Shown in pieces: positions 1 through 64,000 of a DNA stretch of 64,000 nucleotides. Position 1 is the first letter of the stretch. Each line of letters opens with the position of its first letter. Made by a program: the position numbers and the translations under genes. Under the pieces are notes generated by a model, which saw only the letters and a program-made list of their open reading frames with translations, did no database searches and had not been told where the DNA came from. Where the stretch lies: assembly GCF_000426605.1 (NCBI RefSeq), contig NZ_AUFR01000006.1, positions 1 to 64,000 on the forward strand, in the 5' to 3' direction. Origin of the DNA: Propionibacterium acidifaciens DSM 21887 (GTDB taxonomy: Bacteria; Actinomycetota; Actinomycetes; Propionibacteriales; Propionibacteriaceae).

Positions 1-8
1 GAGGGAAA

Positions 9-187
9 ATGGCAACTTTTGATGACTACACCAGTCTTCCATCGGTGATGTATGCAAAAGATGAGATCAGAGTCATACAAGGGTTAATGGGGATGTCCCG
101 TGAATACATTGTCGACAACATCGACAAGTTCAACAAGGTTGTCAGTGGCCTGGACGGATCTCACATGGATGGAGGCGCCTATGGATG
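9..187 (+). pseudogene. N-terminal half of a small gene split by an insertion sequence
   Basis: This is the first part of a protein of unknown function. An ATG at 9 follows a GAGGGAAA ribosome-binding site, and about 60 codons run on until the reading frame enters the insertion element. Residues 1-55 align with the start of the intact paralogue at 1829-2158: both open M-x-TFDD, then E-I-x-x-I-x-GLM-x-M. The missing C-terminal half, with the FADWLD motif, resumes at about 1326 beyond the element. The original product would have been about 115 residues. I do not recognise the family. Tandem small acidic paralogues of this kind often prove to be immunity proteins, but nothing in the window tests that. 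Confidence 0.7.
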
Positions 188-1325
188 GCTGGCATGAAAC
201 GAAACCGTATTTTTCGTGGATTTCCTGTGCTGTTTCGGATATGATCGGGGCGTGCAGGTCGGGGTCACCCCGGAAGAAACAGCCGTCCTGATCAGGTGGA
301 AGAAGCGTTCCGACAATCATGTGCTGGTGCGGATGAAGACCGAAGCGATCCTGTACGCCTCCGAAGGAGTCGGAATCGGCATCATCGCGAAGATGGTCGA
401 GCGGGCCGAGAGGACGGTGCAGGAGTGGCCGGCCGAGTGGCGGGCCACCAGGATGTGCTCGGTCCTGACCGGCCACGCCGGGAACCAGAACGCGGCGAAA
501 CTCACCCGCACCCAGGAGGAAGAACTCAAGGCCATCCTGGCCCGGCCGCCCTCCCGGTCGGGTGTCCACGCCGAGTTCTGGGACGTCCCAACGATACGTG
601 ACGTCGTGAAGATCATGTTCGACGTGGAGTACGAGTCGGATTCTTCGTATCAGCTGCTCCTGCGCCTGTGCGGGCTGAGTCTCGAGCTGCCCGACCCGTT
701 CGACGAGCACCGCGACGAGAAAGCCATCACCAGACGCATGGCCGAGGTGAAAACCCAAGTCAATGCTCTGTTGGACCAGGGCCGGGAGGTCTGCACGGCG
801 GACGAGGTCCGCTTGGAGCACGAGGCCTGGACCCGCCGCATGCAGCCCCCGAAAGGGCAGCGCACCAGACCGGTCCGTGGACCGGCAGAAGACGTCCCAG
901 TCCTTCTCCGACGCCCTCCCCCCGACCAGCAGAACAGTCACGCCGTACCCGACCGAGCAGAACCGGAACACCTGGCAGACGACCCTCGCACCGGACCTGC
1001 TCCAACAAGAAACCGGCACCGGCAAGACCGCGGTCGTCCCGGACAACGCCCGATTCCACCATGCCAAGATGCTGGCCGGCCTCCACGAGCCCGGCCGGCT
1101 GCTGGAGCGCATCACACCGATTCATCTGCCGCCGTACGCGCCCGACCACAACCCGGTCGAGCACGTCCGGAACGCGGCCAAGAACAACATCGCCACCATC
1201 CAGCACGAGACCCCCGGAGAAACCCTCGGCGCGTCCGCCCCACACGTCACCGGCCGCGCCTTCGACCACGACTTCGAACACCCCCACCCCCCGAAACCAG
1301 AAACGATCTTGTTTCATGACGGCCA
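188..1325 (+). mobile_element. IS630-family insertion sequence (defective)
   Basis: The element of about 1.1 kb sits inside the small gene that begins at 9. Its ends carry an imperfect inverted repeat: CATGAAAC at 193-200 on the left faces GTTTCATG at 1311-1318 on the right, and part of the sequence on either side also matches, about 14 of 18 positions. The exact borders and the target duplication could not be fixed, because no clean TA duplication is visible. The cargo is one IS630-type transposase reading frame, broken by a frameshift. The element explains why the two halves of the host gene lie 1.1 kb apart. Confidence 0.75.
252..1320 (+). pseudogene. IS630-family transposase, frameshifted
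   Basis: This is a DDE-type transposase of the IS630/Tc1-mariner group. The first frame, from a GTG at about 252, has a helix-turn-helix region (around GVGIGIIAKMVERAERTV) and the first catalytic aspartate in CTADEVRLEHE. Near 871-878 one extra base shifts the reading frame. Downstream the second frame supplies the rest of the family signature: VDRQKTSQSF, the second aspartate in VPDNARFHHAK and the catalytic glutamate in PYAPDHNPVEHVRNAAK. The order and spacing match the family, so this is a one-base lesion in an otherwise complete gene. Programmed frameshifting is known in other IS families, but no slippery heptamer is evident here, so I call it inactive. Confidence 0.75.
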
Positions 1326-1507
1326 GAGTTCGTCGGAGCAACGAAAAAATATTCATCGCCTTCGCGGACTGGCTTGATGAAATATATGATGAGCTGGGTG
1401 TGAAACCGGTCGCCTCGTCCGAAACCTTCCGCGCGAGCTTTGATGACCTGGTGCGAGAGTATCCAGCCATGGCCGAATGGGACGATGACCCACCCGAGGG
1501 GAAATGA
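1326..1507 (+). pseudogene. C-terminal half of the IS-interrupted small gene
   Basis: This stretch resumes the gene that begins at 9. The frame RRSNEKIFIAFADWLDEIYD aligns with the intact paralogue at 1829-2158 (ENEGEFFKFADWLDDVYPKL). Both then share a serine/alanine-phenylalanine segment and a final L-x-x-EYP motif. It ends at a TGA at 1505-1507. No start codon with a ribosome-binding site lies at its beginning, so it is not expected to be translated alone. Confidence 0.65.
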
Positions 1508-1550
1508 GATGTTTCCAGGGCCAGCACTCGATCCGTGACGTGACTGGAGG

Positions 1551-1621
1551 CTTGTGCACAGCCTCATTGAACCAGGCCACGGCCAAGGATTGCGTCTCTC
1601 TTCGAGCTTCCTGTGAACAAG
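1551..1621. repeat. 71-nt element with CTTGTTCACA-type inverted ends, copy A
   Basis: This copy begins CTTGTGCACA and ends TGTGAACAAG, exactly 71 nt end to end. That is the same length and nearly the same termini as the copy at 28450-28520, whose ends form a perfect 10-bp inverted repeat. The interior is only weakly similar. It lies in the gap between the IS-split gene and its paralogue, where I see no convincing gene. Confidence 0.45.
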
Positions 1622-1661
1622 TCCCATCACACCACCCACACCACAGACGAAAACTGGGAGA

Positions 1662-1731
1662 CTTTTTCACAGCATGTCAGAACGAAGACCCGACAAGGGG
1701 AAACACCGCCGCGGACGATTCCCGTGATCCC
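1662..1731 (-). repeat. Copy C of the 71-nt dispersed element
   Basis: Read on the plus strand, this stretch aligns without gaps to the reverse complement of 28450-28520. By hand count about 48 of 70 positions match, with the best block around CAGAA-GAAGAC-GACAAGG-GAAAC. Its left end, CTTTTTCACA, matches the terminal motif; the right end is degraded. It may be a miniature inverted-repeat element or a structured RNA. Confidence 0.45.
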
Positions 1732-1828
1732 ATGAACATACCTCTGGGTTGACAGGGCGGCGATGAACGAGACTCGCACCCCATCGGATGGCCGACCCCG
1801 CGGAAACAACAAGCAGGAGGCTCCGATC

Positions 1829-2158
1829 ATGGTCACATTCGATGATCTTCCACCACGATCACCCATTCTTGAGATCGATGAGGAGATCGAGGCGATTCAT
1901 GGCCTCATGAGCATGCCCCTGGACTATCTGAAGGAACACTTCGTTGAATTTCATGACTATGCCATATTCATGATCATGCCTTACGGCAGCGCTGTCTACA
2001 CTGACATCACACCGGAGAATGAGGGAGAGTTCTTCAAGTTCGCCGACTGGCTCGATGACGTCTACCCGAAACTCGGAAAACCTCGCTTGAAAGGAAGTGC
2101 CGCCTTCAGGTTCGGCTATGACAGCTTGATCAAAGAATATCCGGATCTCAAGCGATGA
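1829..2158 (+). CDS. Small protein of unknown function, intact paralogue of the IS-split gene
   Basis: A 109-residue acidic, soluble-looking protein with no signal peptide or membrane segment. The start at 1829 is chosen because AGGAGG lies 7-8 nt upstream; a longer frame from 1763 has no such site. It shares M-x-TFDD, the I-x-GLM-x-M segment, FADWLD and L-x-x-EYP with the two halves of the disrupted gene at 9-1507, so the two arose by tandem duplication. I do not recognise the family and see no catalytic motif. Immunity-type proteins often form such arrays, but no toxin gene is visible inside the window; one could lie to the left of it. Confidence 0.7.
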   Translation: MVTFDDLPPRSPILEIDEEIEAIHGLMSMPLDYLKEHFVEFHDYAIFMIMPYGSAVYTDITPENEGEFFKFADWLDDVYPKLGKPRLKGSAAFRFGYDSLIKEYPDLKR

Positions 2159-2263
2159 TTCTCAATGTGTCACAGCACAGGGGTGGAGGAACACGAGAAC
2201 ACGTCCATCGGCGGCAGGACCGGCGCCGCCGCCAGCGCCCCGGCACGGTCCCGGCCGGGGCCA

Positions 2264-2325
2264 GCATCGGCGGGAAGATGAGGCTGCGCGCCCGCGCCGA
2301 GGACCAGGGCGAAGAGCATGAGCCC
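2264..2325 (-). pseudogene. Remnant of a BrnQ-type branched-chain amino acid carrier
   Basis: On the minus strand one frame reads TGLMLFALVLGAG and, after a shift, another reads LIFPPMLAPAGT. Together they match the conserved opening of BrnQ/LivS carriers (LMLFALFFGAG, then NLIFPPMLG). The frames are separated by a four-base excess, and no further BrnQ sequence follows. The fragment is therefore a short relic. The rest of 2159-2448 holds nothing else I can support. Confidence 0.45.
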
Positions 2326-2448
2326 GGTCGTGATGACGCACCGGTGGAGCTGATCCGGGCTGGCACGGGGACCTCTCGTCCGCCGCCGACGCCAGTCGTT
2401 CGGAGGCGGACGCCGGCGGTGGGCCGGCGGCGCGCGTTGTTTCCGCGG

Positions 2449-3822
2449 TCACCGCCCCGTGGGGAGCGTGGCGAGGACCTCGTTGAGCGCCTCGGTGCTG
2501 GACGGGTGGGTCCAGATGCCGTCACGCAACTGGGTGGCGGTGACGCCGGCGCGCATGGCCAGGGCGACGAGGTTGATGACCTCCTGGGCGTCCGTGCAGA
2601 AGACGGTGGCGCCGAGCACCAGATCGGTGCCCGGGTCGACGAGCACCTTGATGAGGCCGTGGGTCTCACCGAGGATCTTCGGACGGGGCATGGCGGCGAT
2701 GTCGGCGACGTTCTTGACGGCCACCACGTGATCAACGCCCTGCCTGCGGGCCTCGCGTTCGCTCAGACCCACCCGGGCCAGGGGCGGGGTGATGAAGGTG
2801 GTGTTCGGCACGGCCGACCGGTCGGCGGTGGTGCGGGAGCCATCGCCGACGAGCTGGCTGGCGATGACGCGGTAGTCGTCCAGCGAGATGTAGGTGAACT
2901 GCGGTCCCCCGTTGACGTCGCCGGCCGCCCAGATGCCGGGCGCAGACGTGGCCAAGCGCTCGTCGACGACGATGAAGCCGCGCTCGTCGGTGGTGATACC
3001 GGCGGCGTCCAGGTTGAGGGCGGCGGTCTCCGGCCGACGCCCGGTGGCGACCAGGACGGCGTCCGCGTCGACGCGGCCGGCCGGCGTGTTCACACCGGTC
3101 TGGTCGATGGACTCGACGGCCGCGTCGGTGAGAATCCGCACGCCGCGATCGGTCAGGGCGGCGAGGACGGCCTCACGCACGTCGTCATCCAGGCCGGCGC
3201 CGAACCGGGGTGAGCGTTCGAGGACGACGACCTGTGAGCCGAACGCGGCGAACATCGAGGCGAACTCCATGGCGATGAAGCCGCCGCCGACGATGGCGAG
3301 CCGCTCCGGGAGAGCGGCGATGTGCTGGATCGACTGCGAGGTGTGCACGTTCGGCCCGTCGATTCCCGGCAGCTCGGGCAGCAGCGGGCTGCTCCCGGCG
3401 TTGATGACGATCTGCTCGGCCGTGATCTCGAGGGTCTCGTCCCCGGCCCGCACCCTGACCCGGTGCGGTCCGACGAAGGAGGCCTCACCGCTGATGAGCG
3501 TGACGGCCTCGACCGTCTCGAGCATGGCGCGGTTGGCGGCCCGGAGCCTGGCGACGAGGCTGTCACGAGAGGCGATGGCCTGTCGCAGGTAGGCGGCCGG
3601 TTCGGCGTCGGCGCGATGCTCGGCGGAGTCGATGAGGTCCTTGGTGGGCACGCAGGCCACGTTGATGCAGGAGCCGCCGACGAAGGTGTCATCGCGTTCG
3701 ACGAGGACGACCCGCCTGCCCCGTGAGCCGAGGTCCTTGGCCAGGGTCTTGCCCGCCTTGCCCCAGCCGATGACGAGCAGGTCGGTGTCCACGGTCTGAG
3801 TCGCGTCACTGATTCCAGTCAT
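2449..3822 (-). CDS. rclA: RclA-like pyridine nucleotide-disulfide oxidoreductase
   Basis: A 457-residue FAD/NAD(P)-dependent flavoprotein of the class I disulfide reductase family. The N-terminal FAD fold reads LLVIGWGKAGKTLA, and the redox-active pair is C-x4-C in GGSCINVACVPTK. A second dinucleotide fold (AIVGGGFIAMEFASMF), the GDVNGGPQFTYISLDDYR segment and a C-terminal interface domain ending near WTHPSSTEALNEVL follow. The GWGKAGK, QFTYISLDDYR and TPPLARVGLSEREA segments closely resemble Escherichia coli RclA, which is linked to reactive chlorine and hypothiocyanite defence. It is therefore not the lipoamide dehydrogenase of a 2-oxoacid complex, and it stands alone. The start at 3822 has no ribosome-binding site but a -10-like TACCTT six bases upstream, consistent with a leaderless message. 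Confidence 0.75.
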   Translation of the reverse strand: MTGISDATQTVDTDLLVIGWGKAGKTLAKDLGSRGRRVVLVERDDTFVGGSCINVACVPTKDLIDSAEHRADAEPAAYLRQAIASRDSLVARLRAANRAMLETVEAVTLISGEASFVGPHRVRVRAGDETLEITAEQIVINAGSSPLLPELPGIDGPNVHTSQSIQHIAALPERLAIVGGGFIAMEFASMFAAFGSQVVVLERSPRFGAGLDDDVREAVLAALTDRGVRILTDAAVESIDQTGVNTPAGRVDADAVLVATGRRPETAALNLDAAGITTDERGFIVVDERLATSAPGIWAAGDVNGGPQFTYISLDDYRVIASQLVGDGSRTTADRSAVPNTTFITPPLARVGLSEREARRQGVDHVVAVKNVADIAAMPRPKILGETHGLIKVLVDPGTDLVLGATVFCTDAQEVINLVALAMRAGVTATQLRDGIWTHPSSTEALNEVLATLPTGR

Positions 3823-3828
3823 GACGAA

Positions 3829-3834
3829 AAGGTA
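3829..3834 (-). promoter_or_regulatory. -10 element of a leaderless promoter for the RclA-like gene
   Basis: TACCTT on the minus strand lies 6 nt before the ATG at 3822, and no Shine-Dalgarno sequence is present. The same geometry recurs at other starts in this window. Confidence 0.4.
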
Positions 3835-4049
3835 TGCGACTCGGCCGCTCGCACCACAGGGTCCGGTTGCGCGGTGAGCGGACACTGCCGGACCGTCTCA
3901 CGCCACGAGGGCACGCGCCGGGTCGGGCAGGAACCGTTCCTCGTTGCGGACGGGGCCGGCCGGGTACGCCCGCCATGGGGTCCGGGCCGGCGCGCAGACC
4001 GTCCGGAAGATCATGGCCGCGAACGCCTGCGACTGCCCGCCGGTCCGTG

Positions 4050-4350
4050 CCACCACGATGTCCCCGTTCCGACCGCGGGCCCCATTTGCATCCCGGCCGA
4101 ATACGCGAAAATCATGGCCGACCGCGGAATCCTGCCACCGGTGGACCGGACCGGCACCCGCCGCACACAACGCCGCAACGGCCCCATCAACGGCACCCGA
4201 CGTCAAGAGCTGTGAACCGCGAAATCGGTCCAACCAGGGCCCGCGCGATCCGGGACGCGACATTCTGGACCGAACCGGGACGCGATCGCAGAAGACTCCG
4301 CCCGGCGATCGGCACCGCGCACCCGACGAAGTCGGCACCGAACCCGGACG
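4050..4350 (+). pseudogene. Degraded IS3-family transposase (OrfB) remnant
   Basis: Pieces of an rve/DDE transposase can be read by switching frames. SDRGP near 4070 is the start of the second catalytic block. IPAEYAKIMADRGILPPVDR then matches the usual YTS-EYA-x-x-MAD-x-GI-x-PSVGR stretch. NGTRRQEL matches FNGTLKKEL, and PTRARAIRDATFW followed by RDRRRLRPAIGTAHPT matches the family C-terminus (YNRRRLHSAIGY-x-PT). At least two frameshifts separate the blocks, so the gene is dead. The surrounding 3835-4593 holds no other supportable gene. Confidence 0.65.
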
Positions 4351-4593
4351 CCGCAATCAGACCGCCTGAACCAGACATTCACCACTGTCCGAAAAGCTGC
4401 TTCGCTCCCACACCTCTGACAGCAGGATCCGCATCGGCCGGGCGCCGACCGGTGGCGGCCCGGTCCTGGCCGACGGCGCATGCGTGCCGCCCCTGAGAGA
4501 CGGGCGCGCCCCGCAGTGGAACACGCCCGCACAGTGCGGCGGGTAGCGAGTGGCGGCCTCGTGGACGCACTGGCCGGGAAGGCCGCCACGCCG

Positions 4594-4599
4594 TAGTCT
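4594..4599 (+). promoter_or_regulatory. -10 element of a leaderless promoter
   Basis: TAGTCT ends 7 nt before the ATG at 4607, and no ribosome-binding site is present, so transcription probably begins at or near the start codon. Confidence 0.45.
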
Positions 4600-4606
4600 T
4601 CGCACC

Positions 4607-5350
4607 ATGAGTCACACCCCTGCCCCGTACTCGTCGAACAGCGGCCTGGCGAAGGGAGCCGCCGTGGCGGCCATCGCCTACCACGGCCTGCTGCTCCTCC
4701 TGAGCGAGTCCATCGTGCTGTTCGCCGGCTCGTTCCTGTCCGTCAAACTGCGCGAGAGCGACACCGATCTGTCCTCGAGCCTCGGCGGCATGGGCATCAG
4801 CCTTCTCGTCGTGCTGGGCGTCGTCTTCCTCCTCGCCTTCGGCATTCCGCTGGCGCTGGCGATCTGGATGCTCGTCGCGGTCCGCCGCAACCATCCCGGG
4901 CAGGTCCTCGCGGTGCTCGTCATCTACTCGGTCTTCGCCGCGATCTCCCTCATCACGAGGCTGTCGAAGCTCATCTCGGGCTCGAGTGACGGGACCGCCG
5001 GGGCCAATCTGATGCTCCTCGTCTGGTTGGCGATCCTCGCCCTCGGCTGGGTGGGCTGGTCGCGCATGAGGCAGGAGCCGGCTGCCGGGATGATCGGTTA
5101 CCAGTCCTCCGCCGTCATGTCGGCGCAACCCGGCGCGTACTACTCCCCGGCCCAGCAGTACGGCTGGTCGTCCGACGGGCAGTACGTCCAGGGCGCGGGC
5201 GGCCAGTACCCGGGATACGGGTATGGGTACGGGCAGGATCCCTCGTACGGCCAGTACGGCTCGTACGGTCAGTACGGCCAACCACCCGGCGCCCAACCGC
5301 CGTACCAGGGGTACGCCGATCCGGGCGACCCCTCCCAGCGCAGTTGGTGA
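4607..5350 (+). CDS. Membrane protein with a Tyr/Gly/Gln-rich tail
   Basis: A 247-residue integral membrane protein of unknown function. Hydrophobic stretches near residues 18-45, 63-90, 100-118 and 132-150 suggest four membrane spans. The last 80 or so residues form a low-complexity tail of SYGQYGSYGQYGQ-type repeats rich in Tyr, Gly, Gln and Pro, which should lie in the cytoplasm or at the surface. Such tails are common in actinobacterial membrane proteins. The start at 4607 is preferred over an upstream in-frame ATG at 4550 because the -10-like element sits just before it. It stands alone, convergent with the pfl genes. Confidence 0.7.
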   Translation: MSHTPAPYSSNSGLAKGAAVAAIAYHGLLLLLSESIVLFAGSFLSVKLRESDTDLSSSLGGMGISLLVVLGVVFLLAFGIPLALAIWMLVAVRRNHPGQVLAVLVIYSVFAAISLITRLSKLISGSSDGTAGANLMLLVWLAILALGWVGWSRMRQEPAAGMIGYQSSAVMSAQPGAYYSPAQQYGWSSDGQYVQGAGGQYPGYGYGYGQDPSYGQYGSYGQYGQPPGAQPPYQGYADPGDPSQRSW

Positions 5351-5533
5351 GGGAGGCGATGGCGGCCGATCCCTGCCGGCCGGGCGCGCCCGCCGGGGCT
5401 GGCGCGAGATCGAGGAGTCGGCGGCCCGTTCGGGCGGGGCGCTGAAGAACATCGCCAGCCGCCCGTCTCCGGGGACTGCACGGGATCGAGGCCGCCGGTC
5501 GGCCTCTGGCGGGTCAGTGCGCAGGTCGACCGC

Positions 5534-6397
5534 TCAGCGGACCGTGAGCCCGCGCCCGCGGAAGACGTCGCGGACGGCCTCGACCTGCTCGGCGGTCGGC
5601 GGCGGGGTGCTCTCGAGCGCGTAGTCGAGACCGAGGTCGTGCCACTTGTCGCGCCCCATCTGGTGGAAGGGCAGCACCTCGGTGCGGGCGACGTTGGGCC
5701 AGGCCGCGACGGTGTCGGCGACCCGCGCCACATTGCCGGGATCGTCGGTGAGCCCGGGGACGGCGACGAAGCGGACCCACACGGGGGTGCCCCGGGCGGC
5801 CAGCCGGTCGCCGAAGGCCAGCGTCGGGGCCAGTGCCCGGCCGGTGACCCTCTCGTAGGTGTCGGGATCGCCGGACTTCACGTCGAGCAGCACGAGGTCG
5901 ATGTCGTCGAGCATCTCGTCGGTGCAGGCGGCGCCGAGGAAGCCGGACGTGTCGATGCACGTGTGGATGCCCATCGTCCTGGCCCCATGCAGCAGCCTCG
6001 CCGCGAAGGGGGCCTGCATGAGCACCTCGCCGCCGGACAGCGTGATGCCGCCGCCGGTCGCGCCGAAGACGCCGCGGTAGCGGCTGATGCGCGCGAGCAT
6101 GTCGTCCACGCCCACCAGCCGACCCTTGGCCATGAAGAAGGTGTCGGGGTTGTGGCAGTACTGGCAGCGCAGCGGGCAGCCGGCGAAGAAGATCGTCATG
6201 CGGGTGCCCGGACCGTCGACGGCGGTCACGAGCTCCCACGAATGGATCGAGCCGGCGTCGCCGGCCCGTATCGCCTCCAGACGCGCGCCACGGGGCAGGT
6301 CCTCGGTGGTGATCCCATCGAGGCCCGCCCCGTGGAGCCGCCGGGCCGGGGACCTGAACGAGCTGTCCCCGGCCGGCGTCATCGCGTCAGCAGTCAT
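5534..6397 (-). CDS. pflA: Pyruvate formate-lyase activating enzyme
   Basis: A radical S-adenosylmethionine enzyme of 287 residues that installs the glycyl radical on pyruvate formate-lyase. The cluster-binding C-x3-C-x2-C is in AGCPLRCQYCHNPDTF, followed by the SAM-contacting GGGITLSGGEVLMQ and by DTSGFLG and LLDVKSGDP, all typical of PflA. The N-terminus is about 40 residues longer than in Escherichia coli PflA; a second in-frame ATG lies five codons in. It follows the glycyl-radical protein and the large lyase subunit on the same strand, with 14 nt between stop and start, so the three form one operon. Its substrate here must be the separate small protein. Confidence 0.92.
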   Translation of the reverse strand: MTADAMTPAGDSSFRSPARRLHGAGLDGITTEDLPRGARLEAIRAGDAGSIHSWELVTAVDGPGTRMTIFFAGCPLRCQYCHNPDTFFMAKGRLVGVDDMLARISRYRGVFGATGGGITLSGGEVLMQAPFAARLLHGARTMGIHTCIDTSGFLGAACTDEMLDDIDLVLLDVKSGDPDTYERVTGRALAPTLAFGDRLAARGTPVWVRFVAVPGLTDDPGNVARVADTVAAWPNVARTEVLPFHQMGRDKWHDLGLDYALESTPPPTAEQVEAVRDVFRGRGLTVR

Positions 6398-6411
6398 CTA
6401 CTGCGCGGCCG

Positions 6412-6663
6412 TCAGGCCGACTGGTGGAAGGTGCGGCTCAGCACGTCGAGCTGCTGCTCCTTGGTGAGCTTGACGAAGTTCACCGCGTAGCCGGAGACGC
6501 GAACGGTGAGGTTCGGGTACTTCTCGGGGTGCTCGACGGCGTCCTCGAGGGTCTCGCGGTTCAGCACGTTGATGTTGGCGTGGTAGAGACCGTCGGTCGC
6601 CCCGGTCTCCTCGCGGTTCGTCTTCATGTCGGCGACGCGCTCGGCGTAGGTCTTCACGGACAT
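6412..6663 (-). CDS. Free-standing glycyl-radical domain of a split pyruvate formate-lyase
   Basis: An 83-residue protein equal to the last 60 or so residues of pyruvate formate-lyase plus a short extension. It contains the radical site in RVSGYAVNF, preceded by [20 protein letters not shown] and followed by [15 protein letters not shown]. The upstream gene lacks exactly this domain. The gene has its own ATG with AAGGAGAT about 10 nt upstream and is separated from the large subunit's stop by 30 nt, so it is a real gene and not a frameshift product. It resembles GrcA/YfiD, which repairs damaged lyase by supplying a fresh glycyl domain. Here it seems to be the only glycyl domain available to the large subunit. 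Confidence 0.88.
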
Positions 6664-6693
6664 GTCAGATCAGATCTCCTTGTCGTGTGGGGC

Positions 6694-8799
6694 TCAGTAG
6701 CAGTTGCAGTCGTTGGGCAGGAAACCGGCGTCGAGGATGCCGACCAGGTTGGTGACCTGCTCGTCCTTGTCACGGCCGAGGCCCGTGGGGGTGATGGTGT
6801 TCGTCAGCGAGATGCCGTCGAGCGCATCGTTGTAGTCCAGCTTGCCCACGGACAGCATAGAGGCGACCATGCCGTGGGTGTCCATCCCGTTCTCCGGGTT
6901 CGCGCCGGGCGCAAAGGGCGTGCCCTTCTCGTGCCCGGACGGGAAAGCGCCGGTGGCCTTGCCGTAGACGACGTTCGAGGTGATCGTCAGCACGGACTGG
7001 GTCGGGATGGCGTCGCGGTAGAGCTCGATCTCGCGGATCTTGCTCATGATCGTGTGGACGACGGTCGAGGCGATCTCGTCGGCGCGGTCGTCGTCGTTGC
7101 CGTACTTCGGGAAGTCTCCCTCGGTGACGTAGTCGACCACGAGGCCGGTCTCGTCGCGCACCGGGGTGACCGTGGCGTACTTGATGGCGGACAGCGAGTC
7201 GGCGACGATCGACAGGCCGGCGATGCCGCAGCCCAGGGTGCGCACGATGTCGGAGTCGTGCAGGGCCATCTCGATGGCCTCGTAGGCGTAGCGGTCGTGG
7301 CAGTAGTGGATGATGTTGAGCGCCTCGACATAGGTGCCGACGACCCAGTCGAGCATCTTCTCGTAGCGCTCCCAGACGTCGTCGAAGTCGAGGGGGCCGT
7401 CGCCGGACACGGGCTCGAAGCCGTCGGCGACGAGCTTGCCGCTCATCTCGTCGCGGCCTCCGTTGATGGCGTAGAGCAGGGCCTTGGCCGAGTTCACGCG
7501 GGCGCCGAAGAACTGCATCTGCTTGCCCACGCGCATCGGCGACACGCAGCAGGCGATGGCCGCGTCGTCGCCCCAGTGGGCGCGGATGTCCCTGTCGGAC
7601 TCGTACTGGATGGCGCTCGTCTCGATCGAGATGGCGGCGCAGAAGTCCTTGTAGCCCTTCGGGAGCCTCTTGTCCCAGAAGATCGTGATGTTCGGCTCGG
7701 GGGCCGGGCCGAGATTGCGCAGCGTCTGGAGCAGACGGAACGAGGTCTTCGTGACCATGGCGCGGCCGTCGTCGCCGAAGCCGGCGTCCGACCAGGTGGC
7801 CCAGTACGGGTCGCCCGAGAAGATCTGGTCGTAGTCGATGGTTCGCAGGAAGCGCACGATGCGCAGCTTCAGGACGATCGCGTCGATCATCTCCTGGGCC
7901 TCGGACTCCGTGATGAGACCGGCCCGCAGGTCGCGCTCGAAGTAGCAGTCGAGGAAGGCCGACAGTCGGCCGATCGACATGGCGGCGCCGTCCTGGGACT
8001 TCACCGAGGCGAGATAGCCGAAGTACGTCCACTGGACGGCCTCCTTGGCGCTCCTGGCGGGTGCGGAGAGGTCGAAGCCGTAGCCGGCGGCCATCGTCTT
8101 GAGCTTCTTGAGGGCCTTGATCTGCTCGGCGTGCTCCTCGCGGTAGCGGGCCCAGTGCTCGCTGAAGGGCTCGTCGGTGACCTTGTCCTTGTCGGCCTGC
8201 TTCCACTCGATGAGCTTGTCGACGCCGTAGAGGGCGACGCGGCGGTAGTCGCCGATGATGCGGCCGCGGCCGTAGGCGTCGGGCAGGCCGGTGATGATGT
8301 GGGAGCTGCGGGCGGCGCGGATGCGCGGCGTGTAGATGTCGAAGACGGCGTCGTTGTGCGTCTTGCGGTACTTGGTGAAGATCTTCTTGACCTCGGGGTC
8401 GACCTCCTTGCCGGCCTCCTTGATGGCGGTCTCGACCATGCGCCAGCCGCCGTTCGGCATCATGGCGCGCTTGAGCGGCACATCGGTCTGGAGGCCGACG
8501 ATCACGTCGTCGTCGTCGCAGATGTAGCCGGGCCCGAAGGCGTCGATGTCGTTGGGGGTGTGCGTGTCGACGTCGTAGACGCGACGCTTGCGCTCCTCGC
8601 TCAGGTAGTTCTTCTCGAGGTGGTCCCACACGCGGAGGGTCTTCTCCGTGGGGCCGGCGAGGAAGGAGGCGTCTCCTTCATAAGGGGTGTAGTTGCGCTG
8701 GATGAAATCGCGCACGTCGATGGCTTCGGTCCAGGGCCCCTCGACGAAATCGTGCCAGGGGTTCTCGGTCTGGACGGCGTCGGCTTCGGTGATGGTCAC
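6694..8799 (-). CDS. pflB: Pyruvate formate-lyase large subunit lacking the glycyl-radical domain
   Basis: The 701-residue catalytic subunit of formate C-acetyltransferase (pyruvate + CoA to acetyl-CoA + formate). The active-site cysteine pair is in IACCVSPMRVGKQMQ, and the flanking FFGARVNSAKALLYAINGG is as in Escherichia coli PflB. The family usually has about 760 residues and ends in the glycyl-radical loop. Here the chain stops at NDCNCY, just after the TNLVGILDAGFL segment, and the loop is supplied by the next gene. The GTG start at 8799 is supported by AAAGG six bases upstream. The operon runs pflB, glycyl-radical protein, pflA. Confidence 0.93.
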   Translation of the reverse strand: MTITEADAVQTENPWHDFVEGPWTEAIDVRDFIQRNYTPYEGDASFLAGPTEKTLRVWDHLEKNYLSEERKRRVYDVDTHTPNDIDAFGPGYICDDDDVIVGLQTDVPLKRAMMPNGGWRMVETAIKEAGKEVDPEVKKIFTKYRKTHNDAVFDIYTPRIRAARSSHIITGLPDAYGRGRIIGDYRRVALYGVDKLIEWKQADKDKVTDEPFSEHWARYREEHAEQIKALKKLKTMAAGYGFDLSAPARSAKEAVQWTYFGYLASVKSQDGAAMSIGRLSAFLDCYFERDLRAGLITESEAQEMIDAIVLKLRIVRFLRTIDYDQIFSGDPYWATWSDAGFGDDGRAMVTKTSFRLLQTLRNLGPAPEPNITIFWDKRLPKGYKDFCAAISIETSAIQYESDRDIRAHWGDDAAIACCVSPMRVGKQMQFFGARVNSAKALLYAINGGRDEMSGKLVADGFEPVSGDGPLDFDDVWERYEKMLDWVVGTYVEALNIIHYCHDRYAYEAIEMALHDSDIVRTLGCGIAGLSIVADSLSAIKYATVTPVRDETGLVVDYVTEGDFPKYGNDDDRADEIASTVVHTIMSKIREIELYRDAIPTQSVLTITSNVVYGKATGAFPSGHEKGTPFAPGANPENGMDTHGMVASMLSVGKLDYNDALDGISLTNTITPTGLGRDKDEQVTNLVGILDAGFLPNDCNCY

Positions 8800-9289
8800 G
8801 GATTGCCTTTCTCGTTGGGTCGGTGCGCCGTGAGGGATCCTCCTCCGGTCGCACTGTGCCGTGGGCGAACCCTGTCAGCATGGCGCTTCCTCAGAGCTCG
8901 CCGGTGTTCTTCTCGCATCTGCGCAGGCGGGAGAGGTGCTCGCAGCAGCCGCACTCCAAGGCTAGGGCGACATCCTCCCCTTTGGCCAGCCCTGCGGACC
9001 ACCCTGTGGACGGTCGCCGCCGGTGAGAAGGTCCACCGAGCCGCCGGGCGTCCCCGGAGGGGCCCGTCCGACGGCCCGCCGAGGGCACCTCCCCCGGTCA
9101 GGGGCGCCCGGCCCGGCCCCGACCACGGGCGCGGACGCCGTCCGCGTGGAGCCGCAGCGACGCGGCGGGCGGCCAGCGGACCGCGCCGGAACTCCCGGCG
9201 CTCCAGGAGGCCGGGAGGATCCGAACCCCGCCGGTCCGACGGATGCGATGATGACGGGAGGAACCAGTGCCGCGGGAGGGGGCGCCGCC
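8800..9289. other. Intergenic region between the divergent pfl operon and GH28 gene
   Basis: About 490 nt without a supportable gene. It must carry the promoters of both divergent units, but I found no convincing Rex- or FNR-type palindrome. A 65-codon minus-strand frame at 8891-9088 with a CGCCEH cluster has no ribosome-binding site. An in-frame extension of the GH28 gene from 9023 is low-complexity and is better treated as noncoding. Confidence 0.4.
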
Positions 9290-10624
9290 ATGGAGCAGCC
9301 GAGACGTCCGCCGGAGCCGCGCGAGCAGGGCGCGCGGACGACGGCGGGGACGACGGCCGCCGCGATCCGGGCCGGGGACGGGCCCGGCCCGGACATCACC
9401 GGACGGATCCAGCGGGAGATCGACGCCCTCGGCGCGGCAGGCGGCGGTGTCCTGAGGCTGCCGGCGGGCACCCACGCGGTGAGCGGCATCGAGCTGCGCT
9501 CGGGCGTGCACCTGGTACTCGAGGCGGGCGCCGTGCTGCAGGCCATCCCGGCGGCCGACCTGCCGGAGCGGACGATCTCGGTGGCCGAGGAGTCGCGCAG
9601 CGCGATCATCTACGCACGCGGCGCCGACGACATCTCGATCAGCGGCGCCGGCATCATCGACGGCGCCGCCGGGCTCTACGTGCACGGCCTGGACGAGCAC
9701 GGCTATCTGACCCATGAGCGCCACCGTCCGCGCGTCATCGTCCTGGAGAGCTGCTCCAACGTCGAGCTGCGGGGCATCACGATCCGCAACGCCCCGATGT
9801 GGACGCTGCACCTGGTGGCCAGCACCGACTGCCGTCTGGAGGGGCTGACGCTGCGCAACGCGATGGACCTGTCCAACACCGACGGCATCGACATCGACAG
9901 CTGCTCGCGGGTGCAGGTGATCGACTGCGACATCTCGGGCGAGGACGACTCCATCTGCCTCAAGACGACCGCCCAGGCGTGCCCGGCCCTGTCCCCGGCC
10001 TGCGAGGACGTCGTGGTCCGCGGCTGCCGGCTGCGCTCGCACTCCAGCGCCCTCAAGATCGGCTCGGAGACCCACGGCCCGATACGCCGGGTGCGGGTGC
10101 ACGACTGCCGGATCGTCGAGTCGAACCGCGCCTTCGGCATCCAGTCGCGCGACGGCGGCGCGATCACCGACATCGAGGTCGACGGCCTGCGCATCGACAC
10201 CCGGCTGCAGGGCCCCACCTGCTGGGGCTCCGCCGAGCCGGTGCACATCAGCGCACGCGCCCGGCTCGAAGGCGACCGGCCCGGGCGGGTGGACGACGTG
10301 CGCATCAGTGACGTGCGGGGCCGCGCCGAGGGCGCCGTCATCGTCGTCGGCGAGGCCCCGGGCGACATCGGCACCGTCGTGCTGCGCGACATCGACGTGG
10401 AGCTCGTCGTCGGGCGGGGCGTCATGGCGGGCACGGTCGACCTGCGCCCCCCGGTGAACCCCCTCGCCAGGGGCGGTACCGGCATGGACAACGCCTACCG
10501 CATGGACAAGGACCGGGGGCTGCCCTGGGGCGTCGAGCGCATCCCCGGCTGGCCGGTGGGCGTCCTCCTCCGCACGGCTGGGCACGTGGTGCAGGACGAC
10601 GTGCGCGTGACCCGCGTGGACTGA
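9290..10624 (+). CDS. Atypical glycoside hydrolase family 28 protein (polygalacturonase-like)
   Basis: A 444-residue right-handed parallel beta-helix protein of the pectin-hydrolase family. Visible family motifs are SNTDGIDIDS and GEDDSICLKT, which carry the catalytic aspartates. The usual G-H-G block is replaced by SHSSALKIGSETHG, and the usual R-I-K block by a RAFGIQSRDGG stretch, as in a divergent GH28 branch. There is no signal peptide, so it probably acts on imported oligosaccharides in the cytoplasm. ATG 9290 is chosen because GGGAGGGG lies 7-9 nt upstream; ATGs at 9248 and 9251 are less well supported. The next gene is a sugar-kinase-like protein. The exact substrate (galacturonan, rhamnogalacturonan or another pectic side chain) cannot be told. 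Confidence 0.8.
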   Translation: MEQPRRPPEPREQGARTTAGTTAAAIRAGDGPGPDITGRIQREIDALGAAGGGVLRLPAGTHAVSGIELRSGVHLVLEAGAVLQAIPAADLPERTISVAEESRSAIIYARGADDISISGAGIIDGAAGLYVHGLDEHGYLTHERHRPRVIVLESCSNVELRGITIRNAPMWTLHLVASTDCRLEGLTLRNAMDLSNTDGIDIDSCSRVQVIDCDISGEDDSICLKTTAQACPALSPACEDVVVRGCRLRSHSSALKIGSETHGPIRRVRVHDCRIVESNRAFGIQSRDGGAITDIEVDGLRIDTRLQGPTCWGSAEPVHISARARLEGDRPGRVDDVRISDVRGRAEGAVIVVGEAPGDIGTVVLRDIDVELVVGRGVMAGTVDLRPPVNPLARGGTGMDNAYRMDKDRGLPWGVERIPGWPVGVLLRTAGHVVQDDVRVTRVD

Positions 10625-10640
10625 CGTACCGGCGCCCCGT

Positions 10641-10646
10641 TAGACT
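10641..10646 (+). promoter_or_regulatory. -10 element of a leaderless promoter for the BadF-type kinase
   Basis: TAGACT ends 7 nt before ATG 10654, with no ribosome-binding site between, so this gene appears to be transcribed separately from the GH28 gene 29 nt upstream. Confidence 0.45.
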
Positions 10647-10653
10647 CACCCGC

Positions 10654-11616
10654 ATGAGCGATGACGCCCCTGTCCGCGAAGACGCCGGCATCTGCGAGGA
10701 CGAGGTCGTCCTGTGCGTGGACGGCGGGCAGACCGGCACCCGCGCCCAGCTGCGCTGCGAGGGCGTCCCGGTCGCCGAGAGCTCCTACCCGGGAGTGGTG
10801 AACGACCGCCCCCAGATCCCCCAGCTCGCCGCATTCGTCCTCGACGCGCTGCGCACCGCCGACCGGCCCTGCCCCACCATCTCGGTGGGCTCGTCCGGCC
10901 TCGCCGACGACGTGGATCCGGCCGAGCTGCTCTCGCTCGTCCACGCCGCGGGGGTGCGCCACGTGCTGCTGGCCCACGACTCGACGACCGGCTACCTCTG
11001 CGCGATCGGCGACCAGCCGGGCGTCGTCGTGGCCGCCGGAACCGGCGTCGTCACCCTGGCCGTCGGAACGGACGCGGTGGCCCGGGTGGACGGCTGGGGC
11101 TACCTCATCGGCGACGCCGGCTCGGGCTACTGGATCGGCCGTGCCGCACTCGACGCCGTCATGCGCGCCCACGACGGGCGCGGCCGGCCGACCGCGCTGA
11201 GCGGATTCGTCAACCAGGACTTCCCCGACCTGGAGAAGGCCTACCTGGAGCTGCAGGCCGATGACCACAAGGTCAGCCGCATCGCCTCGTACGCCCGGAC
11301 GGTGGCCGGTCTGGCCGCCACGGACGAGATCGCCCGGTCGATCAGCGAGGACGCTGCCACCGAGCTCGCCTCCTCGGCCCTCGCGGGGCTGCACCGGGTG
11401 GGTCAGGACGAACGGCCCGATCCGGCGGTGGGAATGCTCGGCCAGGTCTTCCGCAACGCGGTTCTGCGCGCGCGCTTCGAGGGACTCGTCCGCGAGCGCT
11501 TCGAGGGGGCGAGGATCATCGACGCCAGCGGCAACGGCCTGGCCGGCTGCTTCGCGATGACCCGTCTGGACCCCGACTCGGCCCTGCGGCAGCGGGTGCA
11601 CGAGATTCGTGCGTGA
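10654..11616 (+). CDS. BadF/BadG-type ATPase, N-acetylglucosamine kinase-like
   Basis: A 320-residue member of the ASKHA fold. The first phosphate-binding loop is in CVDGGQTGTRAQL, the second region in VVVAAGTGVVTLAVG, and the GWGYLIGDAGSGYWIG block is typical of bacterial N-acetylglucosamine kinase-like BadF proteins. The likely reaction is ATP-dependent phosphorylation of a sugar or amino sugar in the cytoplasm. It directly follows the GH28 gene, so its substrate could be a product of that enzyme, but that is inference. There are no membrane segments. Confidence 0.75.
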   Translation: MSDDAPVREDAGICEDEVVLCVDGGQTGTRAQLRCEGVPVAESSYPGVVNDRPQIPQLAAFVLDALRTADRPCPTISVGSSGLADDVDPAELLSLVHAAGVRHVLLAHDSTTGYLCAIGDQPGVVVAAGTGVVTLAVGTDAVARVDGWGYLIGDAGSGYWIGRAALDAVMRAHDGRGRPTALSGFVNQDFPDLEKAYLELQADDHKVSRIASYARTVAGLAATDEIARSISEDAATELASSALAGLHRVGQDERPDPAVGMLGQVFRNAVLRARFEGLVRERFEGARIIDASGNGLAGCFAMTRLDPDSALRQRVHEIRA

Positions 11617-11734
11617 CGGCGCCGGGGCTCCCCCGCCGAGACGCGCGCCCGCGCCGTGCCCGACCCCAATTCATGAACATGCCCGTCCTCGGCGCGCCAC
11701 GGCGACGTGGAACTGCGCCCCGCACCCCGTCCTG

Positions 11735-11740
11735 TACTCT
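11735..11740 (+). promoter_or_regulatory. -10 element of a leaderless promoter for the GntR regulator
   Basis: TACTCT ends 7 nt before ATG 11748, and no ribosome-binding site is present. Confidence 0.4.
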
Positions 11741-11747
11741 GTTTGTC

Positions 11748-12473
11748 ATGAAACCCGTAGCGGAGGGCCTTACCAAACTCAGCCCCCTGTCTGCTCACGG
11801 CCTGAGCGATGACGTCTACGACGCCATCCTGAACATTCTGCTCGTCGGCCAGTTCCCTCCTGCGTCCCCACTGTCCATTGACGGGCTGGCCCGGTCGATG
11901 TCGGTGTCCCCCACTCCCGTTCGCGAGGCCCTGGCCCGTCTGGAGCACACCGGCCTGGTGACTCGCGAGGCCCACCGGGGCTACCGCGTCGCGCCACCGA
12001 TGTCCCGAAAACAGATCGCCGAGCTCGTGGATGTTCGCCTCATCCTCGAACCGAATGCCCTGCTCCGCGCCATGCGCGATCCCGAGGCACTGCTCCCGCC
12101 TCTCGAGTCGGCCTTCACCGAGCACAAGGAATGGGCGGCGAGGGTGACCACGCCTCATGCCCTCGAAGACCCCGTACTGGTCAAACGGTACTTCGAGTCG
12201 GACTGGTTGTTCCACCAGGTGATTCTCGACCATTGCGACAACAGATATCTGAGCCGTGCGGTGAATGCCCTGTCGTTCAGCGTGCATCGAATGCGTCAGG
12301 CCCTCGGAACGCAGATGAGCGATGCCTCCGCAGCGATCGACGAGCACTCCAGAATCCTTGAGCGGGTCTCCGCGGGTGACGCGGCTGACGCCGCCGACGC
12401 GATGACCGAGCACCTCGAGAAGGTGCTCGTCCGCTCCACGTCGGATGCCCCCGACGACCCGGACGAGCGGTGA
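11748..12473 (+). CDS. GntR-family (FCD domain) transcriptional regulator
   Basis: A 241-residue regulator. The N-terminal winged helix is clear (IDGLARSMSVSPTPVREALA, then HRGYRV), and the all-helical ligand-binding FCD domain follows, with DVRLILEPNALL, FHQVILDHCDNRYL and EHSRILERV. FCD regulators usually sense organic or sugar acids. ATG 11748 is chosen because a -10-like element lies just upstream; a longer frame from 11613 has no support. It is convergent with the MFS/dehydrogenase/TIM-barrel operon that ends at 12605, and it is the best candidate to read the 15-nt operator shared at 16388 and 28385. Confidence 0.85.
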   Translation: MKPVAEGLTKLSPLSAHGLSDDVYDAILNILLVGQFPPASPLSIDGLARSMSVSPTPVREALARLEHTGLVTREAHRGYRVAPPMSRKQIAELVDVRLILEPNALLRAMRDPEALLPPLESAFTEHKEWAARVTTPHALEDPVLVKRYFESDWLFHQVILDHCDNRYLSRAVNALSFSVHRMRQALGTQMSDASAAIDEHSRILERVSAGDAADAADAMTEHLEKVLVRSTSDAPDDPDER

Positions 12474-12604
12474 GGGAGACCCGGAGACCGAGGCGGAGCG
12501 CCCAGATCCCTTCTGACCGGGGATTCTTCCTGGCGCCGCCCGGGTCTGCACAAGCTCCCCGGACGAGGAGCCGGACCTCCTCCACCGCTTCCGCCTTCAG
12601 GCGC

Positions 12605-13909
12605 TCAGCAGGACATGACCTTCAGGGGTCCCGCGGGCCCGGCCTTCGCCCGACTCTTGACGGCCTTCGCGGCAAGAGTTCCGGCAGCGCCCAGGAGCAG
12701 GACGACGGCGAGGAACAGCATTCCCACCTTGGTGGTCCCCGTGGACTGCACGATCACGCCCACCACATAGGGACCAACGAAACCGCCCAGATTCCCAAAG
12801 CTGTTGATCGCAGCGATCCCGACGGCGGCGGTCGCCCCGACCACGTACAGGGTCGGCAGCGCCCAGAAGACGCCGGCGATCGAGTACAGGCAGAAGGCCG
12901 CCAGCGAGAGGCAGGCCAGCTGGGCCACGGGGGAGGCGACCAGTGTCGAGAACCCGATGCCCACCGCGGCCCCGGCGAAGATGGCGGCCAGCGGAATCCA
13001 GTTCTCACTGAATCTCGCCGCCCACCGGGAGGTGATCCAGATTCCGATCAGAGCGAAGATGTACGGCACCGCCGTGAGAAGACCGGTGTGAAGATCACTG
13101 TTGGCGAACTTCTTGACGACCTGCGGCAGCCAGTAGGACAGACCGTAGATCCCCACCGTCGACGGGAAGAACAGCGCGGCGAACAGGAGAACGTTCTTGT
13201 CCAGGAGGGCCTTGAAGGGATTGCCGTGGTCGACCTGCCCGAGCTCCTGCCGGTCCTTCTCCAGCTCGGCGTCGATCCAGTCGGCCTCCTCCGCCGTGAT
13301 CCACGGCGCCGTACGTGGGTTGTCGTGCAGGAAGAGCAGTGTCGGGATCGCCAGGAGGACGGCCACGCCGCCCACGACGACGAACAACCACTGCCACCCG
13401 ACGAGCCCGAGACCGGTCACACCGAGCAGCCAACCGGCAAGTGGGCTCATGACGAGGAAGGCCAGGGGCGCCGCCATCACGAAGACCCCCGTCGCCTTCG
13501 TCCTGTTGCGCTGCGGGTACCACTCGGTGAGGTAGTAGAGGATGCCCGGATAGAATCCGGCTTCGGCCGCGCCGAGCAGGAATCGCAGGATGTAGAAGGA
13601 GATCGGCCCCTGCGCAGCCGCCATCAACGCGGTGATCAGGCCCCAGGACACGAGGATGCGGGCGAACCACCGCCGGGGCCCGACCTTCGGCATGATCCAG
13701 TTGCTGGGCACCTCGAAGAGGAAGTAGGCCAGGAAGAAGAGCCCCGCGCCGAAGCCGTAGGCGGCCGAGTCGACGCCGATGTCGGTCGTCATGTGCAGCT
13801 GAGCGAAACCGACCGCGGAACGGTCCACGTACGCCGCCGTGTACAGGACCATCACGAACGGGATGATGCGCAGGGTGATCTTGCGGGTCAGCGACTTCTC
13901 GATGTCCAT
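12605..13909 (-). CDS. MFS transporter, anion:cation symporter type
   Basis: A 434-residue carrier with about 12 membrane spans. The N-terminal signature PFVMVLYTAAYVDRSAVGFA and the motif LRFLLGAAEAGFYPGILYY are typical of the tartrate/hexuronate/sugar-acid branch of the major facilitator superfamily. It is the third gene of an operon that begins with the TIM-barrel protein at 16341; only 3 nt separate it from the dehydrogenase upstream. It should import the sugar acid handled by those two enzymes. The substrate is not known. Confidence 0.88.
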   Translation of the reverse strand: MDIEKSLTRKITLRIIPFVMVLYTAAYVDRSAVGFAQLHMTTDIGVDSAAYGFGAGLFFLAYFLFEVPSNWIMPKVGPRRWFARILVSWGLITALMAAAQGPISFYILRFLLGAAEAGFYPGILYYLTEWYPQRNRTKATGVFVMAAPLAFLVMSPLAGWLLGVTGLGLVGWQWLFVVVGGVAVLLAIPTLLFLHDNPRTAPWITAEEADWIDAELEKDRQELGQVDHGNPFKALLDKNVLLFAALFFPSTVGIYGLSYWLPQVVKKFANSDLHTGLLTAVPYIFALIGIWITSRWAARFSENWIPLAAIFAGAAVGIGFSTLVASPVAQLACLSLAAFCLYSIAGVFWALPTLYVVGATAAVGIAAINSFGNLGGFVGPYVVGVIVQSTGTTKVGMLFLAVVLLLGAAGTLAAKAVKSRAKAGPAGPLKVMSC

Positions 13910-13912
13910 CGA

Positions 13913-14923
13913 TCAGCCCTCGGAGGGATCCGGTGACGTCGGCTGCCCGGAAGCCCCGCCCGTGACGCCCTCCGGAGCGGGACCGAGGTCCGCGAGAAGC
14001 TCCGACATGCGCGCATAGGCCTTGTTCCGGTAGGCGATCAACGCGGCCTTCGTCCCATCATCGAAATCACCGGTGATGCCCTTCCCGTTCTTGACGCCCA
14101 AGCGCCCCTCGGCGACCGCGTCGGAGAGCATCTTCGGAGTGGCGAGCCGGGGGCCGTAGGCCTCCTCGAAGGTCTTGAAGCAGTTGGCGTAGACATCCAG
14201 ACCGGCTTGGTCGGCGATGGCGAAGGGACCGAAGAAGCCGAGTCGGAAGCCGAAGGTGGTCCGCACGATGACGTCGACGTCCTCGGGCGTCGCAACGCCC
14301 TCTTCGACGCAGGAGGTCGCCTCCTTGAGCAGGGCGTACTGCAGCCGGTTCAACACCATTCCGGGGCGGTCAGCCACCTGGGCGCCCTGACGACCGCAGC
14401 GAGCCAGCACGTCCTTCACGAGAGCGACGGTCCCTGGCGTCGTCGCCTCACCGACGACCAGCTCCACACCCGGAATGAACGGCGCGGGGTTGGAGAAGTG
14501 CACCGTCATGAAGCGTTCAGGACGCTCCACGGCGGGCGCCAGCACTCGAACCGGGATCGTCGACGTGTTCGTCCCGATGATGGCGTCGGGCCGCGCGCTC
14601 CCCGATATCCTCTCGAGAACGGGCATCTTGACCTCGGGCTTCTCGAACACGGCCTCCTCGATGAAGTCGACGTCCCCGACCGCCTCCTCGATGGTGGTGC
14701 CGCAGCTGAGATTCGACTTGATGATCTCGACGCTCCCGGGCCTGTAGAGGCCCTGGTCCTCGAAGTCCTGGGCCTCGTCGAGCAGACGGGCGAACTGCTT
14801 CTTCGTCAACTCCGGATCACCATCGACCACTGTGACCCGCATGCCGGCAAGGGCCAGGCTCTGCGCGATACCGCCTCCCATGTATCCTGCACCGACGACG
14901 GCCACGCTGTTGATTTTCTCCAT
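13913..14923 (-). CDS. 3-hydroxyacyl-CoA dehydrogenase-family oxidoreductase, L-gulonate dehydrogenase-like
   Basis: A 336-residue NAD(P)-dependent enzyme. The dinucleotide fold reads VAVVGAGYMGGGIAQSLALAG. The family block IIGTNTSTIPV and the catalytic histidine segment FMTVHFSNPAPFIPGVELV, then DRPGMVLNRLQYAL, follow. The family includes 3-hydroxybutyryl-CoA, L-carnitine and L-gulonate 3-dehydrogenases. Because it lies between a sugar-type TIM barrel and a sugar-acid carrier, with no CoA enzyme nearby, I infer a hydroxy sugar acid as substrate, giving a 3-oxo acid. The start at 14923 has AGGAG 6-7 nt upstream; a frame reaching 15418 is an artefact of high G+C. Confidence 0.8.
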   Translation of the reverse strand: MEKINSVAVVGAGYMGGGIAQSLALAGMRVTVVDGDPELTKKQFARLLDEAQDFEDQGLYRPGSVEIIKSNLSCGTTIEEAVGDVDFIEEAVFEKPEVKMPVLERISGSARPDAIIGTNTSTIPVRVLAPAVERPERFMTVHFSNPAPFIPGVELVVGEATTPGTVALVKDVLARCGRQGAQVADRPGMVLNRLQYALLKEATSCVEEGVATPEDVDVIVRTTFGFRLGFFGPFAIADQAGLDVYANCFKTFEEAYGPRLATPKMLSDAVAEGRLGVKNGKGITGDFDDGTKAALIAYRNKAYARMSELLADLGPAPEGVTGGASGQPTSPDPSEG

Positions 14924-15414
14924 TGAAATCTCCTGATGGTGTTCACTTGAATGGTTTGATCTGTCATGAGGCTGCTCACAGGAGCCCGTTGGATCCATCG
15001 CTCCTGTAATGCCATGGAGCTCGTCCGGAAACCGTGGACGCCGAGCGGAATCCTGGCCGGAGGATCTGCGGGGACGGAGGCCTGAACGAGCTTCATGCCC
15101 ACTGGTGCCGTGAATGAATGATCCTCCGTGCGTCTGCGTCCACCGGGAAGGGCGGGGCCGTGGCGCGGAGGACCCATCCGCCTGTCGGCCCGTCGGCCCC
15201 GGCGAGGCATGGGCGAGCCCGTCCCGCTCCATAGCGGAGCCGCGCGCGAGACGGCGACGGCCCGACGAGGCCCCGGGTGCACCGCGGAGCACGAGGACGC
15301 GGGATCCGCCGGGCCGGATCGGGCCGGCCCGGTGACTTCGGGCTCCCGTGTCGCGACAGCGCGTGTCGCGGCGGCCCCGGTGGAGCAGGCTGAACGACGA
15401 TCCGGTCACCGGCA
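14924..15414. other. Unusually long gap inside the TIM-barrel/dehydrogenase operon
   Basis: About 490 nt between two genes of the same strand. No frame has a ribosome-binding site or recognisable family. A small hairpin (ACAGGAGC at 14979-14986 against GCTCCTGT at 15000-15007) lies just upstream of the dehydrogenase. The gap may hold a separate promoter or a lost gene. Confidence 0.4.
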
Positions 15415-16341
15415 TCAACCGAAGGTGCGCAGTGCCCCCCGCAGGACCTGGCGGATGTACTCGGCGTTCTCGGCGCCGACGCCCAGCCAGTCGGAACCGT
15501 AGTGCTCCGTCATGAAGGGCCCCCTGTAACCGACCTGGACGGCCCGCCTGATCACAGCACGATAATTGACGACACCGTACTTGAGCGGCACCGGCGCCGA
15601 CATGTACGCGCCGGTCACGTCATCCTCGTCACGGATGTAGCTCTTGATGTGCCAGTAGTTCGAGAACGGCAGGAGCCTCTCATACATCTCCTCGCCCTTC
15701 GGCATCGGCCGGTGAAGCCTGATGAGATTCCCGATGTCCGGGTTGATGCCGACGGCGGGGTGATCCACGTCCTTGTGGAACTGGAGCGCACCCTCAACGG
15801 TGCCGATGAAGGTGTCCTCGTACATCTCCAGACTGATCTGCAGTCCCAGCCGTTGAGCGTGATCGGCGAGTTCACGAACACGCTCGACGGCGAGATCGTA
15901 CAGGGCGGGGTCGTCATGATGGCCATCGGCCAACCAGAACCACAGGGCCTCCTTCTGCGGCCCCGTGAGTTCCTGCTGGAAGCCGATGTTGACGATCGTG
16001 GCGCCGAGCGCGGACGCCCTGTCGATGGTGCGGTGCACAAGAGCGAGGTTCTCCTCGCCCCGCTCCGCATCGATGACGCTGTTCCTGCCGATCGACATCG
16101 CCGCGCAGGCCAGACCCGCCTCCTCCAGCAGGACCTGGAACTGAGCGAACCGCTCCTCGCTGATGTCGGCGAGAGGCACCCAGTCATCCATGGGATCGAA
16201 GTGCCGGAACCCCAGCTCGGCGACCTGGAGGAGCTGGTCGCGCCACGTCTCCAACGGAGCCTCCGCAATCGGGGTCCCGTCCTCGGCCACCGGCCCGAAG
16301 TTCATCTTGCACGCGATCGGCCACGCATCAGCTGTGTACAT
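15415..16341 (-). CDS. Sugar phosphate isomerase/epimerase-family TIM-barrel protein
   Basis: A 308-residue protein of the xylose isomerase-like TIM-barrel superfamily (AP endonuclease 2 family). Likely metal ligands are seen in ISLEMYED, in GINPDIGN, in YWHIKSYI and in the terminal FMTEHYGSDW, spaced as in epimerases of this superfamily. The start at 16341 follows GGAGAGGA. It is first in an operon with a 3-hydroxyacid dehydrogenase and an MFS carrier. The superfamily includes OiaC-type 3-oxo-acid decarboxylases, so it may decarboxylate or isomerise the dehydrogenase product. The substrate is unassigned. The shared 15-nt operator lies about 50 nt upstream. Confidence 0.75.
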   Translation of the reverse strand: MYTADAWPIACKMNFGPVAEDGTPIAEAPLETWRDQLLQVAELGFRHFDPMDDWVPLADISEERFAQFQVLLEEAGLACAAMSIGRNSVIDAERGEENLALVHRTIDRASALGATIVNIGFQQELTGPQKEALWFWLADGHHDDPALYDLAVERVRELADHAQRLGLQISLEMYEDTFIGTVEGALQFHKDVDHPAVGINPDIGNLIRLHRPMPKGEEMYERLLPFSNYWHIKSYIRDEDDVTGAYMSAPVPLKYGVVNYRAVIRRAVQVGYRGPFMTEHYGSDWLGVGAENAEYIRQVLRGALRTFG

Positions 16342-16387
16342 GTCGTCCTCTCCGGCCCGATCCACCGTGATCGAGCACCATGACAGG

Positions 16388-16402
16388 ATCATAGATCATA
16401 TA
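16388..16402. promoter_or_regulatory. Candidate operator shared with the L-rhamnonate operon
   Basis: ATCATAGATCATATA lies 47 nt upstream of the TIM-barrel gene start. An identical 15-nt string is at 28385-28399, upstream of the rhamnonate operon. Read on the minus strand it contains TATGAT twice, so it may overlap the -10 region. It reads as an imperfect inverted repeat around AG. The adjacent GntR protein (11748-12473) is the natural candidate to bind it. Confidence 0.55.
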
Positions 16403-16490
16403 TTCTACACGTGCACCCTTCCCCTTCCCTGTTCGCGGGCTTCCCGCACCTACGCCTGGTCGCCCTTGCAAGCCGGGCTCTCCGAACGAG

Positions 16491-16522
16491 CCGGCCCTCG
16501 CCTCGTACGAGGCGAGGGCCGG
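16491..16522 (-). terminator. Perfect 32-nt palindrome, likely terminator of the 21.5-16.6 kb operon
   Basis: A fully self-complementary sequence (arms CCGGCCCTCGCCT and AGGCGAGGGCCGG around CGTACG) lies about 40 nt beyond the stop of the dehydrogenase-like gene at 16561. It lacks a U tract, as is usual in high-G+C actinobacteria. Confidence 0.6.
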
Positions 16523-16560
16523 AGGCATCGCACCAGGGCGGGTCGGGAGCCGCCCTGCGA

Positions 16561-17928
16561 TCAGCCGGTCTGCGCCCAGGGCCGCCGACCCCAGAAGCCG
16601 TCGGGGGCGAAGAGCCTGTCGACCTGCTCCTCGAGCACGCCGAGCTCGAACAACGCGTCGGGCAGGGTGTAGCGGCTGCGGATCATGCGGCAGCGCAGAT
16701 AGGTGTCCCGGAAGCGTTGACGGCTCAGGTCGATCTGCTGCGGGTGGTGGAACGCGCCGACCCGCTCGAGGATCGACCCGGCCCGCTCCGGCGGTACGAG
16801 CTGCTCGCGGGCCCGGGCGGTGATCACCGGCCAGGCCGTCTTGATGAGCCCGATGCGCGCGCGCAGCTGCTCAGCGGTGAGGTACTTGTCGAGCGTCTCC
16901 TTGACGGCCGGCTCGACCATGTTCCCGGTGAACCACGAGCGCACGGAGGCCTCGGTCTCCTCGCGGCTGCGCCACGTCGCGACAGCGGCCTCGGTGTCGA
17001 TGGCCGAGACATCGAGGTCGACGGCGTTCTGCCACAGCGCCAGCATCGCCAGGGTGCCCAGGCCCACCTTGAAGCCGTGCGTGAGCGGCGGGTCCTGGTC
17101 CATGCCCAGGTGCTCCATCTCCCAGACGTGCGAGAACAGGTGCCCGGCCCCCGAGGCCGGGCGCGAGCTGATGCGGTAGCGCTGCATCGCCAGGCCCGAG
17201 AGCACGAGCCCCTCGGCGAGGGCGACGAAGGCGCCCGGGTCGCGGTCGACGAGCCCCTGCGGGTCGCTGATGGCGGCCTCCAGCCGGCCCTGGGCGAGGT
17301 CCCAGGAGCCCTGCTCGATGGGCTCGATGCCCAGCTCGTCGGCGAGGATCCAGTCGGCGCCGGCAGGGATCTTCTCGATGAGGTCGCCGACGCCGGTGGC
17401 GGTGCACCGCTGCGGGGCGGCGGCGAGGGTCGGCAGGTCGACGACGAGGCCCTGCGGCGCCCGGCAGCTCAGGGTCGTCTTGAAGCCGTCGACCGAGATG
17501 GAGGCCCCGAAGGCGGCGTAACCGTCCATCGAGGCCGCGGTGCACACCACGAGGTAGCGGCGCCCCAACTCGTCGCTGGCCTTCTTCACGAGGTCGTTGA
17601 GGGTCCCCGAGCCGATCACGACGGCATTCGCACCGAGCGGGGCGAGGAATTCGCGCAGCAGCTCGACGTTCTCGTACTCGGCGTAGACGCTGGGGCGGGC
17701 GGGGAAGACGTACGGCTCGGCCAACTCGACGCCGGCGCCACGGAGCGAGGCGGTCACCTGCTCGCCCGCCACGGCCCAGGTGTTGCCGTCGGCGATGACG
17801 ACTCCCCCGGCGTCGCCGAAGAGCCGTCTGAACAGCCGCCCGGTCTCGCCCAGCACGTCGTCGCCCATCACCACCTCATCGGTGTCGTCGGCACTGGCGA
17901 GTGCCCGTTCGATCAGATCCTCCGACAT
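16561..17928 (-). CDS. Glycerol-1-phosphate dehydrogenase-like (AraM/EgsA family) protein
   Basis: A 455-residue member of the iron-containing/AraM dehydrogenase family, which reduces dihydroxyacetone phosphate or oxidises sn-glycerol 1-phosphate and related polyol phosphates. The NAD-binding GSGTLNDLVKKAS, the substrate segment VCTAASMDGYAAFGAS and the metal-binding GHLFSHVWEMEHLG with a later THGFKVG histidine are all present. It is longer than the usual 350-400 residues because of a C-terminal helical extension. The start at 17928 follows GGAGAG; an upstream ATG at 17979 lies inside the kinase gene. It is the last gene of an operon with a FGGY kinase, a HAD phosphatase and a membrane protein, echoing the araB-araL-araM set of Bacillus. 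Confidence 0.8.
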   Translation of the reverse strand: MSEDLIERALASADDTDEVVMGDDVLGETGRLFRRLFGDAGGVVIADGNTWAVAGEQVTASLRGAGVELAEPYVFPARPSVYAEYENVELLREFLAPLGANAVVIGSGTLNDLVKKASDELGRRYLVVCTAASMDGYAAFGASISVDGFKTTLSCRAPQGLVVDLPTLAAAPQRCTATGVGDLIEKIPAGADWILADELGIEPIEQGSWDLAQGRLEAAISDPQGLVDRDPGAFVALAEGLVLSGLAMQRYRISSRPASGAGHLFSHVWEMEHLGMDQDPPLTHGFKVGLGTLAMLALWQNAVDLDVSAIDTEAAVATWRSREETEASVRSWFTGNMVEPAVKETLDKYLTAEQLRARIGLIKTAWPVITARAREQLVPPERAGSILERVGAFHHPQQIDLSRQRFRDTYLRCRMIRSRYTLPDALFELGVLEEQVDRLFAPDGFWGRRPWAQTG

Positions 17929-17947
17929 GTCTCTCTCCTCCTTGGAC

Positions 17948-19507
17948 TCATCGCTGCGCCTCGTGATCCACCATGGCATGGATCATCGGCTGCAACCTGG
18001 GATACGTGTCGCAGTAGGCGTCGAGGTGGAAGCGGTACTCCTCGTGGCGCTGCGGATCGGGCTCGAGGACGTCGATCTCGTGGACCATCGAGGCGGCGGC
18101 CGTGGGCAGGTCCTCGTACAGGCCCGCGCCGACCGCGGCCAGCATGCAGGTGCCGAGCACCACGGCGTCGCCGACCTCGGTCAGGGCGATCGGCACCCCG
18201 GCGACATCGGCGTGCATCTGCATCCACCCACGGCTCTTGGTCGCGCCTCCACAGGCCACCATGCGACTGACCTCGAAGCCGGCCGCCCTCATGGCGCGGA
18301 GGTTGTGGGCGTTGCCGTAGCAGACCGACTCCTGGATGGCGTGGTAGATGTGCGCCGGGGTGTGGGCCAGCGACAGCCCCCAGACGATGCCGCGGGCCTT
18401 CGAGTCCGTGTAGGGCGTGCGGTTGCCCTGGAAGTACTCGTTGATGATGAGGCCGTCGGAGCCGGGCCGGATGTCCTTGGACTGCTCGTTGAGCACGTCG
18501 TAGGGGTTGAGCCCGACGCGTTCGGCGGCCTGGACGACGTCGCGCACGAAGTTGTCGCGGAACCACTTGAGCACCGATCCGGTGGACACCTGGGAGCCCT
18601 CGACCGTGTACTGGCCGGGCATGACGCCGTCGGTGTAGGCGCCGAAGAAGCCCTCGCCGTGGATCTCCTTGTCGGACTGGCCGGTGAGGACGTGGGACGA
18701 ACCGGTGATGAGGGCCATCTGGCCGGGCCGCAGGACGCCCAGACCGATCTGACCGGCCCATGCGTCGGCCATGCCCTGGGCGACCGGGATCCCGGGGCGC
18801 AGGCCGAGCAGCTGGGCCGGGATGAGGCCCAGCTCGCCGACCGGGGTGCCCAGGTCGAGGACGCGCTCGGGGATCTTGTCGAGGACGTCGCCGCAGCCGA
18901 TGGTCTCGTAGAAGTCCTTCGGCCAGCCGCCCCTGTCCCGGTTGTAGTACATGCGGATGGCCGCCGAGTTGATGTTGGTCGTCCACTCGCCGGTCAGCTT
19001 GTAGGTCACCCAGTCGGGCGCGTCGACCAGGTGGACGGCCCTGGCGTAGGTCTCGGGCTCGTTCTCACGCAGCCAGGCGGCCTTGAAGGGGTACCACTCG
19101 GCCGTCGCCGGGCAGTGGCCCCCGCCGTTGTAGAGCCGGGCGACAGAGTCGGATCGGGCGGCGCGCTCGGCCTGCTCGGCGGCGCGCACGTCCATCCACA
19201 TGATGGCCGGCCGGAGCTCGGCGCCCTTGGCGTCCATGGCCACCATCGTCAGGGTGGTGGCGTCGTAGGAGATGCCGGCGATCGCCGAGGCCGGGATGCC
19301 GGAGCTCTCGAGGGCCTTGTGGGTGGACGCCTGGAGCGCCTTCCACCAGTCCTCGGGATTCTGCTCGGCCCAGCCGGGGTGCGGGTGGGTGGTCCGGTAG
19401 GGCGTGGCGGCGAAGGTGATCGGTCGGCCCTGCAGATCGCAGATGGCCACGCGGCACGACTCGGTGCCGTAGTCGATGCCCAGCACGTAGGGGCCGTTGT
19501 CAGTCAT
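17948..19507 (-). CDS. FGGY-family carbohydrate kinase (ribulokinase-like)
   Basis: A 519-residue ATP-dependent sugar kinase. The N-terminal phosphate loop is in GIDYGTESCRVAICD, the hinge sequence in TGSVLKWFRDNF, and the C-terminal nucleotide-binding block in ACGGATKSRGWMQMHAD. Within the family it is closest in layout to pentulose kinases. The start at 19507 has AGGGAGAG about 6 nt upstream. It is followed 19 nt later by the AraM-like gene and preceded by the HAD phosphatase. The substrate is likely a ketose or polyol produced or imported by this module. Confidence 0.85.
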   Translation of the reverse strand: MTDNGPYVLGIDYGTESCRVAICDLQGRPITFAATPYRTTHPHPGWAEQNPEDWWKALQASTHKALESSGIPASAIAGISYDATTLTMVAMDAKGAELRPAIMWMDVRAAEQAERAARSDSVARLYNGGGHCPATAEWYPFKAAWLRENEPETYARAVHLVDAPDWVTYKLTGEWTTNINSAAIRMYYNRDRGGWPKDFYETIGCGDVLDKIPERVLDLGTPVGELGLIPAQLLGLRPGIPVAQGMADAWAGQIGLGVLRPGQMALITGSSHVLTGQSDKEIHGEGFFGAYTDGVMPGQYTVEGSQVSTGSVLKWFRDNFVRDVVQAAERVGLNPYDVLNEQSKDIRPGSDGLIINEYFQGNRTPYTDSKARGIVWGLSLAHTPAHIYHAIQESVCYGNAHNLRAMRAAGFEVSRMVACGGATKSRGWMQMHADVAGVPIALTEVGDAVVLGTCMLAAVGAGLYEDLPTAAASMVHEIDVLEPDPQRHEEYRFHLDAYCDTYPRLQPMIHAMVDHEAQR

Positions 19508-19570
19508 GGAACTCTCCCTTGAGCGGATGAATGGGATGGATGATGGATGGTCCTCGCCGGGTCGGACGGC

Positions 19571-20428
19571 TCAGCTGTCGTCCTCGGTCCAGCCGAGCTC
19601 GTCCCAGAACGCGGCGGGGACGAGCCGGTCGACGCGGTCGAGCACGTAGGTGGGCCGGTGGTCCTCGTCGAGCGCGGCAATGTCCTCGGCAGTGGCCTCA
19701 CCGGTGAGCACGCAGGCCGACCGCATGCCGGCGTCCAGCGCCATCCGGATGTCGGTCTGGAGCCGGTCTCCGACCATGACGCACCTCGTCACGTCGACAT
19801 CGAGGCCCGACAGGGCCTCGGTGAGCATCACCGGGGAGGGCTTGCCGAAGTTCGCCCGGCACTCGGTGCCGGTGCAGGCCTCGATGGCGGCGGCGATGGC
19901 CGCGCAGTCGGGTTCGCCGCGCCCGCCCGGGAAGGGGCAGAAGCGGTCGGGGTTGGTCTGCACGAGAATGGCCCGCTTGTGGAACCAGATGGCGTCGAAG
20001 GCGATCTGGAGCTTGCGGTAGTCGAAGGTCCGGTCGTACGAGGCGATGACGATGTCGATCCTGGCCGGGTCGTCGCTCAGCTCGAAGCCCGCCTCGACGA
20101 GGGCGCGGCACAGGGGCTGCTCGGCGATCGGGAACAGGACGGCGTCCGGATGGTGCTCGGTGAGCCAGCGGACGGTCGTCACGACGGTGTTGCAGATGTC
20201 CTCGAGCTCCGTGGGCAGCCCCAGACCGGCCAGCTTCCGCACGTACATGTCGGGATCCCGGGTGGGGTTGTTCGACAGGAAGCGGACCGGTATCCGGCGG
20301 CGGCGCAGCTCCTCGATGAGGCGCTTCGCGCCGGGCAGTAGGTGACTGCCGAGGTAGATCGTGCCGTCGAGATCGAAGATGTAGGCGTCCCCGAACTCCG
20401 TCGGGCCGCCCTCGGGGCCGTGGTTCAT
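19571..20428 (-). CDS. HAD-IIA family phosphatase (NagD/AraL-like)
   Basis: A 285-residue sugar-phosphate phosphatase. The catalytic aspartates are in AYIFDLDGTIYLG, motif II in FLSNNPTRD, the lysine motif in FGKPSP and the final aspartate in CVMVGDRLQTDIRMA. The C2-type cap between motifs II and III marks the NagD/AraL subgroup. AraL-type enzymes in arabinose operons are thought to drain toxic sugar phosphates, a fitting role beside a kinase and a polyol-phosphate dehydrogenase. The ATG at 20428 follows AAGGA. Confidence 0.85.
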   Translation of the reverse strand: MNHGPEGGPTEFGDAYIFDLDGTIYLGSHLLPGAKRLIEELRRRRIPVRFLSNNPTRDPDMYVRKLAGLGLPTELEDICNTVVTTVRWLTEHHPDAVLFPIAEQPLCRALVEAGFELSDDPARIDIVIASYDRTFDYRKLQIAFDAIWFHKRAILVQTNPDRFCPFPGGRGEPDCAAIAAAIEACTGTECRANFGKPSPVMLTEALSGLDVDVTRCVMVGDRLQTDIRMALDAGMRSACVLTGEATAEDIAALDEDHRPTYVLDRVDRLVPAAFWDELGWTEDDS

Positions 20429-20463
20429 GTGTGGTTCCTTCCGACCGGTTCGGCGGTGGCCCG

Positions 20464-21543
20464 TCAGGACAGCAGGGCCGCCAGGGAGACGACCAGGGTG
20501 TTGCTGATCCAGATGCAGGCGGCCGGCGGGTCGACGTGGCTCGTGCCGCGGTTGTACCAGAGCCGGGCGGCGAGCTCGCCGAGGGCCGCCGCGACGACGC
20601 CGAAGAAACCGGCGACGAGGATCGCCACGAGGGCCATGAGCCAGGTGTGCGAGTCCCATGACGAGGTGGCGGTCCACGTGAAGGTGCGGAGGCTCCTGCC
20701 CATGAGGATCGGGAAGAACTGGACGGCGGCCAGCCCGGCGATGTTCGTCACGTGGTGCTGGACCGGCATGTTCCGATTCGTGATGAGGAACAGGATGATG
20801 ATGGCCGAGATGCCGAAGCAGAAGCTGTTGGCGTTGGCGGCCGCCAGGCCGTTGGCGAATCCCAACCCGCTCAGGTGGGCGCCGACGTTGGCGGCCAGGA
20901 ACAGGGAGGCGCCACCGGCGAAGATGCCGAACAGTGAGCCGATCGTGATCAGCTGGGAGGGCCTCTCCTGCCACTCGAGCCAGCGGCCGTTGGGGCCGGG
21001 CTTGATCTTGGCGGGGAAGCTGGTGGCGTCCTCGTGGAAACCCTCGGGATTGTGCAGCGAGCCCCGGAACAGGCCCTTGCCGGGGGCTCCGCCGAAGATG
21101 ATGCGGGCCAGCAGGCCGGAGCAGAGGACGGTGAAGGCGACCGAGTCCGTGTGGGAGCCGAACCACGGGACGTGGCTCACGCCGATCTGGAAGAGATAGC
21201 CGAAGACGCCGAAGCAGGCGCCGACGACCAGGACGGCGGGCCTTCCCAGGCCGGCGAGCGGGGAGTTGACGTCCTTGCCGTCCTCCATGTGCCCCTTGTA
21301 CCGGGCGTAGATGGCCGCGGCGACGCCGCCGGCGAAGGCGACGTGCGGACCCATGAAGGGGCCGAAGGCCAGGTAGTCGAAGCCGAAGGTGCTGCCGGTC
21401 GCGGCGAAGACGCCCCAGGAGGCGATCACGCAGAAGCCGACGAGCACGAATGCGTAGTTGCCGCCGATGGCGGCGCCGACGGCACCGCCGGCGACGGCGG
21501 CCAGGAGGCCGAAGAGGAAGACCCCCAGAGAAGCTGTGAACAT
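20464..21543 (-). CDS. Polytopic membrane protein of unknown family, probable transporter
   Basis: A 359-residue hydrophobic protein with roughly nine or ten membrane spans (for example near residues 5-25, 30-50, 60-80, 100-120, 135-155, 195-220, 240-255, 290-315). Small-residue runs such as GGAVGAAIGGNYAF recur. I do not recognise a named transporter family. It is the first gene of the DeoR-linked operon, so it probably imports the substrate of the FGGY kinase or exports a product. Its ATG follows GAAGGA. Confidence 0.75.
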   Translation of the reverse strand: MFTASLGVFLFGLLAAVAGGAVGAAIGGNYAFVLVGFCVIASWGVFAATGSTFGFDYLAFGPFMGPHVAFAGGVAAAIYARYKGHMEDGKDVNSPLAGLGRPAVLVVGACFGVFGYLFQIGVSHVPWFGSHTDSVAFTVLCSGLLARIIFGGAPGKGLFRGSLHNPEGFHEDATSFPAKIKPGPNGRWLEWQERPSQLITIGSLFGIFAGGASLFLAANVGAHLSGLGFANGLAAANANSFCFGISAIIILFLITNRNMPVQHHVTNIAGLAAVQFFPILMGRSLRTFTWTATSSWDSHTWLMALVAILVAGFFGVVAAALGELAARLWYNRGTSHVDPPAACIWISNTLVVSLAALLS

Positions 21544-21729
21544 CCTTGTTCCTTCTTGTCGTTCGATGATGGACGATGGACGCGCCCAGTGCCTGACGCG
21601 CCGACGGACTCACCGCCGGGCGAGGACCCGACGGTGACCGCCCCCGACGAGGGGCGCCGCGCAGGGACGGGCCCGGACGCCGCGTGCGCCCGCGACTCGT
21701 ACCGTCATGGCCACATGATCCACAGAACT

Positions 21730-21767
21730 GATGAAATTTTCATCACAATTCATGTGATGAACATCAC
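21730..21767. promoter_or_regulatory. Cluster of palindromes, candidate DeoR-family operator
   Basis: Upstream of the membrane-protein operon lie GATGAAATTTTCATC (perfect around one base, 21730-21744), TTCATGTGATGAA (21749-21761) and GTGATG-AA-CATCAC (21754-21767). The A+T-rich setting and nested GATGA/TCATC halves suit binding by the regulator encoded at 22260-23093. Confidence 0.55.
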
Positions 21768-22259
21768 CACCCGCAGAACACGGACGAGCACGGGACCAGC
21801 ACGAGGCCGAGGCCTTCCGGCTTCCCCCGAGGACTCCGGACGGAGACTCCCGGACGTCCCTCGGGCCTCGAGGAACCCCTTTCGACAAGGGATCCCCCGA
21901 TGAGGTCAGGCGCCCTGCGGGCTCGACGAGCCGATCGACCAGAAAGCCCCATCGCATGCCTGACACCCTTCGCTCGGATCCGGCGGCTCCGGACGACTCC
22001 GTCCGGGCCCATCCCGTGGAAGCACACTAACAACTCATGTGGTGGATGTCACCATGGATTATGTTCAATTCATCATCCATACTGTTAAAATCCGGGGCAT
22101 CCCTGAGTCGACGCCGTCCGCCCGGAGGCCATCCACCGACGGACCTCGTCCGGGAGGCGACGGAGACGTCGTCGACCGCGTCCCCTCCCGACCACGAGCA
22201 GGAGTCCCTCGGCGCAGTGTCCGCCCACTCGGAGCCTCACAAGGTCGGGACGAGCCGAC
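21768..22259. other. Noncoding stretch upstream of the membrane-protein operon
   Basis: About 490 nt with no supportable gene. A second A+T-rich patch at 22023-22092, with further TTCATCATC and GGTGGATGTCACC motifs, could hold another operator half or promoter. Confidence 0.35.
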
Positions 22260-23093
22260 TCAGCCGCGCCTCGTGGCGCCGGTTCGGCGGACCCGACGCC
22301 CGCGGGCCCCGGCCACGATGACGTGCACGCCGGCGTCCTCGAGACGCCCCAGCTCCTCCTCGGGGGCCTTGGCGTCGACGACGACATGGTCGAAGTCGCT
22401 CAGCTCGGCGAACTTGAACAGGGCCCGGCGGCCGAACTTGCTGTTGTCGATGAGCAGCACCCGCACCTCGCTGGAGCGCAGCATGGCCGACTTGACCTCG
22501 GCGACCTCCTGGTAGGGGTGGAAGCAGGCCATCGAGGAGATTCCCGAGGTGGACAGGAAGCAGTAGTCGGCGTGCATCGACTCGATGTTCTGCACAGTGG
22601 TCGGGCCCATGAGGGCATGGGCCCACGAGCGGTACTCCCCTCCGGTCATGATCAGCTGGGCCAGGCGGTTCCCGGTGACCTCGTCGGCCACGAGCAGGGA
22701 GTTCGTGACGATGGTCAGGGACGACAGTTCCGACAGGGCACGCAGCAGCCAGACCGACGAGCTCGAGTCGTCGAGCATGACCGAGGAGCCGTTGGCGACG
22801 AGCGTGGCCGCCTCGGCCGCAATGAGACGCTTCTCGTCCGAGGCCTGCTCCAGCCGGAAGACCGCATCGGCCTCGTGCAGCCCGCTCGCGACGGCGACGA
22901 CAGTGCCGTTGTGGAGCTGGACGATGTTGCTCTGCTCCAGCACCGCGACGTCGCGATAGATCGTCATGGCGGAGACCCCGGTCAGGTCGACGAGCTCCTC
23001 GATAGTCGACTTCCCCTTGCCGATCACGGCCTGGGCGATGGCGTACTGCCTGGCCCTAGGGCCCGAGGTCTGCCCCTCACGCGCGCCGGCCAT
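22260..23093 (-). CDS. DeoR-family transcriptional regulator
   Basis: A 277-residue repressor of the DeoR/GlpR group. The N-terminal helix-turn-helix reads TIEELVDLTGVSAMTIYRDVAVLE, and the C-terminal sugar-phosphate sensor domain shows the hallmark DDSSSSVWLLRAL and TIVTNSLLVADEV followed by FLSTSGIS. The ATG at 23093 has GAGGAG about 7 nt upstream. It is encoded on the same strand about 700 nt upstream of the membrane protein/HAD/FGGY/AraM operon and very likely controls it in response to a phosphorylated sugar. Confidence 0.87.
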   Translation of the reverse strand: MAGAREGQTSGPRARQYAIAQAVIGKGKSTIEELVDLTGVSAMTIYRDVAVLEQSNIVQLHNGTVVAVASGLHEADAVFRLEQASDEKRLIAAEAATLVANGSSVMLDDSSSSVWLLRALSELSSLTIVTNSLLVADEVTGNRLAQLIMTGGEYRSWAHALMGPTTVQNIESMHADYCFLSTSGISSMACFHPYQEVAEVKSAMLRSSEVRVLLIDNSKFGRRALFKFAELSDFDHVVVDAKAPEEELGRLEDAGVHVIVAGARGRRVRRTGATRRG

Positions 23094-23308
23094 GTGTCAT
23101 CTCCTCACGAGCTCGTCCACCCACAGGATACTGAGCGGAACGGGCCCCGACCGGAGCCATCGGACCATCAGGAGAACAACACGCGGCGACACGGGCCGCC
23201 TGGAGGCCGGAGGCATATTCTGGATCCCACACGACGAGGTGCGCAGCTCCTCGTCTGCCCGTGGACGACCCGCAGCTCGTCTCCGCACACCACGAGGAGA
23301 TTCCATTC

Positions 23309-23428
23309 ATGGTCGTATTGTTCGCAGCCACGGTGACCTTCGTCGGCGTTGTCCTCCCCCTCTTCCAGCATCCGCACGAGCACGGCGCCCTGGGCGCCAA
23401 CGAACCGGAACTCACCATCGCGGCCTGA
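23309..23428 (+). CDS. Possible 39-residue single-span membrane peptide
   Basis: A short frame with one hydrophobic helix (MVVLFAATVTFVGVVLPLF) followed by a His/Glu-containing tail. GAGGAG lies 9 nt before the ATG, and third codon positions are mostly G or C. It sits alone in the 690-nt gap between the DeoR gene and the rhamnonate aldolase gene, where I see nothing else. The evidence is only codon use and the ribosome-binding site. Confidence 0.3.
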   Translation: MVVLFAATVTFVGVVLPLFQHPHEHGALGANEPELTIAA

Positions 23429-23786
23429 TCCGACGGTCCTCCTCGGAACCATTGGCATCCCGGGCATCCCGGGCAGGACGCACCGCGAGCCGCTGGGCTC
23501 AGCCGTCGGTCGGCGGTCCTCCTCTCGGCCGAGTCGACATGATCCGGCCCATGAGCGGCTCCGACCCGGAGAACGCCCTCGCAGGCCCCGGTCCGGCCCC
23601 TGGGGCTGCGTGATGACGTCCACGCTGCGCCGGTGGACATGCTCGCATCGAGTTCCTTCGAGTCCGACCCGCCGCATGGCGACGGCGTCGAGCCGGATGA
23701 CCCGACCACGTCGGCGGCGCATGACGGCCCCGATGGCCCCGTCACCGGCCCCCGGGGCCGTGCCCCGGGCCCCGGCGCGCAGGGGA

Positions 23787-24563
23787 TCATCGCCCGAACC
23801 CGGCCAGGCAACCGTCCAGCGCACGGACGAACAGATCCGTGTCCGACGCCACTGCGAGGAAGTTCGCTCCGGCCGCCACGTACTCCTCGGCGACGTCGCC
23901 CTCCAAGGCGATCGAGCCCGCGACCAGGCCTGCGTCGCGGATCCTCCCCAGACACTCGCAGACGATGCCGTTGAGCTCGTCCTGAGGAGGATTCCCCAGC
24001 GAGGCGCCGAGATCAGCCGGGCCGATGAACACCCCGTCGACCCCCTCCACCTGAAGTATCCCGTCGAGGCTGGAGAGTCCCTCCCGGGTCTCGACCTGGA
24101 GAATCACGCAGAGCTGCGCCTCCGCCTCGTCCATGTATCGCCTGATCCGACCCCAGCGACCGGCCCGGGCGATGGACGCGCCGACGCCTCTCGTGCCGCG
24201 AGGCGGATAGCGCGTGGCCGCGACGGCGGCGGCGGCATCCTCGGGAGTGTCGATCATCGGGAGCAGCAGGCACTGCGCGCCGGCGTCGAGGACCTGCTTG
24301 ATGAGCACCCGATCGGTCGCCGCGGGCCGGACGACGGGGGTCATCGCGTACTGTCCGATGGCCCGGAGCTGCTCCACCAGGCTCACGATGTGATTCGGTC
24401 CGTGCTCACCGTCGAGGAGCCCCCAGTCGAAGCGGGAGCCCGCTGCGATCTCGGTCATGAGAGACGAACCACTGCTCAGCCACAGCCCCAGTTGGGGGCT
24501 CTGCCCCGCGAGGAGCCGCTCCTTCAAGCCGTTGCGGGGCACCTCTTCCGCCCATTCGGACAT
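23787..24563 (-). CDS. rhmA: 2-keto-3-deoxy-L-rhamnonate aldolase
   Basis: A 258-residue class II aldolase of the HpcH/HpaI family that splits 2-keto-3-deoxy-L-rhamnonate into pyruvate and L-lactaldehyde. The opening LLAGQSPQLGLWLSSGSS, LLDGEHGPN, QVLDAGAQCLLLPMIDT and RGVGASIARAGRWGRI closely follow Escherichia coli RhmA (YfaU). Metal ligands are expected in ILQVETREGL and FIGPADLGASLG. The start at 24563 has AGGAGGT 7-8 nt upstream. It is the last gene of the rhamnonate operon and lies 21 nt after the dehydratase gene. The neighbouring RhmD makes the substrate assignment firm. Confidence 0.9.
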   Translation of the reverse strand: MSEWAEEVPRNGLKERLLAGQSPQLGLWLSSGSSLMTEIAAGSRFDWGLLDGEHGPNHIVSLVEQLRAIGQYAMTPVVRPAATDRVLIKQVLDAGAQCLLLPMIDTPEDAAAAVAATRYPPRGTRGVGASIARAGRWGRIRRYMDEAEAQLCVILQVETREGLSSLDGILQVEGVDGVFIGPADLGASLGNPPQDELNGIVCECLGRIRDAGLVAGSIALEGDVAEEYVAAGANFLAVASDTDLFVRALDGCLAGFGR

Positions 24564-24584
24564 GTCGTGCACCTCCTGACCCGA

Positions 24585-25793
24585 TCAGTGCCTGAATGGG
24601 CGCTCGAGAGGACATGCCCGATTCAGCTCGACCCCGAACCCGGGCTTCGTGAGGACCTCCTTGCTGATCCTCCCGTTCACCGGAACCGGCTCCCCCACGA
24701 GAAGGGGATCGAACTGGGGCCGAATCTCATCGGCGGCAGGGCTCGTCATCAGAAACTCGCTGAACGGCGTGTTCACGAATGTGATCACTGCATGGTGCGA
24801 GTAGACGGAGGAACCGTGCGGGACCACGAGTTGTCCGCGCGACCTGGCGATCGCAGCGATGTCCAGGAGCGCCGTGAGACCACCGCACCACCCCACATCG
24901 GGCTGCAGGATGTCGACGCCGGTCTCGCTCAGCGTCCTGAACGCAGCGATGTTTCCATGGTGCTCTCCCGAGGTGACCATCATCCCGGGCGGCATCTGTC
25001 GCTTGAGCTCCGCGTAGCTCTCGTACTCGGCGGCGGGGAAGGACTCCTCCAACCACTTCACACCGTAGGGGGCCACGGCATGGGCGAGCTTCACGGCGAA
25101 GTTGACGTCCTGGCTCATCCAGCAGTCGAACATCAACCAGAAGTCGGGGCCGACAAGATCCCGGAACCCCTCGACGCGCCCGGCCTCCTCGCGGATTCCG
25201 GCGTCACCGTCGCTCGGGCCGAAATGCGTGGGGATCTTGCCCCCGATGAAACCCATCTCCTTGGCGAGGTCGGGACGGGAACCAGTGGCGTAGAACTGTA
25301 TCTCCTCGCGCACCGCACCGCCCAGGAGACTGTACACCGGTTGCCCCAGGACCTTGCCGAACAGATCCCAGAGGGCGAGGTCGATGCAGGAGATGGTGTT
25401 GACGACCACTCCCCCTCCCCCGGAGTAGAAGAGGGTCGCGTTGACCATCTGGTCATGGATCAGTCTGATGTCGTCGACGCGTCGTCCGATGATGAATCGG
25501 GAAAGATGCAGCTCGGCGATGAAGCATCCGATCCATCCCGCGGTCGAGAGAGCGAATCCAGTCGTGCCATCACTCGCCTCGACCTCCACCACGAGCGTGC
25601 CGAGCACGTTGATACCGAACGACTGACGCGACTGCTCGTACTGCGGATACTTGCTCATCGGGGTGGCGATGTGGTCATCGATCCAGTGGCCGGCGCCCTG
25701 GTCATGGTAGTCCCCACCCCCTCGGCCCGACGCCGACGAGCTCGCTCCACCCATGAAGTAGGCGCGGATGTCCTTGATCGTTGGAAGCCCCAT
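24585..25793 (-). CDS. rhmD: L-rhamnonate dehydratase
   Basis: A 402-residue enolase-superfamily enzyme that dehydrates L-rhamnonate to 2-keto-3-deoxy-L-rhamnonate. It matches Escherichia coli RhmD nearly block for block: [20 protein letters not shown] near the N-terminus, [34 protein letters not shown] with the first metal ligand, [12 protein letters not shown] with the second, TSGEHHG with the third, and the catalytic histidine region [17 protein letters not shown]. The length equals the family norm. It lies between an SDR gene and rhmA in one operon. Confidence 0.95.
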
Positions 25794-25871
25794 GGCTCTT
25801 CTCCCTTGTTCCTCCGAGGTGAGGCGCGGTGGCGGGCGCTCATCGGGCGTCCGCCACCGCGCCGGAACCGG

Positions 25872-26654
25872 TCAGTGCATCTGCTTGCCACCGTCGACGT
25901 TGAGCGAGACGCCGTTGACGAACGAGGCGTCCGCCGAGAGCAGGAAGGCCACGACCGCGGCTATCTCCTCCGGCTGGCCGACCCGCCCCACCGGAATGTT
26001 CGAGGACATCTGCTGCTTGCGCTCATCCGTGAGCCTCCCGCCCATGATGTCCGTGTCGATCGGCCCCGGAAGGACCGCGTTCGTCGTGATTCCGTAGGGG
26101 CCGAGCTCTCGGGCGCCTCCCTTGGTGATGCCGAGCACACCGGCCTTCGCGGCGGCATAGGCGAACTTCGAGAAGGTGCCTCCCCCGTCGAGGGCGGTGA
26201 TGGACGAGAAATTGACGATGCGACCGATGCCCTGCTTCCTCATCCGCTCCGCGGCGTACTTCATCATCAGCATGGTGCCACGGCAGTTGACCGCCAGGAC
26301 CTTGTCGAACAGGTCGGCATCGAGTTCGAGCAGCGGCACCGGGCAGGCGATGCCCGCGATGTTCGCCAGCCCCACGACCGGGGGCATCGTCTCCTCGATG
26401 CGCGCGAAGGCATCCTTCACCTGCTCCTCGTCCGAGATGTCGAGCCGGAGAGCCATGGACTTCCGATCCGGGAATTCGTCGGCGAGCTCCTCGCCGAACT
26501 CCAGCACCTTGTCGGACAGGTCGACGACCACGAGATCCCAACCCTCCTCGGCCAGCCGGCGAGCAGTCCTGCGGGCGATCCCCCTCGGCGCACCAGCACC
26601 GCTCACGACAGCGGTGTGCCGCTCCGGGAAGACTGGTTTCCTGTACTCCATCAT
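25872..26654 (-). CDS. Short-chain dehydrogenase/reductase in the L-rhamnonate operon
   Basis: A 260-residue NAD(P)-dependent oxidoreductase. The cofactor loop is VVSGAGAPRGIARRTA, the NAG-type motif LANIAGIA, and the catalytic Ser-Tyr-Lys is in VNFSSITALDGG and FAYAAAKAG. It ends with the usual GVSLNVDGGKQMH. The start at 26654 has AAGGAGG upstream. Its place in the operon suggests L-rhamnose dehydrogenase, which would feed the rhamnonate pathway, or a 2-keto-3-deoxy-L-rhamnonate dehydrogenase of the non-aldolase branch. Since the aldolase is present, I favour the former, but the sequence does not decide. Confidence 0.82.
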   Translation of the reverse strand: MMEYRKPVFPERHTAVVSGAGAPRGIARRTARRLAEEGWDLVVVDLSDKVLEFGEELADEFPDRKSMALRLDISDEEQVKDAFARIEETMPPVVGLANIAGIACPVPLLELDADLFDKVLAVNCRGTMLMMKYAAERMRKQGIGRIVNFSSITALDGGGTFSKFAYAAAKAGVLGITKGGARELGPYGITTNAVLPGPIDTDIMGGRLTDERKQQMSSNIPVGRVGQPEEIAAVVAFLLSADASFVNGVSLNVDGGKQMH

Positions 26655-26694
26655 TTCACTGATTCCTCCTTCTGCGATTGTTTTCAGTGTCCGA

Positions 26695-28068
26695 TCAGGC
26701 TTCCGCACCGCTCTGCAGCGAGAGGGCCTCGCGCTCCTCGTCGGACTTCTTGAACAGCTTGAGCCCCAGCACGAGCAGGACGCCGACGATGCCGGCCAGA
26801 CCGAGCACCACGAGCCCGGCCGCCTCATTCGGGTTCTCGACCGTGCCGAACGCGTTCTGGGTCGCCCATGTGCGCAGCAGCGGAGCCGCCCAGCCCCCGA
26901 GGTTGCCGACGGCGTTGACGAGCCCGGTGGCGCCGGCGAGGGCCGCACCGCTCAGGTATCTGGTCGGGAGCTGCCAGAAGATCGGCTGCGCACAGGTGAA
27001 ACCGACCGCGGCCACTGACAGCAGGATGAGCGCGGGAACCGGTTGGTGGAGGAACAGCGCGGACCCCATGATCCCCACGCCCGAGAACGCCAGCATGAAG
27101 CCTGACAACAGCCCGTGGTTCTGCTTCCGGTCGGCGATCTTGGGAATGATGAGGACTCCGACGAGGGCCACCACCCAGGGAATCGCGGTGACGAGGGACG
27201 CCTTGAAGCCCGCCGAGGTGCCGGTCATCGACGTGACCTGCTTCGGCAGGAAGAAGGTGAGCCCGTAGACCGAGGCCTGGATGCAGAAGTAGATGAGGCA
27301 GAAGTACAGGATGCGGGGATCGGCCAACGCCCGGCCCCAGCTGATCGGCTTCGCCTTCTGCTTGGCGGCCTCCTCGATCTCGATCTGCAGGGTGAGATCC
27401 CGCTGCTCCTCCTTCGTCAGCCAGGCGGCCTTGTTCGGACGATCGACGAGGACCCAGGGGCAGATGATGCCGACCACGACGGCGAGCGCCCCCTCGGCGA
27501 GGAACATCCAGTGGATGCCGTCCATGCCCAGGAGACCGTCGAGCTCCAGCAGGCTGCCGGACAGCGGGTTCCCGAAGATGTTGGCAATGGGCAGCCCCAT
27601 GTAGAACAGCCCCGTGGCCCACGCCCGCCTGGCAGCCGGGTACCAGTAGGTGAGGTACAGCATCACGCCCGGGAAGAACCCCGCTTCGGCGACGCCCAGC
27701 AGGAAGCGGAGCGCGTAGAAGCTCTTGGGCCCCTGCACGAACATGAAGCAGGCCGCGACAATGCCCCAAGTGATCATGATCCGGGTCATCCACCACCGGG
27801 CACCGACCTTGTGCATGATCAGATTGGACGGCACCTCGAAGACGGCGTAACCCACGAAGAACAGGGTCGCTCCGAACGTGTAGGCGGCGGTGGAGATGCC
27901 GTAATTCGCCTTCCACTCCTGCTGGGCCCAACCAAGATTCGTGCGATCGACGAACGCGATCACGTACATCAGCAGCAGGAAGGGGATTATGTGCTTGGTC
28001 ACCTTCTCCAGGGCGCTCCTGACGGTCGCCTCGTCCGGCGTCGCGCGAGACGTTGTCTTCTCTGTCAC
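26695..28068 (-). CDS. MFS transporter, probable L-rhamnonate carrier
   Basis: A 457-residue carrier with 12 predicted spans of the anion:cation symporter group: ALEKVTKHIIPFLLLMY then AFVDRTNLGWAQ, and LRFLLGVAEAGFFPGVMLY. It is first in the operon with SDR, rhmD and rhmA, as YfaV is linked to rhmD/rhmA in Escherichia coli, so L-rhamnonate is the expected substrate. The GTG at 28068 has a perfect AGGAGGT six bases upstream; a longer frame to 28368 overlaps leader hairpins and is rejected. Confidence 0.88.
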   Translation of the reverse strand: MTEKTTSRATPDEATVRSALEKVTKHIIPFLLLMYVIAFVDRTNLGWAQQEWKANYGISTAAYTFGATLFFVGYAVFEVPSNLIMHKVGARWWMTRIMITWGIVAACFMFVQGPKSFYALRFLLGVAEAGFFPGVMLYLTYWYPAARRAWATGLFYMGLPIANIFGNPLSGSLLELDGLLGMDGIHWMFLAEGALAVVVGIICPWVLVDRPNKAAWLTKEEQRDLTLQIEIEEAAKQKAKPISWGRALADPRILYFCLIYFCIQASVYGLTFFLPKQVTSMTGTSAGFKASLVTAIPWVVALVGVLIIPKIADRKQNHGLLSGFMLAFSGVGIMGSALFLHQPVPALILLSVAAVGFTCAQPIFWQLPTRYLSGAALAGATGLVNAVGNLGGWAAPLLRTWATQNAFGTVENPNEAAGLVVLGLAGIVGVLLVLGLKLFKKSDEEREALSLQSGAEA

Positions 28069-28139
28069 GTCAGACCTCCTTGTCACACAACAGAATCTGG
28101 GATCAGCGCCCGACCGCGGGGATCGGGGGCGCTGAGGAT

Positions 28140-28171
28140 GGGGAGGGGCCGGGGGCAGCCGGCCCCTCCCC
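28140..28171 (-). promoter_or_regulatory. Strong hairpin in the leader of the L-rhamnonate operon
   Basis: A 13-bp G+C stem (GGGGAGGGGCCGG with CCGGCCCCTCCCC, loop of 6 nt) lies 72 nt upstream of the transporter start and downstream of the candidate operator. If the message starts near 28380, the leader is about 310 nt and this stem could act as an attenuator. Confidence 0.4.
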
Positions 28172-28384
28172 GCCGCACGGCAGGTCGGCGAACGGCGCGG
28201 GACGGACCCGGCATCCGGCTCCCGGACCGGATCCGGTCCGATGCCTCGACATGGGGAACCACTCCATCGGTGAACGCATCGCCCCCGGCCGACGATCCGC
28301 TGTCGTTGCACGGGTCGAGGACCCTGAACCAGTCGCCTGCATGCGATCCCTCCGATCGCGTCACCCATGACCGATCATGCCTGT

Positions 28385-28399
28385 ATCATAGATCATATA
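28385..28399. promoter_or_regulatory. Candidate operator of the L-rhamnonate operon
   Basis: ATCATAGATCATATA, identical to 16388-16402. On the minus strand it contains two overlapping TATGAT -10-like hexamers. Its outer halves TGTATCAT and ATCATATA pair as an imperfect inverted repeat around AG. Confidence 0.55.
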
Positions 28400-28449
28400 G
28401 GGTTCGTTTGGCCAGAAGCCGCCGGAAATCGCTCACGACTTCTTCGAGG

Positions 28450-28520
28450 CTTGTTCACAGGAGTCGTTAATAGGAACGTTTCACCTTGTCAAGTCTTCAT
28501 TCTGTCGTGTTGTGAACAAG
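28450..28520 (+). repeat. 71-nt element with perfect 10-bp inverted ends, copy B
   Basis: CTTGTTCACA at 28450-28459 and TGTGAACAAG at 28511-28520 are exact complements. Related copies lie at 1551-1621 and 1662-1731. It sits in the intergenic region between the rhamnonate and erythrulose-kinase operons. Confidence 0.5.
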
Positions 28521-28618
28521 CTTCCCCGATGATCCGCCAGCACCGTCCATCCGACGAAGAACGATCCCGATGAGGTCATCCGCCCCGAACAGGGGACGAC
28601 CCGCCGCGCACGCAGAGA

Positions 28619-28667
28619 GGGGAGGGCCCCACCGCCGACGAGGACGTCCAGCGGTGGGGCCCTCCCC
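28619..28667 (-). terminator. Hairpin terminator of the kinase gene
   Basis: A 17-bp perfect stem (GGGGAGGGCCCCACCGC with its complement, 15-nt loop) lies 22 nt beyond the kinase stop at 28689. Confidence 0.65.
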
Positions 28668-28688
28668 CGTGCGGAGGAGCGACCGGGA

Positions 28689-30386
28689 TCAGATCTCCCC
28701 GGCCAGCTGCTCGGCGATCCTCGTCATGTGACGCGCGAAGGAGACCGCGCCCGGGTCGGGGTGACCGAGCGAGGCGTCACCGTGCGTCGTGGCGCGCCCC
28801 TTCCTCGCCACGAGATCGGCGGTCGCCTCGGCCCCGGCGGTGGCCGCGGCCGCGGCCGCCGAGAAGGCTCCCGGCAGATCGTCCCCGGCGGCCCGCAACG
28901 AGGCGGCGAACGGCGTCGTGGCATCGACCATCGTCTTGTCGCCGGGTTGCGCGCCGCCGTTGGCCGGCACCGACTCGGCGCCCGCCGCGACGGCGGCGAT
29001 CACCGTGGCGGCGTCCGCAGCCGTCTCGTCGGACAGCGCCGCGCCGACGGCCTCGAGGGCCCGGCCCCACAGCGCCCCGGAGGTGCCGCCGGCGCCCTCG
29101 GCCCAGGCGAGGCCCGCCTGGCGCATGACCGTGGCGGCGCCGGCGCCCGCGGCGACCGCCGCGGAGGCGGCCCTGGCCGCGGCCCGCGAGCCGAGCACCA
29201 TGCCCTGCCCGTGGTCGCCGTCACCGGCGATCGAGTCGAGCCTGCCCAGGAAGTCGGAGTCCTCGGCCGCGGTGCGGGCCATGAGCTCGACGACCTCGGC
29301 GATCCTGGCGCCCTGGGCCGCGGACTCCGGCGAGCCGGCGGCGAGTTCGGCACTGGCCTCGGCGGCGAGCTCGCGCCTCGGGCCGGCGTGCTCGACGGCG
29401 CCCCGGGTGAAGGCGGGCGTCAGGGCCGGTGCGAGCAGGAGCTCCTCGAGCTCGTCGTCGAGGAAGACGACGCTCAGCGAGACGCCGGCCATGTCGAGGC
29501 TCGTGACCTGCTCGTCGACGATCGGGGCGACGATCTCGAGGCCGGCGGCCTCGAGGAGCCGGGCGACGCGCCCGTACAGGACGAACATCTCCTCGTACTT
29601 GGTGCAGCCCAGGCCGTTGACCAGGACGCCGACGCGCCGGGCGCCGGCGGGCCGCTCGGCCAGGACGCCGTCGACGAGGGTCCGGGCGATCTCGTCGACG
29701 CCGTTCAGCGGGTGCGAGGACAGCCCCGGCTCTCCGTGGACGCCCAGGCCGAGCTCGTAGTGGCCCTCGGGAACGGTGAACAGCGGCTCGGGCGCCCCGG
29801 GCAGGGTCGGGGCGTCGAAGGCGATGCCGAGGGTCCTGGTCGCGGCGTTCGCGCGCCGGGTGGCCTCGACGACGGCGTCGAGGTCCCGGCCGGCGGCCGC
29901 AGCGGCGCCCGCGACCTTCACGACGAAGAAGTCGCCGGCGATGCCGCGGCGCTCCGTCCACTTCTCGACCGGACGCGAGGCGACGTCATCGGTGATCGTC
30001 TCGACGCGGGTGTCGATGCCCTCGGCGTTGAGCACGTCGGCCCCCTTGCCGAACTGCAGGCAGTCGCCGGCGTAGTTGCCGAACAGCAGCAGTACGCCGC
30101 CGCCGTTGTCGGCGGCCCGGGCGACCGACACGACCTGCGAGTCGGACGGCGAGGCGAAGATGTTGCCGCAGACCGAGCCGTGGGCCATGCCCGGGCCGAC
30201 CCAGCCGCAGAACGCCGGGTAGTGGCCGGAACCCCCGCCCACCACGACGGCGACCTCGCCGCGGGGCGAGGCATCGGCGCGGACCACACCGCCGTGCACC
30301 GCCTGGACGAGATCCGAGTGCGCGGACACGAAGCCCGCAAGACTGTCAGCCGCGAAGTCCAGCGGCTCGCCAACAAGGTACGTCAT
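28689..30386 (-). CDS. DhaK-DhaL fusion kinase, probable erythrulose kinase
   Basis: A 565-residue ATP-dependent ketose kinase. The N-terminal DhaK part (about residues 1-330) shows VVVGGGSGHYPAFCGWVG and the substrate-binding histidine in LGLGVHGEPGLSSHP. The C-terminal DhaL part (about 360-565) has IAGDGDHGQGM, GAGGTSGALWG and GDKTMVDATTPF, which bind ATP and Mg. Fused kinases of this kind include dihydroxyacetone kinases and the L- and D-erythrulose kinases LerK and DerK. Because the upstream operon encodes ApnO- and OiaC-like proteins whose product is L-erythrulose, I favour L-erythrulose kinase. A hairpin at 30487-30520 suggests partly separate transcription. Confidence 0.78.
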   Translation of the reverse strand: MTYLVGEPLDFAADSLAGFVSAHSDLVQAVHGGVVRADASPRGEVAVVVGGGSGHYPAFCGWVGPGMAHGSVCGNIFASPSDSQVVSVARAADNGGGVLLLFGNYAGDCLQFGKGADVLNAEGIDTRVETITDDVASRPVEKWTERRGIAGDFFVVKVAGAAAAAGRDLDAVVEATRRANAATRTLGIAFDAPTLPGAPEPLFTVPEGHYELGLGVHGEPGLSSHPLNGVDEIARTLVDGVLAERPAGARRVGVLVNGLGCTKYEEMFVLYGRVARLLEAAGLEIVAPIVDEQVTSLDMAGVSLSVVFLDDELEELLLAPALTPAFTRGAVEHAGPRRELAAEASAELAAGSPESAAQGARIAEVVELMARTAAEDSDFLGRLDSIAGDGDHGQGMVLGSRAAARAASAAVAAGAGAATVMRQAGLAWAEGAGGTSGALWGRALEAVGAALSDETAADAATVIAAVAAGAESVPANGGAQPGDKTMVDATTPFAASLRAAGDDLPGAFSAAAAAATAGAEATADLVARKGRATTHGDASLGHPDPGAVSFARHMTRIAEQLAGEI

Positions 30387-30486
30387 TGTCTCTCCTGTCT
30401 CATGTCTCAGAGGCTCTGCTTCATGGTCGCACTCGTCGTCGAGGGGCGGTAGGCCCGAACCATCAGCACGGTTCCTACAGAATATA

Positions 30487-30520
30487 GGGATGGCGGCCTC
30501 CTGGCGAGACCGCCATTCCC
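30487..30520 (-). terminator. Hairpin between the ApnO-like and kinase genes
   Basis: ATGGCGG pairs with CCGCCAT across 13 nt, extended by GGG/CCC with a bulge. On the minus strand it is followed by TATATTCT, giving a rho-independent look just after the ApnO-like gene. Confidence 0.45.
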
Positions 30521-30549
30521 GTACTCCTGTGCCGCCGGGGCCTGCGGGA

Positions 30550-31404
30550 TCAGTGCTCCGCCGTGTCGAGCTTCAGCATCTTGGCGATGACGATGTCGAG
30601 GTCGGCATCGTTGAAGATGCGCTCCCAGTCGTCCTTGATGATGGCTTCACGGCCGTAGTCCATGGCCAGCAGGCAAGCGTCCGAGAAGGGGTTCGACCCG
30701 CGCAGCGCGTTGGTCAGCGCGATCCAGATGTGGCCGTGGATCATGGCGGTCACGGTCGCCTCGTCCATGTCGGTGTGACGCACCGTGGCGTCGATGGCGT
30801 CCTTGAGGAACTGGCCGAGCATGCACCCGATGGTCTCGTTCAGCGTGGGCTCGAGGACGGCCAAGTCGTGCACGGAGGCCCAGTAGACCTTGATGACCGG
30901 GCCGTACATGGTCGAGATGATCCGCTCGGCGAGGGGCTTGAGGGACTCGTCCCCCTGCTGCAGGGCGGCGACCGAGTTCTGCGGGGCGGCGACGCCCCCG
31001 AAGGTGTCGGCGTACTCCTCGGGCGTGCGGCGCTCGAGGAAGACCGACGGATGGGTCGGGTGGGCCACGACGTAGTCGAGGTCGTCGCGCATGGTCAGCA
31101 GGCCGGCGTAGGCGGCTGCCGGGTCGAGGGTCAGCACCATGGCGCCCGACTTCATCCTGGGGACGACGTCGGCGGTGACGGGCCCCAGTGCCACGTCCGG
31201 CACGGCCAGGATCGCGACGTCGACGCCACCGATGACATCGTCCGTCGGCACGACCTCGCGGCCGGCCTCCTGCACGCGCCGCCTGCCGGCCTCGCCGTTC
31301 TCGCAGTAGTAGACGGTCCAGTCGGTGCGCTGCAGATTGTCGGACACGCGCATGCCCATCTTGCCGCCGGCGCCGACGACCGCGATCCTCAGGTTCTCAC
31401 TCAT
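30550..31404 (-). CDS. apnO: D-apionate oxidoisomerase-like protein
   Basis: A 284-residue NAD(P)-dependent protein. The N-terminal fold reads RIAVVGAGGKMGMRVSDNL, and AILAVPDVALGPVTADVV follows. The C-terminal helical part contains VVAHPTHPSVF, PTLNETIGCMLGQFLKDAID and DYGREAIIKDDW. This is the layout of the small phosphogluconate-dehydrogenase-C-like family that includes ApnO, which oxidises and rearranges D-apionate to 3-oxo-isoapionate. The assignment is by family memory and above all by context: an OiaC-like TIM barrel overlaps it by 8 nt and an erythrulose-type kinase follows. The start at 31404 has AAGGAG 9 nt upstream. Confidence 0.65.
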   Translation of the reverse strand: MSENLRIAVVGAGGKMGMRVSDNLQRTDWTVYYCENGEAGRRRVQEAGREVVPTDDVIGGVDVAILAVPDVALGPVTADVVPRMKSGAMVLTLDPAAAYAGLLTMRDDLDYVVAHPTHPSVFLERRTPEEYADTFGGVAAPQNSVAALQQGDESLKPLAERIISTMYGPVIKVYWASVHDLAVLEPTLNETIGCMLGQFLKDAIDATVRHTDMDEATVTAMIHGHIWIALTNALRGSNPFSDACLLAMDYGREAIIKDDWERIFNDADLDIVIAKMLKLDTAEH

Positions 31405-32251
31405 GATTCGGTTCTCCTTCATCCTCGATGGTTTCCTCGATGTGGTCGCCGAGGCCGCTGCGCACGCGAGCAAGGGTCTGCCGCGTCCATCGGCGCTCCA
31501 TGGCGACGGTGGTCCGCGGGTCGCCCTGCCAGGTGAGCCAGTGCTCGACGATCATGCTGATGCCGCGTTCGAGGGGTCTGACGGCACTCAGCTCGGCGCC
31601 GAGGTCGAGCAGCCCCTCCCCCATCGCCGCACCAGCCAGGGTGAAGCCCACCCAGCCGTCCCGACGGGTGAAGGCGAAATCCTTCACATGGAGGTTCAGC
31701 GTGTACGGCGCGCAGCGGTCGATCACATCACCGGGCAGCTCAAGACTGGCGACGCAGTTGGCCGGGTCGAGGCAGATGCCGACCCGGGGGTCGTCGACGT
31801 CGGCCACGAATCGCACCAGCCGCGCGCTGGGCAGCTGCTCGTAGGTCTCGAGGGCGAGCGAGACGCCGTCCTCGTGGAGCCGCGGGAGCAGCCCGCGGAC
31901 CGCTGCGAGGGACTCGTCGAGGGTCGGCTCGCCGGGGCCGACGCGCACCATGGAGCGCAGCAGGCGCACGCCCAGCGCCTCGGCGATGTCCAGGTACCCG
32001 TTCAGGTGATCGGGACGGGTGCCGCGGGTGCCCAGTTCGAGCGCCAGCCCCAGGTCCGAGGCCTGCTGGCGGACGTCCTCGAGCTGGTCGGCCGACATCG
32101 TCTCGATGGGCGGGTAGTCGCAGACCTGGAAGACCCCGCACCCGAGGTCCCCGGCCCGTTCGAGCATGCCGGCCAGGTCGAGGGGCCGCTCCACGGCCTC
32201 CGACCACTCCCAGAAGAGCGCATAGGTGCCGATCCCCAGCGCCATGGTCAT
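31397..32251 (-). CDS. oiaC: TIM-barrel 3-oxo-isoapionate decarboxylase-like protein
   Basis: A 284-residue xylose isomerase-like TIM barrel. Candidate metal ligands are the glutamate in SLALETYEQLPSA, the aspartate in GICLDPAN, the histidine in NLHVKDFAF and the late glutamate in MIVEHWLTWQGD. In the D-apionate route a member of this superfamily (OiaC) decarboxylates 3-oxo-isoapionate to L-erythrulose. The gene overlaps the ApnO-like gene by 8 nt and follows an acid-sugar carrier, which supports that role. Without the context it would be called only a sugar phosphate isomerase/epimerase. The start at 32251 has GAGAGG upstream. Confidence 0.62.
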   Translation of the reverse strand: MTMALGIGTYALFWEWSEAVERPLDLAGMLERAGDLGCGVFQVCDYPPIETMSADQLEDVRQQASDLGLALELGTRGTRPDHLNGYLDIAEALGVRLLRSMVRVGPGEPTLDESLAAVRGLLPRLHEDGVSLALETYEQLPSARLVRFVADVDDPRVGICLDPANCVASLELPGDVIDRCAPYTLNLHVKDFAFTRRDGWVGFTLAGAAMGEGLLDLGAELSAVRPLERGISMIVEHWLTWQGDPRTTVAMERRWTRQTLARVRSGLGDHIEETIEDEGEPNHE

Positions 32252-32282
32252 CACCGCCTCTCCGTCTTCGTCGCCATGCCGA

Positions 32283-33614
32283 TCAGGACGCATCCGCGGT
32301 GTGCACCCGGCCCCGTCGGGCGAGCAGGACCATGAGCACCGCGGACAGGATCATGAAGCCGCCGACGACGACCATGGGCACGACGTACCCGCCCGTCCAG
32401 TCGTGGATCGCCCCCGTGATGTAGCCGGCGGAGAAGCCGGCGATGTTGCCGATCGTGTTGATCAGGGCGACGCCGGCCGCGGCCGGGGCGCCCGTGAGGA
32501 ACTGCGTGGGCAGCGTCCAGAAGTTGGGCAGCACGGCGAAGATCGACATGGCCGTGACGGAGATGACGCCGATGGCGCCGACCGGTGAGCCGACGAACAG
32601 GGCGACCGGGATCGAGACCCCGCCGATGGCCGCCGGCACGGCGATGTGCCAGCTGCGCAGCCCGCGCCGGGTGACGTCCCTCGACCAGAGGTACATCGCC
32701 AGGGCGGCGAACACGTAGGGGACCGCGGTGACCAGCCCCTGCTGCAGGATCGTCAGCTTGGTCCCGTACTGGGCCCCGAAGCCCTTGATGATCGTGGGCA
32801 GGAAGAAGCCCAGTGCGTACAGGCCGTAGATGAAGCCGAAATAGATGAGCGAGAGGACCCACACCCGGCCGCTCGTGAGGGCGGCCCGGACGTTCCGCTC
32901 GCTCCGGTCGCCGCTGTTCGTCTCGGCCTCGGCGTCGAGCTGGACGCGCAGGCAGGCGACCTCCTCGGCGGTGAGCCAGGAGCAGTCCTCCGGCCTGTCC
33001 TTCAGGTAGAAGAAGCCGATGGCGCCGACGACGATGGCCGGGGCGCCGACGCACAGGTACATGAAGCGCCAGCCCTCCAGCCCGAGGACGCCGTGGTGCT
33101 GGATGAGCCAGCTGGCCAGCGGGGCCCCGATGACGTTCGTGAGCGGCTGGGCGAGGTAGAAGAGCATGAGGGTACGGCTGCGGTGCTGCGAGGGCACCAG
33201 CATGCTCAGGAAGAGGATCGCACCGGGGAAGAAGCCGGCCTCGGCGACGCCGAGCAGGACGCGCAGGGCGTACAGCTGACCGCTCGACTGGACCCAGGTG
33301 AACAGGATCGAGACGATGCCCCACGTGAGCATGATGCGCGACAGCCAGACCCGGGCGCCGAATCTGTGGAGCGCCAGGTTGGACGGGATCTCAAGGATGA
33401 TGTATCCGATGAAGAACACGCCCGAGGCGAGTCCGAACTGGGCGGCTGTCATGCCCAGGTCCTGTTCCATCCCGTTGGGACCGGCGTATCCGATCGCGGT
33501 GCGGTCCAGGAAGTTGATGAAGAACATCAGCGCGACGAACGGCACCAGCCGTACCGAGATCTTGTGGACGGCGGACCTCTCCACCGCAGGGTTCACGATT
33601 GCTGTGCTCGACAC
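32283..33614 (-). CDS. MFS transporter, anion:cation symporter type (probable D-apionate carrier)
   Basis: A 443-residue carrier with 12 spans. PFVALMFFINFLDRTAIGYA, LRVLLGVAEAGFFPGAILF and a central hydrophilic loop place it in the sugar-acid symporter branch. The GTG at 33614 lies 5 nt after GAGGAGGT. It is the first gene of an operon with the OiaC- and ApnO-like genes and diverges from a FadR-type regulator, with a palindromic operator between. D-apionate is the inferred substrate. Confidence 0.87.
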   Translation of the reverse strand: MSSTAIVNPAVERSAVHKISVRLVPFVALMFFINFLDRTAIGYAGPNGMEQDLGMTAAQFGLASGVFFIGYIILEIPSNLALHRFGARVWLSRIMLTWGIVSILFTWVQSSGQLYALRVLLGVAEAGFFPGAILFLSMLVPSQHRSRTLMLFYLAQPLTNVIGAPLASWLIQHHGVLGLEGWRFMYLCVGAPAIVVGAIGFFYLKDRPEDCSWLTAEEVACLRVQLDAEAETNSGDRSERNVRAALTSGRVWVLSLIYFGFIYGLYALGFFLPTIIKGFGAQYGTKLTILQQGLVTAVPYVFAALAMYLWSRDVTRRGLRSWHIAVPAAIGGVSIPVALFVGSPVGAIGVISVTAMSIFAVLPNFWTLPTQFLTGAPAAAGVALINTIGNIAGFSAGYITGAIHDWTGGYVVPMVVVGGFMILSAVLMVLLARRGRVHTADAS

Positions 33615-33710
33615 GTGACCTCCTCGTCATCGTTGTCATCGTTCCGATCGGTCGCGCAGCGCTGCGCGGCGTCCGTACGCGTACGAGGGTAGAGCCACAC
33701 CGACCAACCT

Positions 33711-33724
33711 GTCAACCGGTTAAC
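33711..33724. promoter_or_regulatory. Candidate FadR-type operator
   Basis: GTCAACCGGTTAAC is palindromic except for one position pair and lies between the divergent carrier and regulator genes. It sits about 100 nt from each start and is the only strong palindrome in the 211-nt gap. Confidence 0.6.
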
Positions 33725-33813
33725 TTGTTTCTGCAGGTCGTACGGGCTCAGCGGCGGGGCGCCCGGCGGCCCCACGGCGGTCGCACGTCCCGAGCAGGGC
33801 GGATCGCGCCTAG

Positions 33814-33819
33814 TAGATT
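33814..33819 (+). promoter_or_regulatory. -10 element of a leaderless promoter for the FadR-type regulator
   Basis: TAGATT ends 6 nt before ATG 33826; there is no ribosome-binding site. Confidence 0.45.
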
Positions 33820-33825
33820 GACGGC

Positions 33826-34557
33826 ATGCCCGCATACGCAACCGGACCGGCCGACGAGTTCCTCGAGGAGATGTCCGCCCTCCCCCGCGGGACGACGGCG
33901 GCCGAGGTCGCGCAGCACCTGCTGTCCCACTTCGGCACCGGCCCCCTGTCGACCGGTGACCGGGTACCGCCCGAGCGGGCCCTGGCCGAGAAGCTCGGCG
34001 TCGGGCGCTCTGCCGTCCGCGAGGCGCTCGCGGCGCTCGAGCTGCTGGGCCTGGTCGAGGTACGACCGGGCGCGGGCACCTATGTGCGCGGGACGACCTC
34101 GGATCTTCTGCCGAAGACGCTCACCTGGGGCATGCTGCTCGGAGACAACGACACCCGGCAGCTCCTCGAAGTGCGCTCGGCCCTCGAGGTCGAGTCGGCG
34201 CGCCTGGCCGCAGAGCGGGCCGAGGAACGGGACCTCGGGCTGCTGAGGGACAGCATCGAGTCGATGCGCGAGGCCCTGCCCGATCTGGAGAAGGTGATCC
34301 CACTCGACTACCGCTTCCACGTCGTCCTGGCCGACGGCTGCCGCAACGACCTGGCCGCCGACATGCTGCGCACCTGCCGCACGCTGCTGAGCATCTGGCT
34401 GGACCGGGCCCTGCGCAGCGAGGCGGACGCCGTCGAGTCGTTGGGCGAGCATGAGATGATCCTGCGAGCGGTCGAGAGGCACGACGTCGAGGCCGCCGAG
34501 CAGGCCATGCGCGCCCACATGAGGACCGCGACGAAGCGCCTCACCACCCAGATGTGA
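33826..34557 (+). CDS. FadR-subfamily GntR transcriptional regulator
   Basis: A 243-residue regulator. The winged helix reads RVPPERALAEKLGVGRSAVREALAAL when joined across its two helices, with GTYVRG as the wing. The FCD domain follows with LLEVRSALEVESARLAAER, DYRFHVVLADGCRNDL and EHEMILRAVERHD. It diverges from the carrier/OiaC/ApnO operon and should control it by sensing a sugar acid or its product. It is convergent with the bicupin gene, with a shared hairpin between. Confidence 0.87.
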   Translation: MPAYATGPADEFLEEMSALPRGTTAAEVAQHLLSHFGTGPLSTGDRVPPERALAEKLGVGRSAVREALAALELLGLVEVRPGAGTYVRGTTSDLLPKTLTWGMLLGDNDTRQLLEVRSALEVESARLAAERAEERDLGLLRDSIESMREALPDLEKVIPLDYRFHVVLADGCRNDLAADMLRTCRTLLSIWLDRALRSEADAVESLGEHEMILRAVERHDVEAAEQAMRAHMRTATKRLTTQM

Positions 34558-34695
34558 GCAGCACCGCGTCCGGTCCTGCAGGAGCGTTCATCAGCACGCT
34601 TGTTCGACGAGCCGGGCCACCGATGAGCGCCCGCATCTTCCCCCGGATCACCAACAAGCGATCACCCCTCCCACGGGCACGCCCGGCTCGCCAGA

Positions 34696-34736
34696 GCGAG
34701 GGGCCCGTCACCAGTTGGAGGTGACGGGCCCCTCGC
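34696..34736. terminator. Bidirectional hairpin terminator
   Basis: GCGAGGGGCCCGTCACC pairs perfectly with its complement across a 7-nt loop, giving a 17-bp stem. It lies between the convergent regulator gene (ends 34557) and bicupin gene (ends 34777). Confidence 0.7.
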
Positions 34737-34776
34737 GGTCAAGGCCCGTTCGGGAGTTGAGCACCGGCCCACCGCA

Positions 34777-35697
34777 TCACAGACCCGGCGCGATACTGAA
34801 AATCGCTCGGACCGGATGTCCGTCAAAATTGACCAGCTGATAGCTCACCCCGGCTGGAATGAAGATGGACTCCTCGGGCTCCAGGATCAGGCAGTCCCGG
34901 CGATCGGGGAAGTTGACCGTGATGGGACCCTCCATGCAGTAGAGCACGAGATCTCCCTGGTGGGACATGGGCTCGGAGCAACGCGGCCCTTTGCCGCCCC
35001 CGGGCGGTACGATCATCTCACCCATGTGGGCGAAATCCGTGCTCACCGTGAATTTCATGAGCATGGGGCTGTCGTTGCCCATGAGCGTGACCAGCTTCTC
35101 ACGGTCGCCGATCCGATAAATATTGGTCGGATGAATTCGCGCCGCGGCTCCATCGACCGGGAAGCGACCCAGGTCGTCAGTGGTGGGAAGCGGGTTGATC
35201 CCCGAACGACCGGCGACACTCGGGATCTCGCTGTTCTTGCGACCCTTGAAGGTCTTCGTGTCATCCGCCGCAGGAAAGATCTTCGGCGGGACGTCCTCGC
35301 CCCACGCCTTGGGAGCGATGAAGAAGAGGACCCTGACCTTGTGGTTGGAGAAGTTATTCCCCTGATGCCACGTCTCTTGAGGGATGAGCAGGCCCTCATC
35401 GGTCTGCAACTCGACATACTGACCATAGTTGCTCTTCTGGACCACCGGCCCCTCAAGAATATAGTACATCTCATCGCCGGGATGGATGTCGATCGGCTCG
35501 AATGACGCCCCGGGCGCTAGTTCGTAGATCCCGACGAGAAGAGTGTCGGTGGACACTATCAAATAATTATTGTCGCTGGTGAATGCATTGTCCGGAGGAT
35601 ATATATGATGAAGATAGTCGGTTTTCCTGATGAGAAGAGTTCTCTTCTCAGCGGGTTCGAAGGGGAAGCGTTCGAGTACATCCTGGAATCTTGTCAT
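34777..35697 (-). CDS. Two-domain cupin, possible sugar isomerase
   Basis: A 306-residue bicupin. The first barrel carries the metal-type motif IDIHPGDEMYYILEGP with a later WHQG. The second has CSEPMSHQGDLVLYCMEGPI and ends with a PAGVSYQLVNF strand. There is no signal peptide. It follows the PTS genes by about 100 nt on the same strand, and GGGAG lies 7 nt before ATG 35697. Cupins in sugar operons are often aldose-ketose isomerases or sensors. I do not recognise a named subfamily. The DNA is visibly less G+C-rich than that of neighbouring modules. Confidence 0.65.
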   Translation of the reverse strand: MTRFQDVLERFPFEPAEKRTLLIRKTDYLHHIYPPDNAFTSDNNYLIVSTDTLLVGIYELAPGASFEPIDIHPGDEMYYILEGPVVQKSNYGQYVELQTDEGLLIPQETWHQGNNFSNHKVRVLFFIAPKAWGEDVPPKIFPAADDTKTFKGRKNSEIPSVAGRSGINPLPTTDDLGRFPVDGAAARIHPTNIYRIGDREKLVTLMGNDSPMLMKFTVSTDFAHMGEMIVPPGGGKGPRCSEPMSHQGDLVLYCMEGPITVNFPDRRDCLILEPEESIFIPAGVSYQLVNFDGHPVRAIFSIAPGL

Positions 35698-35798
35698 GGT
35701 GAACTCCCAATCTTGAAACTCATTCACGGCATCGGCGGCCGAGGGCGCGACAAGTGGTGACGCCTCCGTGCAGGATCTTGTGAATGAACCTTCTTGTG

Positions 35799-36968
35799 TC
35801 AATTGTTCTGGTCTCCCGACCAGAGCTGTTCATCGGTGTCGAGATCGAGCGTCTCGATGTCATCGAAATCCGTTTCCCCGGCAGCTGAGCGTGTCGCCAT
35901 GGCAGAAGATCCCATCAGGTCGCCCAGGCCGCCGACAGCAGAGGCCCCGCCCTCAGCCCTGGCCGATCTCGGCAGGAGGAGCACGAGCATGCCTGCCGTG
36001 ACTAATGCGGAGAACAGGAGGATCAGCAGGAACATGAGCGGACGGTTGCACAGCGGCAGGACGAAGAGCCCGCCATGGGGCGCCTGCATCGTCAGCCCGG
36101 CGATGTAACTGAGCGAAGCCCCGAACGCGCTGCCGACCATGAGCGATGGGATGACCCGGAAGGGATTTGCGGCGGCGAAGGGGATGGCGAACTCGGTGAT
36201 CATGCCCACGCCACCGACGAGGAGACCGCCCATTGAACCCCGTTCGGCCTTCGTGAACCGTTTGGGTGCGATCAGCGCAGCAACACCGAGGCCGAGCGGA
36301 GGAGACATCGAGGCGATGAAATTCGCAGCCATGGGGGCCCAGTTGCCGCTTTCCGCAGCAGCCAGGGCAAAGGCATAAGCCGCCTTGTTGACAGGACCGC
36401 CCATGTCGAATGCGAGCATGGCGCCTTGAACGATGCCCAGTATCATCTTGGCACCACCGGACATGTTGAGCAGCCAGGACTGCATGGTTCCATTGAGCCA
36501 GGCGAAGGGAACGCCGATGACGTACTGCATGAAGGCACCGATGATGAGGACACTCACGACGGGGATGATGAGCACTGGGAGCAGTGATTGCAGCACTGCA
36601 GGCAACCTGATCTTCTTGAGCTGCCGCACCAGGTAGCCGGCGGCAATACCGCCGATGATGGCGCCGAGGAAACCCGCCCCGAGCGAGTTGGCCATCGCTC
36701 CGGCCACGAAACCACCAACGATTGCCGGCTTGTCTGCCAGCGCGTAGGCGATGTAGCCGCCGAGAACAGCGGTCATGAGCCCCATCGAGGCCTGACCCCA
36801 GGCATAGACATCGGCCCAGAATCCAGAACCATCTCCGACGTAGATGCCCCCGAAGGCGAACCCCAACGCAATGAGGATACCTCCGGCCACCACGAACGGA
36901 ATCATGTACGAAACTCCTGTGAGGAGAGCCTGCATGAGCTCGCGACCCTCTTCTTTCGCCCTATTCAT
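35799..36968 (-). CDS. PTS fructose-family EIIC permease
   Basis: A 389-residue membrane component of a fructose-type phosphotransferase system. The family signatures FDMGGPVNKAAYAFA and MITEFAIPFAAANPFRVIPS are clear, in a nine- or ten-span layout, followed by a variable acidic tail. It overlaps the EIIB stop by 8 nt and has GGGAGGAAG upstream of ATG 36968. EIIA, EIIB and EIIC are separate proteins here rather than one FruA chain. Confidence 0.9.
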   Translation of the reverse strand: MNRAKEEGRELMQALLTGVSYMIPFVVAGGILIALGFAFGGIYVGDGSGFWADVYAWGQASMGLMTAVLGGYIAYALADKPAIVGGFVAGAMANSLGAGFLGAIIGGIAAGYLVRQLKKIRLPAVLQSLLPVLIIPVVSVLIIGAFMQYVIGVPFAWLNGTMQSWLLNMSGGAKMILGIVQGAMLAFDMGGPVNKAAYAFALAAAESGNWAPMAANFIASMSPPLGLGVAALIAPKRFTKAERGSMGGLLVGGVGMITEFAIPFAAANPFRVIPSLMVGSAFGASLSYIAGLTMQAPHGGLFVLPLCNRPLMFLLILLFSALVTAGMLVLLLPRSARAEGGASAVGGLGDLMGSSAMATRSAAGETDFDDIETLDLDTDEQLWSGDQNN

Positions 36969-37299
36969 TTTCTTCCTCCCCGATGAGGCCACGTTTCACT
37001 AGCGCTCGATAGAGTGCTTCAGGGCTCTGAATCACCTGATGCGGTGATACTTTGACTGTTGCGTTCTTCCGGCTGGCGAATCTCTCGACATCCGCGATGG
37101 CGACATCATTGGCCAAGATGATGACATCGGCATTGGCTATGTCCTCCGGACCGAGCCTGTTCTCTATGCCCAAGGCACCCTGTATCTCGACCCTCACTTC
37201 GAGGCCATGCTCCTGGGCGAGTCGTTCCAACGCCTCTGCCGCCATGTACGAGTGAGCAATCCCCGTTGCGCACGAGGTGACCGCGACCAGTCTCATCAT
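36961..37299 (-). CDS. PTS fructose-family EIIB
   Basis: A 112-residue phosphocarrier. The phosphorylated cysteine lies in AVTSCATGIAHSYMAAEAL, the classic fructose-EIIB opening, and ADVIILANDVAIADVERF follows. Two adjacent ATG codons (37299, 37296) follow AGGAGGAG. It passes phosphate from EIIA to the sugar being moved by EIIC. Confidence 0.92.
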   Translation of the reverse strand: MMRLVAVTSCATGIAHSYMAAEALERLAQEHGLEVRVEIQGALGIENRLGPEDIANADVIILANDVAIADVERFASRKNATVKVSPHQVIQSPEALYRALVKRGLIGEEENE

Positions 37300-37308
37300 C
37301 GACTCCTC

Positions 37309-37773
37309 CTACCCCATGCCGTCGAAGAGATCGGCGACTTCATCATTTCTCAGTGCATTATCGAATGCGGACAACAATTCCTTGTCCACGAGGTTGCGAG
37401 CGAGTCTGGCAAGGACCCTGAGGTGCTCGTTGCCGGACCCTTCAGGCATGGCGATCACGAACACCTTGTCCACCTCGCCCTCCTCGCCATGTGACACGTA
37501 GTGCATGGGCGCCGCCAGTCGATAAATGCACACCGAGGCCGCCAGGACCCCCGCCGACCGAGTGTGCGGAATCGCTATCCCGTTGCCCATGTAGGTCGAC
37601 CCCTCGCGCTCACGCCGGTACAGATCTTGAACGAAAACCTCCCTGTCCACGATCCGTCCCGCCTCATCCAGGGTAGCCGCCGCTTGACGAACCAGATCCT
37701 CGAAATCATTCGGCGGTCGCATGTCCAGTCTGATGATGTCCGGACTCACGACACCATGTTCGTCACTCATCAT
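37309..37773 (-). CDS. PTS fructose-family EIIA
   Basis: A 154-residue phosphocarrier of the mannitol/fructose EIIA type. The phosphorylated histidine is in YMGNGIAIPHTRS, and the partner block VFVIAMPEGSGNEHLRVLARLA follows. Its start (ATG 37773 or 37770) overlaps the end of the aldolase gene, indicating translational coupling; only a weak AAGGG lies upstream. Confidence 0.9.
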   Translation of the reverse strand: MMSDEHGVVSPDIIRLDMRPPNDFEDLVRQAAATLDEAGRIVDREVFVQDLYRREREGSTYMGNGIAIPHTRSAGVLAASVCIYRLAAPMHYVSHGEEGEVDKVFVIAMPEGSGNEHLRVLARLARNLVDKELLSAFDNALRNDEVADLFDGMG

Positions 37774-38650
37774 TTCGAGCCCTTCGGTACTCGAACCCAT
37801 TGAGAAACGCGCCGTAGAGTTTCTTCGCCTCGGCCTTCGTGTGGACGTAGACTTTTTCGACCAGTTCGTGGTAGAACGTGGGTCTCCCTTCGGCCCGGTC
37901 CGCCTCGATGACTTCACCGGCGAACCGCGAGGATTCAACTGCCAGATAGGAGTAGTAATTCACCTTGGAAATACCACCGGCCACCGCTTTGGTGATGTCT
38001 GGCAGTGGGACACCAGAGCTGCCGTGCATGACAAGAGGCGTCTCCCCAGTGGCTTCACGCAGCCTCTTGAGATGTTCGAAATCAAGCACGGGTTCTTTCT
38101 CGTAGATCCCATGCGAGGTGCCGAATGTGACGGCCAGGGCGTCAACCCCGGTTCGTTCCACGAACTCATGGGCAAGGTCCGGGTCCGTGTACGCGGTCGA
38201 AGCACTCGAGCCGCCATGGGTGTCATTGAGCGTAGTGGGCATCTCGCCCAGTTCGGCCTCGACGCTGATTCCGGCAGGACGGACCATCTCGATGAAGGCT
38301 TTGACCCTGCTGACGTTCTCCTCGAACGTGAGCTTCGAGCAGTCATACATGACCGAGGTGAACCCGTTGTTGACACCACGCATGATGAAGTTCATGGATT
38401 CGCCGTGGTCGACGTGCACGGCGACCGGCACTTTTGCACGACGTGCACAGCCGATGAGGTCCGGGGCGATCCGCTCGAGCGGGATGAGCGGATCGTGCAC
38501 CTCGGCATGGTCGATGACCAGCGGTATGTTCACTTCTTCGGCTGCATCGATGAGCGCCCGCAGGTACGTCGTGTTCGGGGCGTTGATGCAGCCCACTCCG
38601 TAACGGTTCCTCGTCGCGTCGGTCAGCATCTCTTTCAGGTTGACAAGCAT
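37763..38650 (-). CDS. Class II ketose-(bis)phosphate aldolase
   Basis: A 295-residue zinc-dependent aldolase of the fructose/tagatose-bisphosphate family. The metal-binding HVDHGES, the second-site glutamate in VEAELGEM and the HGSSGVPLPDITKAV phosphate loop are present. Two usual signatures are altered: MIDGS is YDCSKL and the N-V-N-T region is KVNYYSY. No 1-phosphofructokinase is nearby, so the enzyme may cleave the PTS product directly, as a ketose 1-phosphate, rather than a bisphosphate. The ATG at 38650 follows AAGGAG. It is first in the operon with EIIA, EIIB, EIIC and bicupin. Confidence 0.82.
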   Translation of the reverse strand: MLVNLKEMLTDATRNRYGVGCINAPNTTYLRALIDAAEEVNIPLVIDHAEVHDPLIPLERIAPDLIGCARRAKVPVAVHVDHGESMNFIMRGVNNGFTSVMYDCSKLTFEENVSRVKAFIEMVRPAGISVEAELGEMPTTLNDTHGGSSASTAYTDPDLAHEFVERTGVDALAVTFGTSHGIYEKEPVLDFEHLKRLREATGETPLVMHGSSGVPLPDITKAVAGGISKVNYYSYLAVESSRFAGEVIEADRAEGRPTFYHELVEKVYVHTKAEAKKLYGAFLNGFEYRRARNDE

Positions 38651-38706
38651 GTCGGTCTCCTTGGGCAGGCGGACCTCGCCCTCGAGGCCCACCAGTCGTC
38701 TACAAT

Positions 38707-38720
38707 TGCAAGATCTTGCA
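38707..38720. promoter_or_regulatory. Perfect 14-bp palindrome, candidate SorC-family operator
   Basis: TGCAAGATCTTGCA lies 57 nt upstream of the aldolase start, between that gene and the SorC-type regulator gene on the same strand. It is A+T-richer than its surroundings and is the obvious operator candidate for the PTS operon. Confidence 0.6.
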
Positions 38721-38870
38721 GGGCTGATATTACTGTCATTTAGCTGGGACGGCAAGGGCAGAGCCGCATCGAACAGAGCATGGCTCCGGAATGGTTGCCC
38801 GGTCGCTGCCAGTCACTGCCCGACATGGGCTCTTCCGCACGAGGATGTGCTGACCGTGGCCAGGCGCTGC

Positions 38871-39848
38871 TCAGCCGACGTCACCCGCAGCGAGAGACTC
38901 GGCCACACCGAGATCCGTGATGAGGACGCTCGCCAGGCCCCCGCGCAGTGCCGACATGATCGCCTCGATCTTCTCCGATCCACCGCACACAGCAATGCGA
39001 CGAGGGATCTTCCGCAGTTGATCAAGATCCATCCCGATCACCCGGTCGTCGAAGGCCGATCGGATCGCCTGACCCTCAGCGTCGAAGAAGCGGAAGCACA
39101 CGTCGCCGACTGCCCCAGCCTCCTCCAGCTCTGCCAGGTCATGAGCCGACGCGTAGGTGCCCCCCGGCCTCACCAGTGTCGAAGAGGACAGCGAGCCGAC
39201 ACTCACCAGCGCAACGGTCACGGCACGCCAGCGCGACATGGCCTCGACCACGCTGGGGTCATCGGTCAGCGCGTCATGGACAGTCCTGTTCGTCGCCACC
39301 CCCGGCGCTGGGATGACAACGGGCTTGGCACCCATCTTGGTGGCGAACAGACCCAGCATCTGCGAGGCCTCGATCTGAGCGGCGGCGTGTCCGGCGCCGC
39401 CATCCAGCTGCACGACCTCATCGACTGCCGCATTCGCGAGCCGAGGAAGCGCCTGAGCGACGCGCATGAGGCTCTCACTCCATGCCGACACGCCCAGCAC
39501 GCAACCGGTCGTCAGACTGTTCTCAAGGTACGCGGCTCCAGCTGCGCCGAGCGAAGAGAGAACCTGCTCGTGGGAGCCCCGCGCGTCAGTGACAACCACC
39601 TCGTCGAGCCCGTAGGCACGTTCCAGCTGCTCCTCGAGCTCAGCGTGAACGCCCGCGGGGAGCGACACGACCGTCCGCACCACACCGGTGGAGGCGGCTT
39701 TTTTCAGGAGCCGCGAGACCTTCGACGCCGACAGATGCAGACGAGACGAGATCTCGGTTTGGCGAAGCCCCTGCTCGTAGTACATGCGGGCGACCCTGAC
39801 CATGAGCCTCGTCTGGTGGGCATCTGCGCGAGACGTGGGGGCTCTCAT
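38871..39848 (-). CDS. SorC-family sugar-binding transcriptional regulator (PTS module)
   Basis: A 325-residue regulator. The helix-turn-helix is in YYEQGLRQTEISSRLHLSAS followed by KVSRLLKKA, and the C-terminal sugar-phosphate domain shows SLTTGCVLGVSAWSESL, VDEVVQLDGGAG and the conserved RRIAVCGGSEKIEAI near the end. GGGGGAG lies 7 nt before ATG 39848. It is the first gene upstream of the aldolase/PTS operon on the same strand, so it should be its local regulator. Confidence 0.87.
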   Translation of the reverse strand: MRAPTSRADAHQTRLMVRVARMYYEQGLRQTEISSRLHLSASKVSRLLKKAASTGVVRTVVSLPAGVHAELEEQLERAYGLDEVVVTDARGSHEQVLSSLGAAGAAYLENSLTTGCVLGVSAWSESLMRVAQALPRLANAAVDEVVQLDGGAGHAAAQIEASQMLGLFATKMGAKPVVIPAPGVATNRTVHDALTDDPSVVEAMSRWRAVTVALVSVGSLSSSTLVRPGGTYASAHDLAELEEAGAVGDVCFRFFDAEGQAIRSAFDDRVIGMDLDQLRKIPRRIAVCGGSEKIEAIMSALRGGLASVLITDLGVAESLAAGDVG

Positions 39849-39924
39849 GCGCTCACTCCCCCGGCTCCACCTGGCATGACGTCCTCCCCACGAACCCGCA
39901 CGAGGATCATTGGCGATCCCCTCT

Positions 39925-39956
39925 CAGAATATGGTGCGGCCAGAATATGGTGCGGC
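39925..39956. repeat. Exact tandem duplication of 16 bp
   Basis: CAGAATATGGTGCGGC occurs twice head to tail. It lies near the border between the lower-G+C PTS module and the TIM-like gene. Confidence 0.8.
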
Positions 39957-40013
39957 GCCCGAGAACGAGTGATGCCCGGTTTGGAACACGTCGGAGGGCC
40001 CGCCGCCCCGAGT

Positions 40014-40760
40014 TCAGACCGCTGCGCGTTCGCGCGCCTCCTTCGCAACCGAGACGAATGCGTCCGGGTCGTGGGCGAAGCGCCCCAGGAAGAGGCCGTC
40101 GATGGCCGGGTCGAGGGTGCCGAGCAGACCCGGACCGGCCGAGCCGCCGTACAGCAGGCTGAGCCCGGGCACGTCGGACAGACCCTCGCGGATCCCCCGG
40201 CACACCGCCGAGACGTACTCGGACGGGGCCGGGGCCGGCGCGCCGATCGCCCAGTGGGGCTCGTAGCCCAGCCAGAGCTCGGACGGCCGGGCGTCGGCCA
40301 GGGCCGAACGCACCTGCCCGACGCACTTCGCGGCGGCCTCGGCCTCGGTGGAGCGCTCCGCCTCGCCGATGCACAGCAGCGGGACGATGCCGTTGCGGGC
40401 GGCGGCGGCCGTCTTCGCGGCGACCATCGCGTCGTCCTCGCGGTAGATCGTGCGCCGCTCGGCATGCCCCACCTCGACGACCCGGACGCCGAGGGCCGCC
40501 AGGTCGACGCCCGACACCTCGCCGGTGCGGGCGCCCCGGTCGTCCTGGCAGAGGTCCTGGGCGCCGAGCAGGATGCCCGAGCCGTCCAGGATCGCCCCCG
40601 TCTCGGCAATGGTCAGGAAGTCGGGCAGGACCGCCAGACGGACGGCGTCCGACAGGCCCCGCTCGGCGCCGACCAGGTCGACGAGCGAACGGGCGTACTC
40701 CAGCGTGCGGGGGCGCTCGAAGTACATCTTGAAGCTCACCGCGACGATCGGCCTGTTCAC
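40014..40760 (-). CDS. Triosephosphate isomerase-family protein, probable erythrulose-phosphate isomerase
   Basis: A 248-residue TIM barrel. The catalytic lysine sits in VAVSFKMYF, not the usual GNWKMN; the histidine is in VVEVGHAERR and the glutamate in LGYEPHWAIG, with the phosphate loop LLYGGSAGP. The divergent lysine loop and the RpiB-like neighbour point to the EryH type, which converts L-erythrulose 1-phosphate to D-erythrulose 4-phosphate, rather than to the glycolytic enzyme. The GTG at 40760 follows GGGGGA. Confidence 0.75.
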   Translation of the reverse strand: MNRPIVAVSFKMYFERPRTLEYARSLVDLVGAERGLSDAVRLAVLPDFLTIAETGAILDGSGILLGAQDLCQDDRGARTGEVSGVDLAALGVRVVEVGHAERRTIYREDDAMVAAKTAAAARNGIVPLLCIGEAERSTEAEAAAKCVGQVRSALADARPSELWLGYEPHWAIGAPAPAPSEYVSAVCRGIREGLSDVPGLSLLYGGSAGPGLLGTLDPAIDGLFLGRFAHDPDAFVSVAKEARERAAV

Positions 40761-40789
40761 GATCGGTTCCCCCTCGCCTCGGCGCGGCC

Positions 40790-41227
40790 TCAGTGCTCGG
40801 CCTCGTACTCGCAGATGCGGGCGACCTTGACGCCGCTGCGCGAGGCGGGGTCGAACTCGTTGGCCAGGTAGTTCTCCAGAAGGACCTTCGCGGTCTCGAT
40901 GCCGAGCACCTGGGAGCCCATGGCGATGAGATTGGCGTTGTTGGACAGGGTCGCCCGCTGGGCCTGGTAGACGTCGGCGACGCAGGCGCAGTAGGCGCCG
41001 CGGACCTTGTTCGCGGCGATCGAGACGCCGATGCCCGTGCCGCAGACGACGACGCCGCGGTCGGCCCCGCCGGCCACGACGTCCTCGGCGACCCTGGTGG
41101 CCACGTTGGCGTAGATCGGGTCGTCGGAGCCGTAGTCCTCGACCTCGTGGCCCAGCTCGACGGCCCTGGCCATGAGGGCCTTCTTGAACTCGGCGGCATT
41201 GGGGTCGCACCCGAAGATGAGCTTCAT
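40790..41227 (-). CDS. RpiB/LacAB-family sugar-phosphate isomerase
   Basis: A 145-residue isomerase. The opening IFGCDPNAAEFKKALMA, the catalytic-cysteine loop VVVCGTGIGVSIAANKV and NANLIAMGSQVLG are family signatures. RpiB members isomerise ribose 5-phosphate, and the EryI/DerI branch acts on D-erythrulose 4-phosphate to give D-erythrose 4-phosphate. Pairing with a TIM-like EryH candidate 29 nt downstream supports the tetrose role. AGAGGA lies upstream of ATG 41227. Confidence 0.82.
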   Translation of the reverse strand: MKLIFGCDPNAAEFKKALMARAVELGHEVEDYGSDDPIYANVATRVAEDVVAGGADRGVVVCGTGIGVSIAANKVRGAYCACVADVYQAQRATLSNNANLIAMGSQVLGIETAKVLLENYLANEFDPASRSGVKVARICEYEAEH

Positions 41228-41506
41228 GGGATTCCTCTCGTCCGAGACGGTGTGTGGTTCTGAGACGGTGCGCGGTGTGGACGGTGCGCGGTGCGCTCCG
41301 CGGCGATCGGTGGCGGCGGGCTCGCGGCGACGCCGCCACTTCGCCGCCGATCCTATATGACTCATGCGGGTACGACTCATGCGGGGGCGGGACGGCCGGG
41401 CCGCGCGTGCTCGCGGCACGACCCGGCCCGCCCCGGGTCGCTCCGCCCTCCGACGGGGGCGAGCCCGAGCGGCCCGGGCTTCGGACGGGGGCCGGGCCCG
41501 GGAGGA

Positions 41507-42541
41507 TCAGGGGCGGGAGGCCTCGGCCCTCGCGTCGATCTGCATCTGGGAGTAGACGGCGGCCACGCGCGTCGACTCGATCATCGACTCGCCCTGGGCG
41601 ATGCCCTTGCCGGCGATGTCGAAGGCCGTTCCGTGGTCGACCGAGCTGCGCATGAAGGGCAGGCCGAGGGTCAGCGTGACGGCGTTCTGGAAGTCCAGCG
41701 TCTTGCAGGCGATGTGACCCTGGTCGTGGTACATCGACAGGATGGCGTCGTAGTGCCCGTCCAGGTTGAACGCGAAGATCGCGTCGGCCGAATCGGGGCC
41801 GTGCGCGTCGATGCCGAGGGCCCGGGCGTCCTCGACGGCCGGCGCGATGTGCTCGATCTCCTCGGTGCCGAACAGGCCGCCCTCGCCGACGTGCGGGTTG
41901 AGGGCAGCGACGCCGATCGACGGGTGCTCGAAGCCGAACTTCTTCAGCTCGGTGTCGATGTTCCCGAGGAACTCGAGGATGCGGTCGTGGTTGGCCAGGT
42001 CGCAGGCCTCGCGCAGCGAGACGTGCCGGCTGACGAAGAAGACGCGCAGCCTGTGCACGTTGAACATCGTCAAAGCGTACGGCGAGCCGGTGAGCGCCTG
42101 GTAGATCTCGGTGTGGCCGATGTAGGGCACCTCGGCCGCCTTGAGGGCGGCCTTGTTGATCGGGGCCGTGGAGACGCCGTCGATGCGACCGGCCATGCCG
42201 AGCTCGATCGACTTCTCGATGTACGAGTAGGCGCGCCTGGCCGCGGCGACCTGGATCGCGCCGAACCCGATCGTCGCGTCGGGCTCGACGCCGGTCTCGA
42301 GGAGGTCGACGGTGCCGAACTCGTTCCTCGCCTGCTCCGGCCCGGTGATGACGTTGAGCTTCAGATCCCTGACGCCCTGGATCTCGGCGGCCCGTTCGAG
42401 GGAGTCGGCGCTGCCGATGACGAAGGGATCGCAGATGTCGTGGATCCGCTCGTCCTGGATCGTCTTGAGGGTGATCTCCGGGCCGATGCCGGCAGGATCG
42501 CCCATGGTGATCGCCATGGTGGGCTTACGCGTGTGCGCCAT
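41507..42541 (-). CDS. pdxA2: PdxA2-type 4-phosphoerythronate/threonate dehydrogenase
   Basis: A 344-residue NAD- and metal-dependent dehydrogenase of the PdxA family. ITMGDPAGIGPEI opens it; the metal histidines lie in YIGHTEIY, MYHDQGHIACK and VDHGTAFDIAGKG. Because it overlaps a DUF1537 four-carbon acid-sugar kinase by 17 nt, it belongs to the PdxA2 group, which oxidises and decarboxylates D-threonate 4-phosphate (or the erythronate form) to dihydroxyacetone phosphate. It is not expected to make vitamin B6, since no other pdx gene is near. Confidence 0.88.
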   Translation of the reverse strand: MAHTRKPTMAITMGDPAGIGPEITLKTIQDERIHDICDPFVIGSADSLERAAEIQGVRDLKLNVITGPEQARNEFGTVDLLETGVEPDATIGFGAIQVAAARRAYSYIEKSIELGMAGRIDGVSTAPINKAALKAAEVPYIGHTEIYQALTGSPYALTMFNVHRLRVFFVSRHVSLREACDLANHDRILEFLGNIDTELKKFGFEHPSIGVAALNPHVGEGGLFGTEEIEHIAPAVEDARALGIDAHGPDSADAIFAFNLDGHYDAILSMYHDQGHIACKTLDFQNAVTLTLGLPFMRSSVDHGTAFDIAGKGIAQGESMIESTRVAAVYSQMQIDARAEASRP

Positions 42542-43907
42542 GAGTGCGCATCCTTTCGTCGAGGATTCGGTTGACGGATTGAACGGCGGTGACCTCGGTG
42601 CCCGTCAGACCGCCCTTGCAGACGACGGGGAGCCCCTCGTAGGGGCCGCCGGTGATGATGCCCTGGTCGACCTGCGGAATGACGTAGTCGACGAGGGTGA
42701 TGCCCTTGGCCCCGAAGGCCTCGCAGCCGGCCACCATGACGTCGCCGCCGGTGAGGTACAGGCCTGCGCAGTCCTGCCTGCCGATGACGTCGAGGACGCG
42801 CCGGGCCAGGGCGCCGAAGCGTACGGTGAGCCGCTTGGCCGGTTCGGGGCCTGTGAGGCCGGACAGCTCCTCCATGACGGCCTTCGGCGTGGTCGTGCCG
42901 CTGTAGACGGTGTCGAGCGCGCAGATCATGACGCGCGGCGGCGCGGCGGCCTCGTCGAGCAGACGGCGGGCCTCCGCCTCCGCCCTGCGGCACTCGGCCT
43001 CGTGGGTCGAGACGTCCCTGTCGAGCATCGCCAGGACGTCGACCGAGAGCGCGACGGCCCCGGGCGCCTCGGCCAGCCTGGTGATCTGGTTGTGGGTCAC
43101 CCGCGTGGCGCTGCCCGCCACGACGAGCACCGTGCCCGTCTCGCCCGGCACCGGGTCGAGGCGGGTGACGCGCTGCGGCACCTCGGCGGGCCGGATGGCC
43201 CCCGCGTGCACCGCGACGCGGTCGGTGAACGGGCCCGGGTCGACGCAGACGATCGGCCAGCCGAGGTCGACGACGGCCTGGGCGATCTGGTCGACGTCGT
43301 CGATGCTCAACGCGTCCACGAGGAAGATCCGGGTCCCCTCGCGGCGCAGCTCGACGAGCTCGTGCTTGATGGCCTGCCTGCCCGAGATGACGGGCCTGAT
43401 GCTCACGTGCCCGAGCCCGGCCTTGAACTGCTCGCGGAAGAGGGTGGGCAGGTGGGCCTGGTGCACCGGCGTGCGCACATCCTGCGCGACGCCGGTGCGG
43501 GTCAGGAGCACCGAGTCGATGAGCGAGTAGCCCTCGATCACGACGCGCCGCGACTGGGGCATGGCCGGCACGACGACCGCCATGTACTCGGAGCCCAGGG
43601 CCGAGAGCATGCCCTCGACCTCCGGCCCCACGCCGCCGCGGACCGTCGTGTCGATGCGCTTCGCGAACATCCGGGCGCCCTGCTCCTCGAGGATCCGGGT
43701 CGCGTCGCGCACCCTCCCGAAGGCCACCCCGGCGGACAGCGGGCGCGAGTCGGTGCTGACGATCGCGGCGGCGTTGTCGGGCAGGGGCGTGGTCGCGACG
43801 TACGAGGGGTCGAAGAACACGGTGGCGGGCACGCCCTCCCGGGCGATGAGCGCGCCGACCGTCGTTCCGCCGGTCAGGTCGTCCGCGACGATTCCCACAT
43901 TCGCCAT
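42525..43907 (-). CDS. DUF1537 four-carbon acid-sugar kinase
   Basis: A 460-residue ATP-dependent kinase of the OtnK/DtnK family. The N-terminal substrate domain begins VGIVADDLTGGTTVGAL; the C-terminal nucleotide domain has LTGGDVMVAGCEAFGAKG and ITGGPYEGLPVVCKGG. Paired with a PdxA2 gene, as in the known D-threonate pathway, it most likely phosphorylates D-threonate; D-erythronate remains possible. AAGGAGGT precedes ATG 43907. No OtnC aldolase or OtnI isomerase lies near, which argues against the L-threonate/oxotetronate route. Confidence 0.88.
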   Translation of the reverse strand: MANVGIVADDLTGGTTVGALIAREGVPATVFFDPSYVATTPLPDNAAAIVSTDSRPLSAGVAFGRVRDATRILEEQGARMFAKRIDTTVRGGVGPEVEGMLSALGSEYMAVVVPAMPQSRRVVIEGYSLIDSVLLTRTGVAQDVRTPVHQAHLPTLFREQFKAGLGHVSIRPVISGRQAIKHELVELRREGTRIFLVDALSIDDVDQIAQAVVDLGWPIVCVDPGPFTDRVAVHAGAIRPAEVPQRVTRLDPVPGETGTVLVVAGSATRVTHNQITRLAEAPGAVALSVDVLAMLDRDVSTHEAECRRAEAEARRLLDEAAAPPRVMICALDTVYSGTTTPKAVMEELSGLTGPEPAKRLTVRFGALARRVLDVIGRQDCAGLYLTGGDVMVAGCEAFGAKGITLVDYVIPQVDQGIITGGPYEGLPVVCKGGLTGTEVTAVQSVNRILDERMRTHGAHA

Positions 43908-43945
43908 GAGTCGGCACCTCCTTGTGCAGGGTTCATCGTCGCAGA

Positions 43946-45301
43946 TCAGGCCCGGGTCGCGGTGGCGGCCCCGACCTTGGGCGCGGGCCGCCCCTCGGTG
44001 AGGGTGAGGATCAGCACGAGGCCGATGAGCAGGACGACGACGAAGTAGCTGAAGGCCACCGTGTAGTTGCCCCCGAAGGCGTCCAGCAGGGCGCCGACGA
44101 TGATCGGGGCGAAGAAGCCGCCGAGGTTGCCGCCGGAGTTGATGACCGAGATGGCGAAGGGGTAGGTCCCGTCGGTCGTGAGGTTCATCGCGTAGGCGGT
44201 GAACATGGGCCAGCCGATGTTGAGGAAGAAGCCGGTGAGGATCAGCGAGCCGACGACCAGGACCGTGTTCTGCGGGACGACGAGCACGACGACCATCATG
44301 ACAGCGGTCATGAGGGCGGTGATGAGCATGGTGGGCTTGCGGCGCCCGCGGAAGACGCGATCGGAGACGACGCCGCCCACGAGGGCGCCGACCAGGCCGC
44401 CGATGGACGGGGCGGAGGCGACGAAGCCCATCTTGATGAAGTTGTAGCCGCGGGCGGTCACCAGGTACGAGGGGATCCAGGTGAGCATGCCGTACAGCAC
44501 GTTGTTCATGAAGAAGTAGGCGATGGTGTTGCCCCAGATGTTCCAGGACCGCATGATCCTGCCGTTGGTGTCGAGCGGCTTCTCGTCGCGCAGCCGGATG
44601 AGGCGGTCGATCCAGCCCATGTCGCCGAAGTCGACCCTCTTCTCGGTCCCACCGGTGTCGGTGCTCGTGATGCGGGCGAGCTCGGCGGCGTTGACGCACC
44701 TGGACTGGCCGGGGTGGGTGCGCTGGACGAGGAAGAAGACGATCGCCATGACCACCCCGGAGACGGCGAACCAGTGGAACACCGAGCGCCAGCCCTGGGC
44801 GTTGGCCAGGGCCACGGCGATGATCGGCACGATGATCGGCGCGAACTGCGTCGAGGCGATGTAGACGCCGGTGGCCGTGCCCTTCTCCTTGGGCGGGAAC
44901 CAGGCGTTGACGGTGGAGGTCATGCCGACCGGGGTCGGGCCCTCCATGAGGCCGAGCAGCAGGCGCAGCACGAGCAGGGCCACGGCGGTGGTCGCGAAGC
45001 CCATGCAGAAGGTGATGATCGAGAAGAGCAGGACGGCCAGCGAGACGATGTGGCGGGTGCCCTTCTTCGTCATGACGAGGCCGGCGGGGATCTGGGAGAT
45101 CGCGTAGCCGAGGAAGAAGAAGCTCGAGATGGCGCCCGAGGCGAAGTTCGAGATCTCGAACTCGCCCTTGATCATCGGCAGGACGGCGCCGATGTTGGAG
45201 CGGTCGGCCATGCAGATCACGTAGGTGATGAAGATGACGGTGAGGACGACCCAGCGATAATGCGTGGGACGCTCCTCGTGGTGAAGTGTCGACGATGACA
45301 T
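43946..45301 (-). CDS. MFS transporter, anion:cation symporter type (tetronate carrier)
   Basis: A 451-residue carrier with 12 spans: VVLTVIFITYVICMADRSNI, then LRLLLGLMEGPTPVGMTS. It heads the operon with the DUF1537 kinase and PdxA2, so a four-carbon sugar acid is the expected substrate. It diverges from a SorC-type regulator. The ATG at 45301 is preferred to one 31 codons upstream because the conserved part begins there, although the ribosome-binding site is weak. Confidence 0.87.
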   Translation of the reverse strand: MSSSTLHHEERPTHYRWVVLTVIFITYVICMADRSNIGAVLPMIKGEFEISNFASGAISSFFFLGYAISQIPAGLVMTKKGTRHIVSLAVLLFSIITFCMGFATTAVALLVLRLLLGLMEGPTPVGMTSTVNAWFPPKEKGTATGVYIASTQFAPIIVPIIAVALANAQGWRSVFHWFAVSGVVMAIVFFLVQRTHPGQSRCVNAAELARITSTDTGGTEKRVDFGDMGWIDRLIRLRDEKPLDTNGRIMRSWNIWGNTIAYFFMNNVLYGMLTWIPSYLVTARGYNFIKMGFVASAPSIGGLVGALVGGVVSDRVFRGRRKPTMLITALMTAVMMVVVLVVPQNTVLVVGSLILTGFFLNIGWPMFTAYAMNLTTDGTYPFAISVINSGGNLGGFFAPIIVGALLDAFGGNYTVAFSYFVVVLLIGLVLILTLTEGRPAPKVGAATATRA

Positions 45302-45378
45302 GCGTGCCCCATCTGGTGTGCGGTGGACGATGTGTACGAGTCGGGAGGAGCCCCGAGACGAGACAAGACTACACAAAT

Positions 45379-45400
45379 TCTCATCATTGTCCATATGAGA
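45379..45400. promoter_or_regulatory. Candidate operator between tetronate carrier and SorC regulator
   Basis: TCTCAT and ATGAGA form a perfect interrupted inverted repeat with a 10-nt A+T-rich centre. It lies midway in the divergent intergenic region. Confidence 0.45.
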
Positions 45401-45521
45401 GGGTCTTGATGCGAGGTTTTGGGAAAATATCGCATTGTTGACAGTGTGGCGGTATGCTGGGAGTCGCCTCGCCGAGGAGGCACCCGCGCACCTGCGGGCC
45501 CTCGATCCAGGAAGTCATCGC

Positions 45522-46508
45522 ATGATCGTCGGACAGTCGGGCAGGACGAGCCGGGCGCTGCGCCCCGTCGAGCGCGCGCGTCTGGCCGACGCCGCCGAGC
45601 TCTACTGGGTGCAGGGGAAGAAGGTCGAGGAGGTCGGCGCCGAGCTCGGCGTCTCGCGCTCCACGGTCTCGCGCATGCTGGCCCGGGCCCGCGCGACGGG
45701 CGTCATCCAGTTCACCGTGCACCGCGAGGAGGGTCCCACCGACCAGCTGCGTCACGAGCTCGAGCAGCGCTACGGCGTGAGCGCCACCGTCGCCCCCGTC
45801 GAGCACTCCGAGACCGCCCGGGAACGGATGCTGGCCGTCGCGGTCCAGACGGCCTCTTGGCTCGACGCCTTCGTCCGACCCGGCGTCATCCTCGCCGTCG
45901 CCTGGGGCAGCACGGTCGAGAACATCTCGCTCCAGCTCCGCCCTCACCCCGTCCCCGACATGCAGATCGTCCAGCTGCACGGCTCGGGCAATGTGGCCAC
46001 GCTCGGCACCAACTACGCCGGGCTCATCCTCGACCGCATCGGCAACGCCTTCGACGCCCAGGTGCACTACTTCCCCGTGCCCGCCTTCTTCGACTCGGCG
46101 AGCACGCGCGCCGCGATGTGGCGGGAGAAGTCCATCCAGCAGGTGCTGGCCCTGCGGGCCGGGGCCGACCTGCTGCTCACCAGCGTCGGCACGCCCGACG
46201 GCGAGCTGCCCGGGCATCTCTACGACTCCGGCTACCTGACCGCCGCCGACATGGCGCAGATGGAGCGCGAGCACGTCGTGGGCAACCTGGGCGGCATCTT
46301 CTTCCGCACCGACTCCAGCACCGACCGCATCGACGTCAACGCGCGCTCGACCGGACTGCCGTTCAACGAGCTGCGCCGCATCCGCCGGCGCCTGCTCGTG
46401 GCGGCCGACCCTGCGAAGTCGCCGGCCATCCGCACCGTCCTCGGCGCCGGTCTCATGACCGACGTCGTCGTGGACGCGGCGACGGCGCAGGCCGTCGTCG
46501 AGGCCTGA
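45522..46508 (+). CDS. SorC-family transcriptional regulator (tetronate module)
   Basis: A 328-residue regulator. The helix-turn-helix reads GKKVEEVGAELGVSRSTVSR, and the sensor domain contains VAWGSTVENISLQL, IVQLHGSGNVAT and the terminal RRLLVAADPAKSPAIRTVLG. ATG 45522 is chosen because AGGAAG lies 9 nt upstream; an in-frame ATG at 45435 overlaps the promoter region. It diverges from the carrier of the tetronate operon and should regulate it. Confidence 0.87.
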   Translation: MIVGQSGRTSRALRPVERARLADAAELYWVQGKKVEEVGAELGVSRSTVSRMLARARATGVIQFTVHREEGPTDQLRHELEQRYGVSATVAPVEHSETARERMLAVAVQTASWLDAFVRPGVILAVAWGSTVENISLQLRPHPVPDMQIVQLHGSGNVATLGTNYAGLILDRIGNAFDAQVHYFPVPAFFDSASTRAAMWREKSIQQVLALRAGADLLLTSVGTPDGELPGHLYDSGYLTAADMAQMEREHVVGNLGGIFFRTDSSTDRIDVNARSTGLPFNELRRIRRRLLVAADPAKSPAIRTVLGAGLMTDVVVDAATAQAVVEA

Positions 46509-46521
46509 GGGGCCCGACGGC

Positions 46522-47196
46522 TCAGACGCGGGCCGCGAGGAACTGGAGGACGGACTCGAAGAAGCGGCGCCCGTCGAGCGACGTGCCGATGAGCTCGTCG
46601 ACGTTGTGCTCGGGGTGGGGCATGAGGCCCACGACGTTGCCGCTCCGGTTCGTCACACCGGCGATGTCGGCCCGCGAGCCGTTCGGGTTGTCGAGATAGC
46701 GGAAGACGACCTGCCTGTTGTCCTCGAGGGCCTCGAGGGTGTCGTCGTCGCACATGTAGTTGCCCTCGCCGTTCTTCAGCACGATGCTGATCTCCTCGCC
46801 GGGGACGAAGGCGCAGGTCCACGTCGTGTCGTCGGTCTCGACGCGCAGGCGCTGCTCGCGGCAGATGAACCTGCGGCACTCGTTGCGGATCATGGCGCCG
46901 GGCAGCAGGTGCGACTCGCACAGCACCTGGAAGCCGTTGCAGATGCCGAGGACCGGCACGCCCCGCCCCGCCGCCGCGATGACCTCGTCCATGACCGGAG
47001 CGAAACGGGCGATGGCGCCGCACCGCAGGTAGTCGCCGTAGCTGAAGCCTCCGGGCAGGACGACCGCGTCGACGCCCTGGAGGTCGTCCGAGGCGTGCCA
47101 GAGGCCGACCGGTTCGGCGCCGCAGATCCTGATGGCGCGCAGCGCGTCCTGGTCGTCGAGGGTGCCGGGGAAGGTGACGACGCCGATCCGCGCCAT
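46522..47196 (-). CDS. purQ: Phosphoribosylformylglycinamidine synthase, glutaminase subunit
   Basis: A 224-residue class I glutamine amidotransferase of purine synthesis, supplying ammonia to PurL. The catalytic cysteine is in [11 protein letters not shown], and the histidine and glutamate in [24 protein letters not shown] is a PurQ hallmark. It starts 1 nt after the purS stop, so the two are translationally coupled. PurL is not in the window. Confidence 0.96.
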
Positions 47197-47197
47197 G

Positions 47198-47443
47198 TCA
47201 GTCCTCCTCGACGCGGACGGCGAAGGCCTCGATCACGGTGTTGGCCAGGAGCTTCTCAGCGGCCTCGTGGATCTGCGCCAGACGCTCGTCGGTGATGGCC
47301 CCGTCGACCTCGATCTCGAAGCGCTTGCCCTGCCGCACCGACAGGCCGTCGAAGCCGAGCCGCGCGAGCGAACCGGTGATGGCCTTGCCCTGGGGATCCA
47401 GGATCTCGGGCTTGGGCATGACGTCCACAACAACTCGTGACAT
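47198..47443 (-). CDS. purS: Phosphoribosylformylglycinamidine synthase subunit PurS
   Basis: An 81-residue bridging subunit that links PurQ and small Pur[20 protein letters not shown] and [10 protein letters not shown] are typical. Its presence implies the multi-subunit form of the enzyme. It lies between purC and purQ, 27 nt after purC. Confidence 0.95.
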
Positions 47444-47470
47444 GATCAGAACCTTATCGTGCGGGGCCGC

Positions 47471-48355
47471 TCAGACGGCCAGCCGCTCGCCGGTCAGCCG
47501 CTCGTAGGCCTCGAGGTAGCGGGCCCGGGTGGCCTGGACGATCTCGTCGGGCAGCGCAGGCGGCCGGGCGCCGGAGCCGCGGTCCCAGCCGGAGTCGTTG
47601 AGCAGCCAGTCGCGCAGGTACTGCTTGTCGAAGCTCACGAGGGAGCCGTCCTCGTCGTAGGCCCCGGCGTCCCAGAAGCGGGACGAGTCGGGCGTGAGCA
47701 CCTCGTCGGCGAGCACGATCGTGCCGTCCGGGAGCTTGCCGAACTCGAACTTCGTGTCGGCCAGGATGATGCCCCGCTTGCGGGCCACCGGCGCGGCGGC
47801 GCGGTAGAGGGACAGCGTGAGGTTGCGGACCCGCTCGCCGTCGTCGGGCACCTCGAGGCGATCGACCATCTCGTCGAAGGTGACGTTCTCGTCGTGCTCG
47901 CCGACGGGGGCCTTCATGGCGGGCGTGAAGATCGGCTCGGGCAGCTCCGAGCCGTCGTGCAGGCCCTCGGGCAGCCTCACGCCGCAGACCATGCCGGTGC
48001 TCCGGTACTCCTCCCAGCCGGATCCGGTGAGGTGGCCGCGGGCGACGCACTCGACGGGGATCATGTCGAGCTCCTGGACGATGACGGCGCGGCCCTTGAC
48101 GGCCTCGGGGACGTCGGTACTCGCCACGTGGTTGGCGACGATGCCCGAGAGGCGGTTGAACCACCACAGGGAGAGTCGGGTGAGGATGATCCCCTTGTCG
48201 GGGATCGTGGAGTCGAGGACATGGTCGAAGGCCGAGATGTTGTCGGTGGCGACCATGAGGATCCGCCCGGGGCGGTCCGGCAGCGAGTAGAGCTCGCGGA
48301 CCTTGCCGGCGTGGAGGAGGGGAAGACCGAGATCTGCATACTGGGGGTCAGTCAC
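47471..48355 (-). CDS. purC: SAICAR synthetase
   Basis: A 294-residue ATP-dependent ligase of purine synthesis that joins CAIR with aspartate. GKVRELYSL, ATDNISAFDHVLDSTIPDKG, ECVARGHLTGSGW and ADTKFEFG are family signatures. The start is a GTG at 48355 with no ribosome-binding site and a TAGGAT six bases upstream, so it is probably leaderless and marks the start of the purC-purS-purQ unit. Confidence 0.95.
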   Translation of the reverse strand: MTDPQYADLGLPLLHAGKVRELYSLPDRPGRILMVATDNISAFDHVLDSTIPDKGIILTRLSLWWFNRLSGIVANHVASTDVPEAVKGRAVIVQELDMIPVECVARGHLTGSGWEEYRSTGMVCGVRLPEGLHDGSELPEPIFTPAMKAPVGEHDENVTFDEMVDRLEVPDDGERVRNLTLSLYRAAAPVARKRGIILADTKFEFGKLPDGTIVLADEVLTPDSSRFWDAGAYDEDGSLVSFDKQYLRDWLLNDSGWDRGSGARPPALPDEIVQATRARYLEAYERLTGERLAV

Positions 48356-48361
48356 GCGCCC

Positions 48362-48367
48362 ATCCTA
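48362..48367 (-). promoter_or_regulatory. -10 element of a leaderless promoter for purC
   Basis: TAGGAT on the minus strand lies 6 nt before GTG 48355; no ribosome-binding site is visible. Confidence 0.5.
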
Positions 48368-48577
48368 TGCCGGAGAGCGCCCCCGGGGACGGCGGTTCAC
48401 GGGCCGGCGCGATCGCGACGGGGCCATCGACGCCGTGTCGTGATGCGGACGCCGCGGACCGGTCGGCCCCGGGGAGCGAACAGACCGGCCAGAGCGGAGC
48501 CGGGCGGGCTCCGGCCGACCGGGAAGAGGGCCCGGCCTGCGGCACGCACGGGCCGGTGCGGTCATCCGCGAGCCGGC

Positions 48578-49393
48578 TCACGCCCCCGGGCGCCGGGCCC
48601 CGCGGAGCAGGGCCGCGGACGCCGCAGGAGCGGCGCCCGTCCCGTCCCAGCGGCCCGCGGGGCCCGGCGCGGTGCAGCGGTCGATGCCCAGCCCGTTGAA
48701 GGGGCCGATCGTCTCGAGCAGCTCGACGAGCGCGCCGGCCCCGAGGAGGAAGCGGGCGGCCTCGATCGTGTAGCGCCCGCACAGCCGACGCGGTTCGTGG
48801 ACGATGCGCCAGGCCCAGCCCAGGCGCATGCGGTGCACCCAGCCGGGGAAGTACTGCTCGGCGTGGTCGAGCTGGTCGAGCCAGCCGCCGGCGGTGACGA
48901 CCGCCGCGTCGGGCAGCCACTCGTGGATCTGCAGGGCGACCCTCTCCTGGAGTCCGGCCCCCAGTCCGATGACGACCAGGCGCGGCGCGACGTCGACGAG
49001 GGCCGACGGATCGGCCAGCAGGGCCTCGAGCCCCCCGTAGCCGTCGAAGACGATCGCGGGGTGCCGGCCGAGGCGCCCCGCCGCGGCGGCCGCGACGCCG
49101 GGGGCGGCCCCGATGAGGGCGACCCTGTCGTCCGGGGCGAGGACCTCGTCGAGGACGATCGGCAGCACCAGGTCCGCGGAACTCCGCCCGACCCGGTGGC
49201 CGTGGTGGTGCAGCACCATCTGGAGGAGGGTGCCGTCGAAGCCGATGAGCCGCATCCGGGACAGGGCGGGCCAGTCGGCGTGCAGGAGCGACCAGTGGTT
49301 GAGCCAGGTGACCACCGCACCGGGGCGCCCGGCCTCGCGCGCGAACCGCTCGAGGAACTCCCGGTCCAGGCCCCCCGGGCACCGATCCGTCAT
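48578..49393 (-). CDS. WecG/TagA/CpsF-family glycosyltransferase
   Basis: A 271-residue inverting glycosyltransferase of the GT26 family, which adds a hexosamine-type sugar to a lipid-linked precursor in teichoic acid or antigen synthesis. Typical blocks are VTWLNHWSLLHA, RVALIGAAPGVAAAA, VVIGLGAGLQERVALQIH, and WVHRMRLGWAWRIVHEPRRL with the C-terminal membrane-contact segment. It is the last gene of the surface-polysaccharide cluster. The C-terminus is extended by an Ala/Gly/Arg-rich tail. Confidence 0.85.
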   Translation of the reverse strand: MTDRCPGGLDREFLERFAREAGRPGAVVTWLNHWSLLHADWPALSRMRLIGFDGTLLQMVLHHHGHRVGRSSADLVLPIVLDEVLAPDDRVALIGAAPGVAAAAAGRLGRHPAIVFDGYGGLEALLADPSALVDVAPRLVVIGLGAGLQERVALQIHEWLPDAAVVTAGGWLDQLDHAEQYFPGWVHRMRLGWAWRIVHEPRRLCGRYTIEAARFLLGAGALVELLETIGPFNGLGIDRCTAPGPAGRWDGTGAAPAASAALLRGARRPGA

Positions 49394-49398
49394 CGCGC

Positions 49399-52300
49399 TC
49401 AGCGCTCCAGGGTCGCCGTCGCGTCGAAGGTGAGCGAGGAGGCCATCCGACTGTTGGAGTGGGTCTCGACGCCGATGCGGTTGACGCCGTCGGTCAGCTG
49501 CGAGCGGTCCAGCTCCACGGTGAACATGTTCTCGTCGGCGGACGCGCAGGCGGCGGTGACCTCCTGCGTGGCGCTGTCGGTGAAGCTGATCACGTTGTCG
49601 GGCCTGCCATCGTGGTCGACGTCCCGGGACTCCATGCGCAGGCGCCCGACCTCGGTGCCGTTGACGCGGATCACGGCGCCGTCGTCCACGCGGACCCTGA
49701 GGGTCAGCCTCGTGGAGTCGGTGAGCGCGCCCAGGTCGACGTCGCGGCTGAAGTACGCGGTCCTCGCCACGCCCTTCTCGAGCGGGGTGTTGATCGTGCT
49801 GTTGCGGGAGTCCCAGCCGAACGGGGCCCTGCCGGTCCGCCAGCCGCTCAGATCGGCGTCCTTGCTCCAGCCGTCGTCGGCAGCGGTGGTCTCGTAGCGG
49901 TAGGACCACTCGGAGCCCGCCGGGACGATCTCGCCGGTGGCGGTGGTCGCGTCGACCGGGACCAGGGGCATGCCAGTCGCCGGAGCGGCGCCCGGATCCT
50001 TCGCGGAGCCGGTGCCGCCGTCGGCGCCACGGGCGTCGGCGGCCTCCCGGTCCCCAGCCCCCTGGTCGTCGGCGGCCCGGTCGTCGCCGGTCCGGTCATC
50101 GGCGGCCCGGTCATCGGCGCCGGCGGGATCGGTGGCCTGGTCGGCCTCGTCGGCGTCCTGACCGGCCTGGTCGGAGGCCCCGGCGCGGTCGGCCGCCCCG
50201 TCGGCGTCCTGGGCCCGCTCGATGCGGGTGACCCGGGCCTGCATCGTCATGGAGGCGCTGGAGCGGTAGTTCACGTGCTCCTCGACGGCGATGGTGTTCT
50301 CGCCAGCGACGAGCGAGTCGGCGGGCACGGTGACGACCGTGCGGTGGGCGCGCGCGTCGGAGGTCCTGGCGATCGCATTGGCGCGGGTGTCGGCGCGCAC
50401 GGGGCCGGCGTCGATGCGGGTGCGGCTGACCTCGGTGCCGTTGACGTAGACCACCGCACCGTCATCGGCGACGTACGAGACGGACACCCCGGCGAGCGAC
50501 GTCGTGTCGGGCACGGTGAAGGAACTTCGGAAGTACGTCGTGATCGGTCGACGCGAGGCGGCCCCGGGGGTGATCGTCGTGGTCAGCGCCGAGTCGCCGT
50601 AACCGATCGGGGCCGCGCCGGTGCTCCAGGCCGAGTCGTCGTAGTCGGCTGCCGTCCAGTCGTCGGCGGGGACGGTGGCACTGGGCAGGTAGGACCAGGT
50701 GCCGGTGTCGTCGAGCAGGACCGGGGTGGCGGGTTCGGCCCCGCCGGAGCCGGAGGCGGTGGCCACGGTCGAGGAGGCGCTGATGTTGCCGTTGTCGTCG
50801 ACGGTGCGGACGAAGTAGCGCTGGTCGCCGCCGCGCGGAACGGTCAGCGAGGTGGCCGTCGTCGTGGCGATGGTGCGGTCGTCGCGCAGCACCTCGTACT
50901 TCGTGGCGCCGGGGACGGCGTCCCAGGCGAGGTTCACGGTGTCGGAGGCGGAGCCGGTGACGCGAAGCCGACCCGGGGCCTCGGTGGGCTCGTCATCGCG
51001 GGGGCCGTAGAGGGCGAAGCCGCCGTTCCACTGCCGGCCCGTGAGCGAGGTGTACGAGTTGGTGAAGTCGCCGCCGACCCACAGGGTGCCGCCGTCGGTG
51101 ACCTTGAGGGCCCAGGCGCCGGTCGCGCGCTTGGAGCTCAGGTTGTAGGGGGTCCAGTTCAGCTGCTTGCCCGTGGCGGAGTCCCAGGCGCCGACCCAGC
51201 GGATCGGGTCGGCCTCGGTCCAGTCCTCACCGGGCAGGTTGTCCCAGCTGTAGGCGTCCTGGTAGGCGAAGTCGGAGCAGTGGCAGGACGCGTAGGTGAC
51301 GCCGCCGTGCGACTCGATGGCCTGGATGTCACCGCCGTTGGCCAGCGTGACCGAGCCGGACTGACGGGTCATCGAGGCGATGTCGTAGCGGAACAGGCTG
51401 TGCTCGGAGCCGCCGAAGAAGACGTTCCCTCCGACGGCGTTGACGGACTCCTGGTACATCTTCTTCGGACGGGTGTACTTGTAGTAATCCGTCGTGACCG
51501 AGCCGACGAAGGTGAACGAGGTGTCGACCGCGGCGCCCGGGCTCGTGAGGATCGAGGCCGCCCACTTGACGGGGGTGCTCCGCGACTTCGAGAAGAAGCC
51601 GCCGGCGAAGTACTTGCCGCTGGACGGATCGACCGCCGAGCCCCAGACGCTGCCGTTGAACTCGGGGTTCCACGAGCGGTCGGGCCGCCCGCTCAGCGAG
51701 ACGCGGGCGGCGGAGCGCCCGTAGGAGTTCGAGACGCCCTGACCGGACAGATGGGTGAAGGCGCCGCCGAGGTAGATGTTGGCGCCGTCGGTGGCCAGCG
51801 TCTTGACGGACAGGACGCCACTCGACAGGCGGTTGACGACCTGGAGGTCCCAGGACTCGTCCACGGCGCCGGTGGTCGGGTTGATGACGACCGTCCCGGA
51901 GTGCGCCGAGCCGTTGACAGAGGTGAAGTCGCCTGCGACGAGGAGCTCCCCGTTGGGCAGGGCCAGCAGGTCGTGGATCTGGTTGTTGAAGTCGAAGGAG
52001 AGCGCGCTGTTCCACTCGCCCGTGCTCGCGTCGAAGGCGGCGAGCGCCTTCGAGGGATGCACCTGGCCCGACGAGCCCTGCTGGACGCCGGTGAAGTTGC
52101 CGCCGACGAACATGGTGCCGCCGACCTGGGCGAAGGCCTGCACCTGGATACTGCCCTCGGCGACCGAGCCGGTGAGATTGCCGCTCACGCCCCAGCTCGT
52201 CCGCTGGGCGTACTCGGACGCGGCGTTGTCGGTGCGCGAGGGGATCGCGCTCGTCCCGGTGTCGGGGATGGAGGCGAAGCCGGAGTCGTCGGAGCTGATC

Positions 52301-53142
52301 CGCGGGCGGACGTACACCTCGGAGAACGGGAAGCGGTTTCCGCCGCTCCTCAGCTGGCGGACGAAAGTGCCGTCACCGGTGCTCGCACGGCTCGAGTAGG
52401 CCCAGCCCGTCTCGTAGTTGTTGGCCGAGGTGGAGCGCACGTCGAGCGAGGTGGTGCATCCGCCGAAGCTGTACCACTTGCAGTTCCTGTTCAGCGGCTG
52501 GTCCATGGTCTGCTGCGCCCCGGTCCAGGAGTCGTTGCCGAAGCGGTAGTCATAGGTCGTGTAGGTCTTGAACGGCCAGACCCAGCCCTGCGTCTGATGG
52601 GGCTTGATGTCGAGGGTCTGCCACTGGGAGCCCTTCGCGTCGGCCGCCCGCACGACGCGGTAGCCGTCGGGCAGGTCCGAGACCGGCTGGTCGTTCAGCA
52701 GCCCGTCGACCGTGGCAGCCGGCAGCTGGGCGACGTCGACGTTGCCGCCGGAACGGTCGCGGGTCAGTAGCAGCGACTGGTCGCCCCAGCCCTGGGTGTG
52801 GGTCTGCCATCCGTCGCGGCCGCGACCGATCATGACCCAGCCGCCGCCGTCCGTGCTCTGGTCGCAGAAGAACTGGCCGGGGGCGTCCATGGCGGGCGTC
52901 TGCAACCAGTAGGTGCCATCAGGGGAATCAGGGTCGTGCTGCTTGATCTCCCAGCAGGAGGCCGCTGCGGTTGCCTCGGTGCGGCCGTCGTGGGCGGTGG
53001 ACTCGGAGCCCGCAGCGGCAGGCGCGGCACCGCCCTGGTCGGCGGCCGGATCGGCGACCGCAGGAGAGAGGCCGGACACGGCCATGGCGACAATCATGAG
53101 CGGCGTGACAAGGGCTGACACGCACATGCGATGGGGGCGCAT
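49399..53142 (-). CDS. Large secreted fibrinogen-like/FN3 surface protein
   Basis: A 1247-residue secreted protein. Residues 1-31 form a signal peptide. A fibrinogen-like domain (about 60-260) shows FFCDQSTDGGGWVMIGRG. A region of VGGNFT, VAGDFT, LGGAFT and VGGDFT repeats (about 320-740) looks like a beta-propeller. A fibronectin type III domain (PGRLRVTGSASDTVNLAWDA) follows. Two related beta-sandwich repeats, each with DDW/DDG...FGW or IGYGD motifs and VRVDDGAV-type VNGTEV segments, flank an Asp/Ala-rich linker of about 70 residues. No LPXTG motif or C-terminal span is visible. It lies inside the polysaccharide cluster, 5 nt before the WecG-like gene, suggesting a role in binding or displaying the polymer. 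Confidence 0.82.
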   Translation of the reverse strand: MRPHRMCVSALVTPLMIVAMAVSGLSPAVADPAADQGGAAPAAAGSESTAHDGRTEATAAASCWEIKQHDPDSPDGTYWLQTPAMDAPGQFFCDQSTDGGGWVMIGRGRDGWQTHTQGWGDQSLLLTRDRSGGNVDVAQLPAATVDGLLNDQPVSDLPDGYRVVRAADAKGSQWQTLDIKPHQTQGWVWPFKTYTTYDYRFGNDSWTGAQQTMDQPLNRNCKWYSFGGCTTSLDVRSTSANNYETGWAYSSRASTGDGTFVRQLRSGGNRFPFSEVYVRPRISSDDSGFASIPDTGTSAIPSRTDNAASEYAQRTSWGVSGNLTGSVAEGSIQVQAFAQVGGTMFVGGNFTGVQQGSSGQVHPSKALAAFDASTGEWNSALSFDFNNQIHDLLALPNGELLVAGDFTSVNGSAHSGTVVINPTTGAVDESWDLQVVNRLSSGVLSVKTLATDGANIYLGGAFTHLSGQGVSNSYGRSAARVSLSGRPDRSWNPEFNGSVWGSAVDPSSGKYFAGGFFSKSRSTPVKWAASILTSPGAAVDTSFTFVGSVTTDYYKYTRPKKMYQESVNAVGGNVFFGGSEHSLFRYDIASMTRQSGSVTLANGGDIQAIESHGGVTYASCHCSDFAYQDAYSWDNLPGEDWTEADPIRWVGAWDSATGKQLNWTPYNLSSKRATGAWALKVTDGGTLWVGGDFTNSYTSLTGRQWNGGFALYGPRDDEPTEAPGRLRVTGSASDTVNLAWDAVPGATKYEVLRDDRTIATTTATSLTVPRGGDQRYFVRTVDDNGNISASSTVATASGSGGAEPATPVLLDDTGTWSYLPSATVPADDWTAADYDDSAWSTGAAPIGYGDSALTTTITPGAASRRPITTYFRSSFTVPDTTSLAGVSVSYVADDGAVVYVNGTEVSRTRIDAGPVRADTRANAIARTSDARAHRTVVTVPADSLVAGENTIAVEEHVNYRSSASMTMQARVTRIERAQDADGAADRAGASDQAGQDADEADQATDPAGADDRAADDRTGDDRAADDQGAGDREAADARGADGGTGSAKDPGAAPATGMPLVPVDATTATGEIVPAGSEWSYRYETTAADDGWSKDADLSGWRTGRAPFGWDSRNSTINTPLEKGVARTAYFSRDVDLGALTDSTRLTLRVRVDDGAVIRVNGTEVGRLRMESRDVDHDGRPDNVISFTDSATQEVTAACASADENMFTVELDRSQLTDGVNRIGVETHSNSRMASSLTFDATATLER

Positions 53143-53277
53143 ATCTTCCTCGGGGTGGAGGGCGGCGCAGTGTCGAAACTGCATGACGGCCACCACTATG
53201 CCACGTCAGCGCTGCCACGAGAAGCTGTCGGAAGGATTGGACGATGCTGAGGATCGACTGTGAAAGACCCCTACGGG

Positions 53278-54792
53278 TCACCCTTGTCGTCTCCCGATCT
53301 TTGACCCTAGCATTGAACCGAGCCCTGACAAGTGCAGGGGTTCGCGCATGAGGCGGCACATGGCGCCGAGGCAGACTCCGGAGACGAGGATCCCGAGCCC
53401 GAGACCGAGGAGGGAGTCCCGTCCGAGGGCGAGGGCAACAAGACCTGACGGGATGCCAGCGCAGGCCCCGACGCCCAGCAGCGGGCGCAGCACGTCGGCG
53501 ACGACCGGGCGGACGTCGAGGAAGTGGACGACCTGGACCGTGGCCAGCGCGGCGTCGACGACCATGCACACCGCCCAGCTGAGCGCGGCACCGTCGATCC
53601 CCATGATCGGGACGAGCACGAGGTTGCCGAGGACGTTCACCACCAGGACGACGGCCTTGTTGAGGGCCGCCCAACCGCTGCGCCCGCTCATGATGAGCAG
53701 AGAGTGGATGTTCCCGGCGCAGAAGGTGACCATGGCGCCGCAGCACAGGATGACGAGCACCCACGACCCGGGCTGGAACTCGGGGCCGAGGATGAGCATG
53801 AGGCAGGGCGAGAAGATCGCCATGAGCAGGTGGATCGGGGTGGCGAAGAGCACCAGCCAGATCGTCGCCGTGGAGTAGAGGGCGCGCAGCTCCCCGATCC
53901 GCTCCATGTGCATGAGTCTGCTGAACTGCGGAGAGACGACGATGCGCAGGGCGGTGTCGACGATGAGACCCGCCTGGATGTAACGACTGGCGCCGCCGTA
54001 GACGCCAGCCGCGCCGTTGCCGGCGAGCAGGCCGACGATGAGGACGTCGAGCCAGGTCAGGCCCTGCTCGAGGGCGGCCGAGAGGGTGCGTGGCAGGGCG
54101 AATCCCATGATGGCGCGCCGCCGCCCCCGCCCGGGCCAGCGCTGCTGCGGCCCGGTCCGGTCCTCGGCGGGCAGATGGCGGACCAGGAGGAACCAGCTGA
54201 GGACCAGGACGACGGCGAACGGCAGCGCCCACGAGAGGGACACGACGGTCAGCGAGCCGCCCATCGCGACCGCCGCGGCGACGAGCACCGGCCGCAGCAC
54301 CGGCAGGGTGACGTTCTGCACCAGGACGTACTCGCGCATGTTCCCGAGGGCCCGCAGCGCAGCGGCGGCGACGACCGTCAGCGCGCCGACGGGGATGAAC
54401 CACAGGATCGCACGGATCGCGTCGCGCACCGACGGATCGTCCCCGCCCCAGATGAGGGGCGCGACGAGCTCGAGGACGAGCACGACGACGAGCGAGATGA
54501 CGACCGTGAGGGTGCCCATGTAGGCGAGGCAGGGGCGGATCTCCTCGGGACGGTCGACGCGCAACCGCGGCATGAGGTAGATCGCAGCCGAGTCGAAGCC
54601 CAGCTTGGCCATGGCCATGACGAGGGAGAAGACGCCTGTGGCCTGGGTCACGACGCCCGAGCCGGCCGAACCGAGGAGGCGGGCCAGCAGCACCGAGAGG
54701 AGGAAGCCGAGGACGGCGCTGAGTGCCGCCCCGACGAAGCCGACGATCCCGCCGCGGGCCAGCGCGACGCGGCTCTCCCCCTGCCCGCTCAC
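53278..54792 (-). CDS. Polysaccharide flippase (Wzx/MVF type)
   Basis: A 504-residue integral membrane protein with about 14 spans. Its N-terminus (GIVGFVGAALSAVLGFLLSV then LLARLLGSAGSGVVTQATG) is typical of oligosaccharide flippases that move lipid-linked repeat units across the membrane. It sits between the secreted fibrinogen-like protein and the polymerase region of the same cluster. Confidence 0.87.
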   Translation of the reverse strand: MSGQGESRVALARGGIVGFVGAALSAVLGFLLSVLLARLLGSAGSGVVTQATGVFSLVMAMAKLGFDSAAIYLMPRLRVDRPEEIRPCLAYMGTLTVVISLVVVLVLELVAPLIWGGDDPSVRDAIRAILWFIPVGALTVVAAAALRALGNMREYVLVQNVTLPVLRPVLVAAAVAMGGSLTVVSLSWALPFAVVLVLSWFLLVRHLPAEDRTGPQQRWPGRGRRRAIMGFALPRTLSAALEQGLTWLDVLIVGLLAGNGAAGVYGGASRYIQAGLIVDTALRIVVSPQFSRLMHMERIGELRALYSTATIWLVLFATPIHLLMAIFSPCLMLILGPEFQPGSWVLVILCCGAMVTFCAGNIHSLLIMSGRSGWAALNKAVVLVVNVLGNLVLVPIMGIDGAALSWAVCMVVDAALATVQVVHFLDVRPVVADVLRPLLGVGACAGIPSGLVALALGRDSLLGLGLGILVSGVCLGAMCRLMREPLHLSGLGSMLGSKIGRRQG

Positions 54793-54855
54793 CCGAGCGC
54801 CCCGTTCGGGGGTAGCATCACCCTGACCCGCCCGCTACACGTCAGTTGGTGCCCC

Positions 54856-55485
54856 ATGCCCCTCACAACCGTCCGTTCCCGCAGAACGCTGCTCGTCGCG
54901 GCGATCGTCGCCGTGGTCCTGCTGCTCGTCGTGGCCGTCGCCGCCATCCGGTCGAGGACCCGGGCGACCGAGGAGGGCACCAGCGGCGCCTCCCCGGGCA
55001 CCACAGCGAGCTCCTCGCCCGGGGTCTCCGCGTCGGCCTCGCCGTCCGAGAGCGCCTCGAGCGCGCACACCGAGCCGGCTCCGCCCCTGTCGCAGGATGA
55101 GGCCGCCGCCACGACCCGCGACGCACTGACCCGCACGGCCGCGGCGCTGTCCGACCCGGGCAACCCGGCGGATCTGTCCGGCGTGCTCACCGACGGCGAG
55201 CTCGACTCGTACGAGGCGCAGGCCGACGAGTTCGCGAGCACCGGCGTGCACCAGAACGGCGCCCCGACCATCGAGAACCCCGGCATCGTCGGGGTCTCGG
55301 ACGATGGCGCGACGGTCTCGGTGCAGGCCTGCGTCGACTCCTCGTCCGTCCATGTGCTCGACGACCAGGGAACCGATCTGCACGCCTCCCAGCCGAAGCG
55401 CTCGCTCACCATCTTCATGCTCACGAACTCCAACGGCTCCTGGAAGATCTCCGGAGAGAGCTTCCCCGACGATCCGACGTGCTGA
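54856..55485 (+). CDS. Membrane-anchored protein of unknown function
   Basis: A 209-residue protein with one N-terminal span (about residues 11-32, TLLVAAIVAVVLLLVVAVAA), a Ser/Thr/Pro-rich stalk and a 130-residue extracytoplasmic domain with NTF2-like features (repeated helices, then ATVSVQACVDSSSVHVLD and NGSWKISGESF). It is the only plus-strand gene within the polysaccharide cluster. Its 3' end overlaps the end of the polymerase gene by 65 nt. The ATG at 54856 lacks a clear ribosome-binding site. Confidence 0.7.
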   Translation: MPLTTVRSRRTLLVAAIVAVVLLLVVAVAAIRSRTRATEEGTSGASPGTTASSSPGVSASASPSESASSAHTEPAPPLSQDEAAATTRDALTRTAAALSDPGNPADLSGVLTDGELDSYEAQADEFASTGVHQNGAPTIENPGIVGVSDDGATVSVQACVDSSSVHVLDDQGTDLHASQPKRSLTIFMLTNSNGSWKISGESFPDDPTC

Positions 55486-56833
55486 CCGGCGGCGAGGGGG
55501 CCGACGCACCGCCCCCCTCGCGCCAGCGCACGAGGAGCGCGACGGCAACGAGCGAGACCATCATGCCCGTCGTCATCCCGTAGTAGAACGACTCCACGAG
55601 CGTGGCCAGGGCGATCCCGCCGAGAACCGCGCCGACGAGGTCCCGGCAGCGCCACGCGTAGCAGACCGCGGCGGCGAAGGTCCCCATGAACAGCACCGCA
55701 CCGACGACGCCGTGCGAGAACAGGACCGTCCAGAACTGGCCCTGGGTGCCCAGCGAGGGGAGCCAGGGCGCCGCGGCCGGACGCGGGGCCCCGAAGCCCA
55801 ACAGCGGCGAACCGCGCAGCTCGCTGAGCGTCTCGACGTAGTTGACGAGTCGGTCCCCCGTCGAGGTGCTCGCCCGGACGCGGCTGAGCAGTGACTGCCC
55901 CATCGGCGAGACGAACCAGACCAGCGCGGCGACCACGACGACGCCGGCGCCGGCGAGCACCTGGGGCAGGCGTCCGGAGCGGGTCCTCTGGAGACCCACC
56001 CACAGGGCGACGACCCCCAGACCGACGAACATGCCGCGGTTCTGGGTGGCCGCCGCCGGGACGATCGAGACGGCGACGAGGGCCGCCACGGGCCAGCGTC
56101 GCGGCGAGCGCTCCCGCCGCAGCAGCGCGGCATGGGCGAGCACGACGGGCAGGATGAGCGAGTAGACGTTGCCCCAGGTGTTCGCGTAGACGAACGGGGC
56201 GCTCGGGCGCGGGTCGGTCCTGATCCACGCGTTCTGGTCCCACTGGGTCGTGGAGCGGTGGACGAAGTCGTGGATGAAGCTGTTGGAGGTCAGCGCGCCG
56301 GGCAGGACGTGGGACAGCGGCGTGTCGATCTGCAGGTTCGGGGCGAGTATGGCCAGGTAGCCGCCCAGGACGGTCGACAGGAGGAACCAGGTCATCGTCC
56401 CCCCGTAGACGCGCAGCGTGAGGGTGCGTCGGGCGTTGTAGGCGTAGCAGGCGAAGACCGTGGCGGCCAGGAGCATGGACAGCCGGTAGAGCGCGCCGAT
56501 GACGCGCCCCGAGGTGTCGCACTCGACGATCGAGACCGCGGCCCAGACCAGGAAGAAGGCCCAGACCGACCAGCCGCGGGGGAAGTCGAGCCCCCGACGG
56601 CGCGCCATGAGGGCGAGCATGACGAGGGCCATGACGGGCCAGATCATGTCGCCGATGCCGAGGACCCACCAGAGGATGTAGCCGGCGAAGGGCAGGACGA
56701 ACGGCCAGACCGGCAGCGCGGACGCCTCGGGGCGCAGCGTGGCCCGCGCCGGGTCGTCCCCGGTGCGGTGCCAGCGGCCGGCCGCCGGGGCGCTCCGCCA
56801 GGCCCCCTCGGCGGATCCGCCGAGGGGGCTCAT
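55421..56833 (-). CDS. O-antigen ligase/polymerase (Wzy)-like membrane protein
   Basis: A 470-residue membrane protein with 11-12 spans and a large extracytoplasmic loop near residues 165-215 containing RSTTQWDQNAWIRTDPRPSA. The short block AATQNRGMFVGLGVVALWVG and the later GSPLLGFGAPRP are typical of Wzy/WaaL polymerases. The start at 56833 overlaps the preceding transferase by 4 nt (ATGA). The C-terminal 22 codons overlap the convergent gene that ends at 55485. Confidence 0.82.
   Translation of the reverse strand: MSPLGGSAEGAWRSAPAAGRWHRTGDDPARATLRPEASALPVWPFVLPFAGYILWWVLGIGDMIWPVMALVMLALMARRRGLDFPRGWSVWAFFLVWAAVSIVECDTSGRVIGALYRLSMLLAATVFACYAYNARRTLTLRVYGGTMTWFLLSTVLGGYLAILAPNLQIDTPLSHVLPGALTSNSFIHDFVHRSTTQWDQNAWIRTDPRPSAPFVYANTWGNVYSLILPVVLAHAALLRRERSPRRWPVAALVAVSIVPAAATQNRGMFVGLGVVALWVGLQRTRSGRLPQVLAGAGVVVVAALVWFVSPMGQSLLSRVRASTSTGDRLVNYVETLSELRGSPLLGFGAPRPAAAPWLPSLGTQGQFWTVLFSHGVVGAVLFMGTFAAAVCYAWRCRDLVGAVLGGIALATLVESFYYGMTTGMMVSLVAVALLVRWREGGGASAPSPPVSTSDRRGSSLRRSSRSRWSS
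56803..56828. promoter_or_regulatory. Perfect 26-nt palindrome at the start of the polymerase gene
   Basis: Arms CCCCCTCGGCGG and CCGCCGAGGGGG meet at an AT centre. It covers codons 2-11 of the polymerase gene, immediately after the transferase stop, and could pause or end transcription or hide the coupled start. Confidence 0.45.
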
Positions 56834-58068
56834 CGCAGCCCCTTCGCGGCCCTGGCCGCCCTCGCGTAGCACCACGGCCCCTCGAGGAAGCCCCTGATCT
56901 CGGACCGCGTGAGGGAGCCCGGGGTGTCGTCGTCCGAGCCGGCGACGCGCTCCGAGCCGGGTCTGAGCCGGGCGGCGACGCCGGGCACGCGCCCGGCCAG
57001 GACGAGCAGCGTCGCGGGGCGCTCCAGCACCGACTTGACGATGAGCGCCGACATGCCGGAGCCGTTGCCGCGGATCTGGGCGTCCAGGCCGGCCGCGGTG
57101 CGGCGATGGCGGTGGTGCAGCACCGCATCGGGGGTGTGGACGATGACCCGCCCGGTGCGCAGCAGACGCGCGAACATGTCGAGGTCCTCGCCCCCGCGGG
57201 TCGGGGTGCCGGCACCGAGCCGGACGTCGAAGTCGCCGGCGTCGGCGAGCGCCTCGGCGCGGTAGGCCATGCTCACACCGGCGCCGACGCGGGCCGTCGT
57301 CACCGGGTAGAGGGGGCCGCCCTCGCCGGGCGCGCCGAAGCGGCGCACCGAACGCGGGGCCGGGCCGATCGTCCACACGCGCGGAACGTCGTCCTTGGGG
57401 AAGCCGCCGCGGGACTCGAACCAGCGCTGCGCCCGGTAGCGCAGCTCCGCCGGCAGGACCATGCCCGTCGTCGCGCCGATGACGCGGTCGGGGTCGGAGG
57501 CGAGGGGGTCGAGCAGGGCGACGAGCCACCCGGGATCGACGAGGGCGTCGTCGTCGGTGAAGGCGATGACGGGGCGCCGCGCCGCCGCCACGCCGGTGTT
57601 GCGGGCCCACGACAGGCCCGGGACGGCCTGCTCGACGATGCGCAGGCGCGCGTCCTCGAGACCGGCCAGCGCGGCGCGGGTGCGCCCCGTGGCCGGGGCG
57701 TTGTCGACGACGATGAGCTCGAAATCGGGGTGCGTCTGGGCGAGCAGCGCCTCGACGGCGGAGCGCAGCAGCTCGCAGTCGCCCGTCGTGCACAGGACCA
57801 CGGAGGCGCCGAGCGAGGCGCCGGCGCCCTCGTCCCAGGCGCGCCGGGGAGCGGGCGGCAGCGCCAGAACCCGGGGGGCGGAGGCGGGTTCGGAGTCGGA
57901 GTCGACGGTGACGACCCCGGCGGTGCGTCCGCCGTCGCGCACGAGCACGAGGGCGGTGGCCTGCCCGGCCCCGCTGATGGTCCTCACCAGCCCGGTCGTC
58001 CGGTCCAGCTGGACGATGCGCGAGCCGGCCCCGTCGATCTCGTCGCGCGGGACGTCGGTGTCAGGCAT
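56830..58068 (-). CDS. GT2-family glycosyltransferase
   Basis: A 412-residue enzyme with an N-terminal extension of about 90 residues and a GT-A domain: ASVVLCTTGDCELLRSAVEALLAQ in two halves, ELIVVDNAPATGR, the metal-binding AFTDDDALV and the late TRGGEDLDMFARLLR with a HHRHRR segment. It likely adds a sugar to the lipid-linked repeat unit in the cytoplasm. The start overlaps the Wzz-like gene by 8 nt. Confidence 0.87.
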   Translation of the reverse strand: MPDTDVPRDEIDGAGSRIVQLDRTTGLVRTISGAGQATALVLVRDGGRTAGVVTVDSDSEPASAPRVLALPPAPRRAWDEGAGASLGASVVLCTTGDCELLRSAVEALLAQTHPDFELIVVDNAPATGRTRAALAGLEDARLRIVEQAVPGLSWARNTGVAAARRPVIAFTDDDALVDPGWLVALLDPLASDPDRVIGATTGMVLPAELRYRAQRWFESRGGFPKDDVPRVWTIGPAPRSVRRFGAPGEGGPLYPVTTARVGAGVSMAYRAEALADAGDFDVRLGAGTPTRGGEDLDMFARLLRTGRVIVHTPDAVLHHRHRRTAAGLDAQIRGNGSGMSALIVKSVLERPATLLVLAGRVPGVAARLRPGSERVAGSDDDTPGSLTRSEIRGFLEGPWCYARAARAAKGLR

Positions 58069-59263
58069 ACCCGCCCCTGGTCGCCTGGGCGAAGTAGAAC
58101 CCGCCGTCGAGCAGGATCACGCCGACGACGTCGCGTTCGGCGACGTCCAGCTGGTCGAGCAGCTGGTGCAGCTCGGCGAGGGGGTCGCCGACCGCGGCGC
58201 CGATGAGGATGCGGCCGCCGGAGCCGAGGCGCTCGATGACCTCGGCGAGGGGCATGCGCCGATCGACGAGGACGGGGGCCGCGGCGCCCTGGACGCCGCG
58301 GGCCCGGCCGATGGCCTCGGCGAAGGCGAGCGCCCGGGCGTCGGCGCCGTCGGCGAGGACGATGAGCTCGTACTCCTTGCCGACGGCCAGGGCGGACACC
58401 TGGGCCGGAGCGTCCCAGCGCGCCACCGGGGCGACATCCTGGTCGGCGCTCCACACGGGCAGGCCGGTGAGGTCGGAGAGCTGGAGGGCAGAGAGCACCC
58501 GCCGCTCCCGGCGCTCGCGGACGAGGCCGATGGCCAGGCCGAGGACGACGCCGACGGCCAGCCCGGCCGCCAGGACCTTCTTCCGGGGCGGCGTCGTGTC
58601 GTCGGGCGAGTCCGCGGCACCGGTGAGCACCCGCGCCGCCGTGGTGTGGTAGGCGGCCAGCTGGTCCTGCTGCTTGGCGAGCTCGGTCAGCTCGGTCTGG
58701 ATCGCCTCGGCGCGGGCCTGGCCGCCGGAACCGAGCCCGGCCGCCTCGGCGTTGAGGGCGTTGATCCGGTCGGTGATGGCGGCGGACAACTCGTCGGCGC
58801 GCTGCTCGATGAGGCCGGTGCGCTGGTGGATGTAGGCGGCGGTGATCGCATCGGTCACCGCGACCGCCTTCTCGCGGGTGCTCCCCGACCAGGAGATCGA
58901 CACGATGGTGCCGTTCGTGTCGCCCTCGACCGTGAGGGCGCCCTTGAGGTCGTCGAGCGTGAGGTCGGTGCCGGGCATCGAGTCGAGCGCCTGCTGGAGG
59001 GTGACCGCTGACTTGGCGATGGCCTTCTCGGTCACCATGTCGGTGCTCGACAGCGAGGTGCGGGCGGCCGGCTCGAGGGTCGAGGACGGGGTGGTGATCG
59101 TCACCGTCGCGGTCGCGGTGTGCGAGCCCGGCAGGACGATGAGATACAGCACGGCGAGCAGGCCGCCGAGGACGATGCCGGCGACGACGGATTTCCAGCG
59201 GCGCGCCAGCTCGTGCCCCAGGATCTGGGGGCCGCCGGTGGGCGGCGGTGTGAGGATGCTCAT
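58061..59263 (-). CDS. Wzz-like chain-length/polysaccharide export protein
   Basis: A 400-residue protein with two membrane spans (about residues 26-46 and 231-252) enclosing an extracytoplasmic coiled-coil region (residues 130-210, rich in Ala, Glu and Gln). The short TVTITTPSSTLEP strand after the first span is typical of Wzz/capsular modulators. The cytoplasmic C-terminal part resembles a BY-kinase fold but lacks Walker A, so it is a modulator and not a kinase. Confidence 0.8.
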   Translation of the reverse strand: MSILTPPPTGGPQILGHELARRWKSVVAGIVLGGLLAVLYLIVLPGSHTATATVTITTPSSTLEPAARTSLSSTDMVTEKAIAKSAVTLQQALDSMPGTDLTLDDLKGALTVEGDTNGTIVSISWSGSTREKAVAVTDAITAAYIHQRTGLIEQRADELSAAITDRINALNAEAAGLGSGGQARAEAIQTELTELAKQQDQLAAYHTTAARVLTGAADSPDDTTPPRKKVLAAGLAVGVVLGLAIGLVRERRERRVLSALQLSDLTGLPVWSADQDVAPVARWDAPAQVSALAVGKEYELIVLADGADARALAFAEAIGRARGVQGAAAPVLVDRRMPLAEVIERLGSGGRILIGAAVGDPLAELHQLLDQLDVAERDVVGVILLDGGFYFAQATRGGYA

Positions 59264-59299
59264 GCGGTCTCTCCTTCGGAGGTACTGCTCGAAAAGACT

Positions 59300-60208
59300 C
59301 TACTGGGCGCGCAGCCAGGACCGGCGCGCCGCGAGACGTCTCGTGAGGACGGCGGCCCGGCGGGGGCCGAGGGCGGCGATGGCCGGCTCGACGGCAGCCG
59401 CGAAGCGGGCGAACCCGGCCTCGCGCTCGGCCGGGGGGAGGACGGCCATCGAGACGATCCGCTGGAGCCGGACGCCGGTGAGGCGCTCGGACAGCTCGGC
59501 GAAGGCGTCCTGCTGCCGCTCGTCGGTCCAGGAGGCGCTCCGCCAGCGGGCGGAGGCGGTGGTCTGCGCGGGGTGGACGCGGTAGACGAGGCCCCAGCGG
59601 CCGAGCCTGCGGATGCGGGCTCCGGCGCTGGCCGAGCGCAGCCACAGATCATAGTCCTCGGCGGGGACGTCGCGGTAACCGCCGACCCGCTCGAGCAGTC
59701 GGCGGGAGGCGACCATCGTGGGATGGCAGACCGGGTTGGTGAGGAGCAGGTGGAGGGCGAACTCGTCGGGCCCGATCGGGTAGGGCGCGCGCGGGACGAC
59801 CCGGCGGAGGCCTCCGCCGGCCGATTCGCGGAGCTCGACCTGCTGGAGGAAGACCATGTCGTCGCCGTCGTCGAGGCGGGCCAGCGCGGCGCCGAAGCGG
59901 CCCGGCAGCGAGATGTCGTCGGCGTCCATGCGCCCGACGAGTTCGGAGTCGGTGGTCTCGAGCAGCTGGGTGAGGACGCGCGTGATGCCGCCCGGGCCCG
60001 GGGCGGCATCGACGAGTCGCAACCTGCGGTCGACGACGCCCCGCCGGGCGGCGCCGGCCAGGACCCGCTCGGCGGTGCGATCGGTGGAGCCGTCATCGGC
60101 GACGACCAGCTCGGCGTCGGGGGGCAGGGCGGCCAGCGTCGAGCGCACCGCCCGGGTGACGGTGCGCTCGGCGTTGTGCGCCGGCAGGAGGACGGACAGT
60201 CGCGGCAC
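59300..60208 (-). CDS. GT2-family glycosyltransferase
   Basis: A 302-residue GT-A transferase. LSVLLPAHNAERTVTRAVRS, ELVVADDGSTD, the DxD motif in VGRMDADDISLPGRFG, NPVCHPTMVASRRLLERVGG and AEDYDLWLRSA are all diagnostic of the group. The start is a GTG at 60208, 1 nt from the stop of the CDP-alcohol phosphotransferase gene. Confidence 0.9.
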   Translation of the reverse strand: MPRLSVLLPAHNAERTVTRAVRSTLAALPPDAELVVADDGSTDRTAERVLAGAARRGVVDRRLRLVDAAPGPGGITRVLTQLLETTDSELVGRMDADDISLPGRFGAALARLDDGDDMVFLQQVELRESAGGGLRRVVPRAPYPIGPDEFALHLLLTNPVCHPTMVASRRLLERVGGYRDVPAEDYDLWLRSASAGARIRRLGRWGLVYRVHPAQTTASARWRSASWTDERQQDAFAELSERLTGVRLQRIVSMAVLPPAEREAGFARFAAAVEPAIAALGPRRAAVLTRRLAARRSWLRAQ

Positions 60209-60209
60209 G

Positions 60210-60965
60210 TCAGCCCTCCCGGGCGGCTGCGTCGAGGGCGCGCAGATCGCGGTAGCGGCGCGTGAGGGAGAGCATCGAGTGGGCCAGGGCGATGACGGCG
60301 AGCAGCGTGTAGATCACGCGGAAGGGGGCGCCCAGACCGTACAGGAGGAACGACCAGCACAGCGCGCCGGGGTCGGTCGGCAGCAGGACGATGGAGCGCA
60401 GGGTGCCGCCGCGGGTCTGCTTGCGTCCGGCGGCCCGTACGAACTGCTCGGCGAGGATCTGGGAGAGGAACTGGCCGGAGGTGACCCACGCGTGGACGAC
60501 GGCCACGAGCGCGAACCAGGGACGTCCGGAGTGCAGGACCGTGGTGACGGCCAGCGACAGGTGGATCGCCGGGGAGCGGAAGGCATCGGCGACGTGGTCG
60601 ATCCACTCGCCCGTCCTGCTGGCGGCGTGCGTGACGCGCGAGACCTGGCCGTCGGCCGAGTCGAACAGATAGCCCAGGGCGAGCAGGACGGCGACGGGCA
60701 GTCCGACCCAAGCGGCCGGGCGGCAGACGAGGAGGACGACCATGCCGAGCGCCGACAGGAGGAACGACAGGGCGCTCACGGCGTTCGGCGTGAGCCCGGA
60801 GGCCGCGGCGAGGGCCGCCACGAGGCGGGCTCCGCGGCGGTTGACCCAGCGCGTGTAGGCGGGGACGCCGTCGCCCGGCTTCTGGGCCGCGTCGAGCTCG
60901 GCGCGGTAACGGCGGACGCGCCCGCCCCAGCCGGCGCGGGCGGCCACGGGCCCGGCGGCGCTCAC
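60210..60965 (-). CDS. CDP-alcohol phosphotransferase-family membrane enzyme
   Basis: A 251-residue protein with about six spans. The family motif is visible as LFDSADGQVSRVTHAASRTG followed by EWIDHVAD, with the four metal-binding aspartates kept. Such enzymes transfer an alcohol phosphate from CDP-alcohol. The adjacent cytidylyltransferase, overlapping by 4 nt, should supply the donor, so the polymer probably carries glycerol- or polyol-phosphate groups. Confidence 0.85.
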   Translation of the reverse strand: MSAAGPVAARAGWGGRVRRYRAELDAAQKPGDGVPAYTRWVNRRGARLVAALAAASGLTPNAVSALSFLLSALGMVVLLVCRPAAWVGLPVAVLLALGYLFDSADGQVSRVTHAASRTGEWIDHVADAFRSPAIHLSLAVTTVLHSGRPWFALVAVVHAWVTSGQFLSQILAEQFVRAAGRKQTRGGTLRSIVLLPTDPGALCWSFLLYGLGAPFRVIYTLLAVIALAHSMLSLTRRYRDLRALDAAAREG

Positions 60966-61474
60966 CTGGCCCCCGCCTCGTGCGCGACCGCTCCGCGCTC
61001 GGCGTCCGCCGTCCCGTCGACGTCCTCGTCCGCGAAGTCCTCGGGGGCGATGAAGCGGCGCAGTTTCGTGCTGGAGGTGCTGGGCGTGTAGGGCAGGTAG
61101 AACACGGTGGCGCCGACCTCGGCCATCTCGGACTCGAGCTGGTCGCCCTTGGGGGTCCCCTTCCAGTCGTCCCCCTTGAACAGGACGTCGAACGGCTGGA
61201 GGCGCCAGGCCAGGCGCTTGTCCTGGTCGAGGTCGACCACGACGGCGTCGACGAAGCGCAGCGAGGCCACGAGCTCGCAGCGCTCGCGCAGCGGGATGAC
61301 GGGCATGCGTCCCTTCATGCGGTAGAGGGACTCGTCGGCCGCCACGCCCACGACGAGGCGGTCGCAGTGCTTGCGTGCGGCGCGCAGCACGTTGAGGTGC
61401 CCGATGTGGAACATGTCGAAGCCGCCGGGCACGTATCCGGTGATGCGATCATTCTTCTCATGAGGGGTGTGCAC
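60962..61474 (-). CDS. Cytidylyltransferase, glycerol-3-phosphate (TagD)-like
   Basis: A 170-residue nucleotidyltransferase. GYVPGGFDMFHIGHLNVLRA holds the HxGH motif, LVVGVAADESLYRMKGRMP and IPLRERCELVASLRFVD follow, and YTPSTSSTKLRR closes the active site. This is the layout of glycerol-3-phosphate and related cytidylyltransferases. The start is taken as GTG 61474 because CAGAAT lies 6 nt upstream with no ribosome-binding site; longer frames run into repeats. Confidence 0.85.
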   Translation of the reverse strand: MHTPHEKNDRITGYVPGGFDMFHIGHLNVLRAARKHCDRLVVGVAADESLYRMKGRMPVIPLRERCELVASLRFVDAVVVDLDQDKRLAWRLQPFDVLFKGDDWKGTPKGDQLESEMAEVGATVFYLPYTPSTSSTKLRRFIAPEDFADEDVDGTADAERGAVAHEAGAR

Positions 61475-61480
61475 GCACCC

Positions 61481-61486
61481 ATTCTG
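61481..61486 (-). promoter_or_regulatory. -10 element of a leaderless promoter for the polysaccharide cluster
   Basis: CAGAAT on the minus strand is 6 nt before GTG 61474, the first gene of the minus-strand cluster. Confidence 0.4.
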
Positions 61487-61689
61487 CCAGGTATCAATTA
61501 CCTCATTGACAGTCCTCCCACAGACAATTCCCAGAATTGTCGTGATCAGCGCGAACACCGGCATTCTTCCCCGGATGGCCGACTCTCGGGCGCGGCGCCG
61601 GCGGCGCGGAGGGCCCGTCGACGCCCACCCGACCGGAGCCCCGCCGGGGCGACGGCTCCCGCCCGGGTCGAGGGCGGCTCCGGGCCGGG

Positions 61690-61777
61690 GACCGGCCGTC
61701 CGCCCGCGGGTCCCGGCTCGCCTCGAAGGTGCGTTTGAACGGGGTCATTGGACCGGCCGTCCGCCCGCGGGTCCCGG
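61690..61777. repeat. Two exact 27-nt direct repeats in a noncoding gap
   Basis: The units at 61690-61716 and 61751-61777 begin GACCGGCCGTCCGCCCGCGG and are identical, with 61-nt spacing. A shorter CCGTCCCGCACGGG repeat follows twice downstream. The gap from 61475 to 61936 holds no supportable gene. Confidence 0.8.
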
Positions 61778-61936
61778 AGTCGGCTGCCGCAGCGGGTTCG
61801 ACCGGCCCCGGCGCCGGATGCCCGTCCCGCACGGGAGCAGACCCGACCGGACCCGGGACGCGCATCACCATCGCCCGCACGTCCGTCCCGCACGGGGGGC
61901 GGGCCCTGCCGATAGGCTGGCCGCGGAGGTCGCATC

Positions 61937-62956
61937 GTGGACACACCGGCACTCATCGTGCTCATCACCGGCGTCGCAGCCGTCCTCGCGGCGAGCATCG
62001 TGGTCGCCCGCGCCCGCCGGCTCCGCGCGGACGATCGGCGCGCCCCGGCGCCCCGCCCCGGTCTCATCGAGGACGACCCCGTCACCGCCGCCCCGAGGGG
62101 CCTGACGCCCGGCATGGTCGACGCGCTGCTCAACGGGGAGACGACCAGCAGGGACGTCCTCATCACGCTCATCGACCTCGCCCAGCGCGGCTTCCTGGGC
62201 ATCACCGCGCTCGCCCGCCCCGACCGGCCCGCGCACGACTGGGTGCTCACCCGCACGGCCAGGCCCGCCGGGGGCGAGGGCCTGCACGGCTTCGAGCACT
62301 TCCTGCTCGACCAGCTCTTCGTCGGGCCGGACGAGCCGATCACGCTCTCGAGCGTCGTCACCTCGACGGAACGGGCGCTGCCGCGCGCGAGGCGGCAGCT
62401 GCACGACGACGCGATGGACCGCGGCTGGTTCCAGCACGGTTCGACGCGCACCGACCGCTGGGGCCGGGCGGGCGGCGTCGTCATCGTCGTCGGTCTCGTG
62501 CTGGCGGTGCTCGGCGTCATCCGGGTCATGGCCACGAGCCACTGGAGCGTCGTGGTCGGCCCGGTCCTCATCGCCGTCGCCGGTCTCGAGCTCGCCTCCC
62601 TGGGCCGCCTCCTGGGCAGGCGCACGGATGAGGGCGCGAGCACCCGCGACGAGCTGCTCGCCTACCGGCGGCACCTCGACTCGATGGGGCCCGAGCGCGT
62701 CCTCGTCGAGGACGCCCCGGCGGTCCTGCGCGACTCGCTCGGCTATGCGCTCGCCTTCGGCGGCGCCGAGAGGCTGGGGCGGGTCATCGAGCAGGTCGTC
62801 GACCGCGCCGAGCGCTGGGGCCGGGCGGTCGACCTGGACCTCGGCTGGTTCCGCACCCCGGGCGGGGAGCGCCCCGTGAGCGCCTTCGTCGTGGCGGTCA
62901 CCGGCTTCGTCGACGCCGGGGCGCGTCTGGCGGACGAGGGCGACGGGGAGTTCTGA
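61937..62956 (+). CDS. DUF2207-like membrane protein
   Basis: A 339-residue protein with one span near residues 6-24 and a pair near 178-198 and 205-225. The block APRGLTPGMVDALLNGETTS, then LITLIDLAQRGFLGI, resembles the cytoplasmic part of DUF2207 membrane proteins. The GTG at 61937 has GGAGG seven bases upstream. Its role is unknown. It is convergent with the RloB-like gene at the window edge. Confidence 0.72.
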   Translation: MDTPALIVLITGVAAVLAASIVVARARRLRADDRRAPAPRPGLIEDDPVTAAPRGLTPGMVDALLNGETTSRDVLITLIDLAQRGFLGITALARPDRPAHDWVLTRTARPAGGEGLHGFEHFLLDQLFVGPDEPITLSSVVTSTERALPRARRQLHDDAMDRGWFQHGSTRTDRWGRAGGVVIVVGLVLAVLGVIRVMATSHWSVVVGPVLIAVAGLELASLGRLLGRRTDEGASTRDELLAYRRHLDSMGPERVLVEDAPAVLRDSLGYALAFGGAERLGRVIEQVVDRAERWGRAVDLDLGWFRTPGGERPVSAFVVAVTGFVDAGARLADEGDGEF

Positions 62957-62968
62957 GGCGGCCCGGCC

Positions 62969-63580
62969 TCACCGCGCCCGGAGGGGCCCGAGACTGCGCA
63001 GCAGGTGCGGCATCGTCGTCGAGGGGCAGGGGCCCCGGGCGTTCGTACCGGGAACCGAGGTGCCGCGCAGAGTGCACCGGGTCTCCGCCTCCACCGCCCG
63101 GTCGAAGGGGAAGTCACCGGGCAGGTCCTTCGCGCTCCTGCCGCTCAGCCCGGTCAGGCGCTCGTAGTGCCGCTGCGCGTCCTTCTGGTCCCGATAGTTC
63201 TGCACCTGCTCGTAGTGGGCATTGAGCCAGACCTCGAAGCAGGGCACGGAGACCACCCCGACGACTCTGCTCCCGGAATCCTTCGACACCTTCCCACACC
63301 GGGCGAGGAAGTCCCGACGGTCGGCCCCGTCGTGGTCGACGACGATCCAGGTCTCGTCGTAGGCGCGGAGATCGGTCTCGCCCCGGACGAGGTTGCGCAG
63401 GATCGTCTCGGGTTCCTTGCCCTCCTGGCAGATGACCATGATGCTGAGGTTCGCATCGCGTGGAACCCTTCCCTTGAGCTTCCCAAGATAAGTCTTCTCG
63501 GTCCTGCCCCCATTGGTCACCAGCAGGACGGTCCGCCGCTCGGGGCGGGGACGGGACGAACGACGGATGCGCCTGCCCAT
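62969..63580 (-). CDS. RloB-like protein
   Basis: A 203-residue protein of the RloB family. RRTVLLVTNGGRTEKTYLGK, WIVVDHDGADRRDFLARC and SVPCFEVWLNAHYEQVQNY are diagnostic; the acidic residues fit a TOPRIM-like nuclease fold. It begins 4 nt after the stop of an AAA ATPase gene, the usual partner. In AbiL-type and related systems such a pair gives abortive-infection phage resistance. Confidence 0.85.
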   Translation of the reverse strand: MGRRIRRSSRPRPERRTVLLVTNGGRTEKTYLGKLKGRVPRDANLSIMVICQEGKEPETILRNLVRGETDLRAYDETWIVVDHDGADRRDFLARCGKVSKDSGSRVVGVVSVPCFEVWLNAHYEQVQNYRDQKDAQRHYERLTGLSGRSAKDLPGDFPFDRAVEAETRCTLRGTSVPGTNARGPCPSTTMPHLLRSLGPLRAR

Positions 63581-63584
63581 CGGG

Positions 63585-64000
63585 TCACTCCGCCCCGTCC
63601 GGGTCGGACACGATGCCGAGCAGACCCGAGAGGTCCACCCTGGGAAGCGCGCCGAAGCGGCCCGTCAGATAACGCTTCTGCTCGTTGTCGCCCCGGCGGG
63701 TGGCGTACGCCGAGAGCGGGACGAGCTCGCTGGCGCCGGCGTCGTCCTTCTCGCAGAACCAGACCTCGTCGCGGCCGAGGAGGCGGCTCGGCGCATTGCC
63801 GAGCAGGGCCGTGTCATGGCTGCTGAACAGGAGCTGGGCGCCGCGCGGGTTGACGTCCCGGTCCTTGAACATCGTGACGAGTGCCGAGCTGAGCGCGGGG
63901 TGAAGACTCGCGTCGAGCTCGTCGACGACGAGCAGACCGCCCCTGCGCAGGACGTCGACGGCCGGTGCCGCAGCGGCGAGCCACGCGACGGTGCCGTCGC
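63585..64000 (-). CDS. AAA-family ATPase (RloA/AbiLi-like), truncated by the window edge
   Basis: Only the C-terminal 137 or so residues are in the window. They contain the Walker B block RGGLLVVDELDASLHP and the switch histidine in QLLFSSHDTALLG, then VWFCEKDDAGASELVPLS, as in OLD/AAA15-type ATPases coupled to RloB. An internal ATG at 63872 is not the start, since the frame runs open to the edge. Confidence 0.85.
   Translation of the reverse strand, partial: DGTVAWLAAAAPAVDVLRRGGLLVVDELDASLHPALSSALVTMFKDRDVNPRGAQLLFSSHDTALLGNAPSRLLGRDEVWFCEKDDAGASELVPLSAYATRRGDNEQKRYLTGRFGALPRVDLSGLLGIVSDPDGAE

Follow-up and report, generated by a model that had tools for sequence, protein, structure and literature searches.

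Pyruvate formate-lyase (PFL) is a model glycyl-radical enzyme, whose radical loop and active site lie, in the textbook, on a single chain. The window (the whole stretch of 64,000 nucleotides analysed here, from Propionibacterium acidifaciens DSM 21887) carries on its minus strand one cluster in which pflB is followed by a small radical gene and then by pflA (Table 1), the product of the latter scoring above the cut-off of the PFL-activase model TIGR02493 (231.75 bits). The large and the small ORF are in a common frame, yet two in-frame TGA codons intervene, and the small gene has, as originally predicted, a ribosome-binding site and a start of its own. Adjoining the cluster, positions 9290-15418 hold genes for a glycosyl hydrolase of family 28, a BadF-type ATPase, a GntR/FCD regulator, an MFS transporter and a 3-hydroxyacyl-CoA dehydrogenase, which from their sequences look like a cluster for the use of sugar acids or pectin. 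CRP-like sites number 15 in the window against 14.9 expected, with none upstream of pflB.

Table 1. The pfl cluster of the window and the junction between its two PFL genes (window positions).
Feature	Coordinates	Strand	Description
pflB, large chain	6694..8799	(-)	701 aa; GTG start, TGA stop; without the glycyl-radical loop
intergenic gap	6664..6693	(-)	30 bases; AAGGAG Shine-Dalgarno and second in-frame TGA
glycyl-radical subunit (NCBIfam GrcA2)	6412..6663	(-)	83 aa; ATG start; RVSGYAVNF
pflA, PFL-activating radical SAM enzyme	5534..6397	(-)	287 aa; TIGR02493 290.9 bits

The large chain ends in ...NLVGILDAGFLPNDCNCY, and its alignment with Escherichia coli PflB reaches residue F693, i.e. it stops just before the radical loop, as had been proposed from the sequence of the window. 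It gives 664 bits with PF02901 and has the active-site cysteine pair (C417/C418; CC in all 50 split rows compared), but no copy of the RVxGY loop, which sits on the 83-residue ORF. On the small chain, the alignment with E. coli PflB begins at residue 22 (E. coli 698) and extends to residue 82; this chain consists of an N-terminal extension (1-24), a barrel strand at about 28-33 and the part bearing the radical glycine, G58, which corresponds to E. coli G734. The Pfam Gly_radical model (PF01228, 106 positions) is thus divided, positions 1-65 matching the large chain (43.7 bits) and positions 62-106 the small one (64.9 bits). The one-chain model TIGR01255 is divided likewise, so that neither chain alone reaches its cut-off of 994.2 bits (983.9 for the large chain, 76.4 for the small one). 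On the other hand the small chain belongs to the GrcA2 family (NF008341, 161.9 bits for a cut-off of 145), a model that all 51 small proteins of the split loci match with E values of at most 1e-10.

Whether the split is fixed in relatives had been left as a question, and the answer is twofold: it is not fixed within the genus, and it is widespread in Actinomycetota. Four Propionibacterium genomes comprise two with the split, one with a one-chain enzyme (G077) and one without any match. In the survey of the family 71 of 198 genomes have a Gly_radical match, 20 of these 71 in two halves (including G141 and G558, whose frames are broken); in the sample of the class there are 45 genomes with a match among 394, three of them with two halves, the window's own included. 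Among the best 80 of 563 loci for the large chain in named genomes, 33 are split, 46 one-chain and one incomplete, counts which are not frequencies, a split protein having served to rank the loci by similarity. The 33 split loci belong to 12 named genera from six families (Actinomyces, Corynebacterium, Propionibacterium, Rothia, Brachybacterium, Arcanobacterium, Varibaculum, Actinobaculum, Neoactinobaculum, Trueperella, Helcobacillus and Pseudactinotalea), plus one unplaced Propionibacteriaceae genome; the one-chain loci of the same 80 include Bifidobacterium, Gardnerella, Sanguibacter, Cellulomonas and Microbacterium. The closest named relative in this set is Propionibacterium australiense, 95% identical over the large chain and with a split junction as well.

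Both chains look conserved by selection, as judged from their sequences. A comparison of the window with P. australiense gives the large chain a dN/dS of 0.16 and the small chain one of 0.08, with 0.09 in the extension and no amino-acid change in the domain; nine further pairs range from 0 to 0.46 in the extension and from 0 to 0.29 in the domain. The extension is common to the small proteins and missing from one-chain PFLs, and some of its residues hardly vary (T5 in 48 of 51, F or Y at position 6 in 51, R9 in 51, M13 in 49 and R17 in 51). On the large chain three positions mark the split rows. H582 is present in 50/50 of them, against 0/24 related one-chain, 1/10 Bifidobacteriaceae and 1/17 outgroup rows; for A578 the counts are 48/50, 2/24, 0/10 and 3/17, the window's own chain being one of the two split rows with S at 578, and for S516 they are 47/50, 1/24, 0/10 and 2/17. 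We infer that H582, A578 and S516 may form a docking patch for the small chain. The one-chain PFL of Sanguibacter retains S516 alone.

Modelling of the two chains against E. coli PflB, suggested with the original prediction, agrees with a common fold. In an AlphaFold2 model where they were joined by an artificial tether, with TGA read as glycine (mean pLDDT 82, pTM 0.87; the tether, 697-712, is disordered), 747 residues of the pair superpose on the E. coli enzyme (2PFL) at 1.9 A, with Z 51.3 and about 56% identity, through residue 759. Residues 6-20 of the small chain form a helix (block pLDDT 78 and 88). When this chain is modelled alone the same blocks drop to 70 and 61, strand 28-33 is absent and residues 20-33 fall below 50. 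This difference fits a docking of the extension without proving it, since both tether and homology favour docking in such a model and only 11 of the 67 rows used for it carry the extension.

The common frame of the two window ORFs could evoke a sequencing error, a pseudogene or a programmed read-through to one joined protein. Two other observations go in this direction. In Corynebacterium sp. Marseille-P4321 (L170; 1684-4092, plus strand; counted above among the 46 one-chain loci) both proteins are encoded by one continuous ORF running through the former ribosome-binding site and start; it is the sole row with a relic of the start of the small gene, it retains H582, A578 and S516, and it results either from a natural fusion or from a one-codon error. 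Moreover the split loci of G141 (L041/L234) and G558 (L113/L235) have disrupted reading frames, by decay or by assembly error. Nevertheless we found 51 distinct split junctions, all cut at the same loop, with gaps of 4-225 bases. In 50 of them the end of the large chain lies 4 to 12 residues past a DxGF or DxGM motif (Arcanobacterium has a variant of the motif), and a Shine-Dalgarno-like core is found within 20 bases before the start of each of the 51 small genes. The offset between the two frames is 0 in 17 junctions, 1 in 21 and 2 in 13, which excludes read-through or frameshift, as do the two in-frame TGA codons in the window; the number of junctions and the low dN/dS rule out error and pseudogene. 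An accident of sequencing at the stop between the genes, which would have undone the original prediction, is hardly credible, and so is a joined product.

The small protein might also be a spare part as in E. coli, the large chain working alone or a full-length PFL being encoded elsewhere. The name given to the family by NCBI, "autonomous glycyl radical cofactor GrcA2", goes this way, but the small chain reaches just 93.3 bits with the GrcA/YfiD model (TIGR04365, cut-off 170) and the large chain lacks an RVxGY loop. The genome (3.04 Mb in 85 contigs, rated 100% complete) was searched for a hidden full-length PFL, and no PFL-like or Gly_radical match was found besides the large chain and the two halves of the domain. 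Full-length PFL was likewise found in 0 of the 21 split genomes searched, a set that did not comprise G558. A single PFL-like gene is present in 18 of the 21 (in one genome as two contig pieces), and G141 has no PFL-like match because its gene is broken. Two genomes, G019 and G121, also encode a different glycyl-radical enzyme, full-length, whose identity in the matched stretch is about 25-26%. G656 and G203, considered as cases of lone radical domains, are uninformative, both domains lying at contig ends. A role as spare part is thus very improbable. A large chain without radical domain, the lack of any other PFL and the conservation of both chains together indicate that two chains should be needed, as the original prediction had it. 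Against this, one may object that G077, a close relative in the same genus, manages with one chain. On the sequence evidence we nevertheless consider it quite probable that the locus encodes a natural, obligate two-chain PFL whose radical subunit can be exchanged.

In this pair the large chain has kept the catalytic barrel and C417/C418, and the last strand and the radical loop are on the 83-residue chain; the assembly would be non-covalent, with the N-terminal helix of the small chain docked onto the large one. PflA would install the radical on G58, which would pass it to the cysteine pair, and the cysteine radical would convert pyruvate and CoA into acetyl-CoA and formate. Less certainly, an oxygen cut at G58 might leave no covalent stub on the large chain, a fresh small chain swapping in. 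That the renewal of the oxygen-cut part is the purpose of the split is plausible, though somewhat less likely than not. The need for two chains could as well bring another gain than oxygen repair: either PflA reaches a free small chain more easily, or separate translation adjusts the dosage of the subunits. This explanation is possible, though we would not call it likely. The separate ribosome-binding sites seen at every junction speak for it, as do the junction folds: 27 junctions were folded, the 30-base gap of the window being too short to enter this set, and nine gave a z of -2 or lower versus shuffles, all nine among the 11 junctions that measure at least 79 bases, and with sequences unlike one another. 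Strong stem-loops lie between the genes at L155, L156, L159, L161, L167, L168, L169, L176 and L181, and stem-loops at this place perhaps set different amounts of the two chains. Haem-copper oxidases over the cut-off occur in 11/21 split versus 15/23 one-chain genomes, i.e. without association when kinship is ignored, which lends no support to the oxygen-repair idea. At the opposite, stable folds concern only nine of the 27 junctions, the gap of the window is short, and E. coli PflA acts poorly on free YfiD according to Andorfer 2021 (PMC8683613).

The history of the split is not settled, because in our trees one-chain PFLs of Bifidobacteriaceae and of other Propionibacteriaceae fall inside the split group; taken literally, this nesting means that a one-chain PFL would have been regained. 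The tree of 102 rows was built without three broken or partial large chains (L041, L113, L114), four other glycyl-radical enzymes (L046, L047, L054, L057), two duplicates (L033, L118) and one incomplete locus (L216), and was thinned of part of the outgroup, of the Bifidobacteriaceae and of the other one-chain rows; 35 further rows were thinned from it for the bootstrap and AU analyses. The split rows form one clade in 0% of 200 bootstrap trees. However, the AU test does not reject a tree that unites the split rows and the Corynebacterium fusion in a single clade (p = 0.2, 25.6 log units lower), the trees have short inner branches, and the nested one-chain PFLs, Ancillula excepted, keep by eye the loop length of the outgroup, so that we do not claim a re-fusion. 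The shared N-terminal extension argues for a single origin of the split in Actinomycetes, where it would be old.

A second split came from the sample of the phylum, in which 66 of 396 genomes match the GrcA2 model, two of them over the cut-off, and which yielded free-standing radical domains in two families (f61 and f82) of another class. This class is probably Coriobacteriia. Of the 21 genomes with such domains in the two families 20 were fetched (L256-L275), and each of the 20 has a large chain that matches TIGR01255 from position 1 to 665-670 and a separate ORF that matches it from 655-665 to 743-744. No one-chain PFL of this type was seen in the 20 genomes, further matches being far weaker and below the cut-off. 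Here the small chain holds the helix that in the window remains on the large chain. Four of the small proteins were scanned, and all four exceed the cut-off of GrcA3 (NF038360). Many of these loci have a long acidic, Cys-containing tail on the large chain. In a quick tree of 39 rows, placing the two kinds of split in one clade is rejected (AU p = 0.00013), which indicates that the split architecture arose twice. We would tentatively go further: PFL may have been converted at least twice into an enzyme of two subunits, the radical one being disposable in each case; in Actinomycetes a new docking helix (T5, F/Y6, R9, M13, R17) and the split-specific H582 patch might replace the covalent link, the oxygen-cut 83-residue chain being exchanged with no stub left over, whereas in E. 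coli YfiD has to displace one.

Both small families were already named by NCBIfam, GrcA2 and GrcA3, as an "autonomous cofactor". These names may mislead, since in the genomes concerned the small protein seems to be a subunit that the enzyme requires. In a partial literature search, outside of which stood most subscription papers and bioRxiv, we found no paper on a naturally split PFL. The PDB entries 38LA and 38LB are PFL sequences to which neither the small protein of the window nor the GrcA3 type aligns; 38LB shares the tail of the GrcA3-type loci, and 38LA ends at LGKED and may, by its sequence, be either a natural form or a construct. The name GrcA2 and these PFLs without radical domain make it likely that others are aware of the split. 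A natural split almost at the artificial cut of E. coli PFL offers a ready system to study the docking of the radical domain, the access of PflA to this domain and the question whether the oxygen-sensitive part alone can be renewed in a cell.

Compared with known systems, the pair of the window shares with E. coli PflB (TIGR01255) the barrel, the cysteine pair, the radical loop and the type of activase, but E. coli PflB holds the radical domain in its single chain and without N-terminal extension. With E. coli GrcA/YfiD (TIGR04365) it shares a free-standing radical domain acting in trans on PFL; GrcA/YfiD, however, is the partner of a full-length PflB, and its N-terminal half is unlike the small chain of the window. 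The system of GrcA3 (NF038360) and truncated PFL is similar in that the large chain lacks the radical domain, which resides in a separate 83-residue protein; it differs by an earlier cut, by the helix placed before the radical domain on the small chain, and by its independent origin. An artificial precedent exists. E. coli PFL truncated to residues 1-695 (tPFL) and complemented with YfiD has, once activated, wild-type activity, although binding was undetectable by ITC and the radical yield 32-fold lower, according to the same study (PMC8683613); in vivo, PflB-G734A with GrcA yields an intermediate amount of formate (PMC12338860). In principle, then, the radical of a working enzyme can reside on a second chain. 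The tPFL:YfiD couple resembles that of the window by its two chains and by a cut at almost the same point; it was made in the laboratory and docks weakly, whereas the natural pair has a conserved extension, and docking has probably been improved in the latter.
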